DNA from: an uncultured Clostridia bacterium
Lineage (GTDB): Bacteria > Bacillota > Clostridia > Christensenellales > Borkfalkiaceae
Assembly: GCA_947570625.1 (NCBI GenBank)
Contig: CANOUP010000005.1
Span: 18,128-82,127, forward strand
Direction: 5' to 3'
Length of the DNA stretch: 64,000 bases
Each line of letters begins with the position of its first letter. Position 1 is the stretch's first letter. Under the pieces are notes generated by a model that worked only from the letters and a program-made list of their open reading frames with translations, made no database searches and was not told the origin of the DNA. The position numbers were made by a program, and so were the translations under genes. Positions 1 to 64,000 of the stretch are shown here, piece by piece.

Positions 1-13
1 CTACTATTTCCAT
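1..13 (-). CDS. Start of next pyr-operon gene, probably pyrD (partial)
   Basis: An ATG on the minus strand at 13..11 overlaps the pyrK stop codon as TAATG and opens the frame M-E-I-V before the window ends. Genes directly after pyrK in Bacillota are usually pyrD, the catalytic subunit of NAD-dependent dihydroorotate dehydrogenase, which pairs with PyrK. Only four codons are visible, so the identity rests on operon order alone. Confidence 0.4.
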
Positions 14-774
14 TATAATTCCACCTCTTCGATATTAAATACGGGCCCGTCCTTGCAGACGCGCGCGTTTTCGCCGTCAGTCTTTTTGCATACGCACACA
101 AGACATGCGCCTATACCGCACCCCATACGCTCCTCCAAAGAGACGTAACAGGGCGTTTTTATACCCCGCTCGGATAGCTTTTGTTTGAGAACTTTCAGCA
201 TTACGGGCGGCCCGCAGGCAATAATAAGGTCGGGTTCGGGTTTATCGCAGTCGTTGAGATAAGCTTCCACCGCATTGCCCTTTGCGCCGAAGCCGCCGTC
301 GTCGGTGACGATTGTAAGTTTTTCGGATTTTTCAAGCTCGTCCGTAAGGCAAACGGCGTTTTTGTTTCTGAAACCTATGTACGAATAGAATTTCTTATCC
401 GCGCAGTGTTCGCGGATTGTTGCAATCAGCGGGAATATACCAACCCCGCCGCCTATTACGGCTATATTCTTTTTTCCTTCGAGGTCAAATCCGTTGCCCA
501 GCGGGAGAAGTATTTTAAGTTTATCGCCCGCCTTTGCCTGCGACAGCTTAACCGTGCCTTCGCCCTTTAACTGATAACAAACGGAAACGTCGTTTCCTTC
601 GACCTTCATTACGCCGAGAGGACGGCGGAGAAGATGCGCGCCGTCGCCCGTGGAGAGGTTGACGAACTGTCCGCCCTTAATCCTACCCGCGCTCTCGGGA
701 AGGGTCAGCGTTATCATAAATATGTTTTCGGCAATCTTAACGTTGCTTTTTACGACTGTAGTCAAATCTTTCAT
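13..774 (-). CDS. pyrK: Dihydroorotate dehydrogenase B, electron-transfer subunit
   Basis: PyrK passes electrons from the flavin of PyrD (type 1B) to NAD+ in the cytoplasm during UMP synthesis. The 253 residues show a ferredoxin-reductase fold: an FAD-binding RRPLGV around residues 50-55, a nucleotide-binding GGGVG at 108-112, and a C-terminal [2Fe-2S] cysteine set C219-x4-C224-x2-C227-x12-C240, which is the PyrK pattern. Length is normal for the family. It is the fourth gene of a pyrB-C-F-K run; its ATG overlaps the pyrF stop as ATGA, implying translational coupling. It is a PyrK rather than a general ferredoxin reductase because of this cluster spacing and the operon. Confidence 0.95.
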   Translation of the reverse strand: MKDLTTVVKSNVKIAENIFMITLTLPESAGRIKGGQFVNLSTGDGAHLLRRPLGVMKVEGNDVSVCYQLKGEGTVKLSQAKAGDKLKILLPLGNGFDLEGKKNIAVIGGGVGIFPLIATIREHCADKKFYSYIGFRNKNAVCLTDELEKSEKLTIVTDDGGFGAKGNAVEAYLNDCDKPEPDLIIACGPPVMLKVLKQKLSERGIKTPCYVSLEERMGCGIGACLVCVCKKTDGENARVCKDGPVFNIEEVEL

Positions 775-1682
775 AATTTTATTTTAATATAATTGGCAAG
801 GTCCTGCTGCATATCGATGCACGCGGCGCGCGCCGCTTCGGCGTAACTCATACCGCTGTACTCGGGTTTTTTATAAGCGCAGATTATTCCGCGCGAGTTG
901 TTGACTATGCCCCCCAGCCCTCTTTCGTCGAAACAGACTTTAAGCATTTCCGCGCTTCCGCCCTGCGCGCCGTACCCGGGTATGAGAAAGAAAGTGTTTT
1001 TAAGGCGTTTTCTCAAATTTTCCGCTTCCTTGGGATGGGTCGCGCCGACGACCGCGCCGACGTCGGAATAACCGTAACGCCCGATTGTGTCCTTTCCCCA
1101 TTCTTCGACAAGCGCGCCCATGCGTTCGTAGACGTATTCCCCGCTCTCCAACTTTAAATTCTGCAATTCGCCAGAGGACGGGTTGGAGGTTTTGACAAGC
1201 ACGAATATGCTCTTATCCTCCGACTTTATGCTGTCAACGAAGGGCTTTATTCCGTCCGTTCCGAGATAGCCGTTGACGGTGAGCATATCCGCGGGGAAAG
1301 CCCTGAGATTTTTACCGCCCAGCTCGGTTTTGCCTAAATACGCTTTTGAGTAACAGCCCGCGGTAGAACCTATGTCGTTGCGCTTGCAGTCCGCGATTAC
1401 CGTCATACCCCTTCCGCGTGCGTAATTCACGGTATAGTTGAAAGCTTTAAGCCCCTCGTAACCGTACATTTCGTAATAGGCTATCTGCACTTTTACGGCA
1501 GGCACGATGTCGCACACTTTGTCGATTATATTCATATTGAACTCGGTAATACGTTCGGTTGCCTCGCCGAAGTCCGAAACGTCCGTCCGCATTTCGTCGG
1601 GAAGGTAATTGAAATCCGTGTCCAGACCGACGCACGTAGGGTTCTGCATTGCAATAATTTTTTCAATCAGCTTGTCAATCAT
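771..1682 (-). CDS. pyrF: Orotidine 5'-phosphate decarboxylase
   Basis: PyrF converts OMP to UMP, the last step of de novo pyrimidine synthesis. The protein is the long (about 300 residue) PyrF type, with a GLDTD start region and the catalytic Asp-Lys-Asp array in IADCKRND (about D98, K100, D103 from the chosen start). I chose the ATG at 1682 because AGAGAGGA lies about six bases upstream; an in-frame ATG nine codons earlier (1709) has no comparable ribosome site. The gene follows pyrC within a few tens of bases and overlaps pyrK by four bases. No missing active-site residue is apparent. Confidence 0.95.
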   Translation of the reverse strand: MIDKLIEKIIAMQNPTCVGLDTDFNYLPDEMRTDVSDFGEATERITEFNMNIIDKVCDIVPAVKVQIAYYEMYGYEGLKAFNYTVNYARGRGMTVIADCKRNDIGSTAGCYSKAYLGKTELGGKNLRAFPADMLTVNGYLGTDGIKPFVDSIKSEDKSIFVLVKTSNPSSGELQNLKLESGEYVYERMGALVEEWGKDTIGRYGYSDVGAVVGATHPKEAENLRKRLKNTFFLIPGYGAQGGSAEMLKVCFDERGLGGIVNNSRGIICAYKKPEYSGMSYAEAARAACIDMQQDLANYIKIKL

Positions 1683-1712
1683 TTTATCCTCTCTGCGGTG
1701 AAACTGCACCGT

Positions 1713-2978
1713 TTAATTTTTATATTTTATTTCGCCGTCGACGACGGTGTATTTTATTCTGCCGTACACTTCGTATCCGTTGAACGGCGTGTTTTTGCCT
1801 TTGGATAAGAAATTTTTACTGTCGATAACGTACTTCGCGCCAAGGTCGGCTACCGTCAAATCAGCCGCTTTACCGACCGCAATCTCTCCGCCTTCCAGCC
1901 CGAGAATTTCCGCGGGGTTGCCGCTCATTTTGCGGGCAAGTTCGCAAAGCGTCAAAGCTCCCGTCTTTACGAGGTAGGTATAGCTGAGGGCAAAGCTCGT
2001 TTCTATACCGCTCATTCCGAAGGCCGCAAGGTTGTATTCGACCTGTTTGTCTTTAAGCGAGTGAGGCGCGTGGTCGGTGACTATGCAGTCGAGCGTGCCG
2101 TCCCTGAAAGCCTCGATTACCGCACGTCTGTCGCGCTCTTCCCTGACGGGAGGGTTGACTTTCGTAAAGGTATCGTAAGAAGTTATAATATCGTCGGTAA
2201 GCACGAAGTAGTGCGGACAGCTTTCCGCCGTCACCTTCACTCCGCGCGCTTTTGCGCTTCTGATGATTTCAAGACCGCTGTACGTGGAAACGTGGCAGAT
2301 GTGGACGGGAATATTTAAACTTTCGGCAAGCGCGATATCGCGGGCAATCATAATGTCCTCGGCCGCGCGCAGACTGCCTTTAAGCCCCGTAAGCGTGGAG
2401 TTGTACCCCTCGTTGACAACACCGCCGTCCACGAGGTTCTCGTCCTCGCAGTGGCAGAGGCATTTAAGCCCGAAGCCGTCGGCGTATTCCATTGCAAGGC
2501 GCATAACGTTGGAATCCATAACGGACTTTCCGTCGTCGCTCAGCGCGACCGCGCCCGCAGATTTCATTTTGCCGATGTCCGCCATCGCCTTGCCCTCCTG
2601 ACCGCGCGTTATCGCGCCGATAGGATTTATTTTGCAAAGGTTGACTTCCTTCTGCCTGTTCTTAATGTATGAAACGACCACCGCGTTGTCGCAAACGGGG
2701 TTGGTGTTGGGCATACAGCATACCTGCGTAAACCCGCCCGCGACCGAGGCGCGCGACCCGCTTTCGATATCTTCCTTTCCCTCGAAGCCCGGTTCGCGCA
2801 GGTGCACGTGCATGTCGATGAGCCCGGGGAATACGTGAAGCCCCGACGCGTCTACCGTTTCGCAGTCCGCGGTTATGTGCTCCGCTATTTTTGCAATCTT
2901 TCCGTCTTGGAGAAGAATATCGAGTTTTTTTACGCCGTCATTTAAAACGAGCGCGCCGTTCTTTATCAAAAGTTTCAT
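1713..2978 (-). CDS. pyrC: Dihydroorotase
   Basis: PyrC cyclises carbamoyl-aspartate to dihydroorotate. The 421-residue sequence has the amidohydrolase metal motif HVH (H57, H59) followed by LREPG, a GALSDDG-like loop near residue 150, and a TDHAPH motif around residue 300 supplying the catalytic Asp. This is the long, bacterial class I-type dihydroorotase. The start overlaps the pyrB stop as ATGA, so the two are probably translated together. Length and motifs match an active enzyme; an allantoinase or hydantoinase is excluded mainly by the pyr operon context. Confidence 0.95.
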   Translation of the reverse strand: MKLLIKNGALVLNDGVKKLDILLQDGKIAKIAEHITADCETVDASGLHVFPGLIDMHVHLREPGFEGKEDIESGSRASVAGGFTQVCCMPNTNPVCDNAVVVSYIKNRQKEVNLCKINPIGAITRGQEGKAMADIGKMKSAGAVALSDDGKSVMDSNVMRLAMEYADGFGLKCLCHCEDENLVDGGVVNEGYNSTLTGLKGSLRAAEDIMIARDIALAESLNIPVHICHVSTYSGLEIIRSAKARGVKVTAESCPHYFVLTDDIITSYDTFTKVNPPVREERDRRAVIEAFRDGTLDCIVTDHAPHSLKDKQVEYNLAAFGMSGIETSFALSYTYLVKTGALTLCELARKMSGNPAEILGLEGGEIAVGKAADLTVADLGAKYVIDSKNFLSKGKNTPFNGYEVYGRIKYTVVDGEIKYKN

Positions 2979-3904
2979 AATTCAGCCTCCCTGTATTCGG
3001 CAAGCAGTTTCAAAAGCGCCATGCGCACGGCAAGCCCGCAGGTGACCTGTTCGAGGATTACGCTCTTTTCGCCGTCTATGACGGAGGGCGAAAGCTCGAC
3101 CCCCCTGTTCACGGGACCGGGGTGCAACACGATTGCGTCCTTTTTTGCATACTTCAAAAGTTCGTCGTTGACGCCGTAATATTTCGAGTATTCGGAAAGC
3201 GAGGGGAAAAGCCCGCCGTTCTGGCGTTCGAGCTGTATCCTCAGCCCCATTACGCCGTCCGCGCCCTCGATTGCTTCCTCGCGGGATTTGCAGACCTTTG
3301 CGCCCAGTTTTTCTATCTCTTTGGGCAACAGCGTCGCGGGTGCGTACATGTACACCTGCGCGCCTAATTTGGTAAGACCGAACAGGTTGCTCTTTGCGAC
3401 CCTGCTGTGCTTTATGTCGCCGAGAATAGCGATTTTAAGCCCCTCTATTTTTTTGAATTTACGTTTGAGCGCAAGCATATCCAGAAGCGCCTGCGTCGGG
3501 TGCTCGTTCATGCCGTCGCCCCCGTTTAAAACGCTTGCTTTTACACGGCCTGCCAAAAGCTTGGGCGCGCCAGCCATGGGGTGGCGGATTACTATGAAAT
3601 CAGTTTTGAGCGAGTCGAGCGTTTCGCCCGTGTCTATCAGGGTTTCGCCTTTCTGCACGGAACTTGCGGAAGAGGAAATATTCACTTCGCTCGCGCCGAG
3701 GTATTTTCCCGCCAGCTCGAAGGAAGTGCGCGTCCTCGTGCTGTTCTCGTAGAAAAGGGTAATCAGCGATTTGCCCGACAGCAAATCCGACTTTTTGTTT
3801 TTGCCGTCGAGGAATTTTCTCATTCCCTCCGCCTCGCGGAGAATTTCGTCTATTTCTTCCGCAGACGTATCGTACAGACCGAGAAGGTCTTTCTTTTTAA
3901 GCAT
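2975..3904 (-). CDS. pyrB: Aspartate carbamoyltransferase, catalytic chain
   Basis: PyrB condenses carbamoyl phosphate with aspartate, the committed step of pyrimidine synthesis. The carbamoyl-phosphate motif STRTRT is at residues 55-60, with HPTQALLD near 137 and LHPGPVNRG near 265, all typical of the catalytic chain (309 residues). No pyrI regulatory chain is visible, as in most Bacillota. It is the first gene of the operon and has a good ribosome site (AAGGAG, nine bases before ATG). A terminator-like hairpin lies directly upstream in the leader, so expression is probably set by attenuation. Confidence 0.95.
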   Translation of the reverse strand: MLKKKDLLGLYDTSAEEIDEILREAEGMRKFLDGKNKKSDLLSGKSLITLFYENSTRTRTSFELAGKYLGASEVNISSSASSVQKGETLIDTGETLDSLKTDFIVIRHPMAGAPKLLAGRVKASVLNGGDGMNEHPTQALLDMLALKRKFKKIEGLKIAILGDIKHSRVAKSNLFGLTKLGAQVYMYAPATLLPKEIEKLGAKVCKSREEAIEGADGVMGLRIQLERQNGGLFPSLSEYSKYYGVNDELLKYAKKDAIVLHPGPVNRGVELSPSVIDGEKSVILEQVTCGLAVRMALLKLLAEYREAEL

Positions 3905-3918
3905 TTGTTTCTCCTTAT

Positions 3919-3978
3919 AAAAAAAGCGGTAAAGGCGTAAAAATTACGAACTTTTCAAGTCCGTCTGCGCCCTTCCGC
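3919..3978 (-). terminator. Attenuator-like hairpin in the pyr leader
   Basis: On the minus strand, GCGGAAGGGCG (3978..3968) pairs with CGCCTTTACCGC (3937..3926), leaving one bulged A, and is followed at once by seven T. The loop holds a second hairpin, ACGGACTT-GAA-AAGTTCGT. The T run ends only a few bases before the pyrB ribosome site. This fits an intrinsic terminator controlling entry into pyrBCFK. I do not see a recognisable PyrR-binding box, and the stretch from the predicted start of transcription to the hairpin is only about 25 bases, so the sensing mechanism is open. Confidence 0.65.
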
Positions 3979-4009
3979 TCGTTGAAGATATTATTACCGA
4001 ACAGTAAAA

Positions 4010-4039
4010 ATTATATCGCATTTCAAAATACCGTTACAA
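4010..4039 (-). promoter_or_regulatory. Predicted SigA promoter of the pyr operon
   Basis: Minus strand TTGTAA (4039..4034), an 18-base spacer and a consensus TATAAT (4015..4010). It lies about 100 bases upstream of pyrB and just ahead of the attenuator-like hairpin. Confidence 0.6.
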
Positions 4040-4111
4040 ATTTATCGCTAAAAGTATACCACTATAAACGGCGGTTGTAAAGTGTTTAATAAGGCAAAAA
4101 TGCAATAGCCG

Positions 4112-4807
4112 TTATAAAATTCTCTGCAAGCTGAAACCGACCTTGTCGCACGAAGTCAGAACGTATTCGATACCGCCCGATACCGTGCGCAGCGGGAAAA
4201 AGTTTTCGCCGTGGATATGCCCGAAAACGACCTTTTCGACCCCGTTTTCTTCGAACATCCGCGTGAACAGAGTCGCAGGCGTTTTAAGGCTGAATGGGGG
4301 GTAATGTATGAGCGCTATGACCCTGTCGCCCTCTTCTTTTACCTTGTTCACCTGCTTGAAGCAGAGCGAAAATCTTTCGGCTTCCCTGCGGTAAAGTTTC
4401 TCGTCGCGGGCGGTGTAGTCTGTGCTTCCCGGGCATGTCCATCCGCGCGAACCGCAGATAATTATATTGCCGAACTTGACGCAGTCGTTCTGCAAAAAGT
4501 AAAAGGTTGCGTCGGGCGCGGAGTCACGCAGTTTTGTAATGCCGTTCCACCAGTAATCGTGGTTGCCGCGTATAAAAACCTTTCTGCCCTTCAACGGGGA
4601 AAGAGAGTTCAAATCGAACAGTCCCTCGCTTAAAGTCAGCCCCCAGCTTATATCTCCGCAGATTAAAACAATGTCCTCTTCCGACACTTTTTTCTGCCAG
4701 TCGGCTTTGATTTTTTCAAAGTGATTTTCCCACCCCGCGCCGAACACGTCCATAGGTTTGTCGCACGTTCCCGAAAGGTGCAAATCGCTTATCGCAAAAA
4801 TTTTCAT
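4112..4807 (-). CDS. Calcineurin-like metallophosphoesterase
   Basis: A 231-residue cytoplasmic phosphoesterase with the full dinuclear-metal motif series: D8-L-H10 in SDLHLSG, GD near residue 51, GNHDYWW near 81, and GHIHGE near 200. The fold and metal ligands are clear, but the substrate is not; relatives act on phosphodiesters or are uncharacterised. It has no signal peptide. The gene stands alone between the pyr promoter and a hairpin at 4961-4990. Confidence 0.85.
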   Translation of the reverse strand: MKIFAISDLHLSGTCDKPMDVFGAGWENHFEKIKADWQKKVSEEDIVLICGDISWGLTLSEGLFDLNSLSPLKGRKVFIRGNHDYWWNGITKLRDSAPDATFYFLQNDCVKFGNIIICGSRGWTCPGSTDYTARDEKLYRREAERFSLCFKQVNKVKEEGDRVIALIHYPPFSLKTPATLFTRMFEENGVEKVVFGHIHGENFFPLRTVSGGIEYVLTSCDKVGFSLQRIL

Positions 4808-4960
4808 AACATTTACGCCGTTGAAAAGTCGTTCTCAAAAAAAGGCGCCCGCCCTGTTTTTATATACATTTTAACACATATTTTCCTAATTTTAAAGCGT
4901 TTTTCGCAAAAAAACGGCAGTTATGCGTGACATAGTACTATTTTTATGCCGTAAAATAGT

Positions 4961-4990
4961 GGCAGGCGGAGCATTTTTGCTCCGCCTGCC
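4961..4990. terminator. Perfect 13-bp hairpin between two minus-strand genes
   Basis: GGCAGGCGGAGCA and TGCTCCGCCTGCC form a perfect stem around a TTTT loop. It sits about 75 bases after the stop of the 5065-5721 gene. No long T run follows on either strand, so termination may be weak or the hairpin may protect a 3' end. The rest of the 4808-5064 gap holds nothing else I recognise. Confidence 0.5.
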
Positions 4991-5064
4991 TATTAACTAC
5001 GCCTTACCGCCTACCCGGTTATGGTTTCCGAAAGTTTTAGTAAAACGTTGTTGTCTTTGTCTTT

Positions 5065-5721
5065 TTACTGTTTGGAACAGGTCTTGCCCTGCGGGTATAG
5101 GGGAAGCTCGAAGAAGCCCGCGCATACCTCGTGCGAATACTCCTGTGCGGGCGGTATTGCGCAGTAGCCGTAGCTGGGGACGAGAATTTCAACGTCTATG
5201 GCAACCTTCAAAATTACGGTTATGCAGGCGTTGACTTTAAACGTTCCCGTCGTCGGGTCGAACGTGCCTTCGGCGCACACTGCGGATACTTCCGCGGTGA
5301 TTTTATAGGGCATTATCGACGGAGCGGGAACAAACAGCAATACGTCCTGAGCGACGGAAATAGTAGCCTGCGCCACTCCTTCCACGCCGTTTGCGTCGGT
5401 GTAAGCTATCTCTACAGGAATACCGACCGTCGCCTGTACTCTCGCACAGCCGGGCTTGTCGGCAAGCCTTTCCACGTTGAGATTGGTTATGACGCCGGCG
5501 GAAGTTGTCGACCTCGCACTGATGAACGTCAAGGGGTATGTAGGGTCGGCGGGAATGCTGTCCGTAAGCGTCAGAGTATAGTTTTCTATCTGAATCTGCT
5601 TAATGCACGCGTCGAAAATTTTCTGTGCCTGAATACATACTTTTTCGCACAGGCCGTTGAGGGGATTTCCGCTTATGGTGCCGGGGCATTTATCCGATTG
5701 AAAATTCGAAAAAAATGACAT
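5065..5721 (-). CDS. Conserved Cys-containing protein of unknown function
   Basis: 218 residues, not recognised as a named family. The N-terminus carries the segment NGLCEKVCIQAQKIFDACIK (C25, C29, C39) followed by beta-rich, Thr/Val-rich sequence and a second group of cysteines near the C-terminus. There is no signal peptide or membrane segment. A similar N-terminal motif occurs, as far as I recall, in uncharacterised proteins of spore-forming Clostridia, so a spore-surface role is possible but unproven. It lies downstream of a small LysM protein and upstream of a strong hairpin. Composition matches the surrounding core genes. Confidence 0.6.
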   Translation of the reverse strand: MSFFSNFQSDKCPGTISGNPLNGLCEKVCIQAQKIFDACIKQIQIENYTLTLTDSIPADPTYPLTFISARSTTSAGVITNLNVERLADKPGCARVQATVGIPVEIAYTDANGVEGVAQATISVAQDVLLFVPAPSIMPYKITAEVSAVCAEGTFDPTTGTFKVNACITVILKVAIDVEILVPSYGYCAIPPAQEYSHEVCAGFFELPLYPQGKTCSKQ

Positions 5722-5766
5722 TTTGACCTCCGTTTGTTTTTATATTACATTATATGCCACGCGGTT

Positions 5767-6045
5767 TTATATCGGCACAAATAATTTGCAGGTCGGATAT
5801 ACGGGTTTGAAGGCGTTGAGTTTTTTCAGCTCCTCTTCGTCCGCCCCGAATTTCACCGCGACCGTTTTGTAACTGTCGCCGGGTTTTGCGGTGTATTTCA
5901 AAAACTTGCCTTCGCTTATGCGTATCACCGCGCCTTCGAACACGCGGGCGCAGACGGGAGTATCCAGCACCCTTTCTATGTCGACGGCGGTTTGCCCGCG
6001 CTTTACCCTGAAATATTTGCTTTTGTCGGTAACGAGCGTAAACAT
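5767..6045 (-). CDS. Small LysM-domain protein
   Basis: 92 residues. The C-terminal half (about 49-91) reads as a LysM unit: YTAKPGDSYKTVAVKFG, then an ELKKLNAF segment and a final LFVP. LysM domains bind N-acetylglucosamine polymers such as peptidoglycan. There is no signal peptide; such short LysM proteins in spore formers are often spore-coat or cortex associated, which would be released without Sec export. It is read in the same direction as the Cys-containing gene 45 bases downstream, and the two may be cotranscribed. Confidence 0.7.
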   Translation of the reverse strand: MFTLVTDKSKYFRVKRGQTAVDIERVLDTPVCARVFEGAVIRISEGKFLKYTAKPGDSYKTVAVKFGADEEELKKLNAFKPVYPTCKLFVPI

Positions 6046-6109
6046 TTGTATATTATACGGTCAAACCCTGTAAAAATGTTCATAATCGGCGCGAAAAATT
6101 TGTAGAATA

Positions 6110-7615
6110 ATGTTGATGAAACAGAACATTTACAGGTCGGCGGCGTTGGTTACCGTATTTTCCACGATAGAAAAAGCGTTGAGTTTCTTTTACAGGATTG
6201 TTTTGTCGCGCATTATCGGCGCGGAAGGGCTGGGCATTTACCAGATTTGCCTTTCTGTATTCGCCGTGTTCCTGACAATGGCGTCGAGCGGTATTCCCGT
6301 AACCGTTTCAAGATTGATGGCAAAGAGCGGAGCCGAAGGCGACGTCAAAGGCAAAAACTCGGCGGTGACGGCGGGCATTTTAGGAACTTTGATATTCACC
6401 GTACCCATTGCGATAATTCTTTTCTTCGGCAGAAACCTTCTCGACTTTCTGTTTTCGGACGACAGGTGCAAGGACATTTTCCTCCTGCTCCTGCCCGGGC
6501 TTATCCTCACTTCGGTTTACGCCGTAATCAGGGGCTCGTTCTGGGGCAACAAACAGTTTCTTCCGTACAGCGTAATAGAGCTTTTGGAGGACGCCGTCAT
6601 GGTAATCCTCGGCTGTATACTCGTTTACGGGATAGCCGACCCCGTGCTCGGCGCGCAGCGCGCGACGCTAGCGGTGCTGATATCGTACGTGTTCTCGTTC
6701 ATAGTTTCGCTGGGCTGGTACTTTTTCAGGGGCGGAAGGCTGGCAAACCCCAAAAGCCAGCTTAAACCGCTGTTCTCGTCCTCCCTGCCCATTACGGCAA
6801 TGCGCACGTCCACTTCCGTGCTCAATTCCGCCGTCGCCGTGCTTTTGCCCGTCCTTTTGATGAGCGCTTACAACCTTACCAATTCAGAAGCCATAAGCCT
6901 TTACGGCGTAGCCATAGGCATGAGCGTGCCCATACTGTTCATACCATCCTCGCTCATAGGCTCCATTTCCGTCGTGGTCGCGCCCGAGCTTTCGGAAAAC
7001 TACTACAAAAACAACACCGCGCTGATTAAGTACGACGTAGAAAAATCAATAAAAGCCTCTATTTTCATAGCGACTTTGCTTGTGCCCGTGCTCTTCGTGC
7101 TAGGCGGGGATATTGGCGAGGTGCTGTATTCCAACCAGCTGAGCGGTGAAATAGTGCACAGGTGCTCGTTTATTCTTTTGCCCATGTGTCTGGCAATGAT
7201 TACCACCACGGTTCTCAACTCGATGAATTGCGAGAAAAAGACGCTGGTCTACTTCATTATCGGCGCAATCGCAATGCTTGTATGCATATTCTCGCTTACT
7301 AAGTATATAGGCATTTACTCGTACATGACGGGGCTTGCGCTCAGCTTTATAATCACCTGCGTGCTCAACCTCAACCTTCTGAGAAAGAAATGTCCGGGAC
7401 TGAAATTCGTGAAATACACGGCGCACGCGTTAATCGTCCTTGTCGGTTCGTGCCTGTTCGGCTCGTTCTTAAACGGCATACTCGTAAACTTCGTTCCGCC
7501 CCTCGCAAGACTGTTCATATGCGCGCCCGCCTGCCTTGCGTTTACTTCCACATTCCTTTACTGCCTTGAAATGTTCACGTTCAGACCGCTTAAAAAGCTT
7601 ATTTCGAAAAGGTGA
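6110..7615 (+). CDS. SpoVB-like lipid/polysaccharide flippase (MOP superfamily)
   Basis: A 501-residue integral membrane protein with about 14 hydrophobic segments. The N-terminus (SRIIGAEGLGIYQICLSVFA) is typical of the polysaccharide transport/MATE branch that includes stage V sporulation protein B and MurJ-like flippases, which move lipid-linked precursors across the membrane. Many spore formers carry several paralogues, so this one could serve cortex or cell-wall synthesis. Two in-frame ATGs six bases apart are possible starts and neither has a strong ribosome site. Its 3' end overlaps the convergent TSUP gene by 17 bases. Confidence 0.8.
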   Translation: MLMKQNIYRSAALVTVFSTIEKALSFFYRIVLSRIIGAEGLGIYQICLSVFAVFLTMASSGIPVTVSRLMAKSGAEGDVKGKNSAVTAGILGTLIFTVPIAIILFFGRNLLDFLFSDDRCKDIFLLLLPGLILTSVYAVIRGSFWGNKQFLPYSVIELLEDAVMVILGCILVYGIADPVLGAQRATLAVLISYVFSFIVSLGWYFFRGGRLANPKSQLKPLFSSSLPITAMRTSTSVLNSAVAVLLPVLLMSAYNLTNSEAISLYGVAIGMSVPILFIPSSLIGSISVVVAPELSENYYKNNTALIKYDVEKSIKASIFIATLLVPVLFVLGGDIGEVLYSNQLSGEIVHRCSFILLPMCLAMITTTVLNSMNCEKKTLVYFIIGAIAMLVCIFSLTKYIGIYSYMTGLALSFIITCVLNLNLLRKKCPGLKFVKYTAHALIVLVGSCLFGSFLNGILVNFVPPLARLFICAPACLAFTSTFLYCLEMFTFRPLKKLISKR

Positions 7616-7973
7616 AAATCTTAGTTTCGAGAAGCAGTTTGACGGCTAGCGCGACAAGGAACGCGCCGAAAAGCTTTTTCAAAACTTCGGAAGGCAACAA
7701 CGACGCGAGAAAGCCCGCGCCTACGGAAACAACGATTGCGGGAAGGACTATCCATAAAAGACCTTTGGTTTTCAAAAGCCCGTTTTCCTTGTGAACTTTA
7801 AGGGTAAACAGCGCCATGGGAAGAAAGGCTATCAGGTTGACCGCCTGCGCGGCATGCTGTTCCACGCCCATAAAAATGGTAAGCGCGGGAATGAGCACCG
7901 TTCCACCGCCCATTCCCATACCGCCGAGCATACCCGAAAAGAACCCCGCAAGCGCGAAAAGCAGAAAACTCAA
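7599..7973 (-). CDS. TSUP (TauE/SafE) transporter, half-size subunit
   Basis: 124 residues with about four membrane segments and the glycine-rich TSUP signature GGMGMGGGTVLIPAL near residues 18-32. TSUP proteins export small sulfur-containing anions such as sulfite or sulfoacetate; full-length members are about 250 residues with two repeats. This gene is only one repeat and its ATG overlaps the stop of a second half-size gene by four bases, so the two probably form a heterodimer. Tail-to-tail overlap with the spoVB-like gene leaves no room for a terminator. The substrate cannot be read from sequence. Confidence 0.8.
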   Translation of the reverse strand: MSFLLFALAGFFSGMLGGMGMGGGTVLIPALTIFMGVEQHAAQAVNLIAFLPMALFTLKVHKENGLLKTKGLLWIVLPAIVVSVGAGFLASLLPSEVLKKLFGAFLVALAVKLLLETKIFTFSK

Positions 7974-8329
7974 AACAGCATCCTTATGCCCGCGGCGAAC
8001 ATTACGGCGATAAAAATATAATTTATAACCGTTTTGGGACAGCCCGACAGCATATACGCGCCGACGATACCGCCCGCGACCGAACCTATGGCCGCGGGTA
8101 TTACCACGTCCGCCGAAGCGTACCCGTTAATTATATAGATTAAAGCGCTTGCGGCGCAGACGGGCGCAATGACGAAGATTGCCGTAGCGTGCGCCTCCTT
8201 ATCCTCGTAACCCAGCATTTTACCGAGAAGGGGCACCGCAATCATTCCCCCTCCCCCGCCGAAGAGCCCGTTCACGGCGCCTGTAAGCGCGCCCGCCGTA
8301 AGTCTTTTGAAAAAATTATTCTTTTTCAT
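7970..8329 (-). CDS. TSUP (TauE/SafE) transporter, half-size subunit
   Basis: 119 residues with about four membrane segments and the TSUP glycine motif NGLFGGGGGMIAVPLL near residues 20-35. It is the first gene of a two-gene unit; its TGA overlaps the ATG of the downstream half-size partner. The pair together equals a normal eight-helix TSUP protein. The two halves are different in sequence, as expected for an old duplication rather than a recent frameshift, and both start and end cleanly. A role in sulfur-anion export is inferred from the family only. Confidence 0.8.
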   Translation of the reverse strand: MKKNNFFKRLTAGALTGAVNGLFGGGGGMIAVPLLGKMLGYEDKEAHATAIFVIAPVCAASALIYIINGYASADVVIPAAIGSVAGGIVGAYMLSGCPKTVINYIFIAVMFAAGIRMLF

Positions 8330-8395
8330 TTGCTTTTAAGTATGAGCAATAAGGTGAAAATAATTAAAAAATTTGCATATTCCCGCTATAATTGC

Positions 8396-8424
8396 TTGAT
8401 TAAAATGCGCATTTATATTAAAAT
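8396..8424 (+). promoter_or_regulatory. Predicted promoter of the large surface-protein gene
   Basis: TTGATT, 17-base spacer, TAAAAT. The start codon at 8461 follows an AAGGA ribosome site at 8447-8451. Confidence 0.5.
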
Positions 8425-8460
8425 ATCAAAGATACGATTATTTATTAAGGAAAATACGTT

Positions 8461-11400
8461 ATGTCAAAACACTTATCAAAGAAACGCAGATTAAAATACG
8501 TTTTGCTTGCGCTGACCTGCACGGCGGCTTTTTCCGTGCCGGGATTCGCGTCGGCGTGCAAGCCGGCGGAAGAAGACCCCGAGGACGATAAAAAGACGAC
8601 TAAGGAAGACACTCAGCTCCTTAAAAACGGTAACTTCGAATTCTTCAACGTTCCCGAAAAAGAAGAGGACGGCAACGAGCCCGTGTACCTTATAAACACG
8701 CCCAACAACTGGACGCGCAACGGCACCTCCTCTTACACGATGTCGGGTATCATCGATACCAACAAGACCGCGTGGGATTTGATGTCGGGCAACGATTTGA
8801 AGGACAAGCTCGACGCCAATAACGAGCTTGACAAAAAGGACAGCGGTTATAAAGACTTATACGTGGACTACAACGGCATGAAGTCCTCGGATATACCTTA
8901 CCGCGACACTTACGCGGCGCTCAACGACGACAAAATCGAAGACGCCGTCAAGTACTTCGGGCTCACCGAAGAAAACGGCAAATACTATTATAACGGAACC
9001 GAGGTCTATTACGAGGTAGGCGAAAAGGACGTTAAAATATTCTATTTCGACGAGGACCTTACACAGCCCCTCACGAGAGAGCGTATTCCCAACCCCGGCA
9101 CCCACTACAATCTCGACAAGGATTCGAGCGGGTATTTCTACACCGACGCCGAGGGCGAAAGGGTCGACGTTTATAAGGACGATAACGGCGACTACTTCCT
9201 CAACAAGGACGGAGAAAAATACAGCGGAACTTTCACTAACGTTCTGATGCTTCACAATTACTCCAACTCCGCGCACAACGGCATCGCGCAGAACTACTCC
9301 TCCGTTTCGGTCACCCTTCCCGCAAACACGTCGGCGGAAATTTCGGTTTGGGTAAAGACCCAGAACCTCTTCTACCACGGCGGGGAAACGGTTACTCAGG
9401 ACAGGGGCGCTTACATCTCCGTTTCGCACACGGTCGGAAGCACTTCCCTCGACGATTTCAAAATTACTAATATCAACACGCAGAAGCTTCTCGGCGACAG
9501 CCAGAAGAATAACGGCTGGGTGGAATATACGGTATACGTAAACGCATGCGACTTCGCTTCGAGCACGGTTTCTTTGAAGCTCGGTCTGGGCGAGGACGAC
9601 AAGCCCGTCGAAGGCTATGCGTTCTTCGACGACATAACGGTTACGCAGTTTAACGAACTCGAAAACGAGGATTGCACCTATTCGGCAAACGAAGCCGAAA
9701 TCAATAAACACTATAACCTCGAAAGCGGAACGCAGCAGGCTTTCGCCTCCATTAACAGCGACGCTTCTGAAAAAGTTTTCAAAACCGACGTTTACAGAAG
9801 AAACGACAAAGTAATCGCGGAACGCTTCTCCCAATGCCGTCATTTCCTTCTCGACCTCGCTTCGCACGGCAAATATACCTCCTACGATTTCGCCGACGGA
9901 GTGAAAGCGGGACTTACGGTTGACGACAAAGATTACGTTTCCTCCACCGACAACTCTTTTGCAAAAAATTTTCTGGGCAAAGTTACGGTAAAAGAAACGG
10001 GCAAAGTCAAGCTTCCCGCCGAACTGAAAAATATGCCTAATGGGCTGGATACGAGTTCCGATTTGATAGCGCTTGTACCCGCGGATAAGAAGTTCACCTC
10101 TTCCGAAACGCAATACTACGAAAGACTTAACGAAATCCTTTTCTATAAAGACGGCGATACCGAAGCATCTTCGGTTGCTTCCCTTCCCAACGCAGACAGC
10201 AGTACGCAGACGCTTTTAATGCTTTCCGCAAGGGGCGCAGGTTACACCTCCTCCTTCGAATTCAAGGTAGGCGCGGGCGAACGCAAAATTATATCCTTCT
10301 GGGTTAAAACATCCGATATGGAAGGCGGTACGGCAAGCACGATAAAGCTTACCGACGCAAACAACGAGGATACGACGGCAAGCCTTACGCTCGACACTAC
10401 GGGCAAAAAGACAAAGCTGGGCGACAACGAGGACATTTACAACGGCTGGGTACAGTGCTTCTTCTTCGTCAACAACGAAGACGAAAACGAACAGACGGGC
10501 GAAAAGACGCTTAAACTCGAACTCAGCTTCGGCAACACGACAATAAACGGCACAGCGGTAAGCGCTTACAAAGCGGGCTGGGGCGCGCTGACGAACGTTC
10601 ATTACCTCGACGCGGTAGACGAGGACATCTACGAACTTACGAGCACGGGCGACACTTCGGGAAGCCTTGTTATCCCCGAGAACCCCGCAAAGAACACCAA
10701 TGTGTTCGCGGAAGTTTACGGCAATCAGTCCAACGACATAAAAGAAAACATTGTCAAACCCTCGGGTTACAGCGGTGTTAACGGCGGAAGCTCGAATATA
10801 GTAAACAACGGCGCAATCTCCCTCCCCTTCGATTCGATTGACACGAACAAGTACGCGGGACTTATCAACAGGGATTACGTAGACGGCTATATGAACGGCA
10901 AGGGCGCGCCCTGGTACAAAACGCTTCTTAACAACTTCGGCGTTCAGACGAGCGGTATCGACAGCCAGACGAGCTGGAACAAGGTATTCGACGAAAAGGC
11001 TTACCAACCGCTTATAATAATCAACAAGTTAAGAAAATACACCGAAAACGTAACTGCCGACAAGGACAATTACACCAACTATTATATAGAAGACGCCCAG
11101 GGCGATATAGAAACCTTCGACGGCAAGAAGTACAGAAAAGCAACTTCGAGCGACGAGTTCGACGAGGATACGAAATACTACACTCTCAAAGACGTGCTCA
11201 ACTACGGCTATCTCGGAAGTTCGGCTACCGTCAACGCAAACAGCTACTCGGCGGTAAGCGTGAGAGTCAAGGTTTCCAAAGGCGCAGTCGCTTACGTATA
11301 CCTTGCGGACACTTCCGCAGGCAATGCGGTGCTCGGCTTCGACACCCCCGCCTACACCTTCTGGTACGACGAGGACGGCAACGTTCTTAAAGGCGAAATC

Positions 11401-12798
11401 GACGAGGACGCTTCGCTTGCCGACAGGAAAGCAAATATTCTCTACTCGCTTAGGACGGACGGTCTTTACGAGGACGCGGAAGGCAACCTTTACGCCAACA
11501 CCTGGAACTATACCAAATTATATAAAGACCAGACCGTAACTTACTACGACGAAGACGGAAAGCCGATAAGCTTCGAAGACCTGAAAAAGGGCGAAACGTA
11601 CTACGCCGACAGCGCGAAAACGAAGATGGCAAACCACTTCCTCGTTAACGGCAAGGGCGTTAAACTGTACGAATACAAGGACGGCAATTATCACTATATC
11701 GTAGACGGCAAAACGCAGGACAGCGCGGTACACCCCTTCGAAACCAAATATGCAAGATACAGCAGTATTTCCGAAAAGTACACCGTGTGCATTGACGCGC
11801 GCTACGACAAGGACGGCAAATACTTCACCGACCCCGCTTGCGGAGAACTCGGCTACGACAAGAACGGCAAGAAAGTTTCGGATAAATGGATTACGGTTAC
11901 TTTCGTAATTCACACGGGAAGCGACTCCAAGTCCTACCGCCTTGAACTTTGGAGCGGTTCGAGAGAAAGTACGGGCGTAAAAGAGGACGGCACGACGGAA
12001 TTCAAAGCCGACAGTAGCGTTATCTTCGATTACAGCTACACCTCCGTTGCCGACGATACTCTTAAAACCTATTACGAAAACGAGATTATAAAAGCTTACC
12101 AGAAACTGCTTATCGAAAACGGCGTAACCGAATTCGATTCATCCGCAGAAAACATAAGCTACTATGAAAAGCTTGCAAAAGAACACAAGCTTACGGTTGA
12201 CGGCGAACTTCTTAACAGCTACAAGGCGCGTTACCTTACGTACAGCCTGTACGACTCGGCAAACTATCAGCCCTTCAACGCAGATACCGCCGACGAAACT
12301 TCTACCGGTTACGACTACAAGATAAACGACTGGAACGAAACGCTTGCTTACCTTGAAATTTCGGAAGACGACGCGTACACGGTATTCGCCGACTACGCGA
12401 CGGTTAACCAGAACATCGAGCTGGGCGTTGCGGAAGAAGAGGAAGAAGAAGAAACCGAGGAAGAAAACAACTCTAATATTTGGCTCCTCGTATCCTCCAT
12501 CCTGCTCGTCGTCGCGCTGGTATTCGCAATGCTTGCGATACTTGCAAAAGATATGATGAAGAAGTCGCGCCATAACAAGATTACCGGCAAGAACACCTAC
12601 GACCACAACAAAGTAAACCGCTATATGAGGAAACTCAAAATCAGCAAGGAAGAAATCGAGGAAGTCGAAGCTCCTGCCGAAGCTCAGCCCGAAGCCGACG
12701 AAACGGTCGACGAAACGGCAGATGAAGCAAACGAAACTGCGGAACCCGAACAAACGGAAGAAGAACCCGCGGACGAAGGCGAAAATAAAGACGAGTAA
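8461..12798 (+). CDS. Very large predicted lipoprotein/surface protein with repeated beta-sandwich modules
   Basis: 1,445 residues, no family recognised. The N-terminus has a positively charged signal peptide ending in ASAC at C33, a plausible lipobox, followed by an acidic Lys/Asp/Glu linker. Three copies of a carbohydrate-binding-module-like unit can be seen: each has a strand like AEISVWVKT (near 295), ERKIISFWVKT (near 610) and YSAVSVRVKV (near 930), and a second strand like NGWVEYTVYV (near 355), NGWVQCFFFV (near 660) and KWITVTFVI (near 1141). The third copy is split by about 190 residues rich in Tyr/Asp/Gly units. A membrane segment follows at about 1338-1362, then a 75-residue acidic cytoplasmic tail. 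A glycan- or matrix-binding role is inference. Confidence 0.7.
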   Translation: MSKHLSKKRRLKYVLLALTCTAAFSVPGFASACKPAEEDPEDDKKTTKEDTQLLKNGNFEFFNVPEKEEDGNEPVYLINTPNNWTRNGTSSYTMSGIIDTNKTAWDLMSGNDLKDKLDANNELDKKDSGYKDLYVDYNGMKSSDIPYRDTYAALNDDKIEDAVKYFGLTEENGKYYYNGTEVYYEVGEKDVKIFYFDEDLTQPLTRERIPNPGTHYNLDKDSSGYFYTDAEGERVDVYKDDNGDYFLNKDGEKYSGTFTNVLMLHNYSNSAHNGIAQNYSSVSVTLPANTSAEISVWVKTQNLFYHGGETVTQDRGAYISVSHTVGSTSLDDFKITNINTQKLLGDSQKNNGWVEYTVYVNACDFASSTVSLKLGLGEDDKPVEGYAFFDDITVTQFNELENEDCTYSANEAEINKHYNLESGTQQAFASINSDASEKVFKTDVYRRNDKVIAERFSQCRHFLLDLASHGKYTSYDFADGVKAGLTVDDKDYVSSTDNSFAKNFLGKVTVKETGKVKLPAELKNMPNGLDTSSDLIALVPADKKFTSSETQYYERLNEILFYKDGDTEASSVASLPNADSSTQTLLMLSARGAGYTSSFEFKVGAGERKIISFWVKTSDMEGGTASTIKLTDANNEDTTASLTLDTTGKKTKLGDNEDIYNGWVQCFFFVNNEDENEQTGEKTLKLELSFGNTTINGTAVSAYKAGWGALTNVHYLDAVDEDIYELTSTGDTSGSLVIPENPAKNTNVFAEVYGNQSNDIKENIVKPSGYSGVNGGSSNIVNNGAISLPFDSIDTNKYAGLINRDYVDGYMNGKGAPWYKTLLNNFGVQTSGIDSQTSWNKVFDEKAYQPLIIINKLRKYTENVTADKDNYTNYYIEDAQGDIETFDGKKYRKATSSDEFDEDTKYYTLKDVLNYGYLGSSATVNANSYSAVSVRVKVSKGAVAYVYLADTSAGNAVLGFDTPAYTFWYDEDGNVLKGEIDEDASLADRKANILYSLRTDGLYEDAEGNLYANTWNYTKLYKDQTVTYYDEDGKPISFEDLKKGETYYADSAKTKMANHFLVNGKGVKLYEYKDGNYHYIVDGKTQDSAVHPFETKYARYSSISEKYTVCIDARYDKDGKYFTDPACGELGYDKNGKKVSDKWITVTFVIHTGSDSKSYRLELWSGSRESTGVKEDGTTEFKADSSVIFDYSYTSVADDTLKTYYENEIIKAYQKLLIENGVTEFDSSAENISYYEKLAKEHKLTVDGELLNSYKARYLTYSLYDSANYQPFNADTADETSTGYDYKINDWNETLAYLEISEDDAYTVFADYATVNQNIELGVAEEEEEEETEEENNSNIWLLVSSILLVVALVFAMLAILAKDMMKKSRHNKITGKNTYDHNKVNRYMRKLKISKEEIEEVEAPAEAQPEADETVDETADEANETAEPEQTEEEPADEGENKDE

Positions 12799-12810
12799 TC
12801 AATACCCGAT

Positions 12811-12850
12811 AAAAAAACCTGTTGCTTAAATCGCAATTCTAATAGGGATT
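12811..12850 (-). repeat. Composite intergenic repeat, copy 1 (degenerate palindrome)
   Basis: AAAAAAACCTGTTGCTT, then a variable arm, then TTCTAATAGGGATT. It pairs as an inverted repeat with 13738-13776. Immediately inward the sequence TTAAAAAACTAAAT matches the segment beside the copy at 26973 in inverse orientation. Confidence 0.65.
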
Positions 12851-12891
12851 AAAAAACTAAATTATTAAGAGTTGTACTTTTAAGCGAGGAC

Positions 12892-12925
12892 AAAAGCTCT
12901 CGAACATATCGTTCGAGAGCTTTTT
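12892..12925. terminator. Strong terminator, repeat-family member A
   Basis: AAAAGCTCTCGAAC, a five-base loop, GTTCGAGAGCTTTT. Near-identical hairpins occur at 26900-26934 and, less exactly, at 27501-27536, each about 20-80 bases after a cargo gene. It can terminate on both strands and so may also end the large surface-protein transcript. Confidence 0.8.
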
Positions 12926-12971
12926 ACTACAAACTATTTAGAAAGACAAATTGAAATTTATCTTATTATGA

Positions 12972-13538
12972 TTATCTTAACTGTCGCAATTTTTTAGACT
13001 GCCGTACAATGCCGAATATACATAAGCCTAACACTACCGACGAAACCGGAATTAAAATACTGTAAACGATTAAAGCTGTATTGCGTTTTAATGATTCCTT
13101 ATTAACAGACAGACAGCATAAACCATTATCGGCTATAAGCATTTTCTTTGTCGGTTCGTCGGCTATCATTTGCTTAATAACTTGCTCTCGCGCACTCAAC
13201 TCATCTCTTGTTGTGCATTCAACGGTATCTAAATATTCATCTGTATATGTGTTGCCATTGGCATCAATATATTCATATACTATGTGAAAACGCCCGCGCC
13301 ATATTCTCATATAAGGTTCGTCTGGATTTGTTAATCTATAATCATCATAATAGTACTTATAATGAGCATCAACCTCAATGCCGTTTTCGTATAAATACTT
13401 CACTGCTTGTGGGTATTTTAACGCTTGCGGAAACTCACATATTGAAATAATAATCAAAGCACTTGCGATAATGGCAAAAACGCAAGAGATAATCAAAATT
13501 ATTACATACTGTTTTTTACTGTCTTTTTGTGTTTTCAT
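12972..13538 (-). CDS. DUF3592-like two-TM membrane protein, cargo gene
   Basis: 188 residues. A membrane segment at about 12-35, an extracytoplasmic domain with Tyr-rich beta segments (RFHIVYEYIDANGNTYTDEY near 85-105), and a second membrane segment at about 150-175 with a short basic tail. The arrangement resembles DUF3592 proteins, but the match is by eye and weak. The gene is AT-rich compared with its neighbours, and has the same GCGGAG ribosome site and upstream AACAGTAATTTA module as the cargo gene at 27127. It is the only protein gene in the 0.95-kb inverted-repeat unit, which suggests horizontal arrival. Function unknown. Confidence 0.65.
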   Translation of the reverse strand: MKTQKDSKKQYVIILIISCVFAIIASALIIISICEFPQALKYPQAVKYLYENGIEVDAHYKYYYDDYRLTNPDEPYMRIWRGRFHIVYEYIDANGNTYTDEYLDTVECTTRDELSAREQVIKQMIADEPTKKMLIADNGLCCLSVNKESLKRNTALIVYSILIPVSSVVLGLCIFGIVRQSKKLRQLR

Positions 13539-13573
13539 TTAATCTCCGCTAAATTACTGTTTATCGTAGTTTC

Positions 13574-13602
13574 ATAATATCACGAAAAATGAAAGAACGC
13601 AA
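13574..13602 (-). promoter_or_regulatory. Cargo-module promoter (unit at 12.8-13.8 kb)
   Basis: Minus strand TTGCGT, 17-base spacer, TATTAT, followed by ACGATAAACAGTAATTTAGCGGAG before the ATG at 13538. The same downstream segment follows the promoters at 25519 and 27061. Confidence 0.6.
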
Positions 13603-13641
13603 CTGATTGAATTTTGCGGGAAATATAAAAAATATCTATAT

Positions 13642-13661
13642 CTCACTAGGCTACGAATAGC
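13642..13661 (-). other. oriT-like hairpin plus TAGTGAG
   Basis: On the minus strand GCTA-TTCG-TAGC is followed by CTAGTGAG and ATATAGATAT. The same layout, GTAGCCTAGTGAGATAT, occurs at 24768-24784 beside the MobV relaxase gene. MobV-type nic sites have the form TAGTG(T/A)G after a hairpin. No cleavage site is proved; the sequence match between the two places is direct. Confidence 0.5.
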
Positions 13662-13737
13662 ATAGTCGTCCACGAAAAAAAGTACAGAAAAGGCACAGCT
13701 TAACGCTATGCCTAAATCTTTTATTTGCGTCTTATTA

Positions 13738-13776
13738 AATTCCCTATGGGAATTACGGTAAAGCAACAGGTTTTTT
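13738..13776 (+). repeat. Composite intergenic repeat, copy 2
   Basis: AATTCCCTATGGGAATT, then ACGGTAAAGCAACAGG and TTTTTT. The palindrome TTCCCTATGGGAA spans 13740-13752. It is inverted relative to copy 1 and ends three bases before the stop codon of the rsmF-like gene. Confidence 0.75.
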
Positions 13777-13778
13777 AT

Positions 13779-15056
13779 TTATACGTTAATGCGCAAGCCC
13801 TTTGGCAGTTTGTTCTTTGCCGTCCCGCACGAAACTTTGCACCAGCCGAGCGGAAACCCCTTATACAGCGCAAGCTTCCACCCCCTGCCTTCGGCTTCGA
13901 AGGTAAGACCTTTGAGATAGTTTAAAGCGCCGTTTTCGTCAAGCTCTATCCCTTCCGCCTGCTCCTTGTTCAGATACATCGCAAGCGAATGGTCGGGCTC
14001 GAACCTGCCCTTTGCAAATACGCCCAGCCTTACGCCGGCGCGCAATATCCGCGCCGAAACTGCTGGCATACATTCTGGCAGGGAATACAGCGTGTCGCCG
14101 ACCGCGTGCAGGTTACCGAAGGTTAATTTAAGGTTTTCGCTCTCCCACTTTCTGTATTCGGCGTTAAGCTTTCTGTCGCCGAACGCCGGTTTCACGAATC
14201 GCAAATCGCGCCGAACGCTTCCGCCCTTTTCAATTACAGCGACAAAGTGCCCCTCTCCGCGCACTTCGTGCGGATACAGTTTTTCGCAGGATAATAACCT
14301 GCAATCGGGATATTTTTTTATAAAGTCGCCGACGCACAGCTCGTCCTCTTCCGGCGCGAACGTACACGTCGAATATACGAGCCTGCCCCCGCCCGCAAGC
14401 ATTTTGTAGGCGCTGTCGAGTATTTCGCGCTGGCGCACAGCGCACATTGCAACGTTTGCCTCGCTCCACTCGGGAATAGCGTTTTTTTCTTTCTTGAACA
14501 TTCCTTCGCCCGAGCAAGGCGCGTCAACGAGAATTTTATCGAAATATTCCCCCAGCTCTTCCGCAAGTTTTTCGGGCGGAGCGCAGGTTACGACGGCGTT
14601 ACCTATGCCCATTCGCTCTACGTTGGACGAAAGTATGCCCGCGCGGGAAAAATTGATTTCGTTGAGAAAAATTATCCCTTCGCCCCGCATACCCTCCGCA
14701 AGGCGGGTTCCCTTTCCGCCCGGCGCGGAGCATAAATCCAGCACGCGTTCGCCGGCGCCGGCTTCGAGTTTGGGCGCGACGCTCATTGCCGAGGGCTCCT
14801 GTACGTAATAAAGCCCCGCCGAGTGAAAGGGCGTTTTGCCCAATCCTTCGCACGGAGTATAGAATCCGCTCTCCTCCCACGGCACGTTTTCAAGCGGGAA
14901 AGGAGAAATGTTTTTGAATTCTTCAACGGAAATTTTAAGCGTATTAACGCGTACCGCGCGTTCGGGAGGGCGGGAATAGCTTTGCAGAAATTTATCGAAG
15001 CTTGCGCCGAGCACGGCGCGCATACGCGCGAGAAATTCTTCGGGGAGTTCAGCCAT
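13779..15056 (-). CDS. RsmF/RsmB-type rRNA cytosine-C5 methyltransferase
   Basis: A 425-residue NOL1/NOP2/Sun-family enzyme that methylates cytosine in 16S rRNA using S-adenosylmethionine. It has the SAM loop CSAPGGKG at 109-116, the motif IV cysteine C181 in DAPCSGEG and the motif VI cysteine C231 in YSTCTF, which is the two-cysteine catalytic pair of the family. The C-terminal 130 residues after the catalytic domain suggest the RNA-binding tail of RsmF rather than the N-terminal NusB domain of RsmB. The start overlaps the upstream exonuclease gene by eight bases, so the two are coupled. The exact rRNA position modified is not known. Confidence 0.85.
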   Translation of the reverse strand: MAELPEEFLARMRAVLGASFDKFLQSYSRPPERAVRVNTLKISVEEFKNISPFPLENVPWEESGFYTPCEGLGKTPFHSAGLYYVQEPSAMSVAPKLEAGAGERVLDLCSAPGGKGTRLAEGMRGEGIIFLNEINFSRAGILSSNVERMGIGNAVVTCAPPEKLAEELGEYFDKILVDAPCSGEGMFKKEKNAIPEWSEANVAMCAVRQREILDSAYKMLAGGGRLVYSTCTFAPEEDELCVGDFIKKYPDCRLLSCEKLYPHEVRGEGHFVAVIEKGGSVRRDLRFVKPAFGDRKLNAEYRKWESENLKLTFGNLHAVGDTLYSLPECMPAVSARILRAGVRLGVFAKGRFEPDHSLAMYLNKEQAEGIELDENGALNYLKGLTFEAEGRGWKLALYKGFPLGWCKVSCGTAKNKLPKGLRINV

Positions 15057-16002
15057 TTAAAAGCGCCTCCAATCCCTCAACGTCCATCACCGTCAGATTG
15101 ACAAGCCTTTTCGCGCTCTGCGTGCGGGGCGTGTCGTCGTCTGAATCGGCAATGTAATAGTCGCTGTGCGTCACGTGCTGGCTGTATTTACCGCCTTCCG
15201 AATAGATTTTGTCGGCAAGGCTCTTGGCAAGGTCTATATCGTCCTCGATACCGCGGGAAAAAGTGAACGTCTTGCCTGATGCTTTACCGCTGTTTTTTAC
15301 CCTTTTACGCGAAAGGTAGTTGAAAAACTTGACCCTTTTTTTCGCGCTTTCGCGCTTTAATCTTAGTTTTTCTTCGTGATACTTCTTTTCGCCTTCGGAG
15401 GTAGGCGGGGTAATCACGAAATTTTTTATTTTGCCGTCAATCATTTTCAGCTGTTTTACGAGTTCGAAGTATCCGCACCCGCGCGCCGCGCACATTGCCT
15501 GCACTACGCGCATCGTCGCATACGCGTCGTCCGCCGCCCTGTGCGGGGTAAACTCCACGCCCAGTTCGCCCGCAATATGTTCAAGCCCGGTCTGACGCGA
15601 AAAGTCGCCCTTGTAAGCGTTATAAATCTGCTGGCTGTCCGAAAAAGCGAACTTGAACGGCGGAAGCTTAAACCGCTTGGTTTCGAGATTGAGATACTTT
15701 ACGTCGTTAAGCGTGGAGTGACCGAGGACGGTGTTGTCCTTGTCTTCCAAAAGCTCCTTTATGTAACCGTATACCTTAGGAAAGGGCGGGTGGTTTTTGA
15801 ACTCTTCGTAAGAATACGGCAAAACGATACCCTTGTCGCCCTTTCTGTCGGTTAAATGAAAGCTTCCGCGGGGGTTGACGAGGATATCTTCTTTTTTGAT
15901 TATATTGAAATTTTCGTCGCAGAGGACGTAGCCGAACGCACAGATTTTAGCCGTGGTCTTATTCACGCTTGCACATTCGATATCAAAAAAAACAAACGGC
16001 AT
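15049..16002 (-). CDS. DEDDh 3'-5' exonuclease with C-terminal BRCT-like segment
   Basis: 317 residues. The N-terminal 180 residues are a DnaQ-like exonuclease domain: D7 and E9 in FFDIECAS, a central Asp in HSTLNDVKYL near 105, and HRAADDAYAT near 155 giving the final His and Asp. A basic linker follows, and the last 70 residues (HSDYYIADSDDDTPRTQSA onward) look like a BRCT module, often joined to such exonucleases in Bacillota. A role in DNA end trimming or repair is inferred. It is the first gene of a two-gene unit with the rRNA methylase. Confidence 0.8.
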   Translation of the reverse strand: MPFVFFDIECASVNKTTAKICAFGYVLCDENFNIIKKEDILVNPRGSFHLTDRKGDKGIVLPYSYEEFKNHPPFPKVYGYIKELLEDKDNTVLGHSTLNDVKYLNLETKRFKLPPFKFAFSDSQQIYNAYKGDFSRQTGLEHIAGELGVEFTPHRAADDAYATMRVVQAMCAARGCGYFELVKQLKMIDGKIKNFVITPPTSEGEKKYHEEKLRLKRESAKKRVKFFNYLSRKRVKNSGKASGKTFTFSRGIEDDIDLAKSLADKIYSEGGKYSQHVTHSDYYIADSDDDTPRTQSAKRLVNLTVMDVEGLEALLNG

Positions 16003-16100
16003 TGTTAACGGAAATACCGCGCTTGAAGCGCGCGAATTTGATTTGTGAAATGATTATAGCATATCGGTGATAAAATATCAACCGTAGTTAACCTTCCCCC

Positions 16101-16129
16101 TTGACAAATATTTTTTTTTGTTTTATAAT
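16101..16129 (+). promoter_or_regulatory. Near-perfect SigA promoter
   Basis: TTGACA at 16101-16106, 17-base spacer, TATAAT at 16124-16129, both exact consensus. The start of transcription would fall at about 16136, on or next to the ATG at 16137. Confidence 0.85.
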
Positions 16130-16136
16130 TTCATAT

Positions 16137-16853
16137 ATGAAAACATTGCTGACTATCGCCGTCTGCCGAGGAACACCCGAAACCGCGGTAACGGACGGCG
16201 TAGAATTTATATATCCCGAAAAAGACGAAAATCAGAAAGATTTCCTTACGCGTTCCGCGAAAACCGCAAAGGGCAAATATACGGTCATAAGCGAAACCGC
16301 GGTCGGCATTGCCGAAATAGGACAACTTATAAACATTATAGACAAAAATCCCAAAGACCTTATTTGTTTCGAACAAGGTTTTGCGGTAAAAACGGCTATA
16401 TTCAAAGCTTGCGCAAAGGACTGCAAGGACGCTTTTTCCTGCAAGGTGCTATGCGTTTTGGAATGTAAATCCATATTAAAAACGGTATATTTCCCCCTTA
16501 CTTTCGGAAAGTTCGACAATGAGTTCGACGAAAACAGTCTGCAAGGGCTTTTGTGCTGTGCCGAAACGTTCGGCAAATACAAGTCCAAAATAGAAAAGGA
16601 AATATATTCCTACGCTTCCGCGCTTATCTGCGACAGGCTGGTGCCCTTTTATATGTACGCAATGCTTGCAATCAAGCAAGGCAAAATGAACGTGGACGGG
16701 CTTGCCGAACTGGACGGAACGCTTAAAGCCGAAATAGTTTTGTACCTTGCGCTCGAAAAGAAATTCACCGCTTCAAAACTGCATAAACTCAGGGAAAAGG
16801 GGTACAGGATTTCTTTCCTGACCGAAAGAAAATTCAGAAAACTTTTAAAATAA
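16137..16853 (+). CDS. Uncharacterised protein, probably from a leaderless transcript
   Basis: 238 residues from the ATG at 16137. I did not use the upstream TTG at 16101 because it is the -35 box. No family is recognised. The first 130 residues (MKTLLTIAVCRGTPETAV, then FLTRSAKTAKGKYTVISETA) faintly recall the opening of a GT-A glycosyltransferase, but the DxD motif is absent, so this is only a resemblance. The C-terminus is helical and basic. Nothing suggests export. The gene is followed by a strong terminator and is convergent with serS. There is no ribosome site; the promoter places the transcript start at the ATG. Confidence 0.55.
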   Translation: MKTLLTIAVCRGTPETAVTDGVEFIYPEKDENQKDFLTRSAKTAKGKYTVISETAVGIAEIGQLINIIDKNPKDLICFEQGFAVKTAIFKACAKDCKDAFSCKVLCVLECKSILKTVYFPLTFGKFDNEFDENSLQGLLCCAETFGKYKSKIEKEIYSYASALICDRLVPFYMYAMLAIKQGKMNVDGLAELDGTLKAEIVLYLALEKKFTASKLHKLREKGYRISFLTERKFRKLLK

Positions 16854-16860
16854 TAAATAC

Positions 16861-16892
16861 AGCCGTCCGCGCTTGAAGCGCGGACGGCTTTT
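16861..16892 (+). terminator. Intrinsic terminator between the 16137 gene and serS
   Basis: AGCCGTCCGCGCT and AGCGCGGACGGCT form a 13-bp stem with a TGA loop followed by TTTCTTTATTT on the plus strand. It may also stop serS transcripts on the other strand, where the trailing T run is poorer. Confidence 0.85.
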
Positions 16893-16894
16893 CT

Positions 16895-18190
16895 TTATTT
16901 GCGGTTGGGTGAAATTTTGTCCTTGCCGCCCATATACTTCCTTAAAACTTCGGGTATATAGACGCTTCCGTCGGGTTGAAGGTGATTTTCGAGGAAAGCG
17001 ATAAGCATTCTCGGGGGAGCTACGACCGTATTGTTGAGGGTATGGGCAAATTCGTTTTTGCCCGTTTTGGAATTTTTGTACCTGATGCCCAGCCTTCTCG
17101 CCTGCGCGTCGGTTAGGTTGGAACAGCTTCCCACCTCGAAATACTTTTTCTGGCGGGGGCTCCACGCTTCGATATCGCAACTCTTGTATTTCAGGTCCGC
17201 CAAATCGCCCGAACAGCAGATAAGCTGTCTTACGGGGATTTCCATGGAAACGAAAAGTTCTACGGTATAGTTCCAGAGCTTGTTGTACCAGTCCTCGCTT
17301 TCTTCGGGCTTGCAGATAACTATCATTTCCTGCTTTTCGAACTGGTGTATGCGGTATATGCCCCTCTCCTCTATGCCGTGCGCGCCCTTCTCTTTGCGGA
17401 AACAGGGCGAATAGGAAGTAAGCGTTTGGGGCAGGGAGTTTTCGGGCAGAACCTCGCCCATAAACCTGCCTATCATAGAGTGCTCAGAAGTGCCGATAAG
17501 ATACAGGTCCTCGCCCTCAATCTTGTACATCATACCTTCCATTTCTTCGAAGCTCATAACGCCAGACACGACGTCGCTTCTTATCATAAACGGGGGCACG
17601 CAATAAGTGAATCCCTTGTCAATCATAAAATCGCGGGCGTACGTCAATACTGCCGAGTGAAGCCTTGCGATATCGCCTAAGAGATAGTAAAAGCCGTTTC
17701 CGCTGGTGCGCCTTGCGGAATCGAGGTCGATACCGCCCAGACTTTCGAGAATATCGAGGTGATAAGGAACGTCGAAAGGTTTTTCCTTTGCTTCCAAAAA
17801 TACTTTGCCCTCGACGTTTTGGCTGTCGTCGCGCCCGACGGGCACGTCGTCTGCTATTATGTTTGGAATCGACATCATTCTTGTTTTCAAACTTGCTTCG
17901 ATTTCCGCCTCTTGCGCTTCTATCGCAGAAATGCGGTCGTTGTTCTCCTTGGAAAGGCGCTTTGCTTCTTCGGCTTCTTCCTTCTTACCCTCGCGCATTA
18001 ATGCGCCTATGCTTTTTGCAAGCGTGTTGCGCTGTGCGCGACGGCTGTCGCCTTCGGATTGAAGCTCGCGCTTTTTGACGTCGAGCGCGATTATTTCGTC
18101 GACGAGCGGAAGCTTTTTATCCTGAAATTTCTTTTTGATATTTGCCTTTACAAGTTCGGGATTTTCTCTTATAAGATTAATGTCAATCAT
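16895..18190 (-). CDS. serS: Seryl-tRNA synthetase
   Basis: 431 residues, normal length. It charges tRNA-Ser with serine. The N-terminal 110 residues form the long helical hairpin (KKRELQSEGDSRRAQRNTLA) that holds the tRNA arm. The class II catalytic core follows, with motif 2 in CFRKEKGAHGIEERGIYRIH and motif 3 near NNTVVAPPRMLIAFLEN. The TSEHS segment near 240 is the serine-binding loop. Transcribed alone from its own promoter; the 130-base upstream region is too short for a T-box and none is visible. Confidence 0.97.
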   Translation of the reverse strand: MIDINLIRENPELVKANIKKKFQDKKLPLVDEIIALDVKKRELQSEGDSRRAQRNTLAKSIGALMREGKKEEAEEAKRLSKENNDRISAIEAQEAEIEASLKTRMMSIPNIIADDVPVGRDDSQNVEGKVFLEAKEKPFDVPYHLDILESLGGIDLDSARRTSGNGFYYLLGDIARLHSAVLTYARDFMIDKGFTYCVPPFMIRSDVVSGVMSFEEMEGMMYKIEGEDLYLIGTSEHSMIGRFMGEVLPENSLPQTLTSYSPCFRKEKGAHGIEERGIYRIHQFEKQEMIVICKPEESEDWYNKLWNYTVELFVSMEIPVRQLICCSGDLADLKYKSCDIEAWSPRQKKYFEVGSCSNLTDAQARRLGIRYKNSKTGKNEFAHTLNNTVVAPPRMLIAFLENHLQPDGSVYIPEVLRKYMGGKDKISPNRK

Positions 18191-18219
18191 AAAAACTCCT
18201 AAGAATTGCGTATATGCAA

Positions 18220-18248
18220 ATTATACTTCAAATTTTTGGTAATTGCAA
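18220..18248 (-). promoter_or_regulatory. Predicted serS promoter
   Basis: Minus strand TTGCAA, 17-base spacer, TATAAT. The transcript would start about 25 bases upstream of the serS ATG, just ahead of a TAGGAG ribosome site. Confidence 0.65.
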
Positions 18249-18267
18249 TAAAATAGCCGTTATTATC

Positions 18268-18296
18268 TTGAAAAAAAAGATTACATATGATATAAT
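18268..18296 (+). promoter_or_regulatory. Predicted P-type ATPase promoter
   Basis: TTGAAA, 17-base spacer, TATAAT, directed away from the serS promoter. The two promoters stand back to back within 80 bases. Confidence 0.65.
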
Positions 18297-18330
18297 GTCA
18301 AATGTATAAATTTATTTTTCAGAGTTGATT

Positions 18331-21042
18331 ATGAGCAAAATTGTTTTTAAAGTTAACGGTAAGAAAAATTCCACGCCCGAAACACAGCCCGAAGAAGCAG
18401 TGACGGCCGAGGAAGAAACCGCCGTTTCCGCCGAGAGCGCAGTTGCGGATTTGCCTGCGCCCGCCGACCCGCCCAAAAAGACGGGCAAGGCGCCCAAACC
18501 CGATATTGACGCGGAAAGCGAAAACAAGGACGGGGATTTCGATAAGGAAAAAATAGTCAAGTATTTCAAACGCCACCCCAAAAAAGCGGTAAACACAAAA
18601 GTCGACAGGTTCACGCCAAAGCTGAACAAGGGACTTTCCCCCGCGCAGGTGCAGACAAGGTTTACGCAGTTCCTGTTCAACGACACCAATAAAAAGTATT
18701 CGCGTTCGTACGCGAGCATCTTTATCGGCAATATCTGCACGTTCTTCAACCTCCTGTGTCTGCTTGCGGGCGTCGCGCTGATTATTGCCGACACGCAGGG
18801 CATAACCAACTATCTCGTTCTGTTTATCACGACGGCGAATATCGTTATAGGAATTATACAGGAAATCCGTTCGAAGCTGTCTGTCGACAAACTTTCGATA
18901 CTAAACGCAAACACCGTCAAGGTAATGCGCGACGGCGAAGTTACGGAAGTGCCTGCAAACGAGATTGTGCTTGACGACGTAATTATCCTCGAACTGGGCA
19001 ACCAGGTGCCCGCCGACTGCATACTCGCCGAAGGCAGCGTCGAGGTCAACGAAAGTCTTCTTACTGGCGAATCCGTCGCAATAAAGAAAAACGTAGGCGA
19101 CCTGCTTTACGCCGGAAGCTTTATTTCAAGCGGTAACGGCAAATGCAGGGTTGAAAAAGTAGGTAAAGAAACTTATCTGGAAAAGCTTACTTCCAAAGCC
19201 AAAAAGTACAAAAGACCCAATTCCGAGCTTATGAATTCCACCAAGCTCATAATAAAGGTCATTTCCATACTTATAATTCCCATTGCGATAGGTATGTTTT
19301 TCATTGCGAAAAACAACTTCGACCCCGCTTCGAACGTACAGGACTTCCTGTTCAAGGCGAACATAAACTACGCAATACAGAGAACATGTTCGGTTGTAAT
19401 AGGTATGATACCTTCGGGTATGCTTCTTCTGACCTCCGTCGCGCTTGCCGTGGGCATCGTGAGGCTGGCAAAAAATCATACGCTCGTTCAGGATATGTAT
19501 TCCCTCGAAATGCTTGCAAGGGTGAACGTGCTTTGCCTCGACAAGACGGGTACGATTACCGACGGCAGAATGAAAGTAAACGACTGCGTAATACTCAACA
19601 CCGTCGGCGAATATTCGCTCAACGATATTATGGGCAGTATGCTTTCGGCGCTCGACGACAATAACCAGACCTCGATAGCGCTTCATAACCATTTCGGTTT
19701 AAGCGACAAGCTGTCGCCCTCCGTTACTCTCCCCTTCTCTTCCAAAAGAAAGCTTTCTGCGGTAACGTTCGAGGACGTGGGAACCTTCGTAATGGGCGCG
19801 CCCGAATTCGTACTTAAACCTTACCCCGCGAAGGTTGAAAGAATTGTAAAGAGCTATGCGCAGATGGGACTGAGGGTTATTGTGCTTGCGCACTCGCCCG
19901 CGCCCATAGTGGGCGAAAAACTGCCCGCAGTGTTGAAGCCCGTAGCCGTTATTTCGATTGCCGACAATATCCGCGAGGACGCGATTGAAACAATCAGGTG
20001 GTTCGGCGACAACGACGTAAACGTTAAAGTTATATCGGGCGACAACCCCGTGACGGTATGCGAAGTTGCAAAGCGCGCGGGAATAAAGAACGCGGAAAAA
20101 TTTATTTCCCTCGAAGGTCTTAACGAAAAGGAAGTCGAAAACGTCGCAAACAAGTATACTGTGTTCGGCAGGGTTACGCCCGAACAGAAAGCAGTTTTGG
20201 TGCGTTCGATTAAGTCGGAAGGCAACACTGTTGCAATGACGGGCGACGGCGTAAACGATATACTCGCGCTCAAAGAAGCCGACTGCGCCATTTCGGTAGC
20301 TTCGGGAAGCGAAGCCGCGAGAAACGTAAGCCATATCGTGCTTATGGACAACAACTTCAACAATATGCCCAAAGTCGTTGCCGAGGGCAGGCGCGTTATA
20401 AACAACATTAAAAACTCGTCGTCGCTGTATCTGATGAAGACGCTGTTCACCGCCCTGCTTGCGACGCTGTGCATCATAATGCAGGTGCCCTACCTGTTTA
20501 TGCCGCAGAATATGCTTCTTCTGGAAACGTGCATAATAGCTATACCCTCCTTCTTCCTCTCGCTCCAACCCAACAAGGACAGAGTACAGGGCAAATTTAT
20601 TACCCACGTTATGAGCGGAGCCGTGTCGGGCGCGCTGGTGATGGTAATATGCGTTATGTCGATGTATATAACGAACGTCATCGACCCTGCGGAATTCGGG
20701 CAGTATTACAGCCCCATGTGTATGATTGCGCTGACCTTCTCCGGGCTTGTAATGGTGTTCAGAATATGTAAACCGTTCAACGTATACCGCGCCGTACTGT
20801 GCGTGAGTATGCTTGCGCTGTGTATTACGGCTTACGCGGTAGACCCGCTTGCCGAACTGTTCTACAAGGGCTGGAAAACGATTGAGTGGGATTACGCGAA
20901 GATACTTATTATAGTCGTCGTCATAGAAGCGGCCTTCCCCGTGTCCAGCTGGATGATAGAGCTGATGCATATAATATTCCCGTCGTCTACGGGAAAACAT
21001 AAAGCACAGCAAATTCAGGCGCAACAGCAAAACCAACAATAA
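18331..21042 (+). CDS. P-type cation-transporting ATPase, CtpE-like
   Basis: About 903 residues from the ATG at 18331 (a TTG two codons earlier is less likely). The first 90 residues are Pro/Glu-rich and probably disordered. Then come the actuator loop LLTGESVAIKK, the phosphorylation site CLDKTGTITDG (Asp near residue 405) and the hinge TGDGVNDILALKEADCAI, all typical of P-type pumps, with about ten membrane segments. The segment SGMLLLTSVALAVGIVRLA before the phosphorylation domain matches CtpE-type ATPases, linked to calcium uptake in mycobacteria. The usual PEGL of Ca-type pumps reads PSGM here, so ion specificity is uncertain. Expressed from its own promoter. Confidence 0.85.
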   Translation: MSKIVFKVNGKKNSTPETQPEEAVTAEEETAVSAESAVADLPAPADPPKKTGKAPKPDIDAESENKDGDFDKEKIVKYFKRHPKKAVNTKVDRFTPKLNKGLSPAQVQTRFTQFLFNDTNKKYSRSYASIFIGNICTFFNLLCLLAGVALIIADTQGITNYLVLFITTANIVIGIIQEIRSKLSVDKLSILNANTVKVMRDGEVTEVPANEIVLDDVIILELGNQVPADCILAEGSVEVNESLLTGESVAIKKNVGDLLYAGSFISSGNGKCRVEKVGKETYLEKLTSKAKKYKRPNSELMNSTKLIIKVISILIIPIAIGMFFIAKNNFDPASNVQDFLFKANINYAIQRTCSVVIGMIPSGMLLLTSVALAVGIVRLAKNHTLVQDMYSLEMLARVNVLCLDKTGTITDGRMKVNDCVILNTVGEYSLNDIMGSMLSALDDNNQTSIALHNHFGLSDKLSPSVTLPFSSKRKLSAVTFEDVGTFVMGAPEFVLKPYPAKVERIVKSYAQMGLRVIVLAHSPAPIVGEKLPAVLKPVAVISIADNIREDAIETIRWFGDNDVNVKVISGDNPVTVCEVAKRAGIKNAEKFISLEGLNEKEVENVANKYTVFGRVTPEQKAVLVRSIKSEGNTVAMTGDGVNDILALKEADCAISVASGSEAARNVSHIVLMDNNFNNMPKVVAEGRRVINNIKNSSSLYLMKTLFTALLATLCIIMQVPYLFMPQNMLLLETCIIAIPSFFLSLQPNKDRVQGKFITHVMSGAVSGALVMVICVMSMYITNVIDPAEFGQYYSPMCMIALTFSGLVMVFRICKPFNVYRAVLCVSMLALCITAYAVDPLAELFYKGWKTIEWDYAKILIIVVVIEAAFPVSSWMIELMHIIFPSSTGKHKAQQIQAQQQNQQ

Positions 21043-21046
21043 ATAA

Positions 21047-21085
21047 ATACCCCCGCGCTTTTTACCGTAGTTCCCATAGGGAATT
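21047..21085 (-). repeat. Composite intergenic repeat, copy 3 (left edge of mobile region)
   Basis: ATACCCCCGCGC, twelve variable bases, then TTCCCATAGGGAATT. The outer 12 and inner 15 bases are identical, in inverse orientation, to the copy at 26973-27010. It starts five bases after the ATPase stop codon. Confidence 0.8.
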
Positions 21086-21113
21086 TTAGGTAAGCCGCAG
21101 GTGAACGAGAATT

Positions 21114-21140
21114 AGGCGTGGCGTGAAGCCACGCCTTTTC
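21114..21140 (+). terminator. Intrinsic terminator after the P-type ATPase
   Basis: AGGCGTGGC-GTGAA-GCCACGCCT followed by TTTCTCTTG on the plus strand. It sits between the ATPase and the convergent recombinase gene. Confidence 0.8.
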
Positions 21141-21161
21141 TCTTGTCTTGTTTTAGTTGCT

Positions 21162-22826
21162 TTAATTGTTGTAGTCGTCATCGAAGAACGGCGGAACGAT
21201 TGCGCCTACGAAGTTATAGACTATTTCTACCGTTTGTCTGTAATGTCCGTTTACTTTCGTTTTCTCGTGGACGATTACCTTGTCAATGAACGAACGCAGA
21301 ATTTCGGGCGTGAGTTCTTCAAAATTGCTGTACTTGTAGATGAGTAGCATAAAGTCGAGAATTTTATCGTCTTGCGCTTTGGCTTTCTCTATTTCAGCTT
21401 TCAAAGTCTTAACCCGCTCTTTCAGCGTGGCTTGCTCGGCTTCGTATGTATCGCTCATTTTCAAATACCGTTCTTCCGAGATTTTACCCGTAACCTTATC
21501 TTCGTATAGGCTCTCTATAATCTTGTCGAGCTTGTCTATGCGTTCTTCCGAAGTTTCTATTTCGCGTAGGTTCTCTTTGAGTTCCTTTTTCGTTTTCGCT
21601 TCGGCGTCCTTGCGTAAGGTCTGTAAAAATTCTTCGTTGTGGTTCTTGGCAAAGTGGATTGTGCGCCGCAAATCGTCCTGTATGATTGCCGTTACCGCTT
21701 TCACGGTTATTTGGTGTGAGCCACAAATGCGCTTCTTCTGCTTACGGTAAGTAGAGCAGTTAAAGTATTCCGCTTGCTTCATAGTAGTACACCTGCAAAG
21801 ATACATTTTCTTTCCGCAGTCAGCACAGTACAGCATTCCCGACAGCGGACTCATTTCGCCCATATCGGTAGGACGGCGTTTGTTTTGCCGTATCTTCTGA
21901 ACGGTGTCGAAAGTCTGCTTGTCTATGATTGCTTCCTGCGTGTTCTCGAAAACTACCCAATCTTCTTTCGGTACATCAATGCGCCGTTTCGATTTGTATG
22001 ACTTTTTGTATGTCTTGAAGTTTACCGTATGCCCAAGATAACTGACATCTTCCAATATGTGTGCTATGGAATTTTGCGACCATATATTTGAGCAATCGTT
22101 AATCTTTAACGCTGTGGGTAAACCGTTCTTATGGCAATACACAACGGGTGTATCAATGCCGCGTTCGGTCAGTATCCGCGCTATTTGTGTCGGACCGTAA
22201 CCTTGAATACAGAGTTTGAAAATTTCTCTCACGATTTCCGCACCTTTCTCGTCTATAATCCATTTCTCTTTATCTTCGGGACTTTTCATATAGCCGAGCG
22301 GCGGTATGTAAGAAATGTGCTTGCCCGAATTGCCTTTGGCACGGACAACTGCCTTGATTTTCTTACTGCAATCTTTGGCGTACATTTCGTTGAGTATGTT
22401 CTTGAACGGTGTAATATCGTCGTCGGGATTGGTTTCGCTGTCCACTTGGTCGTAGATTGCTATAAACCTTACGTCGGCTTCGGCAAGATAATACTTGGTG
22501 TAATAGCCTACAAGAATGTGATCCCTGCCGAATCTCGACATATCCTTGACGATAACTGTAGATATTTTACCGTTGTCCACGTCGTCCATCATACGCTTGA
22601 AGTCGGGGCGGTCAAAGTTGCTTCCCGAATATCCGTCGTCAACATAAAATCTAACGTTGCGCAAACGGTTTTCGTCCGCATACTTTTGTAACAGCATTTT
22701 CTGATTACGGATACTGTTGGAATCGCCGTCCAAATCGTCGTCGCAGGACAGTCTGCAATAGAGAGCCGTCCATTGTTCTTCTGCACTTTTTACTTTCTTA
22801 TATTTAATTGTCGGTTGCAAATTCAT
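21162..22826 (-). CDS. Large serine recombinase (TnpX/Tn4451-like)
   Basis: 554 residues. The N-terminal resolvase domain has the catalytic serine S27 in YCRLSCDDD, then DDGYSGSNFDRPDF and SRFGRDH with the conserved arginines. A recombinase domain follows, then a zinc ribbon (CADCGKKM with CGS further on), a long coiled coil at about 400-480 and a C-terminal tail. This is the layout of large serine integrases of gut mobile elements, which integrate and excise circular DNA without host factors. The TnpW-like gene directly upstream overlaps its ATG by four bases, as is common in this family. It lies at the left end of the mobile region, facing the element edge. Confidence 0.93.
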   Translation of the reverse strand: MNLQPTIKYKKVKSAEEQWTALYCRLSCDDDLDGDSNSIRNQKMLLQKYADENRLRNVRFYVDDGYSGSNFDRPDFKRMMDDVDNGKISTVIVKDMSRFGRDHILVGYYTKYYLAEADVRFIAIYDQVDSETNPDDDITPFKNILNEMYAKDCSKKIKAVVRAKGNSGKHISYIPPLGYMKSPEDKEKWIIDEKGAEIVREIFKLCIQGYGPTQIARILTERGIDTPVVYCHKNGLPTALKINDCSNIWSQNSIAHILEDVSYLGHTVNFKTYKKSYKSKRRIDVPKEDWVVFENTQEAIIDKQTFDTVQKIRQNKRRPTDMGEMSPLSGMLYCADCGKKMYLCRCTTMKQAEYFNCSTYRKQKKRICGSHQITVKAVTAIIQDDLRRTIHFAKNHNEEFLQTLRKDAEAKTKKELKENLREIETSEERIDKLDKIIESLYEDKVTGKISEERYLKMSDTYEAEQATLKERVKTLKAEIEKAKAQDDKILDFMLLIYKYSNFEELTPEILRSFIDKVIVHEKTKVNGHYRQTVEIVYNFVGAIVPPFFDDDYNN

Positions 22827-23104
22827 TGTTTATTACCTCCCGAATTGCAACTCCCAAGCGATTGCTTATGAGATAACCGAATAGGAATAGACGGTTGCAA
22901 TGCTTCGTCGATATTCCGTTCGATTAGTCTTTTTGTAATGTCAAATGCCGTAGTGTCGGCGTTTGACTTTTCACGGGATATAACGGTATATACCGTGTTC
23001 CCGATAACTTTTTCACGGCTTCTTACAAGCGAGCCGTTCTCTTGTTCGTAGTAGTAAGACAGTAAGTCTGCCTTAGGTGTGGTTGCTCTGTTCGTTTTAA
23101 TAAT
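22823..23104 (-). CDS. TnpW-like small mobile-element protein, apparent non-ATG start
   Basis: An open frame of 93 codons without any ATG, ending in TGA that overlaps the recombinase ATG (ATGA). The product contains VIGNTVYTVISREKSNADTT followed by AFDITKRLIERN, a pattern known from TnpW-family proteins that precede large serine recombinases. AAGGAG stands six bases before ATT-ATT-AAA-ACG, so translation would have to begin at ATT, or the original ATG has mutated. The strong family pattern and coupling make it a real gene or a very recent pseudogene. The function of TnpW is not established. Confidence 0.6.
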   Translation of the reverse strand: MIKTNRATTPKADLLSYYYEQENGSLVRSREKVIGNTVYTVISREKSNADTTAFDITKRLIERNIDEALQPSIPIRLSHKQSLGSCNSGGNKQ

Positions 23105-23187
23105 GGTACTCCTTGTCTGAAATCGGGCGTTTCAAGTTATTTTCTCCCGTCATACAAGAAGAACACATAGTTTGATTTGCTTTTCGG

Positions 23188-23406
23188 TTACTGTCCGTTT
23201 TTTTCTCTTTTAGCGGCTTCTTCTAACAATACTTTATATCCCGCTTCTATAAGACGGACTTTCGTGTAACCGTTCTTTATTAAAAATGCGTTTATTTCTT
23301 CTGCCTGTTTTCTCGGCACGCTCGTCCCCCAAACCAAACTCTTTGCTTTGCGTTCTTCTCTGTGCCGTTCTTCATAGTTCTTATCTTTTTCCGCTCTCGG
23401 TTTCAT
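23188..23406 (-). CDS. Small basic protein, ribbon-helix-helix-like
   Basis: 72 residues, very rich in Lys, Arg and Glu. The central segment GTSVPRKQAEEINAFLIKNG followed by YTKVRLIEAGYKVLL resembles the strand-helix-helix layout of ribbon-helix-helix DNA-binding proteins. Proteins of this type near MobV relaxases often act as relaxosome accessory or copy-control factors, but that role here is inference. It is the gene after the relaxase on the same strand, about 115 bases downstream. Confidence 0.55.
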   Translation of the reverse strand: MKPRAEKDKNYEERHREERKAKSLVWGTSVPRKQAEEINAFLIKNGYTKVRLIEAGYKVLLEEAAKREKNGQ

Positions 23407-23520
23407 AATACCCTCCGTAAATATATGTGTCGTATTGACACGCCTTTTTCTTATTATACGCTTTTATGGGTATCTTGTCAACGGAATCCGATAGAGTAGT
23501 AGAACGGTATTATTGATTTT

Positions 23521-24717
23521 TTACTTCGACCACCAATTCTTTGTAGATTTAACGGGCGGTTTCGGTGCGTTCTTGCGCTCGGTTGCCGTTCGCTTTGCTT
23601 CGTCCAACTTATCCGGTGCATACTCGTTTACGAAAGCTACAAACTCTTTGTACTTCTCTAATTCGGGTATGCGCCGCTCGGCTTTCTGTAATTCGTTGAA
23701 AAGGTTTTCGCGGTCTTTGTCCGTGATTTTCTTTTCTTCTTCGAGCCGTTTATACTCGGCTGTAAGCCCGACAATCATCTTTCGTAACTTTGTAGGCGAT
23801 AAAGGGAGTTCGCCGCTCAATGCTTCGTGAAAAGCGTCTAAATATCCCTGCAACGGTTTCAATTCTTCCAACGCTTTATCTCTCGTCGCAACGGCTGTTT
23901 GCGCTTCTTGTATTACTTCTTCGGCGTGGACTTTTTCTTCTTCGAGACTTGCAAGCTCGGCTTCCTGTTTTGCCTTTTCGTATTGGTACTTCGTCGTGTG
24001 CTTTTTGTTACTTCCGACTTCGCCGCGATCCAAACCGTAGTGAACGCTTATCCGCTCATAAAAGCTGTCTTGCAAATTTCCGTAAGATAGCTGACCGCCG
24101 CGCTCACTCCAAAAGTCCGAACTGCACAGTTTCGGCTGTTCCAACGGAACGTACTCATAAATGCTTTTGCCGTGTTCGTCTTTCTTCTGAATAGGCGAGC
24201 CTTTTTCGTTCCGCAATACTTTTCCGTCTGCACCTTTCTCATAGACTTTCTTTTTGGCAGTGTCCACGATTGGTATGTAGTAGAGCTGTAAGTGTGGCGT
24301 TGTTTCATCCAAATGGATTACGGCGGACAATATGTTTTTGTCCGTTCCTTTATAGCCGATTTCTTGCAACGCAAACTCGTAACAACGATTGAAAAACTCC
24401 ATTACCGCATACGGCGTTTCTTCGCCTTTCTTCCAACCGAGCCGTTCGAAGAACGCCGTATCCGAAGTGATAATCATACCCTCGAAAGCAACGGATTTTT
24501 TCTTCTCCCGGAAGGTTGCGTTTAAGTCTTTCATTGTCTTTTTCCATTGAGCAGTAAGACCGCCTTCCGACTTCTTGAAATAGAGATTGAGCGGCGTGCG
24601 CTCGTCGTCTATATCTTCGTTGCGGTGGTGTTTACTCGTGCGTTCCGTTTCGCCGCCAATCTTTCCTGAACTACCTTTATTAAATTGTTCTATTCTGACT
24701 ACCTGATAACTTATAAT
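23521..24717 (-). CDS. MobV-family relaxase; start codon non-canonical or lost
   Basis: The frame from 24534 (ATG) encodes 337 residues, but the reading frame stays open to 24717 and there encodes SYQVVRIEQFNKGSSGKIGG and then SKHHRNEDIDDERTPLNLYF, the N-terminal MobV/Pre motif that holds the likely catalytic His. A GGAGGAAC ribosome site stands just upstream of ATT-ATA-AGT-TAT. The functional protein should therefore be about 397 residues and start at ATT or ATA. HLDETTPHLQLYYIPI (metal-binding HxDExTPHxH-like region) and a long C-terminal coiled coil follow. MobV proteins nick oriT and lead the strand into a recipient. Either a rare start is used or the gene is newly damaged. Confidence 0.8.
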   Translation of the reverse strand: MISYQVVRIEQFNKGSSGKIGGETERTSKHHRNEDIDDERTPLNLYFKKSEGGLTAQWKKTMKDLNATFREKKKSVAFEGMIITSDTAFFERLGWKKGEETPYAVMEFFNRCYEFALQEIGYKGTDKNILSAVIHLDETTPHLQLYYIPIVDTAKKKVYEKGADGKVLRNEKGSPIQKKDEHGKSIYEYVPLEQPKLCSSDFWSERGGQLSYGNLQDSFYERISVHYGLDRGEVGSNKKHTTKYQYEKAKQEAELASLEEEKVHAEEVIQEAQTAVATRDKALEELKPLQGYLDAFHEALSGELPLSPTKLRKMIVGLTAEYKRLEEEKKITDKDRENLFNELQKAERRIPELEKYKEFVAFVNEYAPDKLDEAKRTATERKNAPKPPVKSTKNWWSK

Positions 24718-24759
24718 TTTGTTCCTCCTGCAATAATTGCCCCCTGCAAGGGCGAACTT

Positions 24760-24781
24760 GGCTACTTGTAGCCTAGTGAGA
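24760..24781 (+). other. Candidate oriT of the MobV relaxase
   Basis: GGCTAC-TT-GTAGCC hairpin (24760-24773) followed by TAGTGAG (24774-24780), about 45 bases upstream of the relaxase frame. The layout fits MobV nic regions. A closely related copy lies at 13642-13661. Confidence 0.55.
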
Positions 24782-24784
24782 TAT

Positions 24785-25518
24785 GGATATACTCTGCATA
24801 TCCCGTTTTGTCCGTCCGAGCAGTAGTGTTTTGATTTCGTACTGTCTTGTGATTTTGCTTGCCGATTAAGGCGGTCTGATTGTCATTGAGTTTACCTCCG
24901 AATTGTTAGTTTATATCTTCGTCCACGCAAGAAAGAGTGGAATGGATACCGTAAAAAGGACACAAAAAAGCCGCTGATACTTTCAACGTAATCACCGACT
25001 TCTAACCGTATTTAGCAACTTCTCATTGCTCTATGGTGGTTAGCCATTCTATTGAATTGTAAGATTGTTATTAACTCAAAAGATACCTCGATTATAGAAA
25101 AATTTGTAACACAAAATAGACCATCAACGCTATCCGACTTTCACATCCTCATAGGAATCTCGGATAACTCCGGCTGCACGGTTTATTGCCGCAAAACGGT
25201 ACGACAATAAAAGCCTATCACGGCTCACGAATTTTGCGTACACTTAAAAAACCTTCGCTCTATCCGTAAGCTAAGGCAAGGCGGTTTTAACGCCAAAAAT
25301 CTTCCGTATTCAATGAGCAATCGCTCATCGCGGAACACCTCCCCGAAGGGCAAACTACCGCTCGTTACTCTATCGCGGTACAGTATGTATTATATCATAG
25401 ACTATAAATCGGTGCAATATGTTCACCGCCCATAAACGGACGGTGAAAAAAGTTTTTATGACTTTTTTTGTCGAAACTGGAATTGGGCAGTATGTTATTA
25501 GTGCTGTTATATATCCGC
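24785..25518. other. Non-coding stretch of the mobile region
   Basis: About 730 bases with no convincing gene on either strand. It holds several short hairpins. One minus-strand micro-frame of 13 codons (ATG at 25333, product MSDCSLNTEDFWR) follows a GGGAGG ribosome-site-like sequence and overlaps an ATGAGCGATTGCTCAT palindrome. It may be a leader peptide, an untranslated leader of the relaxase operon, or remains of an older insertion. I cannot assign a known RNA family. Confidence 0.4.
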
Positions 25519-25547
25519 TTGTTTTTTCGCGTCCGATATGATATAAT
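25519..25547 (+). promoter_or_regulatory. Cargo-module promoter (methyltransferase)
   Basis: TTGTTT, 17-base spacer, TATAAT, then ACGATAAACAGTAATTTGAGGAAATGACGTG. This is the same segment as in front of the genes at 12972 and 27127. Confidence 0.65.
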
Positions 25548-25581
25548 GCTTGTACGATAAACAGTAATTTGAGGAAATGAC

Positions 25582-26187
25582 GTGAAAAACAAAACCGAAG
25601 AATCACGAGTTGCGTACAATAAAATAGCATCTGAATATGATACTTCGAAAGAAGGACAATATACCAGATTTCATATTAAAGAACTATCTAATACAATAGA
25701 TTTGAACGAAGGCGATATCGTTCTTGATGTTGCATGTGGAAATGGAACTCTGTTGAGGGAATTATCGAAGAGAGCAAAAATTCAAGCAAATGGAATAGAT
25801 ATATCAGAGAATATGATACTTGCCGCAAAAATGCGTTATTCCGATATGAATTTTGAGGTAAAGCCATGTTATCCACTTGAATGGAGCAATGAAAGTATTA
25901 ATATTATTACGATATGTTGTGCATTTCATCATTTTGATAATCCGCAGGGATTTGTAAATGAATGTAAAAGAGTTTTAAAGAAAGACGGTACAGTGTATAT
26001 AGCTGAACCTAACTTTGGAGCTATACTTAGGTTTTTTGCAAATAAATTTTGGTTTCCCTTTTCAAAAAGTGGAGATGTGAGAGTATACAGCCCAAAAGAG
26101 TTAGAGAGATTTTTTTTTAATTCCGGATTTGAAACAGTACAGGTTTATAGAAAAGATATAGGCGTGTTTCTTAAAGCTAAAAAGTAA
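25582..26187 (+). CDS. Class I SAM-dependent methyltransferase, cargo gene
   Basis: 201 residues from a GTG start; the only nearby ATG runs straight into a stop. The SAM motif I is VLDVACGNGTLL at about 47-58, with GIDISENM near 72 and AFHHFDNPQGFVNE near 113, as in the UbiE/Methyltransf_11 group. The acceptor is unknown; such stand-alone enzymes include antibiotic-modifying and small-molecule methylases. The gene is strongly AT-rich against the core genome. Its promoter module matches other cargo genes, and its 3' side runs directly into an AAATTTCAATTTAGCGGAG junction with the next gene. Confidence 0.8.
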   Translation: MKNKTEESRVAYNKIASEYDTSKEGQYTRFHIKELSNTIDLNEGDIVLDVACGNGTLLRELSKRAKIQANGIDISENMILAAKMRYSDMNFEVKPCYPLEWSNESINIITICCAFHHFDNPQGFVNECKRVLKKDGTVYIAEPNFGAILRFFANKFWFPFSKSGDVRVYSPKELERFFFNSGFETVQVYRKDIGVFLKAKK

Positions 26188-26220
26188 CAACAAATTTCAA
26201 TTTAGCGGAGTAACGCAAAT
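26188..26220 (+). repeat. Cargo-gene junction AAATTTCAATTTAGCGGAG
   Basis: Between the methyltransferase and nucleotidyltransferase genes, the motif AAATTTCAATTTA that follows other cargo genes is fused directly to the AATTTAGCGGAG ribosome-site motif that precedes them. It lacks the terminator, palindrome and promoter found at the other junctions. Confidence 0.55.
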
Positions 26221-26883
26221 ATGATAGATATAAAAACTTGGATTAAGGATTTTACTGAGAAAGTCGAGCAAACCTTTGCTAATCGCGTGTGGTTTATCGG
26301 CTTGCAAGGTAGTTACGGCAGAGATGAAGCAACCGCAACGAGCGATATAGATGTGGTTGTTATTCTCGACGAGTTGAGGGTGAACGACTTAAAAACTTAT
26401 AGAGATATGCTCGACACTTTACCGAACAGGGATTTGATTTGCGGATTTATTTCGGGCAAAGCCGAGCTTCTGAATTGGGAAGCAAGCGACTTGTTCCAAT
26501 TCTATTACGATACTACGCCGATAAAAGGAACGCTCGATTCGCTTTTAGATAGGGTAGATAAGCAAGCCGTTAAACGTGCTATACGAATTGGCGCGTGTAA
26601 CATATACCACGCTTGCGTTCATAATTTCGTTCACGAGAAAAGCGATGATATACTACGCTCATTGTATAAGTCGGCAGTCTTTGTTATTCAAGCGGTGTGG
26701 TTTTATGAAACGGGCAAATATATCAAATCAAAGGCTGAATTGCAAAAAGCAATCAATCCACCGTCTGCCGTGCTTACAACCGCCCAAGAGTTGAAGAATG
26801 ATGCAAAAGTGAAGTTGGAGGAAATGTCTGAGTTGCTACTGAATTGGGCAAAAACGATTATCGTTGGGTATAAAGAAAGATAA
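26221..26883 (+). CDS. Nucleotidyltransferase (ANT/MNT-like), cargo gene
   Basis: 220 residues with a pol-beta-type nucleotidyltransferase motif: G30-S31 in LQGSYGRDE followed by D42-x-D44 in SDIDVVVIL. The remaining 150 residues are helical. Family members transfer AMP to aminoglycosides or to a partner toxin in MNT-HEPN pairs. Neither an adjacent HEPN toxin nor a clear drug-binding signature is visible, so the target is open. The gene is 33 bases after the methyltransferase and has its own GCGGAG ribosome site. It is followed by a strong terminator that overlaps the shared 3' module. Confidence 0.75.
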   Translation: MIDIKTWIKDFTEKVEQTFANRVWFIGLQGSYGRDEATATSDIDVVVILDELRVNDLKTYRDMLDTLPNRDLICGFISGKAELLNWEASDLFQFYYDTTPIKGTLDSLLDRVDKQAVKRAIRIGACNIYHACVHNFVHEKSDDILRSLYKSAVFVIQAVWFYETGKYIKSKAELQKAINPPSAVLTTAQELKNDAKVKLEEMSELLLNWAKTIIVGYKER

Positions 26884-26899
26884 ATTTCGATTTATAGTT

Positions 26900-26934
26900 A
26901 AAAGCTCTCGAACAAATTGTTCGAGAGCTTTTTT
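26900..26934. terminator. Strong terminator, repeat-family member B
   Basis: AAAAGCTCTCGAAC-AAATT-GTTCGAGAGCTTTTTT, about 17 bases after the nucleotidyltransferase stop. The stem is identical to 12892-12925. Confidence 0.85.
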
Positions 26935-26972
26935 CTCGCTTGAAAGTGCAACTCTTAAAAATTTAGTTTTTT

Positions 26973-27010
26973 AATTCCCTATGGGAAGTGCGCTTTAGGC
27001 GCGGGGGTAT
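26973..27010 (+). repeat. Composite intergenic repeat, copy 4
   Basis: AATTCCCTATGGGAA, then GTGCGCTTTAG and GCGCGGGGGTAT. Palindrome at 26975-26987. It is inverted relative to 21047-21085 and direct relative to 27554-27590. Confidence 0.8.
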
Positions 27011-27060
27011 TATGAAACGAAGGCTTCATAAATGCAGTGAGCCGCACTATCGTATACTTC

Positions 27061-27090
27061 TTGTTTTTTTTGCGCTAAATATGATAGAAT
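27061..27090 (+). promoter_or_regulatory. Cargo-module promoter (27127 gene)
   Basis: TTGTTT, 18-base spacer, TAGAAT, then GGTAAACAATAATTTAGCGGAG before the ATG at 27127. Confidence 0.6.
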
Positions 27091-27126
27091 ATTATGCGGT
27101 AAACAATAATTTAGCGGAGAATAAAA

Positions 27127-27435
27127 ATGATAAACAATAATGACCAACCCAAGAACAATTATGTTTTGATTAAACTGAAAAAGAAATGGAAAAAGACAGA
27201 GCGAATTACTTTGGCTATTGATTTGGTATTATTGTTTGCTTTTATATTGCTTTCAATTGTAAAACATCTTACAGATTTTAATTCAATAGCATTTTTTGTT
27301 ATGGTCGTTATATTCGGTGTTATCATGCTTGCAGATTTAGTTATGCTGTTTATTAGTTGGTACAAACTTTATCGCATAAATAGTCTGATTGCGGAACAGG
27401 AAAATGAAATCATTGATAGCAACAATGATATTTAA
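27127..27435 (+). CDS. Small two-TM membrane protein, cargo gene
   Basis: 102 residues with two membrane segments at about 26-46 and 52-78, a basic N-terminus (KLKKKWKKTER) and a short acidic C-terminal tail. No family recognised. Start chosen for the GCGGAG ribosome site 11 bases upstream. The gene is AT-rich and is framed by the shared promoter/RBS module on one side and by the AAATTTCAATTTA, terminator and palindrome modules on the other, the same unit architecture as at 12.8-13.8 kb. Confidence 0.6.
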   Translation: MINNNDQPKNNYVLIKLKKKWKKTERITLAIDLVLLFAFILLSIVKHLTDFNSIAFFVMVVIFGVIMLADLVMLFISWYKLYRINSLIAEQENEIIDSNNDI

Positions 27436-27500
27436 CCGAAGGCGTTATTATATATGAAAGTACCGTAAATTTCAATTTATCCTTCTAAACAATTTGTAAT

Positions 27501-27536
27501 AAAAAGCTCCCGGACAATTTTGTCCGAGAGCTTTTT
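27501..27536. terminator. Terminator, repeat-family member C
   Basis: AAAAAGCTCCCGGACA-ATTT-TGTCCGAGAGCTTTTT, one mismatch in the stem. It follows AAATTTCAATTTATCC and TTCTAAAC, which also flank the family A copy. Confidence 0.8.
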
Positions 27537-27553
27537 ATTGTTGTTCGATTTTA

Positions 27554-27590
27554 TATTCCCTATGGGAAGCGCGCTTAACCGCGCAGGGCT
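27554..27590 (+). repeat. Composite intergenic repeat, copy 5
   Basis: TTCCCTATGGGAA (27556-27568), then GCGCGCTTAACCGCGC and AGGGCTTTTTC. It ends within a few bases of the gyrA stop codon. Confidence 0.75.
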
Positions 27591-27600
27591 TTTTCTTTGA

Positions 27601-30249
27601 TTAAATTTCGTCATCGGGCGTTTCGGTTATTTCCTCTTCGCCGTCGAAGTCCTCTACTCCCTCAACCGTTTCGTCGATTTCGTCGGTTTCGTCGGTTTCG
27701 TCGGTTTCGTCCGATGCGGGTACGGGAACAATTTCGGGCGCGGTTTCTATAAGCGTTTCCGCCGCTTCGTCCTCGTCCCTTGCGGTGAGGGCGACGGTTG
27801 CAACAGCTCCGTCTTTAAGGCGCATAAGACGTACGCCCTTGGTGTTTCTGCCTATGTGCGAGATATCGGCGCAGTGCATTCTGATTATCGTTCCGCCGTC
27901 GGATATAATCATTACGTCGTCGTCGTCGGTAACCTGCTTCAAACTTACGAGGTTGCCCGTGACTTCGTTGAATATACCTGCCTTAATGCCCATTCCCGCC
28001 CTGCCTTGAAGCCTGTAATCTTCAAGGTCGCTCCGTTTGCCGTAGCCGTTGGAAGTTACCGTAAGAATATCCTTTTCGGGATTTACGACAAGCATATCGA
28101 CAAGGCAGTCGCCGTCGGCGAGCTTCATTGCCTTAACCCCCGCGGTATCCCTGCCCATAGAGCGTATACCGCTTTCGGAGAACCTTATGCATTTGCCCGA
28201 ACGCGAAGCAATCATAATTTCGTTTTTGCCCGTCGTGAAGCTTACGGACATAAGGTAATCGTCGTCGTTGAGCTTTATTGCTATTTTGCCGTTTTTGTTA
28301 ATGCGGGCGAACTCGCTAAGCCTTGTCTTTTTGATAAGACCGTTATGCGTGGCAAACGCTATATAGCCCTTCTGTCCGTGCTGAACGGGCAAAAGCGTGT
28401 TGATTTTTTCGTCCTGCGTAATCTGGATAATGTTTACGATTGCCCTGCCCCTTGCGATACGCGTGGCTTCGGGAATTTCGTAAGCCCTTATGCGGTAAAC
28501 CTTGCCGAGGTCGGAGAACAGCAGAATATCGTCGTGCGACGAGCAGACGAACATTCTCTCGATAAAGTCCTCGTCCTTGGGACGGTGCGCCGTAATGCCC
28601 ATTCCTCCGCGGTGCTGGGCGCGGTATTCGGTTACGGGAATCCTCTTTACGTAACCCGAATGGGTCATAGAAATTACTACCTGTTCTACGGGGATAAGGT
28701 CGGCGTCGATTATTTCGCCGTCGACGTCGACGGCAATTTCCGTCTTACGTTCGGAGGGGTACTTGCGCTTGATTTCAAGCAGGTCTTCCTTGATTATGCC
28801 GAGCACCCTGCTTTCGTGCGCGAGAATATCCTTCAAATCGGCTATGGTGAGTTCGAGCTGATTGAGCTCTTCTTTGAGTTTGTCAACTTCGAGGTGGGAC
28901 AGTCTGTACAGCCTGAGTTCGGCAACTGCGGTCGCCTGCCTTTCGTCAAGCTCGAAATTGGCGGTAAGCTTCTTTACGCAGTCCTGTTTGTCGATTGCCT
29001 TACGGCAGACTTCGACGACCTCTTCGATGCTTGCCTGCGCGATTACGAGTCCGCGCAAAATATGGGCGCGCTCCTCGGTTTTGGCAAGGTCGAACTTGGT
29101 TCTTCTTCTTATAATCTCTTTCTGGTGTTCGAGGTAGTAATAGATAAATTCGCGAAGGTTGAGAATTTTAGGCGTGCCGTCTACAAGCGCGAGCATTATA
29201 AGCCCGTCGGATATCTGTAAATTCGTGTGCTTGTAAAGGGTGTTGAGAACAACCTGCGGGGAAGCGTCCTTTTTGAGTTCGACGACTATGCGCATACCGT
29301 CGCGGTCGGACTCTTCGCGTATATCGGAAATGCCTTCCAGCTTCTTATCCTTTACCATATCCGCCATACTCTCTATGAGTTTGGCTTTGTTTACCTGATA
29401 GGGTATTTCGGAGACAACTATGCGGGTACGCGTTATATTTCCGCTTTTATACTCCTCCACTTCGCATTTGGAGCGGATTGTTATACTGCCCCTGCCCGTG
29501 CGGTAAGCCTTTTTGACACCGTTTCTGCCCATAATGAGCGCGCCCGTAGGGAAGTCGGGGGCGGGGATATACTGCATGAGCCCGTCGACGTCTATTTCGG
29601 GATTGTCAATCATTGCAACGACGCCGTCGATTACTTCGCCGAGGTTGTGGGGGGGTATGTTGGTCGCCATACCGACGGCAATACCGTCGGAGCCGTTGAC
29701 GAGCATATTGGGGAAGCGCGACGGCAGTACCGTGGGCTGCATACCCGTATCGTCGAACGTGGGATAGAAGTCGACCGTTTCTTTGTCGAGGTCGCGGAGC
29801 ATTTCGGACGAGAGCTTCGAAAGCCTTGCCTCGGTATATCTCATCGCCGCGGCGGGGTCGCCGTCGACCGAACCGAAGTTGCCGTGTCCTTCGACGAGCG
29901 GAAAGTTTATAGAGAAATCCTGCGCGAGCCTAACAAGCGCGTCGTACACCGAAAAGTCGCCGTGCGGGTGGTATTTACCCAGACAGTCGCCGACTATACG
30001 CGCGCATTTTCTGAACGCTTTGTCGGAGTACAGACCGAGTTCGTGCATCGAGTAAAGTATACGTCTGTGAACGGGTTTAAGACCGTCCCTTACGTCGGGT
30101 ATAGCACGCGATACATTAACCGCCATCGCGTAGGCTATGAACGATTTTTTAAGCTCCTCTTCGACTTCGACGTCGAGAAGCTTTGTCATTTCGAGCGTCT
30201 TTTTAAATTCTTCCGTGAGCTCGGCGCCGGTGGTATTTTTCTTTGCCAT
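27601..30249 (-). CDS. gyrA: DNA gyrase subunit A
   Basis: 882 residues. GyrA cuts and rejoins DNA while GyrB supplies ATP hydrolysis, introducing negative supercoils. The active-site tyrosine is Y138 in [10 protein letters not shown]. The C-terminal beta-pinwheel holds several GYGKR-like blades, and the QRAGMG-type GyrA box appears as LQGRAGMG, so it is gyrase rather than ParC. A low-complexity DET repeat and an acidic tail end the protein. The quinolone-interaction site reads [10 protein letters not shown], with Phe99 at the place of E. coli Ser83. It follows gyrB by 26 bases in one operon. Confidence 0.96.
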
Positions 30250-30275
30250 AATTTTATTCCTGCCAGATATTTATT

Positions 30276-32201
30276 TTATATGTCGAGCTCTTCGACGAGT
30301 TTTGCGTTGTCTTCTATGAACTGACGGCGAAGCTCGGGCTGTTCTCCCATAAGAAGCGAGAAGTACTTGTCGGCTTCAACCGCGTCCTCGACGTTAATTC
30401 TTACAAGCGTGCGCCTTGCGGGGTCCATAGTGGTTTCCCAAAGCTGTTCTTTGTTCATTTCGCCCAGACCCTTGTATCTTTGAAGCTCGAACTTGCCCTT
30501 ATAGTTGTCCTTGAAGTCTTCAAGCGCCTTGTCGTCGTAAAGATAAGTGTCCTGTATTCCTTTGCCCGAAACCTTGTAAAGGGGCGGTTGCGCGGCGTAT
30601 ACGTGTCCGTTTTCGACAAGCGGGCGCATATAGCGGAAAAAGAAGGTAAGAAGCAGTATTCTTATGTGCGAACCGTCGACGTCGGCGTCGGTCATTATTA
30701 TTATTCTGTCGTAGCGCAGTTTGCTTTCGTCGTAATTTTCCTGTATACCGCAACCGAAAGCCGTTATCATTGCTTTGATTTCTTCGTTGCCGAGCGCGCG
30801 GTCTATGCGCACTTTTTCGACGTTGAGTATTTTACCCCTGAGCGGAAGTATAGCCTGAAAGCGCCTGTCCCTGCCCTGTTTTGCGGTACCGCCCGCGCTG
30901 TCGCCCTCTACGATGTAAATTTCGCAAAGCTCGGGGCGTTTGTCCGAACAGTCCGCAAGTTTGCCGGGGAGCTTCGTGCTTTCCAAAACGCCCTTTCTGT
31001 GCGTTTCCTCGCGCGCAAGGCGCGCCGCCTCCCTCGCCCTCTGCGCCGTAAGACAGCGCATAATGAGTTCGCGCGTCTCGGCGGGGTGTTCTTCGAGGTA
31101 CGTGCCGAACTTTTCCACCACGGCTTTGTAGACAAAGCCCCTTACGTAGGTGGAGCACAGCTTGCTCTTGGTCTGGCTTTCGTACTGCGCGTCGGCTATC
31201 TTTACGGAAACTACCGCGGTTATACCCTCGCGCACGTCGTCGCCGGAAAGTTTGACGTTTTCCTTAATGATATTGAGCTTTTTACCCATATCGTTTATTA
31301 TCTTGGTAAGCGCCGACTTGAACCCGTCGAGGTGGGTTCCGCCGTCGGGCTGGCGGATATTGTTAGAAAAGGGGAAAATCTGCTCGTTATAGCTGTCGTT
31401 GTACTGGATTGCTATTTCGAGGAACTTGTCGTCGCCCTCGGTTTCTTCGAAATACACGGGCTTTGCAAACAGCACTTCCTTGCCCCTGTTTATATCTTCG
31501 ATAAAGTGAACGACGCCTCCTTCATAGCAGAATACGTCGGAACGCTGTCTGCCCTCGCGCTTGTCCGTAAGCGTGAGGGTAAGCCCCTTATTGAGGTAGG
31601 AAAGTTCGCGGAGAAGCGTTTTCAAAGTATCGTAATTGAAATCGATGGTTTCGAAAACCGTCGCGTCGGGGTGGAAAGTAATCGTGGTGCCCGTTTCCTG
31701 CGTTTTGCCCACGACCTTCAATTTGGTTTCGGGAATACCGCAGTGATAAATCTGGCGGAAAATATGCCCGTCCTGACAAACTTCGGCAGTGAGCGTATCC
31801 GAAAGCGCGTTGACGCAGGATACGCCGACGCCGTGCAAGCCGGAAGATATTTTGTATCCGCCCGCCTTTTTACCGCCGCCGAACTTTCCGCCCGCGTTGA
31901 GGTTGGTAAGCGCGAGCTCGACCCCGCTTATACCCTCTTCCTTGTTGATGCCCGTGGGTATGCCCCTTCCGTTATCCTTTACGGTACACGAGCCGTCCTC
32001 GGTGATGACCACGTCAATCCTGTCGCAGAAGCCTGCCAGAGCTTCGTCAATCGAGTTGTCGATAACTTCCCTGACGAGGCAGTGAAGTCCTTTTTCGTCG
32101 GTAGGTCCGATGTACATTCCGGGGTGTTCCCTGACGGGTTCCAATCCTTTCAACGCCTTTAAACTGTTGGCGTCGTAGCTTGATTTTACTTTTCCGAACA
32201 T
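30276..32201 (-). CDS. gyrB: DNA gyrase subunit B
   Basis: 641 residues, the usual length for Bacillota. The ATPase (GHKL) domain shows the Bergerat-fold Asn in EVIDNSIDEA, DNGRGIP and GLHGVGVSCVNALS. The TOPRIM domain has EGDSAGG and later DADVDGSHI for metal binding. The C-terminus carries the QRYKGLGEM motif. It pairs with GyrA encoded directly downstream. A strong promoter lies just upstream, so gyrBA is transcribed independently of recF/dnaA, which are not nearby as they would be in a classic origin region. Confidence 0.97.
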   Translation of the reverse strand: MFGKVKSSYDANSLKALKGLEPVREHPGMYIGPTDEKGLHCLVREVIDNSIDEALAGFCDRIDVVITEDGSCTVKDNGRGIPTGINKEEGISGVELALTNLNAGGKFGGGKKAGGYKISSGLHGVGVSCVNALSDTLTAEVCQDGHIFRQIYHCGIPETKLKVVGKTQETGTTITFHPDATVFETIDFNYDTLKTLLRELSYLNKGLTLTLTDKREGRQRSDVFCYEGGVVHFIEDINRGKEVLFAKPVYFEETEGDDKFLEIAIQYNDSYNEQIFPFSNNIRQPDGGTHLDGFKSALTKIINDMGKKLNIIKENVKLSGDDVREGITAVVSVKIADAQYESQTKSKLCSTYVRGFVYKAVVEKFGTYLEEHPAETRELIMRCLTAQRAREAARLAREETHRKGVLESTKLPGKLADCSDKRPELCEIYIVEGDSAGGTAKQGRDRRFQAILPLRGKILNVEKVRIDRALGNEEIKAMITAFGCGIQENYDESKLRYDRIIIMTDADVDGSHIRILLLTFFFRYMRPLVENGHVYAAQPPLYKVSGKGIQDTYLYDDKALEDFKDNYKGKFELQRYKGLGEMNKEQLWETTMDPARRTLVRINVEDAVEADKYFSLLMGEQPELRRQFIEDNAKLVEELDI

Positions 32202-32242
32202 TATAAATTCCTCTTATTTTTATACAGCAATTTGCTTTTTTT

Positions 32243-32271
32243 ATTATACCATATTATATAATTAAAAGCAA
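32243..32271 (-). promoter_or_regulatory. Predicted gyrBA promoter
   Basis: Minus strand TTGCTT, 17-base spacer, TATAAT. It lies directly after the terminator at 32293-32317. Confidence 0.65.
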
Positions 32272-32292
32272 GTTTTTAATTGAAGATTGCAT

Positions 32293-32317
32293 AAAAAAAA
32301 GCGTGCGGCGCACGCTT
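32293..32317 (-). terminator. Terminator of the yabP-M50 operon
   Basis: Minus strand AAGCGTGC-GCC-GCACGCTT followed by TTTTTTTTATG. It separates the operon upstream from the gyrB promoter. Confidence 0.75.
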
Positions 32318-32322
32318 ATATT

Positions 32323-32475
32323 ATGGAAAAATTCAGTTGTAAAAATATGGAAAATTTCGACTTTAAAGAAGTGTTCGAGTGCGCCTCCTGCGGGAACCAC
32401 GTTTGCAGGGAGAAAGCCGAAATATGGGGCAGAATCTGTCCCAACTGCTTCGGAAAACTGTACAGGATAAGCTGA
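32323..32475 (+). CDS. Small zinc-ribbon-like protein
   Basis: 50 residues from the ATG at 32323; an earlier in-frame ATG (32287) would run through the terminator hairpin and is unlikely. Two CxxC pairs, ECASCGN and ICPNCFG, about 18 residues apart, form a likely zinc ribbon. No ribosome site is obvious. The stop lies two bases from the convergent M50 gene end. Such tiny ribbons are often hypothetical; function unknown. Confidence 0.5.
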   Translation: MEKFSCKNMENFDFKEVFECASCGNHVCREKAEIWGRICPNCFGKLYRIS

Positions 32476-32476
32476 T

Positions 32477-33181
32477 TTAAAGGTATTCTTTAAGCTGTTC
32501 GATGCGCTCGTTCAAAGCCTTTTCGCCTTCCGCGTCGCCTACGGCGGAACAGTAATCCCTTTTCAGCTGTGTAAGCGCGATAAACGCTGGGTCGTCCTCT
32601 CTTATTACGGGCTGCCCGAAAAGAAGGTTTCTGTCAAGCTCTTCCACGCGCGCGCCTTTAAGCATTTTCGCCTGCGCGGTAAGAACGGCGACGGCAACTT
32701 TCGCGCTGTCGTCGTTGTTGTAAAATTCGCTTATGACAAGACCGTCCGTCTTTCCGTCCGAAAACTCCGCCTGTCCGGCGTTCAGCCAGAAAAGGTATGA
32801 CGACGCGGGCAGAAACACGCTTAAAAACGCGGCCTCGGTCACGAGAAGCCCGAGCGCGCCGGCTATACAGAAAACGAAGTTGACGGAAATACCGCCGAAC
32901 GCGGTAAACAGCACTCTCATTCTGAGATTTTTGTCTGTGCGGGGAACAAGCTTACAGCTCGACGGGCCGAACAGCGAAAACTCGGGCACGGCTTTTATAC
33001 CCGATACCGCGCCGAAAAGCATATGTCCGAGCTCGTGCGCCAAACTTGCGAACGGGAACGCAACTATCATCGCGCCGTAGCACGCAAACGCGAGAAAGCG
33101 GTATTTAAACCAGAGCACGGCGCCGGCCCAAAGCGCGCTGACGACGGCGCTGACTATCGCGCCTGCATAAACCCTTTTCAT
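32477..33181 (-). CDS. M50 (site-2 protease-like) membrane metallopeptidase
   Basis: 234 residues with about four membrane segments. The first zinc motif HELGH is in SLAHELGHMLFGAVSG near residue 50; a second metal ligand is less clear, near the NAGQAEFSDGKTDG segment that resembles the NLLPxxxLDG motif in degenerate form. M50 enzymes cut membrane proteins inside the bilayer; in spore formers SpoIVFB cuts pro-SigK. Its place after yabP-yabQ-divIC-ppx fits a sporulation role, but SpoIVFB identity is not supported strongly. It overlaps the ppx-like gene by four bases. Confidence 0.7.
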   Translation of the reverse strand: MKRVYAGAIVSAVVSALWAGAVLWFKYRFLAFACYGAMIVAFPFASLAHELGHMLFGAVSGIKAVPEFSLFGPSSCKLVPRTDKNLRMRVLFTAFGGISVNFVFCIAGALGLLVTEAAFLSVFLPASSYLFWLNAGQAEFSDGKTDGLVISEFYNNDDSAKVAVAVLTAQAKMLKGARVEELDRNLLFGQPVIREDDPAFIALTQLKRDYCSAVGDAEGEKALNERIEQLKEYL

Positions 33182-34041
33182 TGCCTTCCCGCCTTAATCA
33201 TATAGTAACCTTCGAGGTTGTCGCCTTCCGAAACGGTAAGCGATTTTATACGAAATTTTTTCATAAGCATATACATAAGCAGACACCCGCCCCCGACTAT
33301 ATCCGCCGACGCGGCGCACACTGTGGACGCGCGTATTTCCTCGACCGTCATGGTGAGAAGCCTGTCCGCATACCCGGACATTTCTTCAACGGAAATTACC
33401 GTGCCGTCCGTTAAGTCGGGACGGTAATCCTTAACGCCGTGTTTGATGCAGGCAAGGCGGGTAGCCGTGCCCCCTATCGCGTACATTCCGTAAGCGGAAG
33501 CGTCGAAAGCGCCGTATGCTTCCAGCCCTGCGTTTATCGCCTTTTCGAGCTTAACCCTGTCGCGCCCCGCCGCATCGAATAGCCTGACCGTGCCTATGCA
33601 CGCGCTCTTTGCGTAAACAATTTTACCGCCGTGACGGACGGTCACTTCCGTGCTTGCACCGCCGACGTCTATAATTCCGCCGTCCGCGCCTTTAAGCGCG
33701 CCCGCAAGCCCCGCTTCGGCTTCCTCTTCGCCGCTTATCACGTCGACTTCCGCACCGCACAGGTCGTACACGCTGTGAACGAGTTCGATACCGTTGCCCG
33801 CGGAACGGACGGCTTCCGTCGCAAATACGAATACCTTGTCCGCCCCCTCGCTTTCCGCTTGCGCTTTGAAAGACGCGACAGCCTGCGCCGTGCGCGTTAC
33901 CGCCGTCGGGCTTAAAAGCCCCGTACCCGACAAGCCTTCGCCCAAACGCGTGGTGGATTTCTGCTTATATAAAGTTTTTCCGCCTGAAATTACTGCCAGG
34001 CGGACGGAATTGGAACCGATATCGATTACTGCTGTTTTCAT
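33178..34041 (-). CDS. Ppx/GppA-family phosphatase
   Basis: 287 residues of the ASKHA fold: DIGSNSVRLAV at 6-16 binds phosphate, FATEAVRSAGNG near 75, ISGEEEAEAGLAGA near 103 and GIIDVGGASTEV near 122. These are the motifs of exopolyphosphatase and pppGpp phosphohydrolase. It lacks the C-terminal HD-like domain of long Ppx proteins, so is the short type. In Bacillota such genes can sit in cell-envelope or sporulation clusters. It is followed with four-base overlap by the M50 protease. Confidence 0.85.
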   Translation of the reverse strand: MKTAVIDIGSNSVRLAVISGGKTLYKQKSTTRLGEGLSGTGLLSPTAVTRTAQAVASFKAQAESEGADKVFVFATEAVRSAGNGIELVHSVYDLCGAEVDVISGEEEAEAGLAGALKGADGGIIDVGGASTEVTVRHGGKIVYAKSACIGTVRLFDAAGRDRVKLEKAINAGLEAYGAFDASAYGMYAIGGTATRLACIKHGVKDYRPDLTDGTVISVEEMSGYADRLLTMTVEEIRASTVCAASADIVGGGCLLMYMLMKKFRIKSLTVSEGDNLEGYYMIKAGRQ

Positions 34042-34049
34042 AATGCGGT

Positions 34050-34307
34050 TTATTTGTTGAACACAAAACCGTATTCGTAAGCCTTGTCCAGCAAACCTTC
34101 TCTCGACATATAGTATTCGAGCGTTTTTTCGTTTTTGTAGGTTTCGGTTTCGTATGCGGTTATTTTGTCCTGAACTTCTCTTTTAACCCTGTTGAGCGTG
34201 CCTATACATACCAGCTGATAGATAATAACAGCCGAAAGTATGACGACAAGCAATATTACGTTTACAGTAACTGCCGAAACAAGGCGGTTGCGTTTTTCTT
34301 CTGACAT
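34050..34307 (-). CDS. DivIC/FtsB-type septum formation initiator
   Basis: 85 residues: a short basic N-terminus, one membrane segment at about 14-34, then a coiled coil (RVKREVQDKITAYETE) and a small C-terminal segment MSREGLLDKAYEYGFVF. This is the single-pass DivIC layout, which joins FtsL and DivIB at the division septum. Its position straight after yabP-yabQ is the same as divIC in Bacillus and Clostridium. Confidence 0.85.
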   Translation of the reverse strand: MSEEKRNRLVSAVTVNVILLVVILSAVIIYQLVCIGTLNRVKREVQDKITAYETETYKNEKTLEYYMSREGLLDKAYEYGFVFNK

Positions 34308-34318
34308 ATAAAAGCACC

Positions 34319-34657
34319 TTACTTTTTCTTTGAAGTAATACCATTATATACTTTCTTTACGAAAAATGCAACAAATACGTGAAAACTTTTTAAATAGAGA
34401 AAAGCGCCCAGCGCACAGCCCAGAAGCATATACAGCCTCAGCCCTTCGAAACCGAACATTACGGATATGAAAATGAAGCCTGCGCAGAATACCGCACAGT
34501 ACAGTATATCGCACGACGCGGTAAAAATTCTGTCTTTCAGCGTGTACGCCTGTTTGTGTATTCCGCATACCGCGCACCGCGCGATATACAAAACGTCGTA
34601 AAACAGTCCGCTTACTATACCGCAGCAGGCGCAGGTTATAAACACGAATATGCTCAT
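34319..34657 (-). CDS. yabQ: Spore cortex biosynthesis protein YabQ
   Basis: 112 residues with four membrane segments. The N-terminus contains GIVSGLFYDVLYIARC, the family signature. YabQ is required for spore cortex formation in Bacillus subtilis and localises to the outer forespore membrane. It starts within the stop codon of yabP (TAATG) and precedes divIC by 11 bases. Confidence 0.85.
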   Translation of the reverse strand: MSIFVFITCACCGIVSGLFYDVLYIARCAVCGIHKQAYTLKDRIFTASCDILYCAVFCAGFIFISVMFGFEGLRLYMLLGCALGAFLYLKSFHVFVAFFVKKVYNGITSKKK

Positions 34658-34911
34658 TACTTAAAGAGTCTGCCCTTTAAACCGAGCCCCCTGCCAGTAT
34701 AGCGCACCGACGTGATTTCGCCGTTTGCCGAGAACGAACCGCTCGATTTGGAAAATCCCGCTATCTTCATACCGTTGCCCGAAACAACTATCTTACCCGC
34801 GGGGTAGGACAGAATTATCTGTTTATCCGAAAACGCGTCCACGCTGTCTATGCCGGTTGCCGATAATTTTTTGCACTGCTCGATATTGAGCGTATGGGGT
34901 TGAACTTCCAT
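34657..34911 (-). CDS. yabP: Sporulation protein YabP
   Basis: 84 residues: the YabP fold begins HTLNIEQCKKLSATGI and continues with the SFSANGEITSVRYTG segment. YabP is made in the mother cell under SigE in Bacillus and takes part in spore morphogenesis with YabQ. Good GGAGG ribosome site. A terminator directly upstream separates it from the typA-SDR run. Confidence 0.85.
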   Translation of the reverse strand: MEVQPHTLNIEQCKKLSATGIDSVDAFSDKQIILSYPAGKIVVSGNGMKIAGFSKSSGSFSANGEITSVRYTGRGLGLKGRLFK

Positions 34912-34924
34912 AAAATCCTCCGAT

Positions 34925-34952
34925 AAAAAAAATACCGCCTTACGGTGGTATC
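34925..34952 (-). terminator. Terminator after the SDR gene
   Basis: Minus strand ATACC-A-CC-GTAA-GG-C-GGTAT followed by eight T, a short but T-rich terminator that ends just before the yabP ribosome site. Confidence 0.6.
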
Positions 34953-34989
34953 TTATGCCTGCAAAAATGCGATTATGACAACAGAAGCT

Positions 34990-35769
34990 TTACCTCAGTT
35001 TCATTATTTTATAGACTATGCGCCTGACCAGCGAACGGGGCGCAAACCGCGACATGAAAATGAGAAACCTATTGTTCCCGCCCTGAACGGCGACGGCCTT
35101 GCCCTTCTTCATTTTCTTATAGCCGAAACGCGCAACCTTTTCCGCCGAAGCGACTTTTAGGTTTTTGAAAAGCCCCGAATTGCTTAGGCTTGCCCTCTCC
35201 TCGAAACCGGTACGCACGGGACCGGGACAGAGCGCGGTGACGGTAACGCCCTTCTTTCTCAACTCGACGGAGAGCGCTTCTGAAAACGACAGAACGAAAG
35301 CTTTACTCGCGTAATACACCGACATCAGCGGACCCGGCTGGAAGGAAGCTATTGAAGCGACGTTTAAAATTTTTCCGCTTCCGTTATTCACCATCGCGGG
35401 CGCGAACATATAAGTAAGCCTCATAAGCGCGAGCACGTTGAGGTTTACCATTTCGCGCTGTTTTTCGTAATCGCACGAGGTAAATTCGCCGAAGTCGCCG
35501 AAACCCGCGTTGTTGATAAGCACGTCCACCGCTATTTCATTTTCCGACGCGAACGCGTAAACGCGGTCTGCGCCGTCGGGTTCGGACAAATCGCACGGAA
35601 AAACGCTTACGCGCACGCCGTACTTTTTTTCAAGAGCCTGTTTCATCTCTTCCAGCTTGTGCGCGTTGCGGGCGGTAAGCAGTAAACCGTTGCCGTCCTT
35701 TGCCGAAATTTCGGCAAACTCACGGCCCAGCCCGCCCGTCGCGCCTGTTATCAGAACGGTACTATTCAT
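34990..35769 (-). CDS. Short-chain dehydrogenase/reductase
   Basis: 259 residues of the classical SDR type: TGATGGLGRE at 8-17 binds NAD(P), NNAGFGD near 92, and the catalytic Tyr-x3-Lys in VYYASKAF with a Ser in NVASIASF ahead of it. An Arg in LTARNAHKLEE after strand 2 favours NADPH. The substrate is unknown; related proteins act on fatty acyl or sterol-like ketones. It overlaps the typA stop region by eight bases, so it is translated with typA. Confidence 0.85.
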   Translation of the reverse strand: MNSTVLITGATGGLGREFAEISAKDGNGLLLTARNAHKLEEMKQALEKKYGVRVSVFPCDLSEPDGADRVYAFASENEIAVDVLINNAGFGDFGEFTSCDYEKQREMVNLNVLALMRLTYMFAPAMVNNGSGKILNVASIASFQPGPLMSVYYASKAFVLSFSEALSVELRKKGVTVTALCPGPVRTGFEERASLSNSGLFKNLKVASAEKVARFGYKKMKKGKAVAVQGGNNRFLIFMSRFAPRSLVRRIVYKIMKLR

Positions 35770-37594
35770 TGCCCTTCTTCTCGCGGGCGCGCGCCTTGGC
35801 GCGAAGTTCGCTGTTGAGTATGCGTTTTCTTATGCGTATATTCTTGGGCGTGATTTCGAGAAGCTCGTCGTCGCCTAAAAATTCAAGACATTCTTCAAGG
35901 CTCATTTTCTTGGGCGTGATAAGCCTTAACGCTTCGTCGCTCGAACTCGAACGCGTATTTGTCAGATGCTTCGTCTTGCAAACGTTTACGTTCAAATCCT
36001 CGTTTTTGGGCGATTCGCCTATAACCATACCCTCGTAGACGGGAGTGCCCGCGCCGATAAACAGCGTGCCCCTTCCCTGAGCGTTGTAAAGCCCGTAAGT
36101 GACCGCTTCGCCCGTTTCGAACGCGACGAGCGAGCCCGTATCCCTGCGCGAAAATTCACCCTTGTACGGCTGGTATTCGAAGAATACGCTGTTCATTACG
36201 CCCTCGCCCTTGGTGGAAGTGAGAAATTTGGATTTATAGCCGAACAGCCCCCTTGCGGGAACAATGAATTCAAGACGGGTACGGCTTCCTACGGCGGTCA
36301 TATGCAGAAGCTCGCCCTTGCGGTTGCCCATACTCTGGAACACCGAGCCCGTAGCGTCCTCGGGCACATCGACCATAAGTTTTTCCATTGGCTCGCACCT
36401 TACGCCGTCTATTTCCTTATACATTACGCGGGGCGTGGAAACCTGAAATTCGTAGCCCTCCCTGCGCATATTCTCTATCAATATAGAAAGGTGCATTTCG
36501 CCCCTTCCGCACACGCGGTAACTGTCCGCCGAATCCGTTTCTTCAACCCTCAGCGACACGTCGCGCAAAAGTTCCTTGAACAGCCTGTCCCTTAAGTGGC
36601 GGGTGGTTACCCACTTTCCGTCCTTGCCCGCAAACGGCGAGTCGTTGACGGAGAAAGTCATTTCGACGGTGGGCTCGGTTATCTTTACGAACTTGTGCGC
36701 CTCTACGCAGTCGGGCGAACAGACCGTATCGCCTATATTTATCTTTTCAAGACCCGAGAAACAGACTATATCGCCCGCCTTGGCGCTTTCGCACGCGACG
36801 CGCTGTAAGCCCTCTATCTGGTAGAGGTTGACGAGCTTGCCGGCCGTTTTCAAGTGTATGTTGTTGTAGTTGGTAACTACTACGCCCTGACCCTGATTGA
36901 TTATTCCCCTCTCTATCCTGCCTACGCCTATCCTGCCGACATACTCGTTGTAGTCAATCGACGAAACCAAAAGCTGTGCGGGACCTTCCTCGTCCGCTTC
37001 CATGGGCTTTATGTGGTTGAGAATTGTTTCGAAAAGCGGGGTCAAATCTTTGCCCGGCACGTTCAAATCGAGCGTAGCCGTGCCGTCCCTGCCCGAACAC
37101 CAGACGACGGGGCTTAAAAGCTGGTCGTCGGAAGCGTCGAGTTCGAGAAGAAGTTCGAGTATTTCGTCCTGCACCTCAGCAAGCCTTGCGTCGGGACGGT
37201 CGATTTTATTCACGACTATAATCAGTCTGTGCCCCATTTCAAGCGCCTTCTGAACGACGAAACGCGTCTGGGGCATAGGTCCCTCCGCCGCGTCCACGAG
37301 TACGAGAACGCCGTTTACCATCATCATTACGCGCTCTACTTCGCCCGAGAAATCGGCGTGGCCCGGGGTATCCACAACGTTGATTTTTACCCCGCCGTAG
37401 TGCACCGACGTGTTTTTTGCGAGAATGGTTATTCCCCTTTCGCGTTCGAGGTCGCCCGAATCCATAACGCGGTCCTCTACCGACTGGTTATCGCGGAAAG
37501 TGTTGCTCTGTTTAAGCATTGCGTCGACAAGCGTCGTCTTGCCGTGGTCTACGTGCGCGATTATCGCCACGTTTCTCAAATCGTTTCTAATCAA
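35762..37594 (-). CDS. typA: Translational GTPase TypA/BipA
   Basis: 610 residues. The G1 motif [10 protein letters not shown] is near residue 14, the switch I region holds RGITILAKN, and the G3 motif reads [12 protein letters not shown]. The C-terminal half is EF-G-like with the TypA-specific end domain, and length is typical. TypA binds the ribosome and aids large-subunit assembly under stress or cold. Start codon is TTG at 37594, with GAGGCAG ten bases upstream. It lies in the chain gpsA-typA-SDR. Confidence 0.93.
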
Positions 37595-37645
37595 ATTACT
37601 GCCTCGTTCAAATTAAATTTCGTCATTTTTCCCTGTTAAACTTTT

Positions 37646-38635
37646 TTAAAATTCGCTCTTCGTACTGCGCTCGAACAGCTTTAAAATTATATCCATGCAG
37701 TGCTTTGCCCCGCCCCCGCTTTCGAATACCTTCGACTCGAAGCAGACCTCGTACACCGCGTTCGTGATAGGCAGGTCAACGCCGTACCTGTCGCCCAGCT
37801 TTTTCATTGCCTTAGCCGTCATAACGCCCTCGGCAAGTTTTTCGAACCGCGAGCCGTGCGCCATCATTTCGCCGTACCTGCGGTTGTGCGAATACTCCGA
37901 AAACAGCGTCGTTTCGTAGTCGCCGAGGTGGGCAAGACCGTAAGCGGAATTGAACTTACCGCCCATAGCCTGTATAAGCCGTCCGACTTCGTTGGCGCCC
38001 CTCGACATAAGGGGACCCTTCAAACTGACGTATCCGCTTCCGTCGAGCACGCCCGCGGCGATGCCCATAACGTTTTTGGAGGCCGCGCCTATTTCCGTGC
38101 CTATCAAGTCGTTGCCGTAATAAAAGCGTATAAGATTGCTTTTAAAGCTGTCGGCAAGCCTGCGTTTGAGTTTTTCGTTTTCGCTGTCTATAACCATACA
38201 GTTGGGTATACCGCGAGTAAACGCCTGTATGTGCCCGGGCCCTACCCAAACGGCAACAGAGTCCGCAGAAATTCCGCTCTCTTTCATTACCTCGGAAAGG
38301 CGTTTGCCCGTGCTCTCCTCTATGCCCTTCATACATAGCACGAAGGGTTTGTCCGCAACGTCGTATGCGGTTACCCTTTGCATAAAACCGCGCAGACCCT
38401 GCGAAGATATGGATATTATAATCACGTCCGCGCTTTCGACGGCAGACTTTAAATCGCTTGTAAGCGTGATGTTGCTGTCGAGAGTAACGTACTCGTTTTT
38501 ACCCGTGTTTTTTAAAATTTCGTAAGAATAGTCGCCCTCGGGGCCCCATGAAACGACTTTGTTTTTCAGTATAACCGCCTGGTACCAGGCTATGAACGAA
38601 CCCCAGCGCCCGCACCCCAAAACCGAAATTTTCAT
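37646..38635 (-). CDS. gpsA: NAD(P)-dependent glycerol-3-phosphate dehydrogenase
   Basis: 329 residues. The Rossmann start MKISVLGCGRWGSF replaces the usual GAGxWG with GCGRWG. The family segments VWVGPGHIQAF near 128, ASKNVMGIAAGVLDG near 185 and RGANEVGRL near 220 are present, the Lys of ASKNV being catalytic. GpsA makes sn-glycerol-3-phosphate for phospholipids. In most GpsA proteins the middle motif reads SGPSHAEE; here it is VGPGHIQAF, a marked divergence, so activity should be considered likely rather than certain. It is located between recR and typA. Confidence 0.8.
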   Translation of the reverse strand: MKISVLGCGRWGSFIAWYQAVILKNKVVSWGPEGDYSYEILKNTGKNEYVTLDSNITLTSDLKSAVESADVIIISISSQGLRGFMQRVTAYDVADKPFVLCMKGIEESTGKRLSEVMKESGISADSVAVWVGPGHIQAFTRGIPNCMVIDSENEKLKRRLADSFKSNLIRFYYGNDLIGTEIGAASKNVMGIAAGVLDGSGYVSLKGPLMSRGANEVGRLIQAMGGKFNSAYGLAHLGDYETTLFSEYSHNRRYGEMMAHGSRFEKLAEGVMTAKAMKKLGDRYGVDLPITNAVYEVCFESKVFESGGGAKHCMDIILKLFERSTKSEF

Positions 38636-38648
38636 ATTTCCGCCTTAT

Positions 38649-39242
38649 TTAAATTATTTTCCTGTCGGACAGCGCGCGCGACAGCGTGACTTCGTCGGTA
38701 TATTCGAGTTCGCTTCCGATAGGTATGCCGTGCGCGAGCCTTGAAACCGTAACGCCGAGAGGTTTTAAAATTTTGGCTATATACATTGCCGTCGCTTCCC
38801 CCTCGACGTCGGGGTTGGTCGCCATTATTACTTCCTTGACCTCTCCCCCGCTTACACGGGCAAGCAACTCTTTAATGCGTATGTCGTTGGGTCCCACGCC
38901 GTCCATTGGACTGATGACCCCGTGCAGAACGTGATACACGCCCTTGAACTCGTGAAGTTTCTCCATTGCGACAACGTCCTTCGGTTCCTTGACGACGCAT
39001 ATTACGGAACCTTCACGGCGCTTGCATATATCGCAGACTTCATCTTCCGTAAAGTTCCCGCACACCCTGCAATACCTGACTTTGCGTTTGCAATCCAGAA
39101 TACTTTCGGCAAACCGCCGCGCTTCCCCTTCGGTCATACCTATAATTTTGTATGCGTAGCGCTGGGCGGTCTTTTTGCCGACGCCGGGGAGTTTTGAAAA
39201 TTCGTTTATAAGTTTGCCTATCGGCTCGATAAATACGTCCAT
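38649..39242 (-). CDS. recR: Recombination mediator RecR
   Basis: 197 residues, normal length. It has a helix-hairpin-helix N-terminus with [14 protein letters not shown], a four-Cys zinc finger ([16 protein letters not shown]) near 57-72, then a TOPRIM domain with [13 protein letters not shown]. RecR with RecO and RecF loads RecA at gaps. The usual neighbours dnaX and ybaB precede it here. Confidence 0.95.
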
Positions 39243-39252
39243 AAATCCCGCG

Positions 39253-39618
39253 TCAGAACAGTCCGCCCGCTTTGGCGAAGGGTCCCATTTTCTCGTTATA
39301 AACTTCGTCGGCTTTCTTGTAGCCGTCGTTGATTGCCGCCATTATGAGGTCTTCGAGCATTTCTATGTCGTCCTCGTCGGTTATGTCGATTGTTTCGGAA
39401 AGCCTGCTTCCGAACTCGATGCCGTTGATTATCTTCTTTGCGTTCATATAGACGACGACGGTTTCGTCGCCCTCTTCGCCCCCGCCCGAAAGTCCGACTA
39501 TTTCGTAATCTTCGAGTTCCTTCTCGGTTTCCTGCATCTGTTCCTGCATTTTCTGGGCCTGCTTCATAAGGTTCTGCATATTTCCCATACCGCCCATTCC
39601 GCCTTTAAATCCTGCCAT
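39253..39618 (-). CDS. YbaB/EbfC-family nucleoid-associated protein
   Basis: 121 residues. A Gly/Met-rich N-terminus ([16 protein letters not shown]) leads into an amphipathic helix with [12 protein letters not shown] and a beta segment, matching YbaB/EbfC. The protein forms dimers that bind DNA. It is sandwiched between dnaX and recR, the conserved order. Confidence 0.9.
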
Positions 39619-39628
39619 AAAAAACTCC

Positions 39629-41266
39629 TTAAATTATATCTATGTCCGTGCCTTCGAAATTTTTCTTCAATTGCGAAACGGCTTTTTCGTAATCGCTTAC
39701 TCCCTTTTTGACAAGGCGCGCTTCGTGAGCGTTTACCCCCAGCTCCGCGAGAACCGAAGCTATAAACGCATTGTTGTCAGGACGCGTAAGCCCCTTATAC
39801 ACAGCGTCGCTTTCGGTGGTTAAAATAAGTTTGTCGCCCTCGAAAAAGTTGCCCAAATCCATGCAAAGCGTAAACAGCACCGCGTTTCTGTGCGTCGTTC
39901 TAAGGCTTCTTATAAACTTGCCGAACACGCTCTGCCTGTCGCATCCGCCCGCAGGACCGGGCGCGGGAGCGAACATTTCCGCCTGCTTTGCTTCGGGCGC
40001 TTTAACAGCGGGTTTTTCCCCGCCCGCGAAGGGCGACTTTTCGTCGTCGGACTGCAATACCGCCTTCTTTTCGCGCTTTACAGGCTCTTCCCTTTGCGGA
40101 GCTTTAAACGCAACGCCGTTTTTCAGTTTCTCTTCGAGCGCGTTTATCTTGCCGATGAGCGCGTCGATATTGTAATCGGACTGCGGAAGCGAACATTTGA
40201 GCACCGCCGTTTCCAGCGTTATTTTGGCATTGAGCGAATACCTCGCGTCCGTTTCGGCTTTTGCGAGAATTTCGGTCACGCGCAGAATTTTGTGCCCGTC
40301 GGCAGGCGAAGCCGTCTGCCTGATGCGGTTGAAAGTTTCCGCGGGCAAATTTATTATCTCCTGCGCGTTCGCACACATTTTAACTATCGCACAGTTGTTT
40401 AAAAACACCAGCAAGTCCTTTATAAGAACGCCCACGCTCTTACCGGAGGACAGTATGCTTTCCGTCTCGGTCAGCGCCGAAGAAGCGTCCTCGTCCATAA
40501 TGCTCTGCACAATGCCCGCGACGGCTTCGAAATCCGCGCTTCCCAGCACCGTGCTTACGTCCTCGTAAGTCAGCTTGCCTGAGGAATAAGAAGCGCACAT
40601 ATCCGCGATTGAAAGACTGTCGCGCGCGCTTCCCGCGCCCGCCCTGGCTATCGCCGAAACGGCTTCGTCCTCGTATTTCTTGCCCGTCTTGTCAAGAACG
40701 GTCTTTACCAGCCCTTCCAAATCCTTCTGGGGAATAAGCTTGAAATCGAAACGCATACAGCGCGAAAGTATCGTCGCAGGGATTTTCTGCGGTTCGGTGG
40801 TGGCGAGTATGAACACCGCGTGCGCGGGCGGTTCTTCGAGAGTCTTTAAAACCGCGTTGAACGCCGAGGACGTGAGCATGTGCACCTCGTCTATAATGTA
40901 AACCTTGTATTTACCCGCAACGGGTGGATATTGCACCTTTTCCCTTAAATCGCGCATTTCGTCCACGCCGTTGTTGGACGCCGCGTCAATCTCAGAAATG
41001 TCGAGGTTGGCGCCGTCTGACAGCGATTTGCATACCGCGCACTTTCCGCAGGGCGAACCGTCTACGGGAGTTTCGCAGTTTATCGCCCGCGCGAAAATTT
41101 TGGCAAGGGTGGTTTTACCCGTGCCCCGCGGACCGCAGAACAGATACGCGTGTCCTATCTTGTCCGTTTCTATCTGGTTTTTCAAAGTGCGGACGATATG
41201 CTCCTGCCTGACGACCGTATCGAAAGACACGGGTCTGAACATTCTGTAAAACGCGAGGTACGCCAT
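39629..41266 (-). CDS. dnaX: DNA polymerase III subunit gamma/tau
   Basis: 545 residues. Walker A is GPRGTGKTTLAK near 45, a four-Cys zinc site lies in CETPVDGSPCGKCAVC, and DEVHML is Walker B. The arginine-finger region SRCMRFDFK follows. The C-terminal 200 residues carry a Lys/Glu/Pro-rich linker and a tau-type end. It drives the clamp loader of the replication fork. It starts directly after the stop of the SigH-like gene with no gap. Confidence 0.95.
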   Translation of the reverse strand: MAYLAFYRMFRPVSFDTVVRQEHIVRTLKNQIETDKIGHAYLFCGPRGTGKTTLAKIFARAINCETPVDGSPCGKCAVCKSLSDGANLDISEIDAASNNGVDEMRDLREKVQYPPVAGKYKVYIIDEVHMLTSSAFNAVLKTLEEPPAHAVFILATTEPQKIPATILSRCMRFDFKLIPQKDLEGLVKTVLDKTGKKYEDEAVSAIARAGAGSARDSLSIADMCASYSSGKLTYEDVSTVLGSADFEAVAGIVQSIMDEDASSALTETESILSSGKSVGVLIKDLLVFLNNCAIVKMCANAQEIINLPAETFNRIRQTASPADGHKILRVTEILAKAETDARYSLNAKITLETAVLKCSLPQSDYNIDALIGKINALEEKLKNGVAFKAPQREEPVKREKKAVLQSDDEKSPFAGGEKPAVKAPEAKQAEMFAPAPGPAGGCDRQSVFGKFIRSLRTTHRNAVLFTLCMDLGNFFEGDKLILTTESDAVYKGLTRPDNNAFIASVLAELGVNAHEARLVKKGVSDYEKAVSQLKKNFEGTDIDII

Positions 41267-41821
41267 TTATTCCTCCACAGAAATCAATTTCTGAATTTTA
41301 TGTTTTGCGCGGCATATAGCGTTATCCGCGCTCTTGAAACTCGTATCCAGCGCCGAGGCGATTTCCGTCAGCGTCAGACCGTCGATATACATTACTATTG
41401 CTTTAAATTCCAGCGCGGACAGGTTTTTGCTCATCTTCTGCAAAAGCTCGCGCTTGTCCTCGGAAAAAATAAGCGCGTCCTCGGGATTGCCCGAAGAATC
41501 ATGCTCCGCGCCCGTTTCGCCTATGGGCAGGAAATTGTTAAGCGCCGAGTGTTTTGCGCCCTGACTCTTTTTTACCGCGTCGACTATGCGGTTTTTTATG
41601 CACGCGTTGGCGAAGGCGGAAAAGTTACGTACTTTATTATAGCCGTTTACCGCGGAATACAACCCGCACATACCTTCCTGAACCAAATCTTCGGTATCGC
41701 CCCCGCTGAGAAAGAAACGGCGGGCTATTTTCAAAACGCGGGGCTTGTATCTCGTAAACAGCTCTTCCCACGCATTTTTATCGCCCTCACGGCACAGTGC
41801 GACAAGCTCTTCGTCCGTCAT
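41267..41821 (-). CDS. SigH-like sigma-70 family factor
   Basis: 184 residues. Region 2 holds DTEDLVQEGMCGLYSAVNGY (the -10 recognition helix) and FSAFANACIKNRIVDAVKK. Region 4 is the end helix-turn-helix LTLTEIASALDTSFKSADNAICRAKHKI, and a loop without region 3 lies between. Size and the neighbouring rlmB and mrnC match sigH (Spo0H), the sigma factor for entry into sporulation and competence. It is slightly shorter than typical SigH. Unusually it runs into dnaX with no spacing, so clamp-loader expression is coupled to it. Confidence 0.8.
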   Translation of the reverse strand: MTDEELVALCREGDKNAWEELFTRYKPRVLKIARRFFLSGGDTEDLVQEGMCGLYSAVNGYNKVRNFSAFANACIKNRIVDAVKKSQGAKHSALNNFLPIGETGAEHDSSGNPEDALIFSEDKRELLQKMSKNLSALEFKAIVMYIDGLTLTEIASALDTSFKSADNAICRAKHKIQKLISVEE

Positions 41822-42531
41822 AGACGTTTTCTCACCGCTTCGTACACGGCAATGCCCAGCGCGACGGAGGCGTTAAGCGAATTGACTTTGCCGTGAAGGG
41901 GTATCGACAGAGTGAAGTCGCACTTTTCGCGGGTAAGCCTTCTCACCCCGCTGTCCTCTCCGCCGACGACTATCGCGATATTGCCCGTCAGGTCGGCTTC
42001 GTAAATGGACGCGCCGTCCGCTTCCAGCGCGTAAAGCCAGTAACCCGACTTTTTAAGCTCGTCAATCGCGCGGTTCAGAGAGTTTACTTTCGCTACTTTC
42101 ATATGGTTTACCGCGCCCGCGGAAATGCGCGCGACCGCCTCGGTCACGCACGCCGAATTGTTGGCGGGAATAATCACGCCGTCTGCGCCCGCACACTCGG
42201 CGACCCTTATGATAGAGCCTAAGTTATGCACGTCCTCGACGCCGTCGCAGAGTATTATAAAGCCTCCGCTCTCTTTGCGCGAAGCGACTATGTCCTCGAT
42301 TGAACAGTACTTAAAATCCGTCGCGAACGCGATTACGCCCTGGTGCCTGCCCTCCGCGCTCTCTCTGTCAAGCACTTTCCTGTCCACAAACTGCACGCGT
42401 ATGTTTTTTTTGCGCGCTTCCGCGAATATGCTTTTAAGCGAACCCTGCGGATTTTTTTCGAGCAGTATTTTATCTACGTTTTTATCTGTTTTGAGTAATT
42501 CTATTACCGCGTTTCTGCCTTCGGTTTTCAT
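41818..42531 (-). CDS. rlmB: 23S rRNA 2'-O-methyltransferase RlmB-type
   Basis: 237 residues: an N-terminal substrate-binding domain (GRNAVIELLK) and a SpoU/TrmH SPOUT domain with motif 2 VVGGEDSGVRRL and motif 3 IPLHGKVNSLNASVALGI, in which the Asn and Ser bind the RNA and SAM knot. It methylates a guanosine ribose in 23S rRNA (G2251 in E. coli). It overlaps the sigma factor gene by four bases. Confidence 0.9.
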   Translation of the reverse strand: MKTEGRNAVIELLKTDKNVDKILLEKNPQGSLKSIFAEARKKNIRVQFVDRKVLDRESAEGRHQGVIAFATDFKYCSIEDIVASRKESGGFIILCDGVEDVHNLGSIIRVAECAGADGVIIPANNSACVTEAVARISAGAVNHMKVAKVNSLNRAIDELKKSGYWLYALEADGASIYEADLTGNIAIVVGGEDSGVRRLTREKCDFTLSIPLHGKVNSLNASVALGIAVYEAVRKRL

Positions 42532-42532
42532 A

Positions 42533-42922
42533 TCAGTCCTTATAGCTCAATAATCGGGAAATTCTTTCCAGCCTGCCCGTAAGATACAGATAGCCGAGCA
42601 CGGCTTCGAACCCCGTCGAGCGGTTGTATTCGGCAACGCTTGCGTTCTTGCTCTTGGTAGGTTTTTTTGCGTTGCGTCCCCGACGGAAAATATCCGCCTC
42701 TTCTTCCGTAAACAGGGGGATAATCTTTTCGAGAAGCCCGCTCTGACCGTGGGCGGAAACCTCGGACGAGGTAAGCTTTTGAAGGGTGCCCGTACCGAAA
42801 TCGGTGGAAAGCACAAGTTTTTCGCGCACGTAAAGCGAATAAACCGCGTCGCCTATAAAAGCGAGCGTTACGGGGCTTATATTGCGGGCTTTGCCGTCAG
42901 TTACCGTTCCGAAAAAGTTCAT
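42533..42922 (-). CDS. mrnC: Mini-ribonuclease III
   Basis: 129 residues. The RNase III catalytic domain alone, with LAFIGDAVYSLYVREKL near 21-37 (the Asp and Glu pair), then HGQSGLLEKIIPLF and a later AVLGYLYLTGR. It lacks a dsRNA-binding domain, as in MrnC, which trims 23S rRNA ends in Bacillota. First gene of the unit transcribed from the promoter at 42972-43000. Confidence 0.93.
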   Translation of the reverse strand: MNFFGTVTDGKARNISPVTLAFIGDAVYSLYVREKLVLSTDFGTGTLQKLTSSEVSAHGQSGLLEKIIPLFTEEEADIFRRGRNAKKPTKSKNASVAEYNRSTGFEAVLGYLYLTGRLERISRLLSYKD

Positions 42923-42971
42923 AATCGCCTGTTTGCCGTTAACCCGTTAAAAGGGAAAAATCAGTGACTTT

Positions 42972-43000
42972 ATTATACCACTTTGTCATAAAAAAATCAA
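42972..43000 (-). promoter_or_regulatory. Predicted promoter of the mrnC-rlmB-sigH-dnaX unit
   Basis: Minus strand TTGATT, 17-base spacer, TATAAT, about 50 bases upstream of mrnC. Confidence 0.65.
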
Positions 43001-43019
43001 ATGTAAAGTAGTATATAGC

Positions 43020-43703
43020 GTGAAATTGTTTATATGTAAAAAGAGTTTGCTTATACTTGTTGCCTTGATAGTTTTCGCCGGCGCGTCCGCGGGAATCTTT
43101 GCGGGAGTTGCGGGGGCTTGGGCGCACGCCGGCGAACGCACGATAGTCATTGACGCGGGACACGGCGGGGTCGACGCGGGCGTAAGGGGCAAGATTTCGG
43201 GCGAGAAAGAGAGCGATATTAACCTCAGCATAGCGAAGCACCTTAAAGGTTATCTTTCGGGCGCGGGGTTCAACGCGGTGATGACCCGCACGACGCAGGG
43301 CGGGCTTTACGGCACGAGCACAAAAGGCTTTAAAATGCGCGATATGAAAAAGCGCAAACAGGTCATAGAAGAAAGCTCTGCCGATATGGTAGTATCGATA
43401 CACCAGAACTTCTGCCCCCTCCCCTCGAAACGCGGGTCGCACGTGTTTTTCGATAAGACCAGCGAAGCGGGAAAACTGCTTGCCGACAGCATACAGCACA
43501 GCCTTAACGCCCTGAACGGCGCGGACGGCAACACTTCGCTTGCGGGCGACTACTATATGCTTAAATGCACGCAGAACCCTTCGGTAATAGTCGAGTGCGG
43601 GTTTTTATCCAATTCCGAGGACGAGCGCCTTCTGTGCACCGACGAATACCGCAAAAACGTTGCTTACGCAGTGTTCAGAGGAATAGTCGCTTATTACTCA
43701 TAA
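43020..43703 (+). CDS. cwlD: N-acetylmuramoyl-L-alanine amidase, CwlD-like
   Basis: 227 residues from a GTG start. A short hydrophobic signal segment (about 8-27) is followed by an Amidase_3 domain: VIDAGHGGVDAG (zinc His), a Glu in GEKESDINLSIAK, the second zinc His in VSIHQN, and the catalytic Glu in VIVECGFLSN. CwlD removes peptide from muramic acid in the spore cortex so that muramic lactam can form. The assignment to CwlD rather than another amidase rests on size and sporulation context. Divergent from mrnC. Confidence 0.8.
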   Translation: MKLFICKKSLLILVALIVFAGASAGIFAGVAGAWAHAGERTIVIDAGHGGVDAGVRGKISGEKESDINLSIAKHLKGYLSGAGFNAVMTRTTQGGLYGTSTKGFKMRDMKKRKQVIEESSADMVVSIHQNFCPLPSKRGSHVFFDKTSEAGKLLADSIQHSLNALNGADGNTSLAGDYYMLKCTQNPSVIVECGFLSNSEDERLLCTDEYRKNVAYAVFRGIVAYYS

Positions 43704-43710
43704 ATACCTG

Positions 43711-43746
43711 GCGCCCCGCGCTTCGTATAAACGATGCGCGGGGCGC
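43711..43746. terminator. Hairpin between cwlD and the membrane-protein gene
   Basis: GCGCCCCGCGC pairs with GCGCGGGGCGC around an inner TTCGT-ATAA-ACGA stem. It can serve both convergent genes. Confidence 0.75.
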
Positions 43747-43752
43747 TAAAAT

Positions 43753-44670
43753 TTATGCAACAGCGGGTTCTTCGGGAATTTCTTCGCAAGGCGCGACGGC
43801 CGCGTCCGCCAGGTCCTTGACATAGCTTTCCGCGTTGAGCGCGATTACGATAAACGCAATCTCCACGAACGAGAAACCTATAAACATACCCGCAACGACG
43901 TTGGTCAGCGCGATACTGATTACCAACAGAACAAGCGAAATAAAGAAAATCAGAAAGTCGCACAAAACCAGCTTTACGGCGTTGCTTATTCGCATTACCG
44001 CGGAAAACGGCACTACTTTTGCGCCGTGTATCAGGTAGGCTTCCAGAAGTGACGTAAACGCGAATACGCAGACGGACAGCACGGACGTAAACGCCACGCT
44101 TGGCGTCCAGATAGAAGCCAGCCATACGCACAGCGCGAACAGCGACACCGTAAGTAAAGAATCGGCAAGCGACGCCAAAATCATTTTCCACAGCCCACGC
44201 CTTGCCATATTCCTGCGCACGAGATATCTTGTAAGCGCATAGCCCGCCACAAGCCCCGCGAAGAATAAAAACACCACGAGCACTATGAGGACGATTATCG
44301 TTACGACCATTTCTTCAAAAGCCTGCGTAATCAGGTCGGCGTAAACTTTCAGCTCTACGCCTATAAGCTCGAAACTGCCGTCTATCAGCTTTTTCAGCCA
44401 CTCGCCGTTTATCATAGTGCCCAGCGCGCCTATTGGGTCCTCCCAGTTAAGCGAGGTTATCGAATTTACTATATAATCCTCGGTTGCCGTAAAGTCGACG
44501 TTGTTGCTCTGTATTATTTCGGCGACCGCATTTATAAACTGTTTAAGCGCGGAAAAAGCCGTCGGCAGGGCAACCGAAAGCCCGAGCACCAGCCCGACGG
44601 CGAGCATTCCTACGGGCGTGAAATAGTATTTTAAGTTGACGAAATATTTTTTCAGACCCGATAAAATCAT
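43753..44670 (-). CDS. Uncharacterised polytopic membrane protein
   Basis: 305 residues from the ATG at 44670, chosen because AAGGGGA lies nine bases upstream. About six membrane segments in two groups (near 15-40, 130-155, 165-190, 195-215, 235-260, 265-285 of the frame), separated by an extracytoplasmic loop of about 90 residues. The short C-terminal tail ends in PCEEIPEEPAVA. No family recognised. It lies alone between convergent cwlD and pnp, both of which end in terminators. Confidence 0.55.
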   Translation of the reverse strand: MILSGLKKYFVNLKYYFTPVGMLAVGLVLGLSVALPTAFSALKQFINAVAEIIQSNNVDFTATEDYIVNSITSLNWEDPIGALGTMINGEWLKKLIDGSFELIGVELKVYADLITQAFEEMVVTIIVLIVLVVFLFFAGLVAGYALTRYLVRRNMARRGLWKMILASLADSLLTVSLFALCVWLASIWTPSVAFTSVLSVCVFAFTSLLEAYLIHGAKVVPFSAVMRISNAVKLVLCDFLIFFISLVLLVISIALTNVVAGMFIGFSFVEIAFIVIALNAESYVKDLADAAVAPCEEIPEEPAVA

Positions 44671-44682
44671 AAGTATTCCCCT

Positions 44683-44712
44683 TAAAAACAATCGGCGCAG
44701 TACTGCGCCGAT
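44683..44712 (-). terminator. Terminator of pnp
   Basis: Minus strand ATCGGCGCAG-TA-CTGCGCCGAT followed by TGTTTTTAAGG. Confidence 0.8.
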
Positions 44713-44726
44713 TGCCGACTTTTAAA

Positions 44727-46826
44727 TCAGTTAAGTTTTTCGAGAAGCTTCAAATCGATACCCTTGTCGCCGATTTTGATTATTTCAACCTTGACGGTAT
44801 CGCCGATTTTGACAACGTCCTCAACGTTTTCCACGTGTTTGTCCGAAAGCTTGGATACGTGAATCATACCGTCCTTGCCGGGAGCAAACTCGACGAACGC
44901 GCCGAATTTGAGAATTCTTACTACCGTTCCGACGAACATATCGCCGACTTCGGGCTCGTGAACTATGCTCATTATTATAGCTTTTGCCTTATTCGCGTTT
45001 TCGATAGGTCCGACCGCGGAAATATAGCCCTTGCCACTGTCGTCTTCGTTGAACTCGATTTCGGTGTTGGTTTCTTCCATAATCTTCTTGATTACGCAGC
45101 CCTGTTTGCCGATAACGTCGCCGATTTTGTCGGGGTCGATTTCGAAGAAGATAATCTTAGGCGCGTGTTCGGAAAGTTCGGGCGCAACTTCGGGAACGCA
45201 TTCGAGCATCTTGGAAAGTATGAACTGCCTGCCCTCGTTCGCCTGGTTGATTGCGGTATGCATTATTTCCTCGGATATGCCCTTAATCTTTATATCCATC
45301 TGTATTGCGGTAATTCCCTTTTCGGTGCCCGCAACCTTAAAGTCCATATCGCCGAGGAAGTCTTCGAGTCCCTGAATATCCGTCAATACCTTGAAGTCGC
45401 CCGTTTCCTGGTTCTTGATAAGACCCATTGCAACGCCCGCGACAGGCGCTTTGATGGGCACGCCTGCATTCATAAGCGCCATGGTCGAACCGCAGACGGA
45501 AGCCATCGACGACGAGCCGTTCGACGACATTATGTCGTTGACCACCCTTATAGCGTAAGGGAAGCTGTCCTCGTCGGGAAGCACGGGGATAAGCGCGCGC
45601 TCGGCAAGAGCGCCATGACCTATCTCGCGCCTGCCGGGGGAACGGAGCGCCTTTGCTTCGCCCGTGCAGTATCCAGGGAAGTTGTAATGGTGCATATATC
45701 TCTTCTTTGTTTCTTCGTCAAGTCCTTCGAGCTTCTGCGCGTCGGTAAGCATACCGAGAGTGCAGGTCGTAAGCGTCTGGGTCTGTCCGCGGGTGAATAC
45801 CGCCGAACCGTGCGCGCGGGGAAGCACTCCCTTTTCGCACCAGATGGGACGCACGTCTTTAAGTCCTCTGCCGTCGGGACGGATACCCTTGTCGAATATC
45901 TTCGCGCGCACCTTTTCTTTGGTAAGATAGTAAAGGCTGTCCTTTATTTCACGCTTGTTGTCGGGATAAATTTCGGCAAAGTGTTCCAAAACTTCGGTTT
46001 CGGCTTTCGCCTGTCTTTCTTCCCTTTCCTGTCTGTCGAACGTGTCGATAGCCCAGTCTATTTTTTCGCCCGCGTATGCGCGGACTTCTTTGTCAAGCTC
46101 TTCGGGAATATGGTAAAGTTCCATTTCAAGCTTTTTCTTGCCGACTGCGGGAACGATTACGCTTTCGATATATTCGCAGATTTTTTTAATCTCTTCCTGT
46201 CCGTACATTATCGCGCCGACCATTTCTTCGTTGGTGACTTCGTCCGCGCCCGCTTCTATCATTAAAATAGCGTCCTTGGAGCCCGCGAGATTGAGGTGGA
46301 TAACGCTCTTTTCGCGCTGGGCAAGGTCGGGGTTAATGACGTACTTTCCGTCAACCATACCGACGACTACCGAACCCGTGGGGCCCGCCCAGGGAATATC
46401 GGAAATTGCAAGCGCAATCGAGGAGCCTATCATGGCGAGAGGTTCGGGGGAAACGTCGGGTTCGACGGAGAGCGCCTGCGCCGTAACCACTACGTCGTTG
46501 AAAAGACCCTTGGGGAACAGAGGACGAAGGGGTCTGTCGATAAGTCTCGCCGTGAGTATGGCTTTATCGCTAGCCCTTCCTTCGCGCTTTTTGAACCCGC
46601 CGGGGATTTTGCCGATGGAGAACATTTTCTCTTCGTAGTCCACTTGAAGAGGGAAGAAGTCCATACCTTCCCTGGGAGCGGACGACATACATACCGAAAC
46701 CATAACGGCGGTTTCACCGCATCTGATAAGGCACGAGCCGTTGGTCTGTTCGGCGTACTTGCCCGTTTCAACGACGACGTCTTTACCGCCGACTTTAAAA
46801 GTAAATTGTTTGTAATTGTTGTTCAT
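44727..46826 (-). CDS. pnp: Polynucleotide phosphorylase
   Basis: 699 residues: two RNase PH domains, then KH (VIGKQGCVIKKIMEETNTEI near 560) and S1 (VGDMFVGTVVRILKFGAFVE near 620) domains. It degrades RNA 3'-5' by phosphorolysis and takes part in mRNA turnover and the degradosome-like complex. The upstream gene is rpsO, the classic rpsO-pnp pair, with a hairpin between them. Length and the GDSK-like SSMASVCG active-site segment are normal. Confidence 0.96.
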   Translation of the reverse strand: MNNNYKQFTFKVGGKDVVVETGKYAEQTNGSCLIRCGETAVMVSVCMSSAPREGMDFFPLQVDYEEKMFSIGKIPGGFKKREGRASDKAILTARLIDRPLRPLFPKGLFNDVVVTAQALSVEPDVSPEPLAMIGSSIALAISDIPWAGPTGSVVVGMVDGKYVINPDLAQREKSVIHLNLAGSKDAILMIEAGADEVTNEEMVGAIMYGQEEIKKICEYIESVIVPAVGKKKLEMELYHIPEELDKEVRAYAGEKIDWAIDTFDRQEREERQAKAETEVLEHFAEIYPDNKREIKDSLYYLTKEKVRAKIFDKGIRPDGRGLKDVRPIWCEKGVLPRAHGSAVFTRGQTQTLTTCTLGMLTDAQKLEGLDEETKKRYMHHYNFPGYCTGEAKALRSPGRREIGHGALAERALIPVLPDEDSFPYAIRVVNDIMSSNGSSSMASVCGSTMALMNAGVPIKAPVAGVAMGLIKNQETGDFKVLTDIQGLEDFLGDMDFKVAGTEKGITAIQMDIKIKGISEEIMHTAINQANEGRQFILSKMLECVPEVAPELSEHAPKIIFFEIDPDKIGDVIGKQGCVIKKIMEETNTEIEFNEDDSGKGYISAVGPIENANKAKAIIMSIVHEPEVGDMFVGTVVRILKFGAFVEFAPGKDGMIHVSKLSDKHVENVEDVVKIGDTVKVEIIKIGDKGIDLKLLEKLN

Positions 46827-46888
46827 AACCTACATCTCCTTGTTGTTCTTGTGCTTACGGCGCCCGCCGTAAACTGATTTTTAAATAA

Positions 46889-46924
46889 AAAATCGAGCGA
46901 GAAACCGTGAGTGGGCTCCCGCTC
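46889..46924 (-). terminator. Hairpin between rpsO and pnp
   Basis: Minus strand GAGCGGGAG pairs with TTCTCGCTC (two G-U pairs) around a 12-base loop and is followed by GATTTTTTATTT. It is likely a partial terminator or processing site, as in the rpsO-pnp region of other bacteria. Confidence 0.6.
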
Positions 46925-46935
46925 TGAATTTTCGA

Positions 46936-47190
46936 TTACTTTCTGAGATTTAAAGCGGCAATAATCGAACGGTATCTTTCGATATCCTTGCTCTTTAAAT
47001 AATCCAAAAGACCGCGTCTGCGACCGACCATTTTGAGAAGACCGCGGCGCGAATGATTGTCGTGAATATGCTCTTTAAGATGCTCGTTCAAATGATTGAT
47101 TCTCTCTGTAAGAAGAGCAATCTGAACTTCGGGCGAACCTGTGTCGCCTTCCTTTAAAGCGTATTTTGCAATTACTTCGGACTTTTCCAT
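46936..47190 (-). CDS. rpsO: 30S ribosomal protein S15
   Basis: 84 residues, a few shorter at the N-terminus than the usual 88-89. It contains [19 protein letters not shown] and [20 protein letters not shown], the signature of S15. It binds the central domain of 16S rRNA and feeds back on its own mRNA in some bacteria. Good AGGAGG ribosome site. Confidence 0.97.
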
Positions 47191-47274
47191 TTAATTTATC
47201 CTCCTATGGAAATATTTGCGGGAAACAAAGCAAGCCGTAGAGTACCCGAACCCCTTTGTATCCGTAACGGAAAC

Positions 47275-47303
47275 ATAATAACACAGACGAAAAAAAATAG
47301 CAA
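47275..47303 (-). promoter_or_regulatory. Predicted rpsO-pnp promoter
   Basis: Minus strand TTGCTA, 17-base spacer, TATTAT, giving a leader of about 80 bases before rpsO. Confidence 0.6.
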
Positions 47304-47391
47304 ACGAATTACAGTTGATTAACGAAAATAATTTATCCGAACAGCTCGTCTGCGGGGCATTCTGAAAAGCAAAGATAATCTAATGTCAGAT

Positions 47392-48753
47392 TTAAAGCCC
47401 GAAAAGCCTGCGCCTTTCCACGATGATTTTATCCGTCTTGTTTATATACGAAGGTATGTCCTTGGGCGAAGCAAGGCGCTCTATCCTGTCGCCTTCGAAA
47501 AGGCGTTTGGAAATAGCGTTTGCGCCGACGGCGACGTTGTCGGTTATTTCTTCCATTACGTTTATGTTGTAGGCGCACGCCTTTCCGTCTTTGCACCAGC
47601 CGACGTTTTCCAGTCCGCCCGCCTGATACTTCTGTCTGTACAGGTAATAGGGCGAATACCCCGCATTAGTAAGCAATTTATCGGAAAGCGCAACCATTTC
47701 GCCTATGCCCGCTATATTAAGGCGCGCGGTGTTTTCTTTCAGCTTTGCGCCTGCTTTCAACGAAAGCGTGTGCACGGTTATATTTTCGGGGCTGAGCGAC
47801 AGGGCGGTTTTCACGGAATATTCAAAATCGCAGACGCGCTCTTCCGCAAGCCCCGCTATCAGGTCGATATTTATGTCGAAACCGTATTTGCGCGCAATTT
47901 CGTACGCCGTTAACGTCTGCCCGGACGTGTGCGCCCTGCCTATCGCCTTCAACGTTTGGTCGTTGAACGACTGGGGGTTTACGCATATGCGGGTTACGCC
48001 GAAATCTTTGGAAAGTTTCAGTTTTTCTTCCGTAAACACGTCGGGTCTGCCCGCTTCCACCGTGTATTCGGGTATTTCGGGAAAAGCCTTCCCTACCGCC
48101 GAATACACCATTTCAAGCGCGTCCGCGTCCAGCACGAAGGGCGTTCCACCGCCTATGTACACGCTGTTGAGTTTGGTTATTATATCCTTTACCGACGCTA
48201 TTTCCCTTATTAAACAGCCTATGTATTCGTCTATGTACTTCCGCGTCGCCGATACGGGCGCGGTTATGAACGAACAGTAATCGCACTTGGTGGGGCAGAA
48301 AGGTATGCTTATAAATAAATCCTGCCCGCCTGCATTGCCGTAGACGGGTTTTTGCGTTTCAATGACCCTGCCGACGAGCGCGGTCTTTTCCGCGCTAACG
48401 CCGAACTCCGTGAACATATCCTTAAAACCGCGGTTTTCGGCAAGCTCGGCATATGCTAATTTTGTAGGTCTTATTCCCGTAAGCGCGCCCCACGGAAGGG
48501 TTCCCCTCTCGCCGGCGAGTACTTTATAAAAGGCTAATTTCGCAAAGCGCTTAGCCATTCTTTTAAATACGGTTTCGTCGTCTGTTCCGAACTCGTTTTC
48601 GAAATCGTAAAATTTGTCTTTGTACTCCACCGCGTTGAAAAACTTACCGCACGAATACGAATAATAGTGAGTAAAGTTTTCGTCTTCCGCGCCGAAAGCG
48701 CGGATTACGTCCATAATTTCGGGACGCAGATATTCGCTGTTTGTGTTAAGCAT
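47392..48753 (-). CDS. hemZ: Oxygen-independent coproporphyrinogen III dehydrogenase-like radical SAM protein (HemZ)
   Basis: 453 residues from the ATG at 48753; an in-frame ATG at 48795 would overlap the MBL gene by 50 bases and is less likely. The radical SAM motif FCPTKCDYCSF (Cys-x3-Cys-x2-Cys) lies in the middle, followed by VYIGGGTPFVLD and VEAGRPDVF, as in HemZ/HemN proteins. It has the long N-terminal extension of HemZ. The order relA-MBL-hemZ is common in Clostridia. A true haem role is inferred; some relatives are not haem enzymes. Confidence 0.85.
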   Translation of the reverse strand: MLNTNSEYLRPEIMDVIRAFGAEDENFTHYYSYSCGKFFNAVEYKDKFYDFENEFGTDDETVFKRMAKRFAKLAFYKVLAGERGTLPWGALTGIRPTKLAYAELAENRGFKDMFTEFGVSAEKTALVGRVIETQKPVYGNAGGQDLFISIPFCPTKCDYCSFITAPVSATRKYIDEYIGCLIREIASVKDIITKLNSVYIGGGTPFVLDADALEMVYSAVGKAFPEIPEYTVEAGRPDVFTEEKLKLSKDFGVTRICVNPQSFNDQTLKAIGRAHTSGQTLTAYEIARKYGFDINIDLIAGLAEERVCDFEYSVKTALSLSPENITVHTLSLKAGAKLKENTARLNIAGIGEMVALSDKLLTNAGYSPYYLYRQKYQAGGLENVGWCKDGKACAYNINVMEEITDNVAVGANAISKRLFEGDRIERLASPKDIPSYINKTDKIIVERRRLFGL

Positions 48754-49345
48754 AAGGATTGTTTTTCCTTTCCCGTCCCAGCGACGTATCTTCACCGTGC
48801 CCGCAATACACTTTGAAATCGCCGTCGAGCGAGAAAAGCTTGTTTATACTCTCTTTAAGTTGTTTAAAATCACCCGTCGGCAAATCGTACCTGCCTATTC
48901 CCTGCCTGAAAAGGGTGTCGCCCGTAAACAGACAGCCGTCCGCAAGGTAAGAAATTCCGCCCACGGTATGCCCGGGCGTGTGCAGGACTTTGAAAGTCAT
49001 ACCGGAAAAATGCGCGCTTTCGCCGTCTTTAAATGTTCCCGCAATCCGGAAATCGGGGATATGCACCCCGCCGAATATGCCCCTGTTTTCCGCGCTGAAA
49101 ATAAAAGGCTTTTCCTTTTCACCGCAGTAAACGGGAACGCCCTCTTTGAAAAACTTTCCGCAACCGCCCACGTGGTCGAAATGCCCGTGGGTGAGAAGCA
49201 CCGCGCGCGGGGTCAGCCCCATTTCCGCGCAAATGCCGTAAAGCTCTTCTTCCGCGCAATCTATAATTACCGCGTTTTTGTTATCGGCTGTAACTATATA
49301 AGAGTTACAGCCGAAACCGCTTGCCTGTACTTTTATCACCCGCAT
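48746..49345 (-). CDS. Metallo-beta-lactamase-fold hydrolase
   Basis: 199 residues. The zinc motif THGHFDHVGG near 53 and HTPGHTVGGISY near 130 are complete, and the end CGHGEDTSLGRERKNNP matches glyoxalase II-like hydrolases. Likely a thioester hydrolase of the YcbL type; the substrate is unknown. It begins two bases after the relA stop and overlaps hemZ by eight bases. Confidence 0.85.
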   Translation of the reverse strand: MRVIKVQASGFGCNSYIVTADNKNAVIIDCAEEELYGICAEMGLTPRAVLLTHGHFDHVGGCGKFFKEGVPVYCGEKEKPFIFSAENRGIFGGVHIPDFRIAGTFKDGESAHFSGMTFKVLHTPGHTVGGISYLADGCLFTGDTLFRQGIGRYDLPTGDFKQLKESINKLFSLDGDFKVYCGHGEDTSLGRERKNNPYA

Positions 49346-49347
49346 AA

Positions 49348-51474
49348 TCAGTTCGTCGTCCTGTAAACGTCAATTACGCGCTTGTCGCGCTTTAAACGGT
49401 TGATTAAAAGGTCCATATCCGAACGCCTGTTAAGCTTTATTTTAAGCTCTATTTCAGCCTGTCCGTCCCTGTTCACCCTGCCGTTAATCGCCGTCATATG
49501 GATATGAAGGGCGGAAATTTCGGCGACTATAAAGGCGGTCAGACCGTCGTTGTCCTCGGCGAGAATTTTTATGCCCGCAATGAAGTCCGCGCCCTCGCCC
49601 GTCCATTTTGCGGGTTGAAGCCGTTCGGGGTCCTCGCCCTGCAAATTGGGACAGTCTTTTCTGTGGACGATTACTCCCCTTCCGCGAGAAACGAAGCCGA
49701 CTATATCGTCGCCCGGCACGGGGTTACAGCAGTGCGCGAAACGGACGAGAAGTCCGCCCATATCCTTAATGACGACAGTGCTTGCGGGGGTGTTTTTGAG
49801 TTTATCGTTGGAAAGTACGTCGATGGGCTTGGGTATTTCTTTCTTGTAATAGTCGATAAGCTTGAAAATAATCTGGTTAACGCTTACCGCGCCGTAGCCG
49901 ACAGACGCCATCATTTCGTTTACCGAGGAGAATACCAGCTTGTTGGAAAGCTTTTTGAAAGATTCCTCCGTGAGAATATCGGCAAGGTTATAGCCCCTGC
50001 GCTTAGCTTCGGCTTCGAGCATGGCTTTGCCCGTCTTCGCGTTCTCTTCCTTCATTTCGCGTTTGAAGAAAGCGCGTATTTTGGCGCGGGCGGAGCCCGA
50101 TTTAACGTATTTCAGCCAGTCCCACGAAGGACCTTTTGTCGTAGCCGAAGTGAGAATTTCGACAACGTCGCCCGTGTGAAGCGCGGAATTGAGCGCGACG
50201 ATGCGTCCGTTGACCTTTGCGCCGACGCACTTGTTGCCCACTTCGGAGTGGATTGCGTACGCGAAGTCGACGGGCGTGGCTTCGAGCGGAAGGGAAATTA
50301 CTTTGCCGTGGGGCGTGAACACCAAAAGCTCGTTGGAATACAAATCGTTTTTAAGACTGTCTACAAACTCTTTCGAGTCGTTAAGACTGCCCTGCCAGTC
50401 CATGACATCGCGTATCCAGCTTAAACGCGCGTCGAAACCGGTTTCCGTAGTCTTTTTTTCCTTATAGCGCCAGTGCGCCGCGATACCGAATTCAGCCATA
50501 TGGTGCATTTCGCGCGTTCTTATCTGAATTTCGAAAAACTGTCCGAAGTTGGTAACAACGGTCGTGTGGAGCGACTGGTACATATTGCGCTTGGGGGTTG
50601 CGATATAGTCCTTTATCCTGCCGGGGACGGGCTTCCACTTTTTGTGAATTTTGCCCAGCACCTCGTAGCACTCGTCTATTGTTCCGACAATGACGCGGAC
50701 GGCGGACAAATCGTAAATCTGGTCTAACGATTTGCCCTGATTTTTCATCTTTTTGTAAATGGAATAAAAGTGTTTGGGTCTGCCGAAAACTTCACCGCGG
50801 ATTTCGCTTTCTTTAAGCAATTCTTTTAGCTGTTTTACGACGAAATCGACCAAATCCCTGCGTTCCTGCAATTTCTGGTGTATGTTGGTCACAAGATATT
50901 CGTAAGCTTCGGGGTCGAGATATTTAAGACACAAATCCTCTATTTCGCACTTTATCTGCGAAATACCCAGCCTGCCCGCAAGCGGGGTGAAAATTTCAAG
51001 CGTTTCTTTGGCTATGCGCTGTTGGCGCTCGTTGGAAAGATAGTTTAAAGAGCGCATATTGTGAAGCCTGTCGGCAAGCTTGATTATTATTACGCGCACG
51101 TCGTTAGCCATAGCGACGAAAATTTTACGGAAGTTTTCCGCGTCCTCCTCCTCGTGGGAAGCATAGCGGATTTTGTCGAGCTTGGTAACGCCGTCTACGA
51201 GAGTAAGAATTTCGTTGCCGAATTTTTCGCGTATGTCGTCCGCGGTGGCGTCGGTATCCTCGATTACGTCGTGCAGGAAAGCCGCGGCTATGGACGGGGT
51301 GTCCATACCGAGGTCTATAAGTATTTCCGCAACTGCGCAGGGATGCGTAAAATACGGCTCGCCCGAGGCGCGCTTCTGCCCGTCGTGCATAAGCTCGGCA
51401 TAGCGGTACGCGGAGAGCAGAACGCTTCTGTCCTCTTCGGGATATTCGTAAAGTTTTTCAAATACCGTACTCAT
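49348..51474 (-). CDS. relA: Bifunctional (p)ppGpp synthetase/hydrolase
   Basis: 708 residues. It has an HD hydrolase domain with FTHPCAVAEILIDLG and FLHDVIEDTDATADD, then a synthetase domain with YDLSAVRVIV and DYIATPKRNMYQSLHTTV, a TGS domain (VFTPHGKVISLPLEATPVD) and a C-terminal ACT segment. The intact HD residues make it a Rel enzyme able both to make and break (p)ppGpp. It follows recJ with four-base overlap. Confidence 0.95.
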   Translation of the reverse strand: MSTVFEKLYEYPEEDRSVLLSAYRYAELMHDGQKRASGEPYFTHPCAVAEILIDLGMDTPSIAAAFLHDVIEDTDATADDIREKFGNEILTLVDGVTKLDKIRYASHEEEDAENFRKIFVAMANDVRVIIIKLADRLHNMRSLNYLSNERQQRIAKETLEIFTPLAGRLGISQIKCEIEDLCLKYLDPEAYEYLVTNIHQKLQERRDLVDFVVKQLKELLKESEIRGEVFGRPKHFYSIYKKMKNQGKSLDQIYDLSAVRVIVGTIDECYEVLGKIHKKWKPVPGRIKDYIATPKRNMYQSLHTTVVTNFGQFFEIQIRTREMHHMAEFGIAAHWRYKEKKTTETGFDARLSWIRDVMDWQGSLNDSKEFVDSLKNDLYSNELLVFTPHGKVISLPLEATPVDFAYAIHSEVGNKCVGAKVNGRIVALNSALHTGDVVEILTSATTKGPSWDWLKYVKSGSARAKIRAFFKREMKEENAKTGKAMLEAEAKRRGYNLADILTEESFKKLSNKLVFSSVNEMMASVGYGAVSVNQIIFKLIDYYKKEIPKPIDVLSNDKLKNTPASTVVIKDMGGLLVRFAHCCNPVPGDDIVGFVSRGRGVIVHRKDCPNLQGEDPERLQPAKWTGEGADFIAGIKILAEDNDGLTAFIVAEISALHIHMTAINGRVNRDGQAEIELKIKLNRRSDMDLLINRLKRDKRVIDVYRTTN

Positions 51475-53777
51475 AAGTTTACCTTCGATACTATGTTGTA
51501 GAGCTCGGAATTGGCAAGCTCGGTCTTGACTCCGCGGTTGACGGTCACCCTTCCGTTTTCAAGCGAAACCAGAGAAAGCTGTTCAAACACCGCGAGCGCG
51601 AAAGCCAGCTCGCGCGGGGAAAACATTTTGTTTTTGAACGCGATTTCGCCTATACTGTAACCCGACATTCCCGGCGCGCCCGCCGATACACCGGCAAAGA
51701 TTTTCAAAAGCTCCGTCCTTTTGCACGGCAGTCCCTTTAAACAGTTATTGCCCGTACCGTCGGAACATATAATCACCTGTTTTCCCTCGGCTGAGGCAAT
51801 CCTGACGCCGTCCGCCGGCTTGTCAAGGAAAACTATGCGTTTGTAACCGCTTAAATCGCAGTCCGCGACTGGCGACAGCAGAACGCAGTCCGCAAGATTG
51901 CCCGACGACAGGCGGAAAAGTTCTACGGGAAGGCGAGAAAGATTTTCGTACTTGGAAAGCGTTTCGTACTCAGGCGCAATAAACACGGTGCCGTATCCCC
52001 CGCACTCGGAGATGTGCCTGTCTATTTCTTCGCGGGTCATATAACTTTCTTCCGCCTTAACAACGGGCGAACACAGGCTTAAAATATTGTTGACCGCAAT
52101 CTGCTCTTCGCAGTACTTTCCCGCCGTGCGCGAATACACTATTTCGCGGATATAGCCCTTTACGGACTGTTTTCCGCGGAAGGTCGTTATATTGTAGTCG
52201 AAGAGATAGCGTTTCGGCGCGGGGCTCTCCATAAGCAGGGTGTGACGGCTTCCGCCGAAATAAATTAATTCTATCTTGTTGCTTTTGACGCTTACGTGCG
52301 GCGAAAGAGGCTTGACGGGTCTGACTTCCAGCGCGCACTCTTCGAGTTCGAACAGCGGTCTGCGGTTGCCCACGCCGAAGGGTTCGAGCATTTCCAGCTC
52401 TTTTGCAAACCTTATCGAATACGGCGCGGTCAGCTTACCGCTGACAAGGACTGCGGGCTCGAAATCTTCCGCGGTATAGCGCTCCGAGAGATATTCGTTG
52501 AGCGCTTCTTCGAGGTTTTCGAAGTCGAGCACGTTTATGTTTACGCCCGCCGCCTGCGCGTGCCCGCCGAATTCTTTTATATAGCGTCCGCAGGCTTTAA
52601 GCGCCTCGAAAATATTGACGTTTTCTACCGAACGGGCAGAGCCTTTCAAATCGTCGCCGTTGCGCACGAAAAGTATTACGGGGCGGGAAAACTCGTCCGA
52701 AAGGCGGGCGGCGACTATGCCGACGAACCCCGTGTTCCAGCCCTCGTCCCACAGCATTATTACCTTACCGTACGCGCCCCTTTCTTTTAGCTTGTTTTTC
52801 GCGCAGAGGTACAGCTCGTCGCAGTATTTCTGACGCTCGGTATTGTACGCCATAAGCGAAGAAGCCAAATCGAAAATTTTGTTTTCGTCCGTTTCCGTAA
52901 ACAGACTGAGCGCGGAGCGGGCGTTGCCCATTCTGCCCGCGGCGTTTATTTTGGGCGCGATTCCGAACGCTATCGTCTGCGAAGTGGCGCTGTCCGTTTT
53001 AGAAAGAAAGTGCGAATAACATTTGCGGGGCGAGCCGTTTATCAGTTTAAGCCCCTCGTAAACGATGTCCCTGTTCTCGCCGGTAAGCGGGACGCTGTCC
53101 GCAACGGTAGCAATCGCGGCGAAGTCGAGATACTTATACGCCGACTCGCCGTTCAGCGCGACAGCCGTTTTCAGCGCGACGCCCGCGCCGCACAGGTTGT
53201 CGTAAATATACCCGTCGTTGAATTTGGGGTTGACGCATATGCAGTCGGGAATTTTGTCGGGCAGTTCGTGGTGGTCGGTGACTATCACCTCCGCCCCCTG
53301 CTCCTTGATATACTCAACCTCTTCGGCGCAGGAAATACCGCAGTCGACCGTGATGAAAAGCTGGGGAAAGCACTCCTCGAAAATTTCGTCTATCGCGTTC
53401 CTGTTCAGCCCGTAGCCATCGCGCCGTTCGGGAATATAGACGAAGGGTTCGATTCCGAAATCGCGGAGCGCGGAGCTCATTATCGTAGAAGCGCACACTC
53501 CGTCTGCGTCGTAATCGCCGTAAACGACGACCGACCAGTCCTCGTCGCGGGCGCGCGTAATCAGCTCGACGGCTTCTTTCATTCCGCTCATTTTAAAGGG
53601 CGAAATAAAGTTGTCGCGGGAAGGACGGATAAACTTTTCTATCTTTTCCTCGTCGTCTATTCCCCTGCCGTACAGTATCTTAACGGTTTCCTCCATTAAC
53701 GAACACTGCTTTGCAAGGCTCTTTACGGTATTGAGTTGTTCGTCCGAAAATTCGTACTCGGGAACTATTTTTTTCAT
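51471..53777 (-). CDS. recJ: Single-stranded-DNA-specific exonuclease RecJ
   Basis: 768 residues. The DHH phosphoesterase motifs are VVYGDYDADGVCAS near 82, FITVDCGISC near 140, VTDHHELPDKIPD near 158 and the DHHA1 glycine region FGGHAQAAGVNIN near 360. An OB-fold and a long C-terminal region typical of Bacillota RecJ follow. RecJ resects 5' ends during recombination and repair. A terminator separates it from secF upstream. Confidence 0.93.
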   Translation of the reverse strand: MKKIVPEYEFSDEQLNTVKSLAKQCSLMEETVKILYGRGIDDEEKIEKFIRPSRDNFISPFKMSGMKEAVELITRARDEDWSVVVYGDYDADGVCASTIMSSALRDFGIEPFVYIPERRDGYGLNRNAIDEIFEECFPQLFITVDCGISCAEEVEYIKEQGAEVIVTDHHELPDKIPDCICVNPKFNDGYIYDNLCGAGVALKTAVALNGESAYKYLDFAAIATVADSVPLTGENRDIVYEGLKLINGSPRKCYSHFLSKTDSATSQTIAFGIAPKINAAGRMGNARSALSLFTETDENKIFDLASSLMAYNTERQKYCDELYLCAKNKLKERGAYGKVIMLWDEGWNTGFVGIVAARLSDEFSRPVILFVRNGDDLKGSARSVENVNIFEALKACGRYIKEFGGHAQAAGVNINVLDFENLEEALNEYLSERYTAEDFEPAVLVSGKLTAPYSIRFAKELEMLEPFGVGNRRPLFELEECALEVRPVKPLSPHVSVKSNKIELIYFGGSRHTLLMESPAPKRYLFDYNITTFRGKQSVKGYIREIVYSRTAGKYCEEQIAVNNILSLCSPVVKAEESYMTREEIDRHISECGGYGTVFIAPEYETLSKYENLSRLPVELFRLSSGNLADCVLLSPVADCDLSGYKRIVFLDKPADGVRIASAEGKQVIICSDGTGNNCLKGLPCKRTELLKIFAGVSAGAPGMSGYSIGEIAFKNKMFSPRELAFALAVFEQLSLVSLENGRVTVNRGVKTELANSELYNIVSKVNL

Positions 53778-53788
53778 ATTCGGGTAAT

Positions 53789-53827
53789 TAAAAACAAGAG
53801 GCGGGTTGTTTACCCCGCCTCTTTTAA
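53789..53827 (-). terminator. Terminator between secF and recJ
   Basis: Minus strand AAGAGGCGGG pairs with CCCGCCTCTT, followed by GTTTTTAATT. Partial read-through would feed recJ, because no other promoter is obvious. Confidence 0.65.
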
Positions 53828-53831
53828 AATG

Positions 53832-54827
53832 TTAAGATTTTTTAGAAGCTTTCTTTGTCCGGCCTGCCTTACAGTTATCTTCTATAAGTTTAAAGCGCGA
53901 ATAGACCGCGGGGGTGAAGAAAGCCGTGCCGTATACAGCCGAAACCGCGCTTAAAAGCCCGAGCACCGCCGATGTTATCACAAGCGTAACGGACATTGCG
54001 CTTACCGATAAAAGCACAAACAATATTACGGAAGCCGCCGCAACGAATATTGCGGGAAGGCAGATACCTTGAAGACTTTCGTAAACCGTTCTGTCAACCT
54101 GCTCGTTGACTTCGAGCTTGACGAAGTTTTCGTCCTTGACAGCCTTGCGCATTTTATCGAAGAACAGCGCGCAGCCTATCATCGTCATAAGCACGGTAAG
54201 CACCGCGAAAACCGCTACGGACGAGCCGACAGGCACGCGGGTGATAGCCGTAAGCGAAACAAAGATTGCAAAGTTGTGCAAGTCGGCAAGAAGCGACGCA
54301 AGCGCCATGGAAATACCGTATCTTACAACGAAATATATAAGCTGGAAAACAATTGCAGACGCGAGCGCGATTGCGCCGTACGTATAAGCTTTTACGTTGT
54401 CCTTTACAGTTACGCTGTCGTGAAACGAAGCGTTGCTGAGTCCCGAAAGTTTGGCGTCGGTAAGTTTTGCGTTGACCGCGTCGGACGCTTTGCGCAAATT
54501 TTCTTCGCCGGTGTTTTTGTTGAACTTGAAGGTTATCTCTCCGCCTCCGCTCGTTTCTCCGCGGACGGAAGAGTAATAATTTACGCCTGCGGACTTAAAC
54601 TCCGCGTCGCAGATTTCCTGTATGCCTTCCTCGTCGCCGAACGCGCTTAAATCTACGTACGCGTAATTTACGACAACGCTCTTATAGCTTGCGTACTCGC
54701 CGCCGTAGTTGAAATAACCGTCGGACACGAATTCGAATACCAGCCCCATTGCAAGACCTACAGCGATAATCAGCGAGGAAATTATAATAAGAATATGCAT
54801 TCTCGAAGAGAGTTTGAATTTAGTCAT
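53832..54827 (-). CDS. secF: SecF-like protein translocase subunit, divergent
   Basis: 331 residues, six predicted membrane segments with a large first extracytoplasmic loop (about 35-130), the SecF layout. The conserved region where SecF normally reads G-x-x-x-N-D-x-x-V-x-F-D-R-I-R-E is here TMIGCALFFDKMRK, so the Asn-Asp pair is replaced while FD-K-x-R-K remains. SecD and SecF use the proton gradient to pull secreted proteins outward. Gene order (yajC, scfA, scfB, secD, secF, recJ) supports the name. Overlaps secD by eight bases. Confidence 0.75.
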   Translation of the reverse strand: MTKFKLSSRMHILIIISSLIIAVGLAMGLVFEFVSDGYFNYGGEYASYKSVVVNYAYVDLSAFGDEEGIQEICDAEFKSAGVNYYSSVRGETSGGGEITFKFNKNTGEENLRKASDAVNAKLTDAKLSGLSNASFHDSVTVKDNVKAYTYGAIALASAIVFQLIYFVVRYGISMALASLLADLHNFAIFVSLTAITRVPVGSSVAVFAVLTVLMTMIGCALFFDKMRKAVKDENFVKLEVNEQVDRTVYESLQGICLPAIFVAAASVILFVLLSVSAMSVTLVITSAVLGLLSAVSAVYGTAFFTPAVYSRFKLIEDNCKAGRTKKASKKS

Positions 54828-56313
54828 CGTTTAAATCCTCCCTTGCAAATCCGCAGAATTTGAATTTGTTTTTAACGGGCGACGATATAACGTACCACAT
54901 AAAGCGCGTGAACCAGTACAGCACGTACGAAGCGACCGTTGCTATCAACATGATGAATCCGCAGGAAGCAAGTTCGCCAACGCCGACAAGTGTGAGAAGA
55001 AGCGACACCGCAAACAGAACTATATGAAGCTCCGTTATGCCGGCAAGAAGTTTTCTGTAACCCGCTTTGACCGAGGACTGCATCGTCTTGCCGAGTTTGG
55101 TCTGTTTTCTGACTTCCTCGAAGAGCGCGAAGTTGGAACCGCACATAAGCGCAAGACCGAGCACCGCGCACAGCGCGCCCGCAACGGTGAGCTGGATTCC
55201 GATAAGCATAAGCGCGACTATGAGCGCAAGGCTGTATATTGAAATCATCAATACGTTGATAAGTCCGAGCAGTCTGTATCTTACAACCGAGTATACGGCG
55301 CAGGCAAGTATTATTACAAGGAGCGATACGCCGAGCATTATAGCCGAAAGGTCGCCCAGCGGTGCGTTGGCGTATACTATCTGCGCTTCGGAAGAGTTGT
55401 AAGAAAGCTCCACCTTACTGCCGTGCGCGACGGAGTTAAGCGTTATCGCATAATCTTCCGCATATTCCGCATTTACGGAAATATAGAAGCTGGAACTGTC
55501 TATTTCCTCCGAAACGGTAAGCGAAAGAAGCTGATTTTCGCCTATATAGAAGCCGATTGCCTTGTCGTTTTCGGCAGTGTTGACAAGCTTGGATATGGAT
55601 TTGAACAGCTCCCTTCCCTCTTTGGTGAGGTTTACTTTCACCGCGTGATTAGTGCCGGCGGAATATTTGACGAAGCTTTTGAAATACGTTGTTATGTCGG
55701 CTGTTATGGGAGTTAAAATGTTGTCGTAACCCGTCTTGCCCACTTCGGAATTGCGGAGCGTGAGTTCGCCGTCGTAAGTAAGCATACGCACCGCCTGACT
55801 GACGAGCGTAGTCTTGTCCGAACGCGACGACGTGTCGTAACGCTTATATTCGGCGTATGTGAAGTTTGTGGGAACGGTTACTTTGAGCGCGTAATCGTCG
55901 GTAACCGAAACGGAATACGACGAATATCCCTTTTCGCCGAAACGCTTGGAAATAACCTTTGCGTCGTTCGCTACTTTGGTTTTGAGTCCTTCTTCGCCGT
56001 ACTCGTCGAGAACGTCCTTTTCGATATAGACGTTTCCCTTTTCCACGTATTTGTTTTTGTACTCTTCCAGCTTGTCCGCATCCTCGGGTAAGCTGAAATT
56101 GTAGTCCTCGGCGGAAATTACTCCGTCGGGATACAGAACGGCGTGAGCTTCGCCCGTGACGTCTGCGCCGAGGTTAATGCTCGATATGAACGAATTATAT
56201 CTGTCGACGCCGCCCGAACCGGGTACCTGCATCGAAACCAAAGAAAAGAACGCAAGCACTAATATGGCGGCAACGAGCAGCGAAGTAATTATCGCCGATT
56301 TTATTTTGCCCAT
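54820..56313 (-). CDS. secD: SecD-like protein translocase subunit, divergent
   Basis: 497 residues: one N-terminal membrane segment, an extracytoplasmic region of about 300 residues with a SecD-like NSEVGKTGYDN and KVNLTKEGRELF part, then five membrane segments. The usual V-D-A-N motif of membrane segment 4 (GMAVDANVLIxERI) reads here MCGSNFALFEEVRK, so the proton-linked Asp is missing. SecD normally works with SecF and YajC around SecYEG. Start has a good AGGAG ribosome site. Confidence 0.75.
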   Translation of the reverse strand: MGKIKSAIITSLLVAAILVLAFFSLVSMQVPGSGGVDRYNSFISSINLGADVTGEAHAVLYPDGVISAEDYNFSLPEDADKLEEYKNKYVEKGNVYIEKDVLDEYGEEGLKTKVANDAKVISKRFGEKGYSSYSVSVTDDYALKVTVPTNFTYAEYKRYDTSSRSDKTTLVSQAVRMLTYDGELTLRNSEVGKTGYDNILTPITADITTYFKSFVKYSAGTNHAVKVNLTKEGRELFKSISKLVNTAENDKAIGFYIGENQLLSLTVSEEIDSSSFYISVNAEYAEDYAITLNSVAHGSKVELSYNSSEAQIVYANAPLGDLSAIMLGVSLLVIILACAVYSVVRYRLLGLINVLMISIYSLALIVALMLIGIQLTVAGALCAVLGLALMCGSNFALFEEVRKQTKLGKTMQSSVKAGYRKLLAGITELHIVLFAVSLLLTLVGVGELASCGFIMLIATVASYVLYWFTRFMWYVISSPVKNKFKFCGFAREDLNDD

Positions 56314-56370
56314 TTTAAACTCCTAAATAAAATTGTGTCTGAGCCGTTTATTTATAAACTGTCAACTCAT

Positions 56371-56399
56371 ATTATATTAAAAAAAGTTGCGACAGTCAA
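56371..56399 (-). promoter_or_regulatory. Predicted secDF promoter
   Basis: Minus strand TTGACT, 17-base spacer, TATAAT, about 55 bases upstream of secD. Confidence 0.7.
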
Positions 56400-56439
56400 T
56401 TAATTATTCTTACCTTAAAAACATTTAAATCTCTTTTTT

Positions 56440-57762
56440 TTACTTTTGTCCGCTTTTTTTGCGCGCAAGGACGTGCATACCGCACTCTATACGCTTTTTC
56501 ATCATATCGCAGGTTATGGGATAAGGCGTGTTCATATCGCCAGTGTAGTGATAATTGTTCGCACTGCATCCTCCGCTGCATATGAATTTCGCAAAACAGT
56601 TTTCACAGCCCTTTCTCGTGAACAGGCTGTTCGAAGCGAACTTTTCTCGGATTGCGGGGTCAAGCTTGCCTTCGTAAACGTTGCCCATCAAAAACTCTTT
56701 CTCTCCCGCGAACTGGTGACAGGGGTAAATATCGCCGTTAGGCACGACCGAGAAATACTCGTTGCCCGCGCCGCAGGCGGAAACCTTTTTGTGAAGGCAA
56801 ACCCCGCCTTCGAGGTCGACGTTGAAATGGAAAAAGTTGAAACCTTCGCCCTTTTCATGCTTTTCGAGGTATCTATCGCACAGCGTTTCGTACTCGGAAA
56901 GTATTTCGGGAATATGCTCTTCCTTTATCGCAAGGTCGTCTATCTCCGTGACGACGGGCTCCATGGATATGCTGTCGAAACCGTTTTCGGCAAGGAACAG
57001 CACGTCCTTGGAAAAGTCGAGATTGCGGGCGGTGAAAGTTCCGCGGACGTAATAATTCTTATCCCCGCGCGAACGGACGAATTTTTTGATTTTGCCGATT
57101 ACAAGGTCGAAACTGCCCTTGCCGTTGACCGTCTTTCTTATGGCGTCGTGGACTTCCTTTCTGCCGTCGAGGCTTAAAACGACGTTTTCCATTTCGCGGT
57201 TGAAAAAGTCAATGGCGTCGTCGTCGAGCAAAAGCGCGTTCGTCGTGGTAGTGAAAAGAAATTTCTTGCCTGCCTTTGCGCCCTCTTCGCGCGCATAAGC
57301 GACGACGTTCTTTATAGTATCCAGACACATCAAAGGCTCTCCGCCGAAAAAGTCGACTTCGAGCACCTTGCGGTTACCGCTGTTTTTAATGAGGAAATCG
57401 ATAGCCGTCTTAGCCGTCCGCTCGCTCATAAACGCGCGCTCGGCGTGATATGCGCCCTCGTCGGCAAAACAGTAACGGCACCTTAAATTGCAGTCGTGGC
57501 AGATGTGAAGGCACAAAGCTTTCACCTCGTCAGACTTTATCGGCGCTGTCTTTACTTCGGGACAGAGAAGAAGCCCGCCGTCTTGCAGGGACTTTACGTC
57601 AGCCTCTATTTCGCGCGTCTTTTCCGCGGAAAGCTTAGGCATGGTTCCGCCTTCGTACTTGGCTTTGAGGTAGTCGGCGGTATCCTTGTCGCACTCGTGG
57701 AGGCTTCCGCTCCCCGTGTCGTATATGTAATGCGCGTCTTTATAATCGAATACGTGTATCAT
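56440..57762 (-). CDS. scfB: Thioether cross-link-forming SCIFF peptide maturase
   Basis: 440 residues. Radical SAM cysteines are C91-x3-C95-x2-C98 in HDCNLRCRYCFADEG. A SPASM domain near the C-terminus holds more cysteines (CGAGNEYFSVVPNGDIYPCH and GCENCFAKFICSGGCSAN) for auxiliary iron-sulfur clusters. It forms sulfur-to-alpha-carbon thioether bonds in the SCIFF peptide encoded next door. The pair is nearly universal in Clostridia, and its biological role is still unknown. Transcription reaches it from scfA through a small hairpin. Confidence 0.95.
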   Translation of the reverse strand: MIHVFDYKDAHYIYDTGSGSLHECDKDTADYLKAKYEGGTMPKLSAEKTREIEADVKSLQDGGLLLCPEVKTAPIKSDEVKALCLHICHDCNLRCRYCFADEGAYHAERAFMSERTAKTAIDFLIKNSGNRKVLEVDFFGGEPLMCLDTIKNVVAYAREEGAKAGKKFLFTTTTNALLLDDDAIDFFNREMENVVLSLDGRKEVHDAIRKTVNGKGSFDLVIGKIKKFVRSRGDKNYYVRGTFTARNLDFSKDVLFLAENGFDSISMEPVVTEIDDLAIKEEHIPEILSEYETLCDRYLEKHEKGEGFNFFHFNVDLEGGVCLHKKVSACGAGNEYFSVVPNGDIYPCHQFAGEKEFLMGNVYEGKLDPAIREKFASNSLFTRKGCENCFAKFICSGGCSANNYHYTGDMNTPYPITCDMMKKRIECGMHVLARKKSGQK

Positions 57763-57782
57763 ATGAATTATCCGGTAATAGT

Positions 57783-57807
57783 GAAAAGGAGCATCTCTGC
57801 TCCTTTC
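57783..57807 (-). terminator. Hairpin between scfA and scfB
   Basis: Minus strand GAAAGGAGCA-GAGA-TGCTCCTTTTC followed by ACTATT. The T run is weak, so it probably reduces rather than stops transcription, giving more peptide than enzyme. Confidence 0.5.
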
Positions 57808-57837
57808 AAATAATCTTTAATTAAATTAGGTTTTTAA

Positions 57838-57993
57838 TTAATCGTTCTTTTCGGGATTTTGTTCTCTGGTAATTCTTTCACAGCTCTGGTTGCCTACCGT
57901 ACAGCTGGTTTTGCAAGCCGACTGACAGGTGCTTCTGCATTCTCCGCATCCCGTAACTTTCTTATCGCGGGGGGTTGCTATTGTCTTAATCAT
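57838..57993 (-). CDS. scfA: SCIFF (six-cysteine) ribosomal peptide precursor
   Basis: 51 residues. Six cysteines at 16, 19, 23, 27, 31 and 38, in the core CGECRSTCQSACKTSC followed by TVGNQSCE. This is the family pattern of six cysteines in about forty-five residues. The N-terminus MIKTIATPRDKKVTG serves as leader. ScfB, the maturase 75 bases downstream, adds thioether links between Cys and other residues. Strong AAGGAG ribosome site and its own promoter. No dedicated export or protease gene is in the cluster, which fits a housekeeping peptide tied to the sec region. Confidence 0.93.
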   Translation of the reverse strand: MIKTIATPRDKKVTGCGECRSTCQSACKTSCTVGNQSCERITREQNPEKND

Positions 57994-58028
57994 AATCTGA
58001 TTCTCCTTTTAGGTAGTTTACAATAAAG

Positions 58029-58057
58029 ATTATAGAATACTTTACACAAAAAATCAA
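58029..58057 (-). promoter_or_regulatory. Predicted scfA promoter
   Basis: Minus strand TTGATT, 17-base spacer, TATAAT, giving a leader of about 30 bases before scfA. Confidence 0.7.
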
Positions 58058-58072
58058 GTGATTTTACTATAT

Positions 58073-58441
58073 TCAGGACTGTTTCTTGATATTGACGGCG
58101 ATTATGCCCGAAATTCCGCCCGCGACCGCGCCGAGCAGGATTTCGATGAGAAACTTCCAGCTAATTGACAGCGAATGCGAAATCAGCCCGTAGAGAAGAT
58201 ATGTAATCACGACGGCGAAAAGCCCGAACACGACGCCCTTTATAAGACCCTTTTCACCGCGTATGAAAATGAGCCCGCCCGCCGATATCGAAAGTATTTT
58301 GAAAACCTGGTTAACGGGTTTGACAGCCGTCATCGGAATGGAAAACAACTGAATTATCAACGTAAATACGAGAACGAACAAAAGCGATATAATGACCGAA
58401 GCGGCGGACGCTTTGACTACCTGAAAAATATTTTTGCACAT
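58073..58441 (-). CDS. TIGR04086-type four-TM membrane protein
   Basis: 122 residues with four membrane segments (about 12-32, 45-62, 68-90, 95-115). Size, topology and position between yajC and scfA match TIGR04086, an uncharacterised Clostridia family. Its GGAGG ribosome site is the right arm of a hairpin (58449-58472), so translation may be regulated. Function unknown. Confidence 0.75.
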   Translation of the reverse strand: MCKNIFQVVKASAASVIISLLFVLVFTLIIQLFSIPMTAVKPVNQVFKILSISAGGLIFIRGEKGLIKGVVFGLFAVVITYLLYGLISHSLSISWKFLIEILLGAVAGGISGIIAVNIKKQS

Positions 58442-58448
58442 AAAATAA

Positions 58449-58472
58449 CCTCCGCTTTAATTTATGCGGAGG
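58449..58472 (-). promoter_or_regulatory. Hairpin hiding the ribosome site of the TIGR04086 gene
   Basis: Minus strand CCTCCGC (58472..58466), ten-base loop, GCGGAGG (58455..58449). The right arm holds the GGAGG Shine-Dalgarno sequence, about seven bases before the ATG. It lies just after the yajC stop at 58485. Confidence 0.55.
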
Positions 58473-58484
58473 CAAGTTTATTTA

Positions 58485-58916
58485 TTAATGCTTTTTCTCT
58501 TCGGGCGAGGTTTCTTCTTCGGGTTTGATGTTTTCGGCAACCTCTTCGGGGGTTTCGGCGGGAAGCTCTTCCGCCGTCTTCTTTTCTTCGGTCTTTTCGG
58601 CTACCGCGTCGGTCTGGTAAATAGCCTGTCTGTCAAACTTGATAAAGCATTTACCCGAAAGCTCTGTTCCCGTTTCGAGAACAAAGGTATTCTCGGTTGC
58701 GTCGACTTCGACTACTATTCCGCAAATACCGCCTATTGTCTTTACCTTGTTGCCGGGCTTGACCGATTCGATGAGGTTTTTTGCTTCCTGCTCCTGTTTT
58801 TTACGGCGTCTGCCGGAAAAAATAAACATTACGACGATTGCAACTATGAGTACGCCGAGTATTACGAACGATACCCACTGCTGTCCGTTACTTTCCGCCA
58901 AAATAGAATTAAACAT
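58485..58916 (-). CDS. yajC: Preprotein translocase subunit YajC
   Basis: 143 residues: one membrane segment at about 16-36, then the YajC domain with GNKVKTIGGICGIVVEVD and a strand FVLETGTELSGK, and an acidic Glu/Pro-rich tail of about 45 residues. YajC joins SecD and SecF at SecYEG. It is the gene before TIGR04086 and scfA, the normal order. Confidence 0.92.
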   Translation of the reverse strand: MFNSILAESNGQQWVSFVILGVLIVAIVVMFIFSGRRRKKQEQEAKNLIESVKPGNKVKTIGGICGIVVEVDATENTFVLETGTELSGKCFIKFDRQAIYQTDAVAEKTEEKKTAEELPAETPEEVAENIKPEEETSPEEKKH

Positions 58917-58946
58917 ATTACAGCTCCAAATTTTTTTTACTAATTA

Positions 58947-58975
58947 AATATAAACTTTCCGCCCCGTTTTTGCAA
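58947..58975 (-). promoter_or_regulatory. Predicted yajC promoter
   Basis: Minus strand TTGCAA, 17-base spacer, TATATT, about 30 bases upstream of yajC. Confidence 0.55.
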
Positions 58976-59022
58976 GCGATTTTAAATGATAAAAGTCAAA
59001 TGCACCAAACTTTCACACATTT

Positions 59023-60171
<1,149 letters not shown>

Positions 60172-60398
60172 TTAAGAGATATGATGATTGCTTGGCTTAG
60201 AAGCAAGCAGGTCGAGAAGCGCGAGCTTTTTTGAGGGGAGCGTACATAGACGTACGCGACCCGATAAAAAGCGAAGCGCGACAAAGAGATGCGCCGCTTA
60301 TAAGACAAGCATAGCGTCCCCTTGTCTAACGGGAAGCAGGATTTCCTATACCATATATAATAATAGGCACCTTCCTCTCGTTTTGGGGAGATGCCTAT
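60172..60398 (-). ncRNA. Structured non-coding stretch upstream of tgt, possible RNA
   Basis: A TTGCAA-17-TATAAT promoter on the minus strand starts transcription near 60392. The first 35 bases fold as ATAGGCA...TGCCTAT with an inner CTCCCC/GAGAGG-like pairing, then further hairpins such as GCGTACGTCTATGTACGC follow towards tgt. No frame of any length is convincing. It could be a long tgt leader or a separate RNA. I do not recognise the family; preQ1 riboswitch motifs are not seen. Confidence 0.35.
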
Positions 60399-60427
60399 AT
60401 TATAATTGATTTATTGCAGAATTGCAA
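60399..60427 (-). promoter_or_regulatory. Predicted promoter upstream of tgt
   Basis: Minus strand TTGCAA, 17-base spacer, TATAAT. Confidence 0.55.
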
Positions 60428-60527
60428 GTGTTTTACGCTCTGGTTGCTTCTGGGGCTGATAGGATTCTAACTGTTGAAGAAATAGGTGGCAAGATATATC
60501 AGGACGTTATAGCATGATTTATTCTTT

Positions 60528-61217
60528 TTAATAGCGTTTATCTTGTCTTTCCCACGCGAGTTTATCTTGTCTAAAACTCTCGCCCATAATTCCACGCAGG
60601 CTCCCTTTCATAAACACCTTAATCCCGTGCTGATCCGCAAGCCTTACGATGTCGTCAACCCACACTTTCTGTGGAATAACCTTGCCTTTTCTATTCCCTG
60701 TTTCCGCTCCTATTATGACCGTTGCCGTTGTGCAAATAGCTTCCGTCATATCAATCGGTTCGAGAATAGGCTCTATGCTCAAAAAGTCTGTGATGTCGCC
60801 GTTCTTAAAGAGAACATCCGCCTGCTCTTGTGTGGTAATGCTTTTTCCGATGTACAACGGCGCCGCCTTACCGTATTTTAACGTGTACTTCCAAAGCCTA
60901 TCCATAAGCTGCCTTATACCGGTCTTTGTAAGTGCCAAATACCTATGCTGTTGATTTTTATACATCGCTTCCATAACAGCATCAAGCCATTCGTCGCCCC
61001 ACGTTCCGATGTCGCTCATACTGTCGATGAAAACACTCTTCGGCGTTTTGCTTTCAAATTCTTTCAACCTTTCTGGAAAGAACTGCGGACATTTCCAATG
61101 CTTTATGATATGGAACCGCGTATTGATATGTTCGCCGTAACAGTATTTGCATCCGTTCTTGCATCCCACAACAGGGTTAACCGTGCAATCGCACCAGTCG
61201 ATTTTTGTCTTTTTCAT
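60528..61217 (-). CDS. DUF5131 / phage Gp37-Gp68-type radical SAM-like protein
   Basis: 229 residues. The N-terminus has WCDCTVNPVVGCKNGCKYCY with the radical-SAM-like Cys-x3-Cys-x2-Cys pattern at about 19-26, then FFPERLKEFE, KSVFIDSMSDIG and HRYLALTKTG, which are hallmarks of DUF5131. The family is frequent in phages and mobile elements, and its reaction is unknown. Distance to tgt is about 380 bases with no other gene. It is the last gene of the prophage-like block. Confidence 0.8.
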   Translation of the reverse strand: MKKTKIDWCDCTVNPVVGCKNGCKYCYGEHINTRFHIIKHWKCPQFFPERLKEFESKTPKSVFIDSMSDIGTWGDEWLDAVMEAMYKNQQHRYLALTKTGIRQLMDRLWKYTLKYGKAAPLYIGKSITTQEQADVLFKNGDITDFLSIEPILEPIDMTEAICTTATVIIGAETGNRKGKVIPQKVWVDDIVRLADQHGIKVFMKGSLRGIMGESFRQDKLAWERQDKRY

Positions 61218-61228
61218 TACATACTCCT

Positions 61229-61507
61229 TTACGCATAACCGCGTGATATTTTCTTTTTTTGGTACGTCAAGATTTTTGCCTGATTTGCAAATTTAAGGAC
61301 AGCATCTACTCCGCCTTCAAATCTCATAATACCGATCAGCCTGTTAAACTCGTCGTCCCAGTTCTTAAAATTTTCTGGATAGCCGGCAGCAATGCAGCGT
61401 TTTTTAATAGTTTCGATTGCTTTGCCAATAGCGTCGTTTTCTTCGCTCGTTAATTCTACCGAATCCGTCCGTGCGCCGTTCTTGTCGTAGGTAGTCGTTA
61501 TCTTCAT
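61229..61507 (-). CDS. Hypothetical phage-type protein
   Basis: 92 residues, helical and charged, beginning MKITTTYDKNGARTDSVELT. No family recognised. It overlaps the next upstream gene by four bases (61504-61507), and lies 11 bases from DUF5131. Probably cytoplasmic. Confidence 0.5.
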   Translation of the reverse strand: MKITTTYDKNGARTDSVELTSEENDAIGKAIETIKKRCIAAGYPENFKNWDDEFNRLIGIMRFEGGVDAVLKFANQAKILTYQKKKISRGYA

Positions 61508-61668
61508 AGCGATACTCCCTTTTCTTTTTCGTAGACCTTGACCTTCTCGATAAATTCTTCAAACCGTCTGCGCGTATCATCCGACATCAATTCAATTCTA
61601 CCGCAGTATAACGAAAATGCTTTCGCTTCTCGTAGTAATTCTGCCTTCGTGTACGTTAACTTTTTCAC
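61504..61668 (-). CDS. Small phage-type protein, GTG start
   Basis: 54 residues from the GTG at 61668. I preferred it over an ATG 63 bases upstream (61731), because that would overlap the ASCH-like gene, and GGAGGG stands about nine bases before the GTG inside that gene's end. The sequence is helical (KAELLREAKAFSLYCGRIEL). Function unknown. Confidence 0.5.
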   Translation of the reverse strand: MKKLTYTKAELLREAKAFSLYCGRIELMSDDTRRRFEEFIEKVKVYEKEKGVSL

Positions 61669-61673
61669 GGTAT

Positions 61674-62129
61674 TTAGCCCTCCACGTATTGCCACGACTG
61701 CGGCGGACGGGAAAGATAATGATTTCCCCAAACTCCACCCGTTCCACTCGGCGTTAAGAACTCTCCCAGCTCTCTCGGCTTGTCATAGCGTTTTGCGTTC
61801 CTGATTATATTTGCGTAGATAAACTCTGCCCCGTTTGCGTACCCTTTCAAAAAACCATAAGCAACTATGCCTTGCTTAACCAAGTCGCTTACCATACAAT
61901 CTTCAAAAGAGGCGCTTCCTATCGGGAACTTGTGGTTTTCTACGATGTCGAACTCCCCGATTACTTTTCCGCTTCCGCCTTTATGCTTACTTTCGTAAAC
62001 AAAATAATGTCCCAGCGGCAACGGCTTTTTTCTCCATTCGTTTGTCTTATCGTAGTCGTTGTAATAATCGTCCACACGAAATATCATATCCGTGAATGGC
62101 TTACGTATTGATATTAACATTGCTTTCAT
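61674..62129 (-). CDS. ASCH-like domain protein
   Basis: 151 residues. MLISIRKPFTDMIF at the start and EWRKKPLPLGHYFVYES, then GKVIGEFDIVENHK resemble the ASCH/PUA-like fold found in phage and host proteins that bind modified bases or RNA. The match is by eye. It overlaps the next gene upstream by four bases. Confidence 0.6.
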   Translation of the reverse strand: MKAMLISIRKPFTDMIFRVDDYYNDYDKTNEWRKKPLPLGHYFVYESKHKGGSGKVIGEFDIVENHKFPIGSASFEDCMVSDLVKQGIVAYGFLKGYANGAEFIYANIIRNAKRYDKPRELGEFLTPSGTGGVWGNHYLSRPPQSWQYVEG

Positions 62130-62488
62130 TTGGCTTTTCTCTCCTCGTATATTTTTTTTGCTTCTTGATATGCTTTACAGTCTGTATAAACGCCGCACCA
62201 ATGCTGGCAGGTCTTCTCTTCTTCGCAAATAGCGCTTGCTATTTTGCAAATCGCTTCGTGTTCAACGCACTCTTCTTTTGTCTCGTGTCCCGGACATCCT
62301 TTCTGAAAATCGAAACACTTACAGTAGCCGAACGGCAGAACTCTGTAACCTTTTGTCTTTTGCTCATTCAGCCACGCCCTAACTTCCGCAACCGTGTTAA
62401 GCGTTTGTCCCTCTACCGTAATGCAACCGCGCAAATCTTTGGCGTTTATGATTGCTCCGTCTATATTCATACAAACGTGATGTATCAT
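62126..62488 (-). CDS. Cys-rich hypothetical phage-type protein
   Basis: 120 residues with about twelve cysteines, including YCKCFDFQKGCPGH and CEEEKTCQHWCGVYTDC. This may be a metal-binding protein. No family recognised. It is tightly linked with neighbours on both sides. Confidence 0.5.
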   Translation of the reverse strand: MIHHVCMNIDGAIINAKDLRGCITVEGQTLNTVAEVRAWLNEQKTKGYRVLPFGYCKCFDFQKGCPGHETKEECVEHEAICKIASAICEEEKTCQHWCGVYTDCKAYQEAKKIYEERKAK

Positions 62489-62492
62489 ATTT

Positions 62493-62744
62493 TCACTCGA
62501 CCCCGTCGCAATGCCCGTATTTTTGTATCATACTCTGCCGATCGTATTCCAACCTGTTCGTTGCGTATTCTTTCGGCGTACACGGCAAACCTGTAAACGG
62601 GTCTGTCATAAGTTCGTACTTTTCCATCATCTTATCGAAAAATCCTTCGGGAACAGGTGTATTTGCGAATATCAATTCTTCCAAGAAGTCAATCGCAACC
62701 TTCTGTTCTTTTTCCGTCAGTATTCTTTTCTTTTTCTCTTTCAT
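62493..62744 (-). CDS. Hypothetical phage-type protein
   Basis: 83 residues, helical, beginning MKEKKKRILTEKEQKVAIDF, with a MEKYELMTDPFTGLPCTPKE segment near the middle. No family recognised. The start overlaps the upstream gene's stop as ATGA. Confidence 0.5.
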   Translation of the reverse strand: MKEKKKRILTEKEQKVAIDFLEELIFANTPVPEGFFDKMMEKYELMTDPFTGLPCTPKEYATNRLEYDRQSMIQKYGHCDGVE

Positions 62745-62962
62745 CCAAACAATTCCTCCTCTATTGCTTCCTTGATGTACTGTACAAGTTCATTAACTGT
62801 CAGGTCTTTAAGACTTTTCCCGAACGGTGTAAGATTGTGCGGTCCCGCATTGTCTTCGTTAACCGAGATGCGCAGTTCCCAATCGTCGCCGTCTTCGAGA
62901 TAATCGTTCGGCAGATATTCCACCTCAATGTTCAATTTTTCTTTAATCCGTTTCATCATCTT
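62741..62962 (-). CDS. Hypothetical phage-type protein
   Basis: 73 residues from the ATG at 62962, chosen because AAGGAG lies upstream; a frame from 62974 would begin inside the preceding gene. Beta-rich middle (EVEYLPNDYLEDGDDWELRI) and a helical end. No family recognised. Confidence 0.45.
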   Translation of the reverse strand, partial: KMMKRIKEKLNIEVEYLPNDYLEDGDDWELRISVNEDNAGPHNLTPFGKSLKDLTVNELVQYIKEAIEEELFG

Positions 62963-63242
62963 TTCTCCTTTCAAAAGGCTCTCCGTAGCAACCGTTACCG
63001 TCTATATGACGCTTTATATCTTCAATGTCGTACTTCGACATAACTTCAAGCGCAAAATCCGTATCGCGTCCACAACAGTCATTCCATAGTTGATACAGTC
63101 TGCTTCCTTTAATTCCAGCGTTTATAACACGCTGAAATGCGTACTCTGCTTTGAAAGCGTTTCCCATACCTCCACCCATATACGCCTGACACATAAAAGT
63201 AAGCGCTCCGGGATTTCCTTCACAAGCATCAAAACTAACCAT
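62943..63242 (-). CDS. Hypothetical phage-type protein
   Basis: 99 residues, begins MVSFDACEGNPGALTFMCQA, with a Gly-rich AYMGGGMGNAF and a C-terminal basic tail. No family recognised, though such genes are frequent beside phage methyltransferases. It overlaps the next gene by about 20 bases. Confidence 0.5.
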   Translation of the reverse strand: MVSFDACEGNPGALTFMCQAYMGGGMGNAFKAEYAFQRVINAGIKGSRLYQLWNDCCGRDTDFALEVMSKYDIEDIKRHIDGNGCYGEPFERRKDDETD

Positions 63243-63258
63243 TTTTTACAACTCCTTT

Positions 63259-64000
63259 TTATATAAATTTGAACGACATCTGTCCCGATTCCAGTCTATC
63301 GTGGCAGATAGCCGCGTTTTCCGATGACAATTCGATAAGTATATACTTTCTATCGTTTTTCATTGCAACTTCCCCCGTAGTTCCTGTCCCTGCAAATGGG
63401 TCAAGAACTACACCGCCCACTCTGCTACCCGCCAAAATACACGGCTCAACTAATTTCGGCGGAAACGTCGCAAAATGATGGTACTTACTTCCAACCGTAG
63501 GAATATTCCAAACAGACCGCTTTCTTCGCATCCCTGTTTCGTTCGTAAGATTCCCGTGCGTCTCATTATCTTTTACTGTGCTATTGTTAAACGCGCCGTT
63601 TTGCGTATATGTACCGCCGCCGCGAAATGTCTTTCTATTTCCTTTCCGCCGACGCGAGTTCGGTCTCAATGTCCCCTTACTTCCTGCAGGCGGGTCGTTA
63701 TTGAATCCGACGCACGGCTCTTCTATTGCCTGATAATCGAAGTAGTACCGCGCTGATTTGGAAAACAGAAGCACATACTCGTGCGAGTTCGTGCATCTGT
63801 CTTTTACGCTTTCCGGCATACAATTCGGCTTATTCCATATATCGACCTGCCGCCAATACCAGCCGTCTGCGCGAAGCGCAAATGCAAGCAAAAACGGAAT
63901 CCCGATTAAATCCTTCGGCTTACATCCTTCCGCATCTGTTCTGTCGATACCACTTCCAAGCAATCCTTTATTCGTTCCCTGCTTATACTTTGCAGCGTTT
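63259..64000 (-). CDS. Site-specific DNA methyltransferase (partial)
   Basis: At least 246 residues; the frame stays open to the window edge, so a TTG at 63963 is not the true start. The C-terminal FxGxG SAM motif is LDPFAGTGTTGEVAMK near the end, with IELSSENAAICHDRLE after it. An NxxHEYVLLFSKS segment and KPNCMPESVKDRC are typical of N4/N6 beta-class methylases, in which the DPPY motif precedes and so lies outside the window. Phage enzymes of this type shield phage DNA from host restriction. Confidence 0.85.
   Translation of the reverse strand, partial: NAAKYKQGTNKGLLGSGIDRTDAEGCKPKDLIGIPFLLAFALRADGWYWRQVDIWNKPNCMPESVKDRCTNSHEYVLLFSKSARYYFDYQAIEEPCVGFNNDPPAGSKGTLRPNSRRRKGNRKTFRGGGTYTQNGAFNNSTVKDNETHGNLTNETGMRRKRSVWNIPTVGSKYHHFATFPPKLVEPCILAGSRVGGVVLDPFAGTGTTGEVAMKNDRKYILIELSSENAAICHDRLESGQMSFKFI

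Follow-up and report, generated by a model that had tools for sequence, protein, structure and literature searches.

Cassette-bearing units in the window

Three units, A, B and C, lie in the window, by which we mean the whole 64,000-nucleotide stretch analysed here from an uncultured Clostridia bacterium of the Borkfalkiaceae (contig CANOUP010000005.1). Two 17-nt sites flank their one-gene segments, an attI-like site, CGATAAACAGTAATTTA, on the 5' side and an attC-like site, CGATAAATTTCAATTTA, on the 3' side. A motif scan of the window with GATAAACARTAATTTR at up to two mismatches finds three attI-like sites versus 0.19 expected, and a scan with TAAATTTCRATTTR at up to one mismatch finds four attC-like sites versus 0.45 expected (0/100 shuffles in both cases). 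The shared modules reported in a preliminary description of this DNA are real, and they turn up again on many further contigs of the window's own genome.

Unit A is a carrier element on the plus strand (21059-26998; left end TTTTTACCGTAGTTCCCATAGGGAAT, right end ATTCCCTATGGGAAGTGCGCTTTA) enclosed by the two arms of a host terminator, AATACCCCCGCGC at 21046-21058 and its exact reverse complement, GCGCGGGGGTATT, at 26999-27011. On the minus strand it encodes a large serine recombinase (LSR) of 554 aa (21162-22826), the probable mobiliser of the units, with 78 nt between its stop and the unit-end palindrome, and a MobV-type relaxase (23521-24534). The relaxase exceeds the Pfam Mob_Pre cut-off in a longer frame (23524-24882) and, at 71 bits, falls below that of NCBIfam MobV (100). 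An oriT-like box of the LSR/MobV element, GGCTACTTGTAGCCTAGTGAGATAT, is recognised by likeness of sequence at 24760-24784 (+). The platform promoter (25519-25547, +; -35 TTGTTT at 25519-25524, -10 TATAAT at 25542-25547) leads into the attI-like site CGATAAACAGTAATTTG (25555-25571, +) and two plus-strand cassettes. The first ORF (25582-26187, 201 aa) is class I SAM methyltransferase-like, with matches below curated cut-offs, and ends at an attC-like site (26188-26204, +) joined to the next cassette in a AAATTTCAATTTA-GCGGAG junction; the fusion of 3' to 5' motif described earlier is borne out here by the sequence AAATTTCAATTTAGCGGAG at 26192-26210. The second ORF (26221-26883, 220 aa) is nucleotidyltransferase-like by weak matches below cut-offs and takes its stop codon from the TAA of the terminal attC-like site (26878-26894, +), which is followed by a hairpin terminator (26900-26932, +; inverted repeat I5).

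Unit B, also on the plus strand, consists of an attI-like site (27097-27113), an ORF for a 102-aa small protein (27127-27435; a membrane protein by eye, with one weak family match below cut-off), an attC-like site (27463-27479), and a hairpin terminator (27498-27539) with a right-end palindrome (27555-27568), the whole 3' region (27498-27568) adjoining the gyrA terminator. Unit C is a carrier element on the minus strand (12828-13760), with its left end on the 13760 side and a degenerate right end. It sits between host terminator arms that read AAGCAACAGGTTTTTT (12812-12827) and AAAAAACCTGTTGCTT (13761-13776) on the minus strand and form a perfect 16-nt complement. Within it, all on the minus strand, follow an oriT-like box with three mismatches (13638-13662), an attI-like site (13550-13566), an ORF of 188 aa (12972-13538; a membrane protein by eye, no NCBIfam match), an attC-like site (12947-12963) and a hairpin terminator (12892-12924; inverted repeat I3). 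A second copy of this cassette lies on contig C19 at 87% DNA identity.

Some details of the preliminary description need amending. The shared 5' modules with a GCGGAG-type ribosome site stand, except that the gene at 25582 lacks GCGGAG and has AATTTGAGGAAATG as its site. Hairpin terminators are indeed present 3' of 12972, 26221 and 27127, but the accompanying palindrome, ATTCCCTATGGGAA, is exact only after 26221 and 27127, with just a degenerate copy, AATCCCTATTAGAATT, after 12972. The downstream motif also departs from the wording given: it reads AAATTTCGATTTA after 26221 and has G as its last letter after 12972.

Cassette architecture, cargo and shuffling

We assembled 79 distinct bounded cassettes from own-genome, same-genus and named-genome loci, counting an identical cassette with its 40 nt of upstream context once, since certain contigs occur among both the named and the unnamed loci. 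The longest ORF runs in the direction of the sites in all 78 cassettes that have an ORF, starts within 30 nt in 71, and uses the TAA of the site as stop codon in 30. A logo of 77 platform attI sites displays a -35 element, a 17-nt spacer, TATAAT and then the site, which coincides with the predicted start of transcription and takes in the ribosome site. The set of 95 stretches is biased towards clean attI sites because it was chosen by the exact canonical pattern. At 66 cassette 3' ends, conservation is limited to GATAAATTTCAATTTANCG, about 20 nt, and none holds an attC with R''-L''-L'-R' imperfect inverted repeats.

One-way, promoterless cassettes thus stand behind one promoter, as in an integron array. 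The largest array examined (P. muris L374) has three site-bounded segments and four ORFs. Junctions between cassettes were found in 31 of 93 same-genus genomes, against 0 matches to the reversed-pattern control, and junctions within arrays are exact at AATTTA. Counts from the module-occurrence survey are lower bounds, since six candidates per genome were scored.

The cargo is as unrelated as first described: 150 ORFs behind sites, doubtful ones behind terminal sites included, cluster into 108 families. Subtracting 16 that are short or doubtful by eye from the 106 family representatives with usable references leaves 90 for the cargo scan. Among these, 20 are PF00583 acetyltransferases, and glyoxalase, NUDIX and hydrolase families have one to three members each; the labels DJ-1-like, GyrI-like and membrane protein on single cassettes were assigned by eye. 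PADLOC matches to defence models are scattered, with at most 2/90 members per model, and no Rfam family was found in the 5' region of eight loci.

Evidence for recombination comes from shared cassettes: 21 pairs in 11 families have bodies 81-100% identical, and for 19 of these pairs neither flank reaches 70% identity, where random upstream pairs average 52% (maximum 92%). The pairs are non-independent, given the 11 families, and one lies inside the window's genome and one inside one other genome. In one example from different species, the cassette stands behind attI at one locus (L213) and behind attC at the other (L220), 89% identical between flanks of 48% and 51% identity; the neighbours of a 199-aa cassette change from species to species across three of them. 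Comparison thus points to site-specific cassette recombination, and the idea of recombining integron-like cassettes, put forward in the preliminary description, is supported. The database search proposed there returned many other genes between the same modules, neither restricted to the genes of the window nor fixed in order.

Two other readings account poorly for this pattern. The modules might be regulatory sequences conserved in operons that are inherited vertically, as the position of the attI-like site at the predicted transcription start, ribosome site included, would suggest; yet the cargo families are many and unrelated, occurrence is patchy, the same genes appear in different contexts, and the 21 pairs in unrelated flanks contradict it, which makes this reading practically negligible. 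Alternatively, homologous recombination could swap genes between units with long common 5' and 3' segments. Units do have about 220 nt upstream and a similar terminator region in common, so that gene swaps between them are possible, but the exactness of array junctions at AATTTA and the near-identical cassettes with flanks at chance identity render it extremely improbable as the explanation.

Judging from these sequence comparisons, a cassette is almost certainly an ORF that has a ribosome site but no promoter of its own, and cassettes have entered and changed order precisely at the site, behind a sigma-70-type promoter with its predicted transcript start at the first platform site. Each begins at the right half-site, AATTTARCGGAG, and ends in a left half-site (...CGATAAATTTC or ...CGATAAACAGT) with a TAA that is often its stop codon.

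Probable carrier elements nested in host terminators

The arrays are located in mini-elements with palindromic ends that are nested in the loops of host terminators. For the 24 units with both ends recovered, the stem score is 10.2 versus 6.1 (0/20,000 permutations); the remaining arrays are without such ends within match limits or are cut by a contig end. Downstream of gyrA, the terminator is intact in one genome (G060), and in another (G067) a unit end lies within the terminator loop. Genes upstream of platforms include gyrA and those for a tRNA methyltransferase and RNase Y.

The unit-end palindrome also accompanies relatives of the window's LSR. At five loci (L400, L401, L403, L407 and L416; 64-100% identity) it occurs with at most one mismatch, 81-174 nt beyond the end of the match, and at L402 at three mismatches only; the 22 parsed homologues at 60% identity or less have no palindrome beyond the stop. 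The oriT-like box is followed by attI 88-121 nt on in 62 of 80 boxes. MobV genes adjoin the box in the window and at L382-L386. Because L382-L388 were chosen by box match, what counts as new evidence there is the adjoining MobV gene, present at L382-L387, L387 being without a box within four mismatches; at L388 and L373 the box occurs but no MobV match.

Unit A thus combines a recombinase at the element end, a relaxase and an oriT recognised by likeness, as do IMEs of the LSR/MobV type. Most other units are without LSR and relaxase genes, retaining just ends, oriT-like box and cassette platform, and are therefore at most derivatives of such IMEs. We consider it likely that the platform is part of a small mobile element inserting into host intrinsic-terminator loops and derived from an LSR/MobV-type IME. 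Reading from its palindromic left end, this element would comprise the oriT-like box, the promoter, the attI-like site, the cassettes and the terminator, up to the palindromic right end, with unit A retaining both IME genes, for the large serine recombinase and the MobV-type relaxase. Carriage by phages or plasmids was rejected: viral contigs gave 0 exact matches for two site patterns, and PLSDB plasmids had no match to a 70-nt platform query.

Candidate recombinases

A recombinase encoded beside the arrays was rejected on a profile search. A profile of five own recombinases was run against the 5,387 ORFs of 175 fetched loci; it found no tyrosine recombinase and recovered all five positive controls. 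Of 124 upstream ORFs, 92 were scanned with Pfam and gave mostly housekeeping families, with PF00239 in three, among the commonest 25 of 176 families, outside which a lone PF00589 match is possible. A PF00589 screen covered the window's own genome and eight others, and three recombinases were scored against NCBIfam; the recombinases L249, L254, L258, L259 and L263 lie outside the parsed set. L234 (103 bits), L101 (58) and L102 (57) all fall short of the 265-bit cut-off of the integron-integrase model TIGR02249. In agreement with the preliminary description, no tested protein passed that model, and the search for a classic attC was likewise negative. Divergent true integrons, with an IntI-family integrase and strongly reduced attC, would explain the one promoter, the one-way promoterless cassettes and the like cargo; the three scores below cut-off and the cassette-end conservation of about 20 nt only make them very unlikely.

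L102-type recombinases were rejected as well: they are common to several array genomes but have no adjoining attI- or attC-like site at up to three mismatches, the sole exception being one three-mismatch site more than 1 kb away in L102. By analogy with the known attC clusters that have no integrase, a dedicated tyrosine integrase, Xer-like rather than classical IntI and carried by just a subset of genomes or by a different mobile element, may have built arrays of which many are now without it. An L234-type recombinase is present in 19 of 93 genomes, and junctions occur in 12/19 carriers versus 19/74 non-carriers (p = 0.005); its own sites, AATAACTNNNAATTATT, are similar in layout and likewise precede ORFs, and recombinase sets differ among array genomes. 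Against it, in three of 13 fetched regions (L286, L287 and L293) these sites differ from the cassette sites and flank alternative genes in inverted orientation, as phase variation would have it, with no inverted pair seen in the other ten; moreover, the window's own genome lacks the gene, and no tyrosine recombinase was found in the 175 loci. L234 was demoted from first choice because of its differing, inverted sites and this absence, but its statistical link to junction genomes keeps it in play as a rival. We lean against a dedicated integrase, the main rival to the Xer reading, while regarding it as a serious possibility.

The host Xer protein found is a single XerS-like one (187 bits, below the NCBIfam XerS cut-off of 267). 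XerS is linked to difSL in passages of PMC2731167, and a dif-like palindrome, in a putative dif role, adjoins the xer gene at eight of nine xer loci, 39-109 nt before the first Met at the six measured. The exception, L243 (Anaerocaecibacter muris), has none in the fetched stretch, though the species has arrays. The palindrome has a 6-nt spacer at most xer loci and 9 nt at L240. It agrees with attI at 13 of 22 arm positions and with attC at 12 of 22, scores reached by 0.17% and 0.66% of background 28-mers (0.38% and 1.2% when GC-matched); a permutation of mirrored half-sites gives a modest 361/20,000. The spacers read CAGTAA (attI-like), TTTCAA (attC-like) and GCTGTG (dif-like palindrome), the first two identical solely in the AA beside the right arm.

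Cassette sites appear to have the Xer layout, two arms around 6 nt, with half-sites resembling those of the palindrome. As the spacers match only in the AA beside the right arm, single-strand exchange is expected; a one-sided spacer mismatch is also described for VGJphi in part of PMC5357621. Replication would then finish the exchange, by analogy with XerC acting on phages VGJphi and CTXphi. The host XerS-like recombinase is the best candidate enzyme for cassette exchange, a proposal that we judge evenly balanced. As a whole explanation, we moderately favour an integron-like cassette system on a carrier element with XerS-like exchange.

Comparison with known systems

Like integrons, the arrays have one promoter, one-way promoterless cassettes mostly of a single ORF, and a site at each border. 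Integron cargo is rich in GNAT and small accessory enzymes, and so is the cargo here. Unlike in integrons, the three tested recombinases fail the IntI model, a search beside the platforms gave no integrase, the sites are without the two box pairs of attC, and many small platforms are scattered in terminators where integrons form one or few arrays.

In pdif/Xer modules, genes lie on plasmids, and pdif sites have two arms around a 6-nt spacer. In Acinetobacter, host Xer recombinases are proposed to mobilise such genes, which lie between Xer-type sites (portions of PMC7399989). The genes here are likewise bordered by putative Xer-type sites, but these form direct repeats and come with a fixed promoter platform and a carrier element, beside chromosomal genes and not on plasmids by the 70-nt PLSDB query, in a host with one XerS-like protein rather than XerC/XerD.

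Among integrative mobile elements that make use of Xer, CTXphi, VGJphi and GGI have dif-like sites with spacers agreeing on one side and one-recombinase exchange (sections of PMC5357621), and the cassette sites have such one-sided agreement. Those are phages and islands entering dif, whereas here platform sites are targeted by a payload of one gene, and the target is not the dif-like palindrome (spacer GCTGTG versus CAGTAA). With XerS/difSL the system has in common a XerS-like gene directly adjoined by a palindrome; it differs in the score below the XerS cut-off and in a spacer of mostly 6 nt, against 11 nt in difSL (an excerpt of PMC5357621). Finally, unit A resembles IMEs that encode a serine recombinase together with a MobV relaxase in having both genes and an oriT-like box, while most units have ends, box and a cassette platform instead.

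Significance

We found no description of this cassette system in the open-access full-text literature, a scope that leaves subscription papers and preprints mostly outside, and integrons are described mainly from Gram-negative bacteria (for example in PMC11641012). Tentatively, and with slightly less than even confidence, we propose that the chromosome-dimer-resolution recombinase of a gut-Clostridia clade doubles as cassette integrase on dif-like sites at the transcription start of a strong promoter, and that the platforms, spread by terminator-nesting, oriT-bearing mini-elements, represent an independently evolved second integron design. Gut Clostridia related to Pumilibacter appear to exchange single genes at promoter-bearing slots, through short sites resembling one for chromosome-dimer resolution, much like integrons. 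If true, swappable-gene storage and expression arose more than once, with other sites and seemingly another enzyme. Short DNA signatures allow arrays to be found, including in the genomes of three named mouse strains, and the driving recombinase is therefore directly testable. Such a cassette system would account for the spread of small accessory genes among gut species.

Units, platforms and cassette ends

The 5' and 3' modules claimed in the preliminary description are present in the window in numbers above chance; the GCGGAG motif claimed for the gene at 25582 is not there. Three carrier units can be delimited: unit C (12828-13760, minus strand), a one-cassette unit whose right end is degenerate; unit A (21059-26998, plus strand), with a methyltransferase-like cassette at 25582 and a nucleotidyltransferase-like cassette at 26221, joined by a fused site at 26188-26204; and unit B, with one cassette at 27127, which terminates next to the gyrA terminator. 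The left end of unit B is judged absent or changed because its promoter region directly abuts the right host arm of unit A.

At 77 platform sites, a -35 box, a 17-nt spacer and an extended TATAAT precede TACGATAAACAGTAATTTAgCGGAG, so that the predicted transcript start falls at the site. Nearly all conservation at 66 cassette ends is GATAAATTTCAATTTANCG. The attI-like (platform) and attC-like (cassette-end) spacers differ in the four letters distal to the right arm. Some cassettes also close with the CAGT form, and the two types are therefore spacer variants, not strict platform and cassette classes.

Two sites bound each of 79 distinct stretches (median length 534 nt) drawn from loci of the own genome, the same genus and named genomes; one stretch is without any ORF of at least 40 aa. 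In all 78 others the longest ORF is encoded on the strand of the sites; its start codon lies no more than 30 nt from the crossover in 71, and its stop codon is the site's own TAA in 30. Sites and open-ended cassettes together yield 150 ORFs, which fall into 108 families at 35% identity and include doubtful ORFs 3' of terminal sites. Among 90 chosen representatives scanned against Pfam, GNAT acetyltransferases (PF00583) were the commonest cargo, with 20, followed, among the best 25 of 98 families, by small AAA, glyoxalase, NUDIX, pyridoxamine-oxidase-like, hydrolase, GrpB and CAT proteins with one to three members each. Two attI-like sites, at 2734 (-) in locus L061 and 3533 (+) in L058, meet a hairpin terminator immediately, with no ORF, and are possible empty or non-coding cassettes.

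Cassette movement

Sequence comparison shows that the units between sites are cassettes, that they have moved, and that the break is exact at the site. Body DNA is 81-100% identical in 21 cassette pairs from 11 families, and in 19 of these both 200-nt flanks fall below 70%, mostly at 46-57%; random upstream flanks average 52%, with a largest value of 92%, as would be expected of two platforms that resemble each other. The exceptions are L092/L167, which share the downstream side, and L141/L174, with flanks of 74% and 69%; in L124/L284 the downstream side is truncated. Pumilibacter muris (L172), P. intestinalis (L202) and one further species (L133) share a 625-nt cassette at 99-100% identity; the neighbours adjoining it on either side differ among them. 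One cassette lies behind attI in L213 and behind attC in L220; likewise, a 146-aa cassette lies behind attI in L114 and L172 and behind attC in L127. The left half-site travels with its cassette in most compared copies, the exception being a 252-aa cassette with a CAGT-form end in L081 and a TTTC-form end in L149 and L157; the letter 3' of AATTTA (G or A) differs between copies. The junction pattern occurs in 31 of 93 same-genus genomes, in none of which the reversed-pattern control matched, and a P. muris array (L374) holds four ORFs in three site-bounded segments.

Distribution among genomes

The window's own genome (1.72 Mb, 38 contigs) carries site copies on many contigs beyond that of the window, several of them less than 150 nt from a contig end, a pattern of repeats in short-read assemblies. 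A 220-nt platform query matched, whole or in part, at least 43 of 121 genomes searched, at least 41 of them from the same genus (own counted) and two from other families of the order. The exact site pattern, searched among public prokaryote genomes, returned 95 stretches annotated as Clostridia, Clostridiales, Eubacteriales, Christensenella sp., P. muris, P. intestinalis and Anaerocaecibacter muris. NCBI taxonomy assigns P. muris to Pumilibacteraceae, Clostridia, and we infer that the window's genome belongs near Pumilibacter.

A probable carrier element inside host terminators

Units end in TTTACCGTARTTCCCATAGGGAAT and, in inverted orientation, TTAAAGCGCACTTCCCATAGGGAAT. Across 24 two-ended units, the host DNA on the two sides is complementary (mean score 10.2 vs 6.1 in mismatched pairs; 0 of 20,000 permutations), with the true partner best or joint best in 14. 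The region 3' of gyrA was inspected in 30 genomes, own included: a unit end lies within 230 nt in G000 and G067, an attI-like site in L327 and a distant attC-like site in L315 (three mismatches each), and most others have a plain hairpin by eye; the contig ends less than 90 nt on in L310, L324 and L325. The gyrA terminator is intact in genome G060, and its counterpart hairpin in G067 is interrupted in the loop by the unit end. This comparison and the flank complementarity therefore locate the units inside terminator hairpins.

Between left end and promoter lies a box resembling GGCTACTYGTAGCCTAGTGAGATAT, with attI 88-121 nt downstream in 62 of 80 occurrences in fetched loci, mostly chosen for att sites. 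A mismatch-free box adjoins MobV-type genes in the window and L382-L386; in L387 only such a gene is present, and in L388 and L373 only the box. We read it, from sequence, as oriT-like. A distance of 78 nt separates the end of the large serine recombinase (LSR) gene (21162-22826) from the unit-end palindrome. This palindrome recurs, with no mismatch or one, 81-174 nt beyond the match end in homologues L401 (95% identity, one internal stop), L403 (70%), L407 (73%) and L416 (64%, partial). The sole copy at L402 (76%) has three mismatches, at 256 nt, and none was found past the stop in all 22 parsed homologues of at most 60% identity. Thus unit A, with LSR, relaxase, oriT-like box and cassettes, may be a near-complete parent, of which the small units may be derivatives.

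Other elements were seen alongside. A unit at 1158-1931 of L365 has both ends and the oriT-like box, no att site, and a small regulator-like gene (by eye); carrier units may ferry other loads. A left end with TTCCCATAGGGAATTTAGGTAAGTCGCC stands at contig ends in six genomes (L389, L390, L392-L395), one from another family, and is probably a repeated, perhaps autonomous, element. In a second LSR group (L422, L423, L424, L426, L428), 35-37% identical to the window's, DNA directly past the stop resembles collagen-like repeat coding sequence by eye, as if these inserted into such genes.

Candidate recombinase

The own genome has eight PF00589 matches over seven genes or fragments and six PF00239 matches, five above cut-off. 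Among recombinases parsed, the XerS-like group (L101 and kin) is the only one in all nine genomes. Just upstream of its gene, 8 of 9 loci have ACTTCGTAAAA-GCTGTG-TTTTACGAAGT or a variant of it; the spacer is 9 nt long in L240, and the arms are mismatched in L247 and L250. Only 11 such palindromes occur in the 1.94 Mb of DNA retrieved, which is partly redundant, and 8 of them adjoin an XerS-like gene. None was found at the A. muris XerS-like locus, which counts against an Xer step. According to passages in two papers, XerS and XerH systems keep dif next to the recombinase gene (PMC2731167, PMC5357621). The palindrome has TTTTACGAA as its inner half-site, the cassette sites have TTTATCGTA and TTTARCGGA, and the 6-nt spacer is common to all. 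Palindrome and attI agree at 13 of 22 arm positions (14 with attI's A variant), palindrome and attC at 12; background 28-mers do as well at 1.7 (attI) and 6.6 (attC) per 1,000, or 3.8 and 12 at equal GC, and mirrored attI permutations reach the observed agreement in 361 of 20,000. This likeness is suggestive of Xer, short of proof.

In VGJphi, as part of one paper describes it, a difference of four letters on one side confines the reaction to one recombinase (PMC5357621). The attI and attC spacers differ on one side in the same way, and on this ground cassette exchange would be a single-strand exchange. Against single-strand Xer exchange stands the enrichment of another tyrosine recombinase, the L234 type, in junction genomes, with junctions in 12 of 19 carriers vs 19 of 74 non-carriers (p 0.005).

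Beside this XerC/D-like L234 type, alternative genes lie between AATAACTNNNAATTATT and its inverted copy, in reverse-complement coordinates at 10475(+)/13953(-) in L286, 833(+)/4201(-) in L287 and 7160(+)/9049(-) in L293. The arrangement looks like a phase-variation switch, with a site layout akin to that of the cassette sites; upstream of the L293 recombinase, the start of the divergent gene is TIR-domain-like by eye. In L241/L245, GTGCGCCTAATAAAATAATAGGCG and a nearby partner resembling its inverse lie downstream of an L102-type recombinase and perhaps bound an invertible segment.

Relation to known systems

The cassettes share their mode of working with integrons, from which they differ in that neither integrase nor attC passed its test here. 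They are also like Xer modules, here without the plasmid setting of the latter and with Xer action putative. No description of this combination of features was found in the open-access literature searched.
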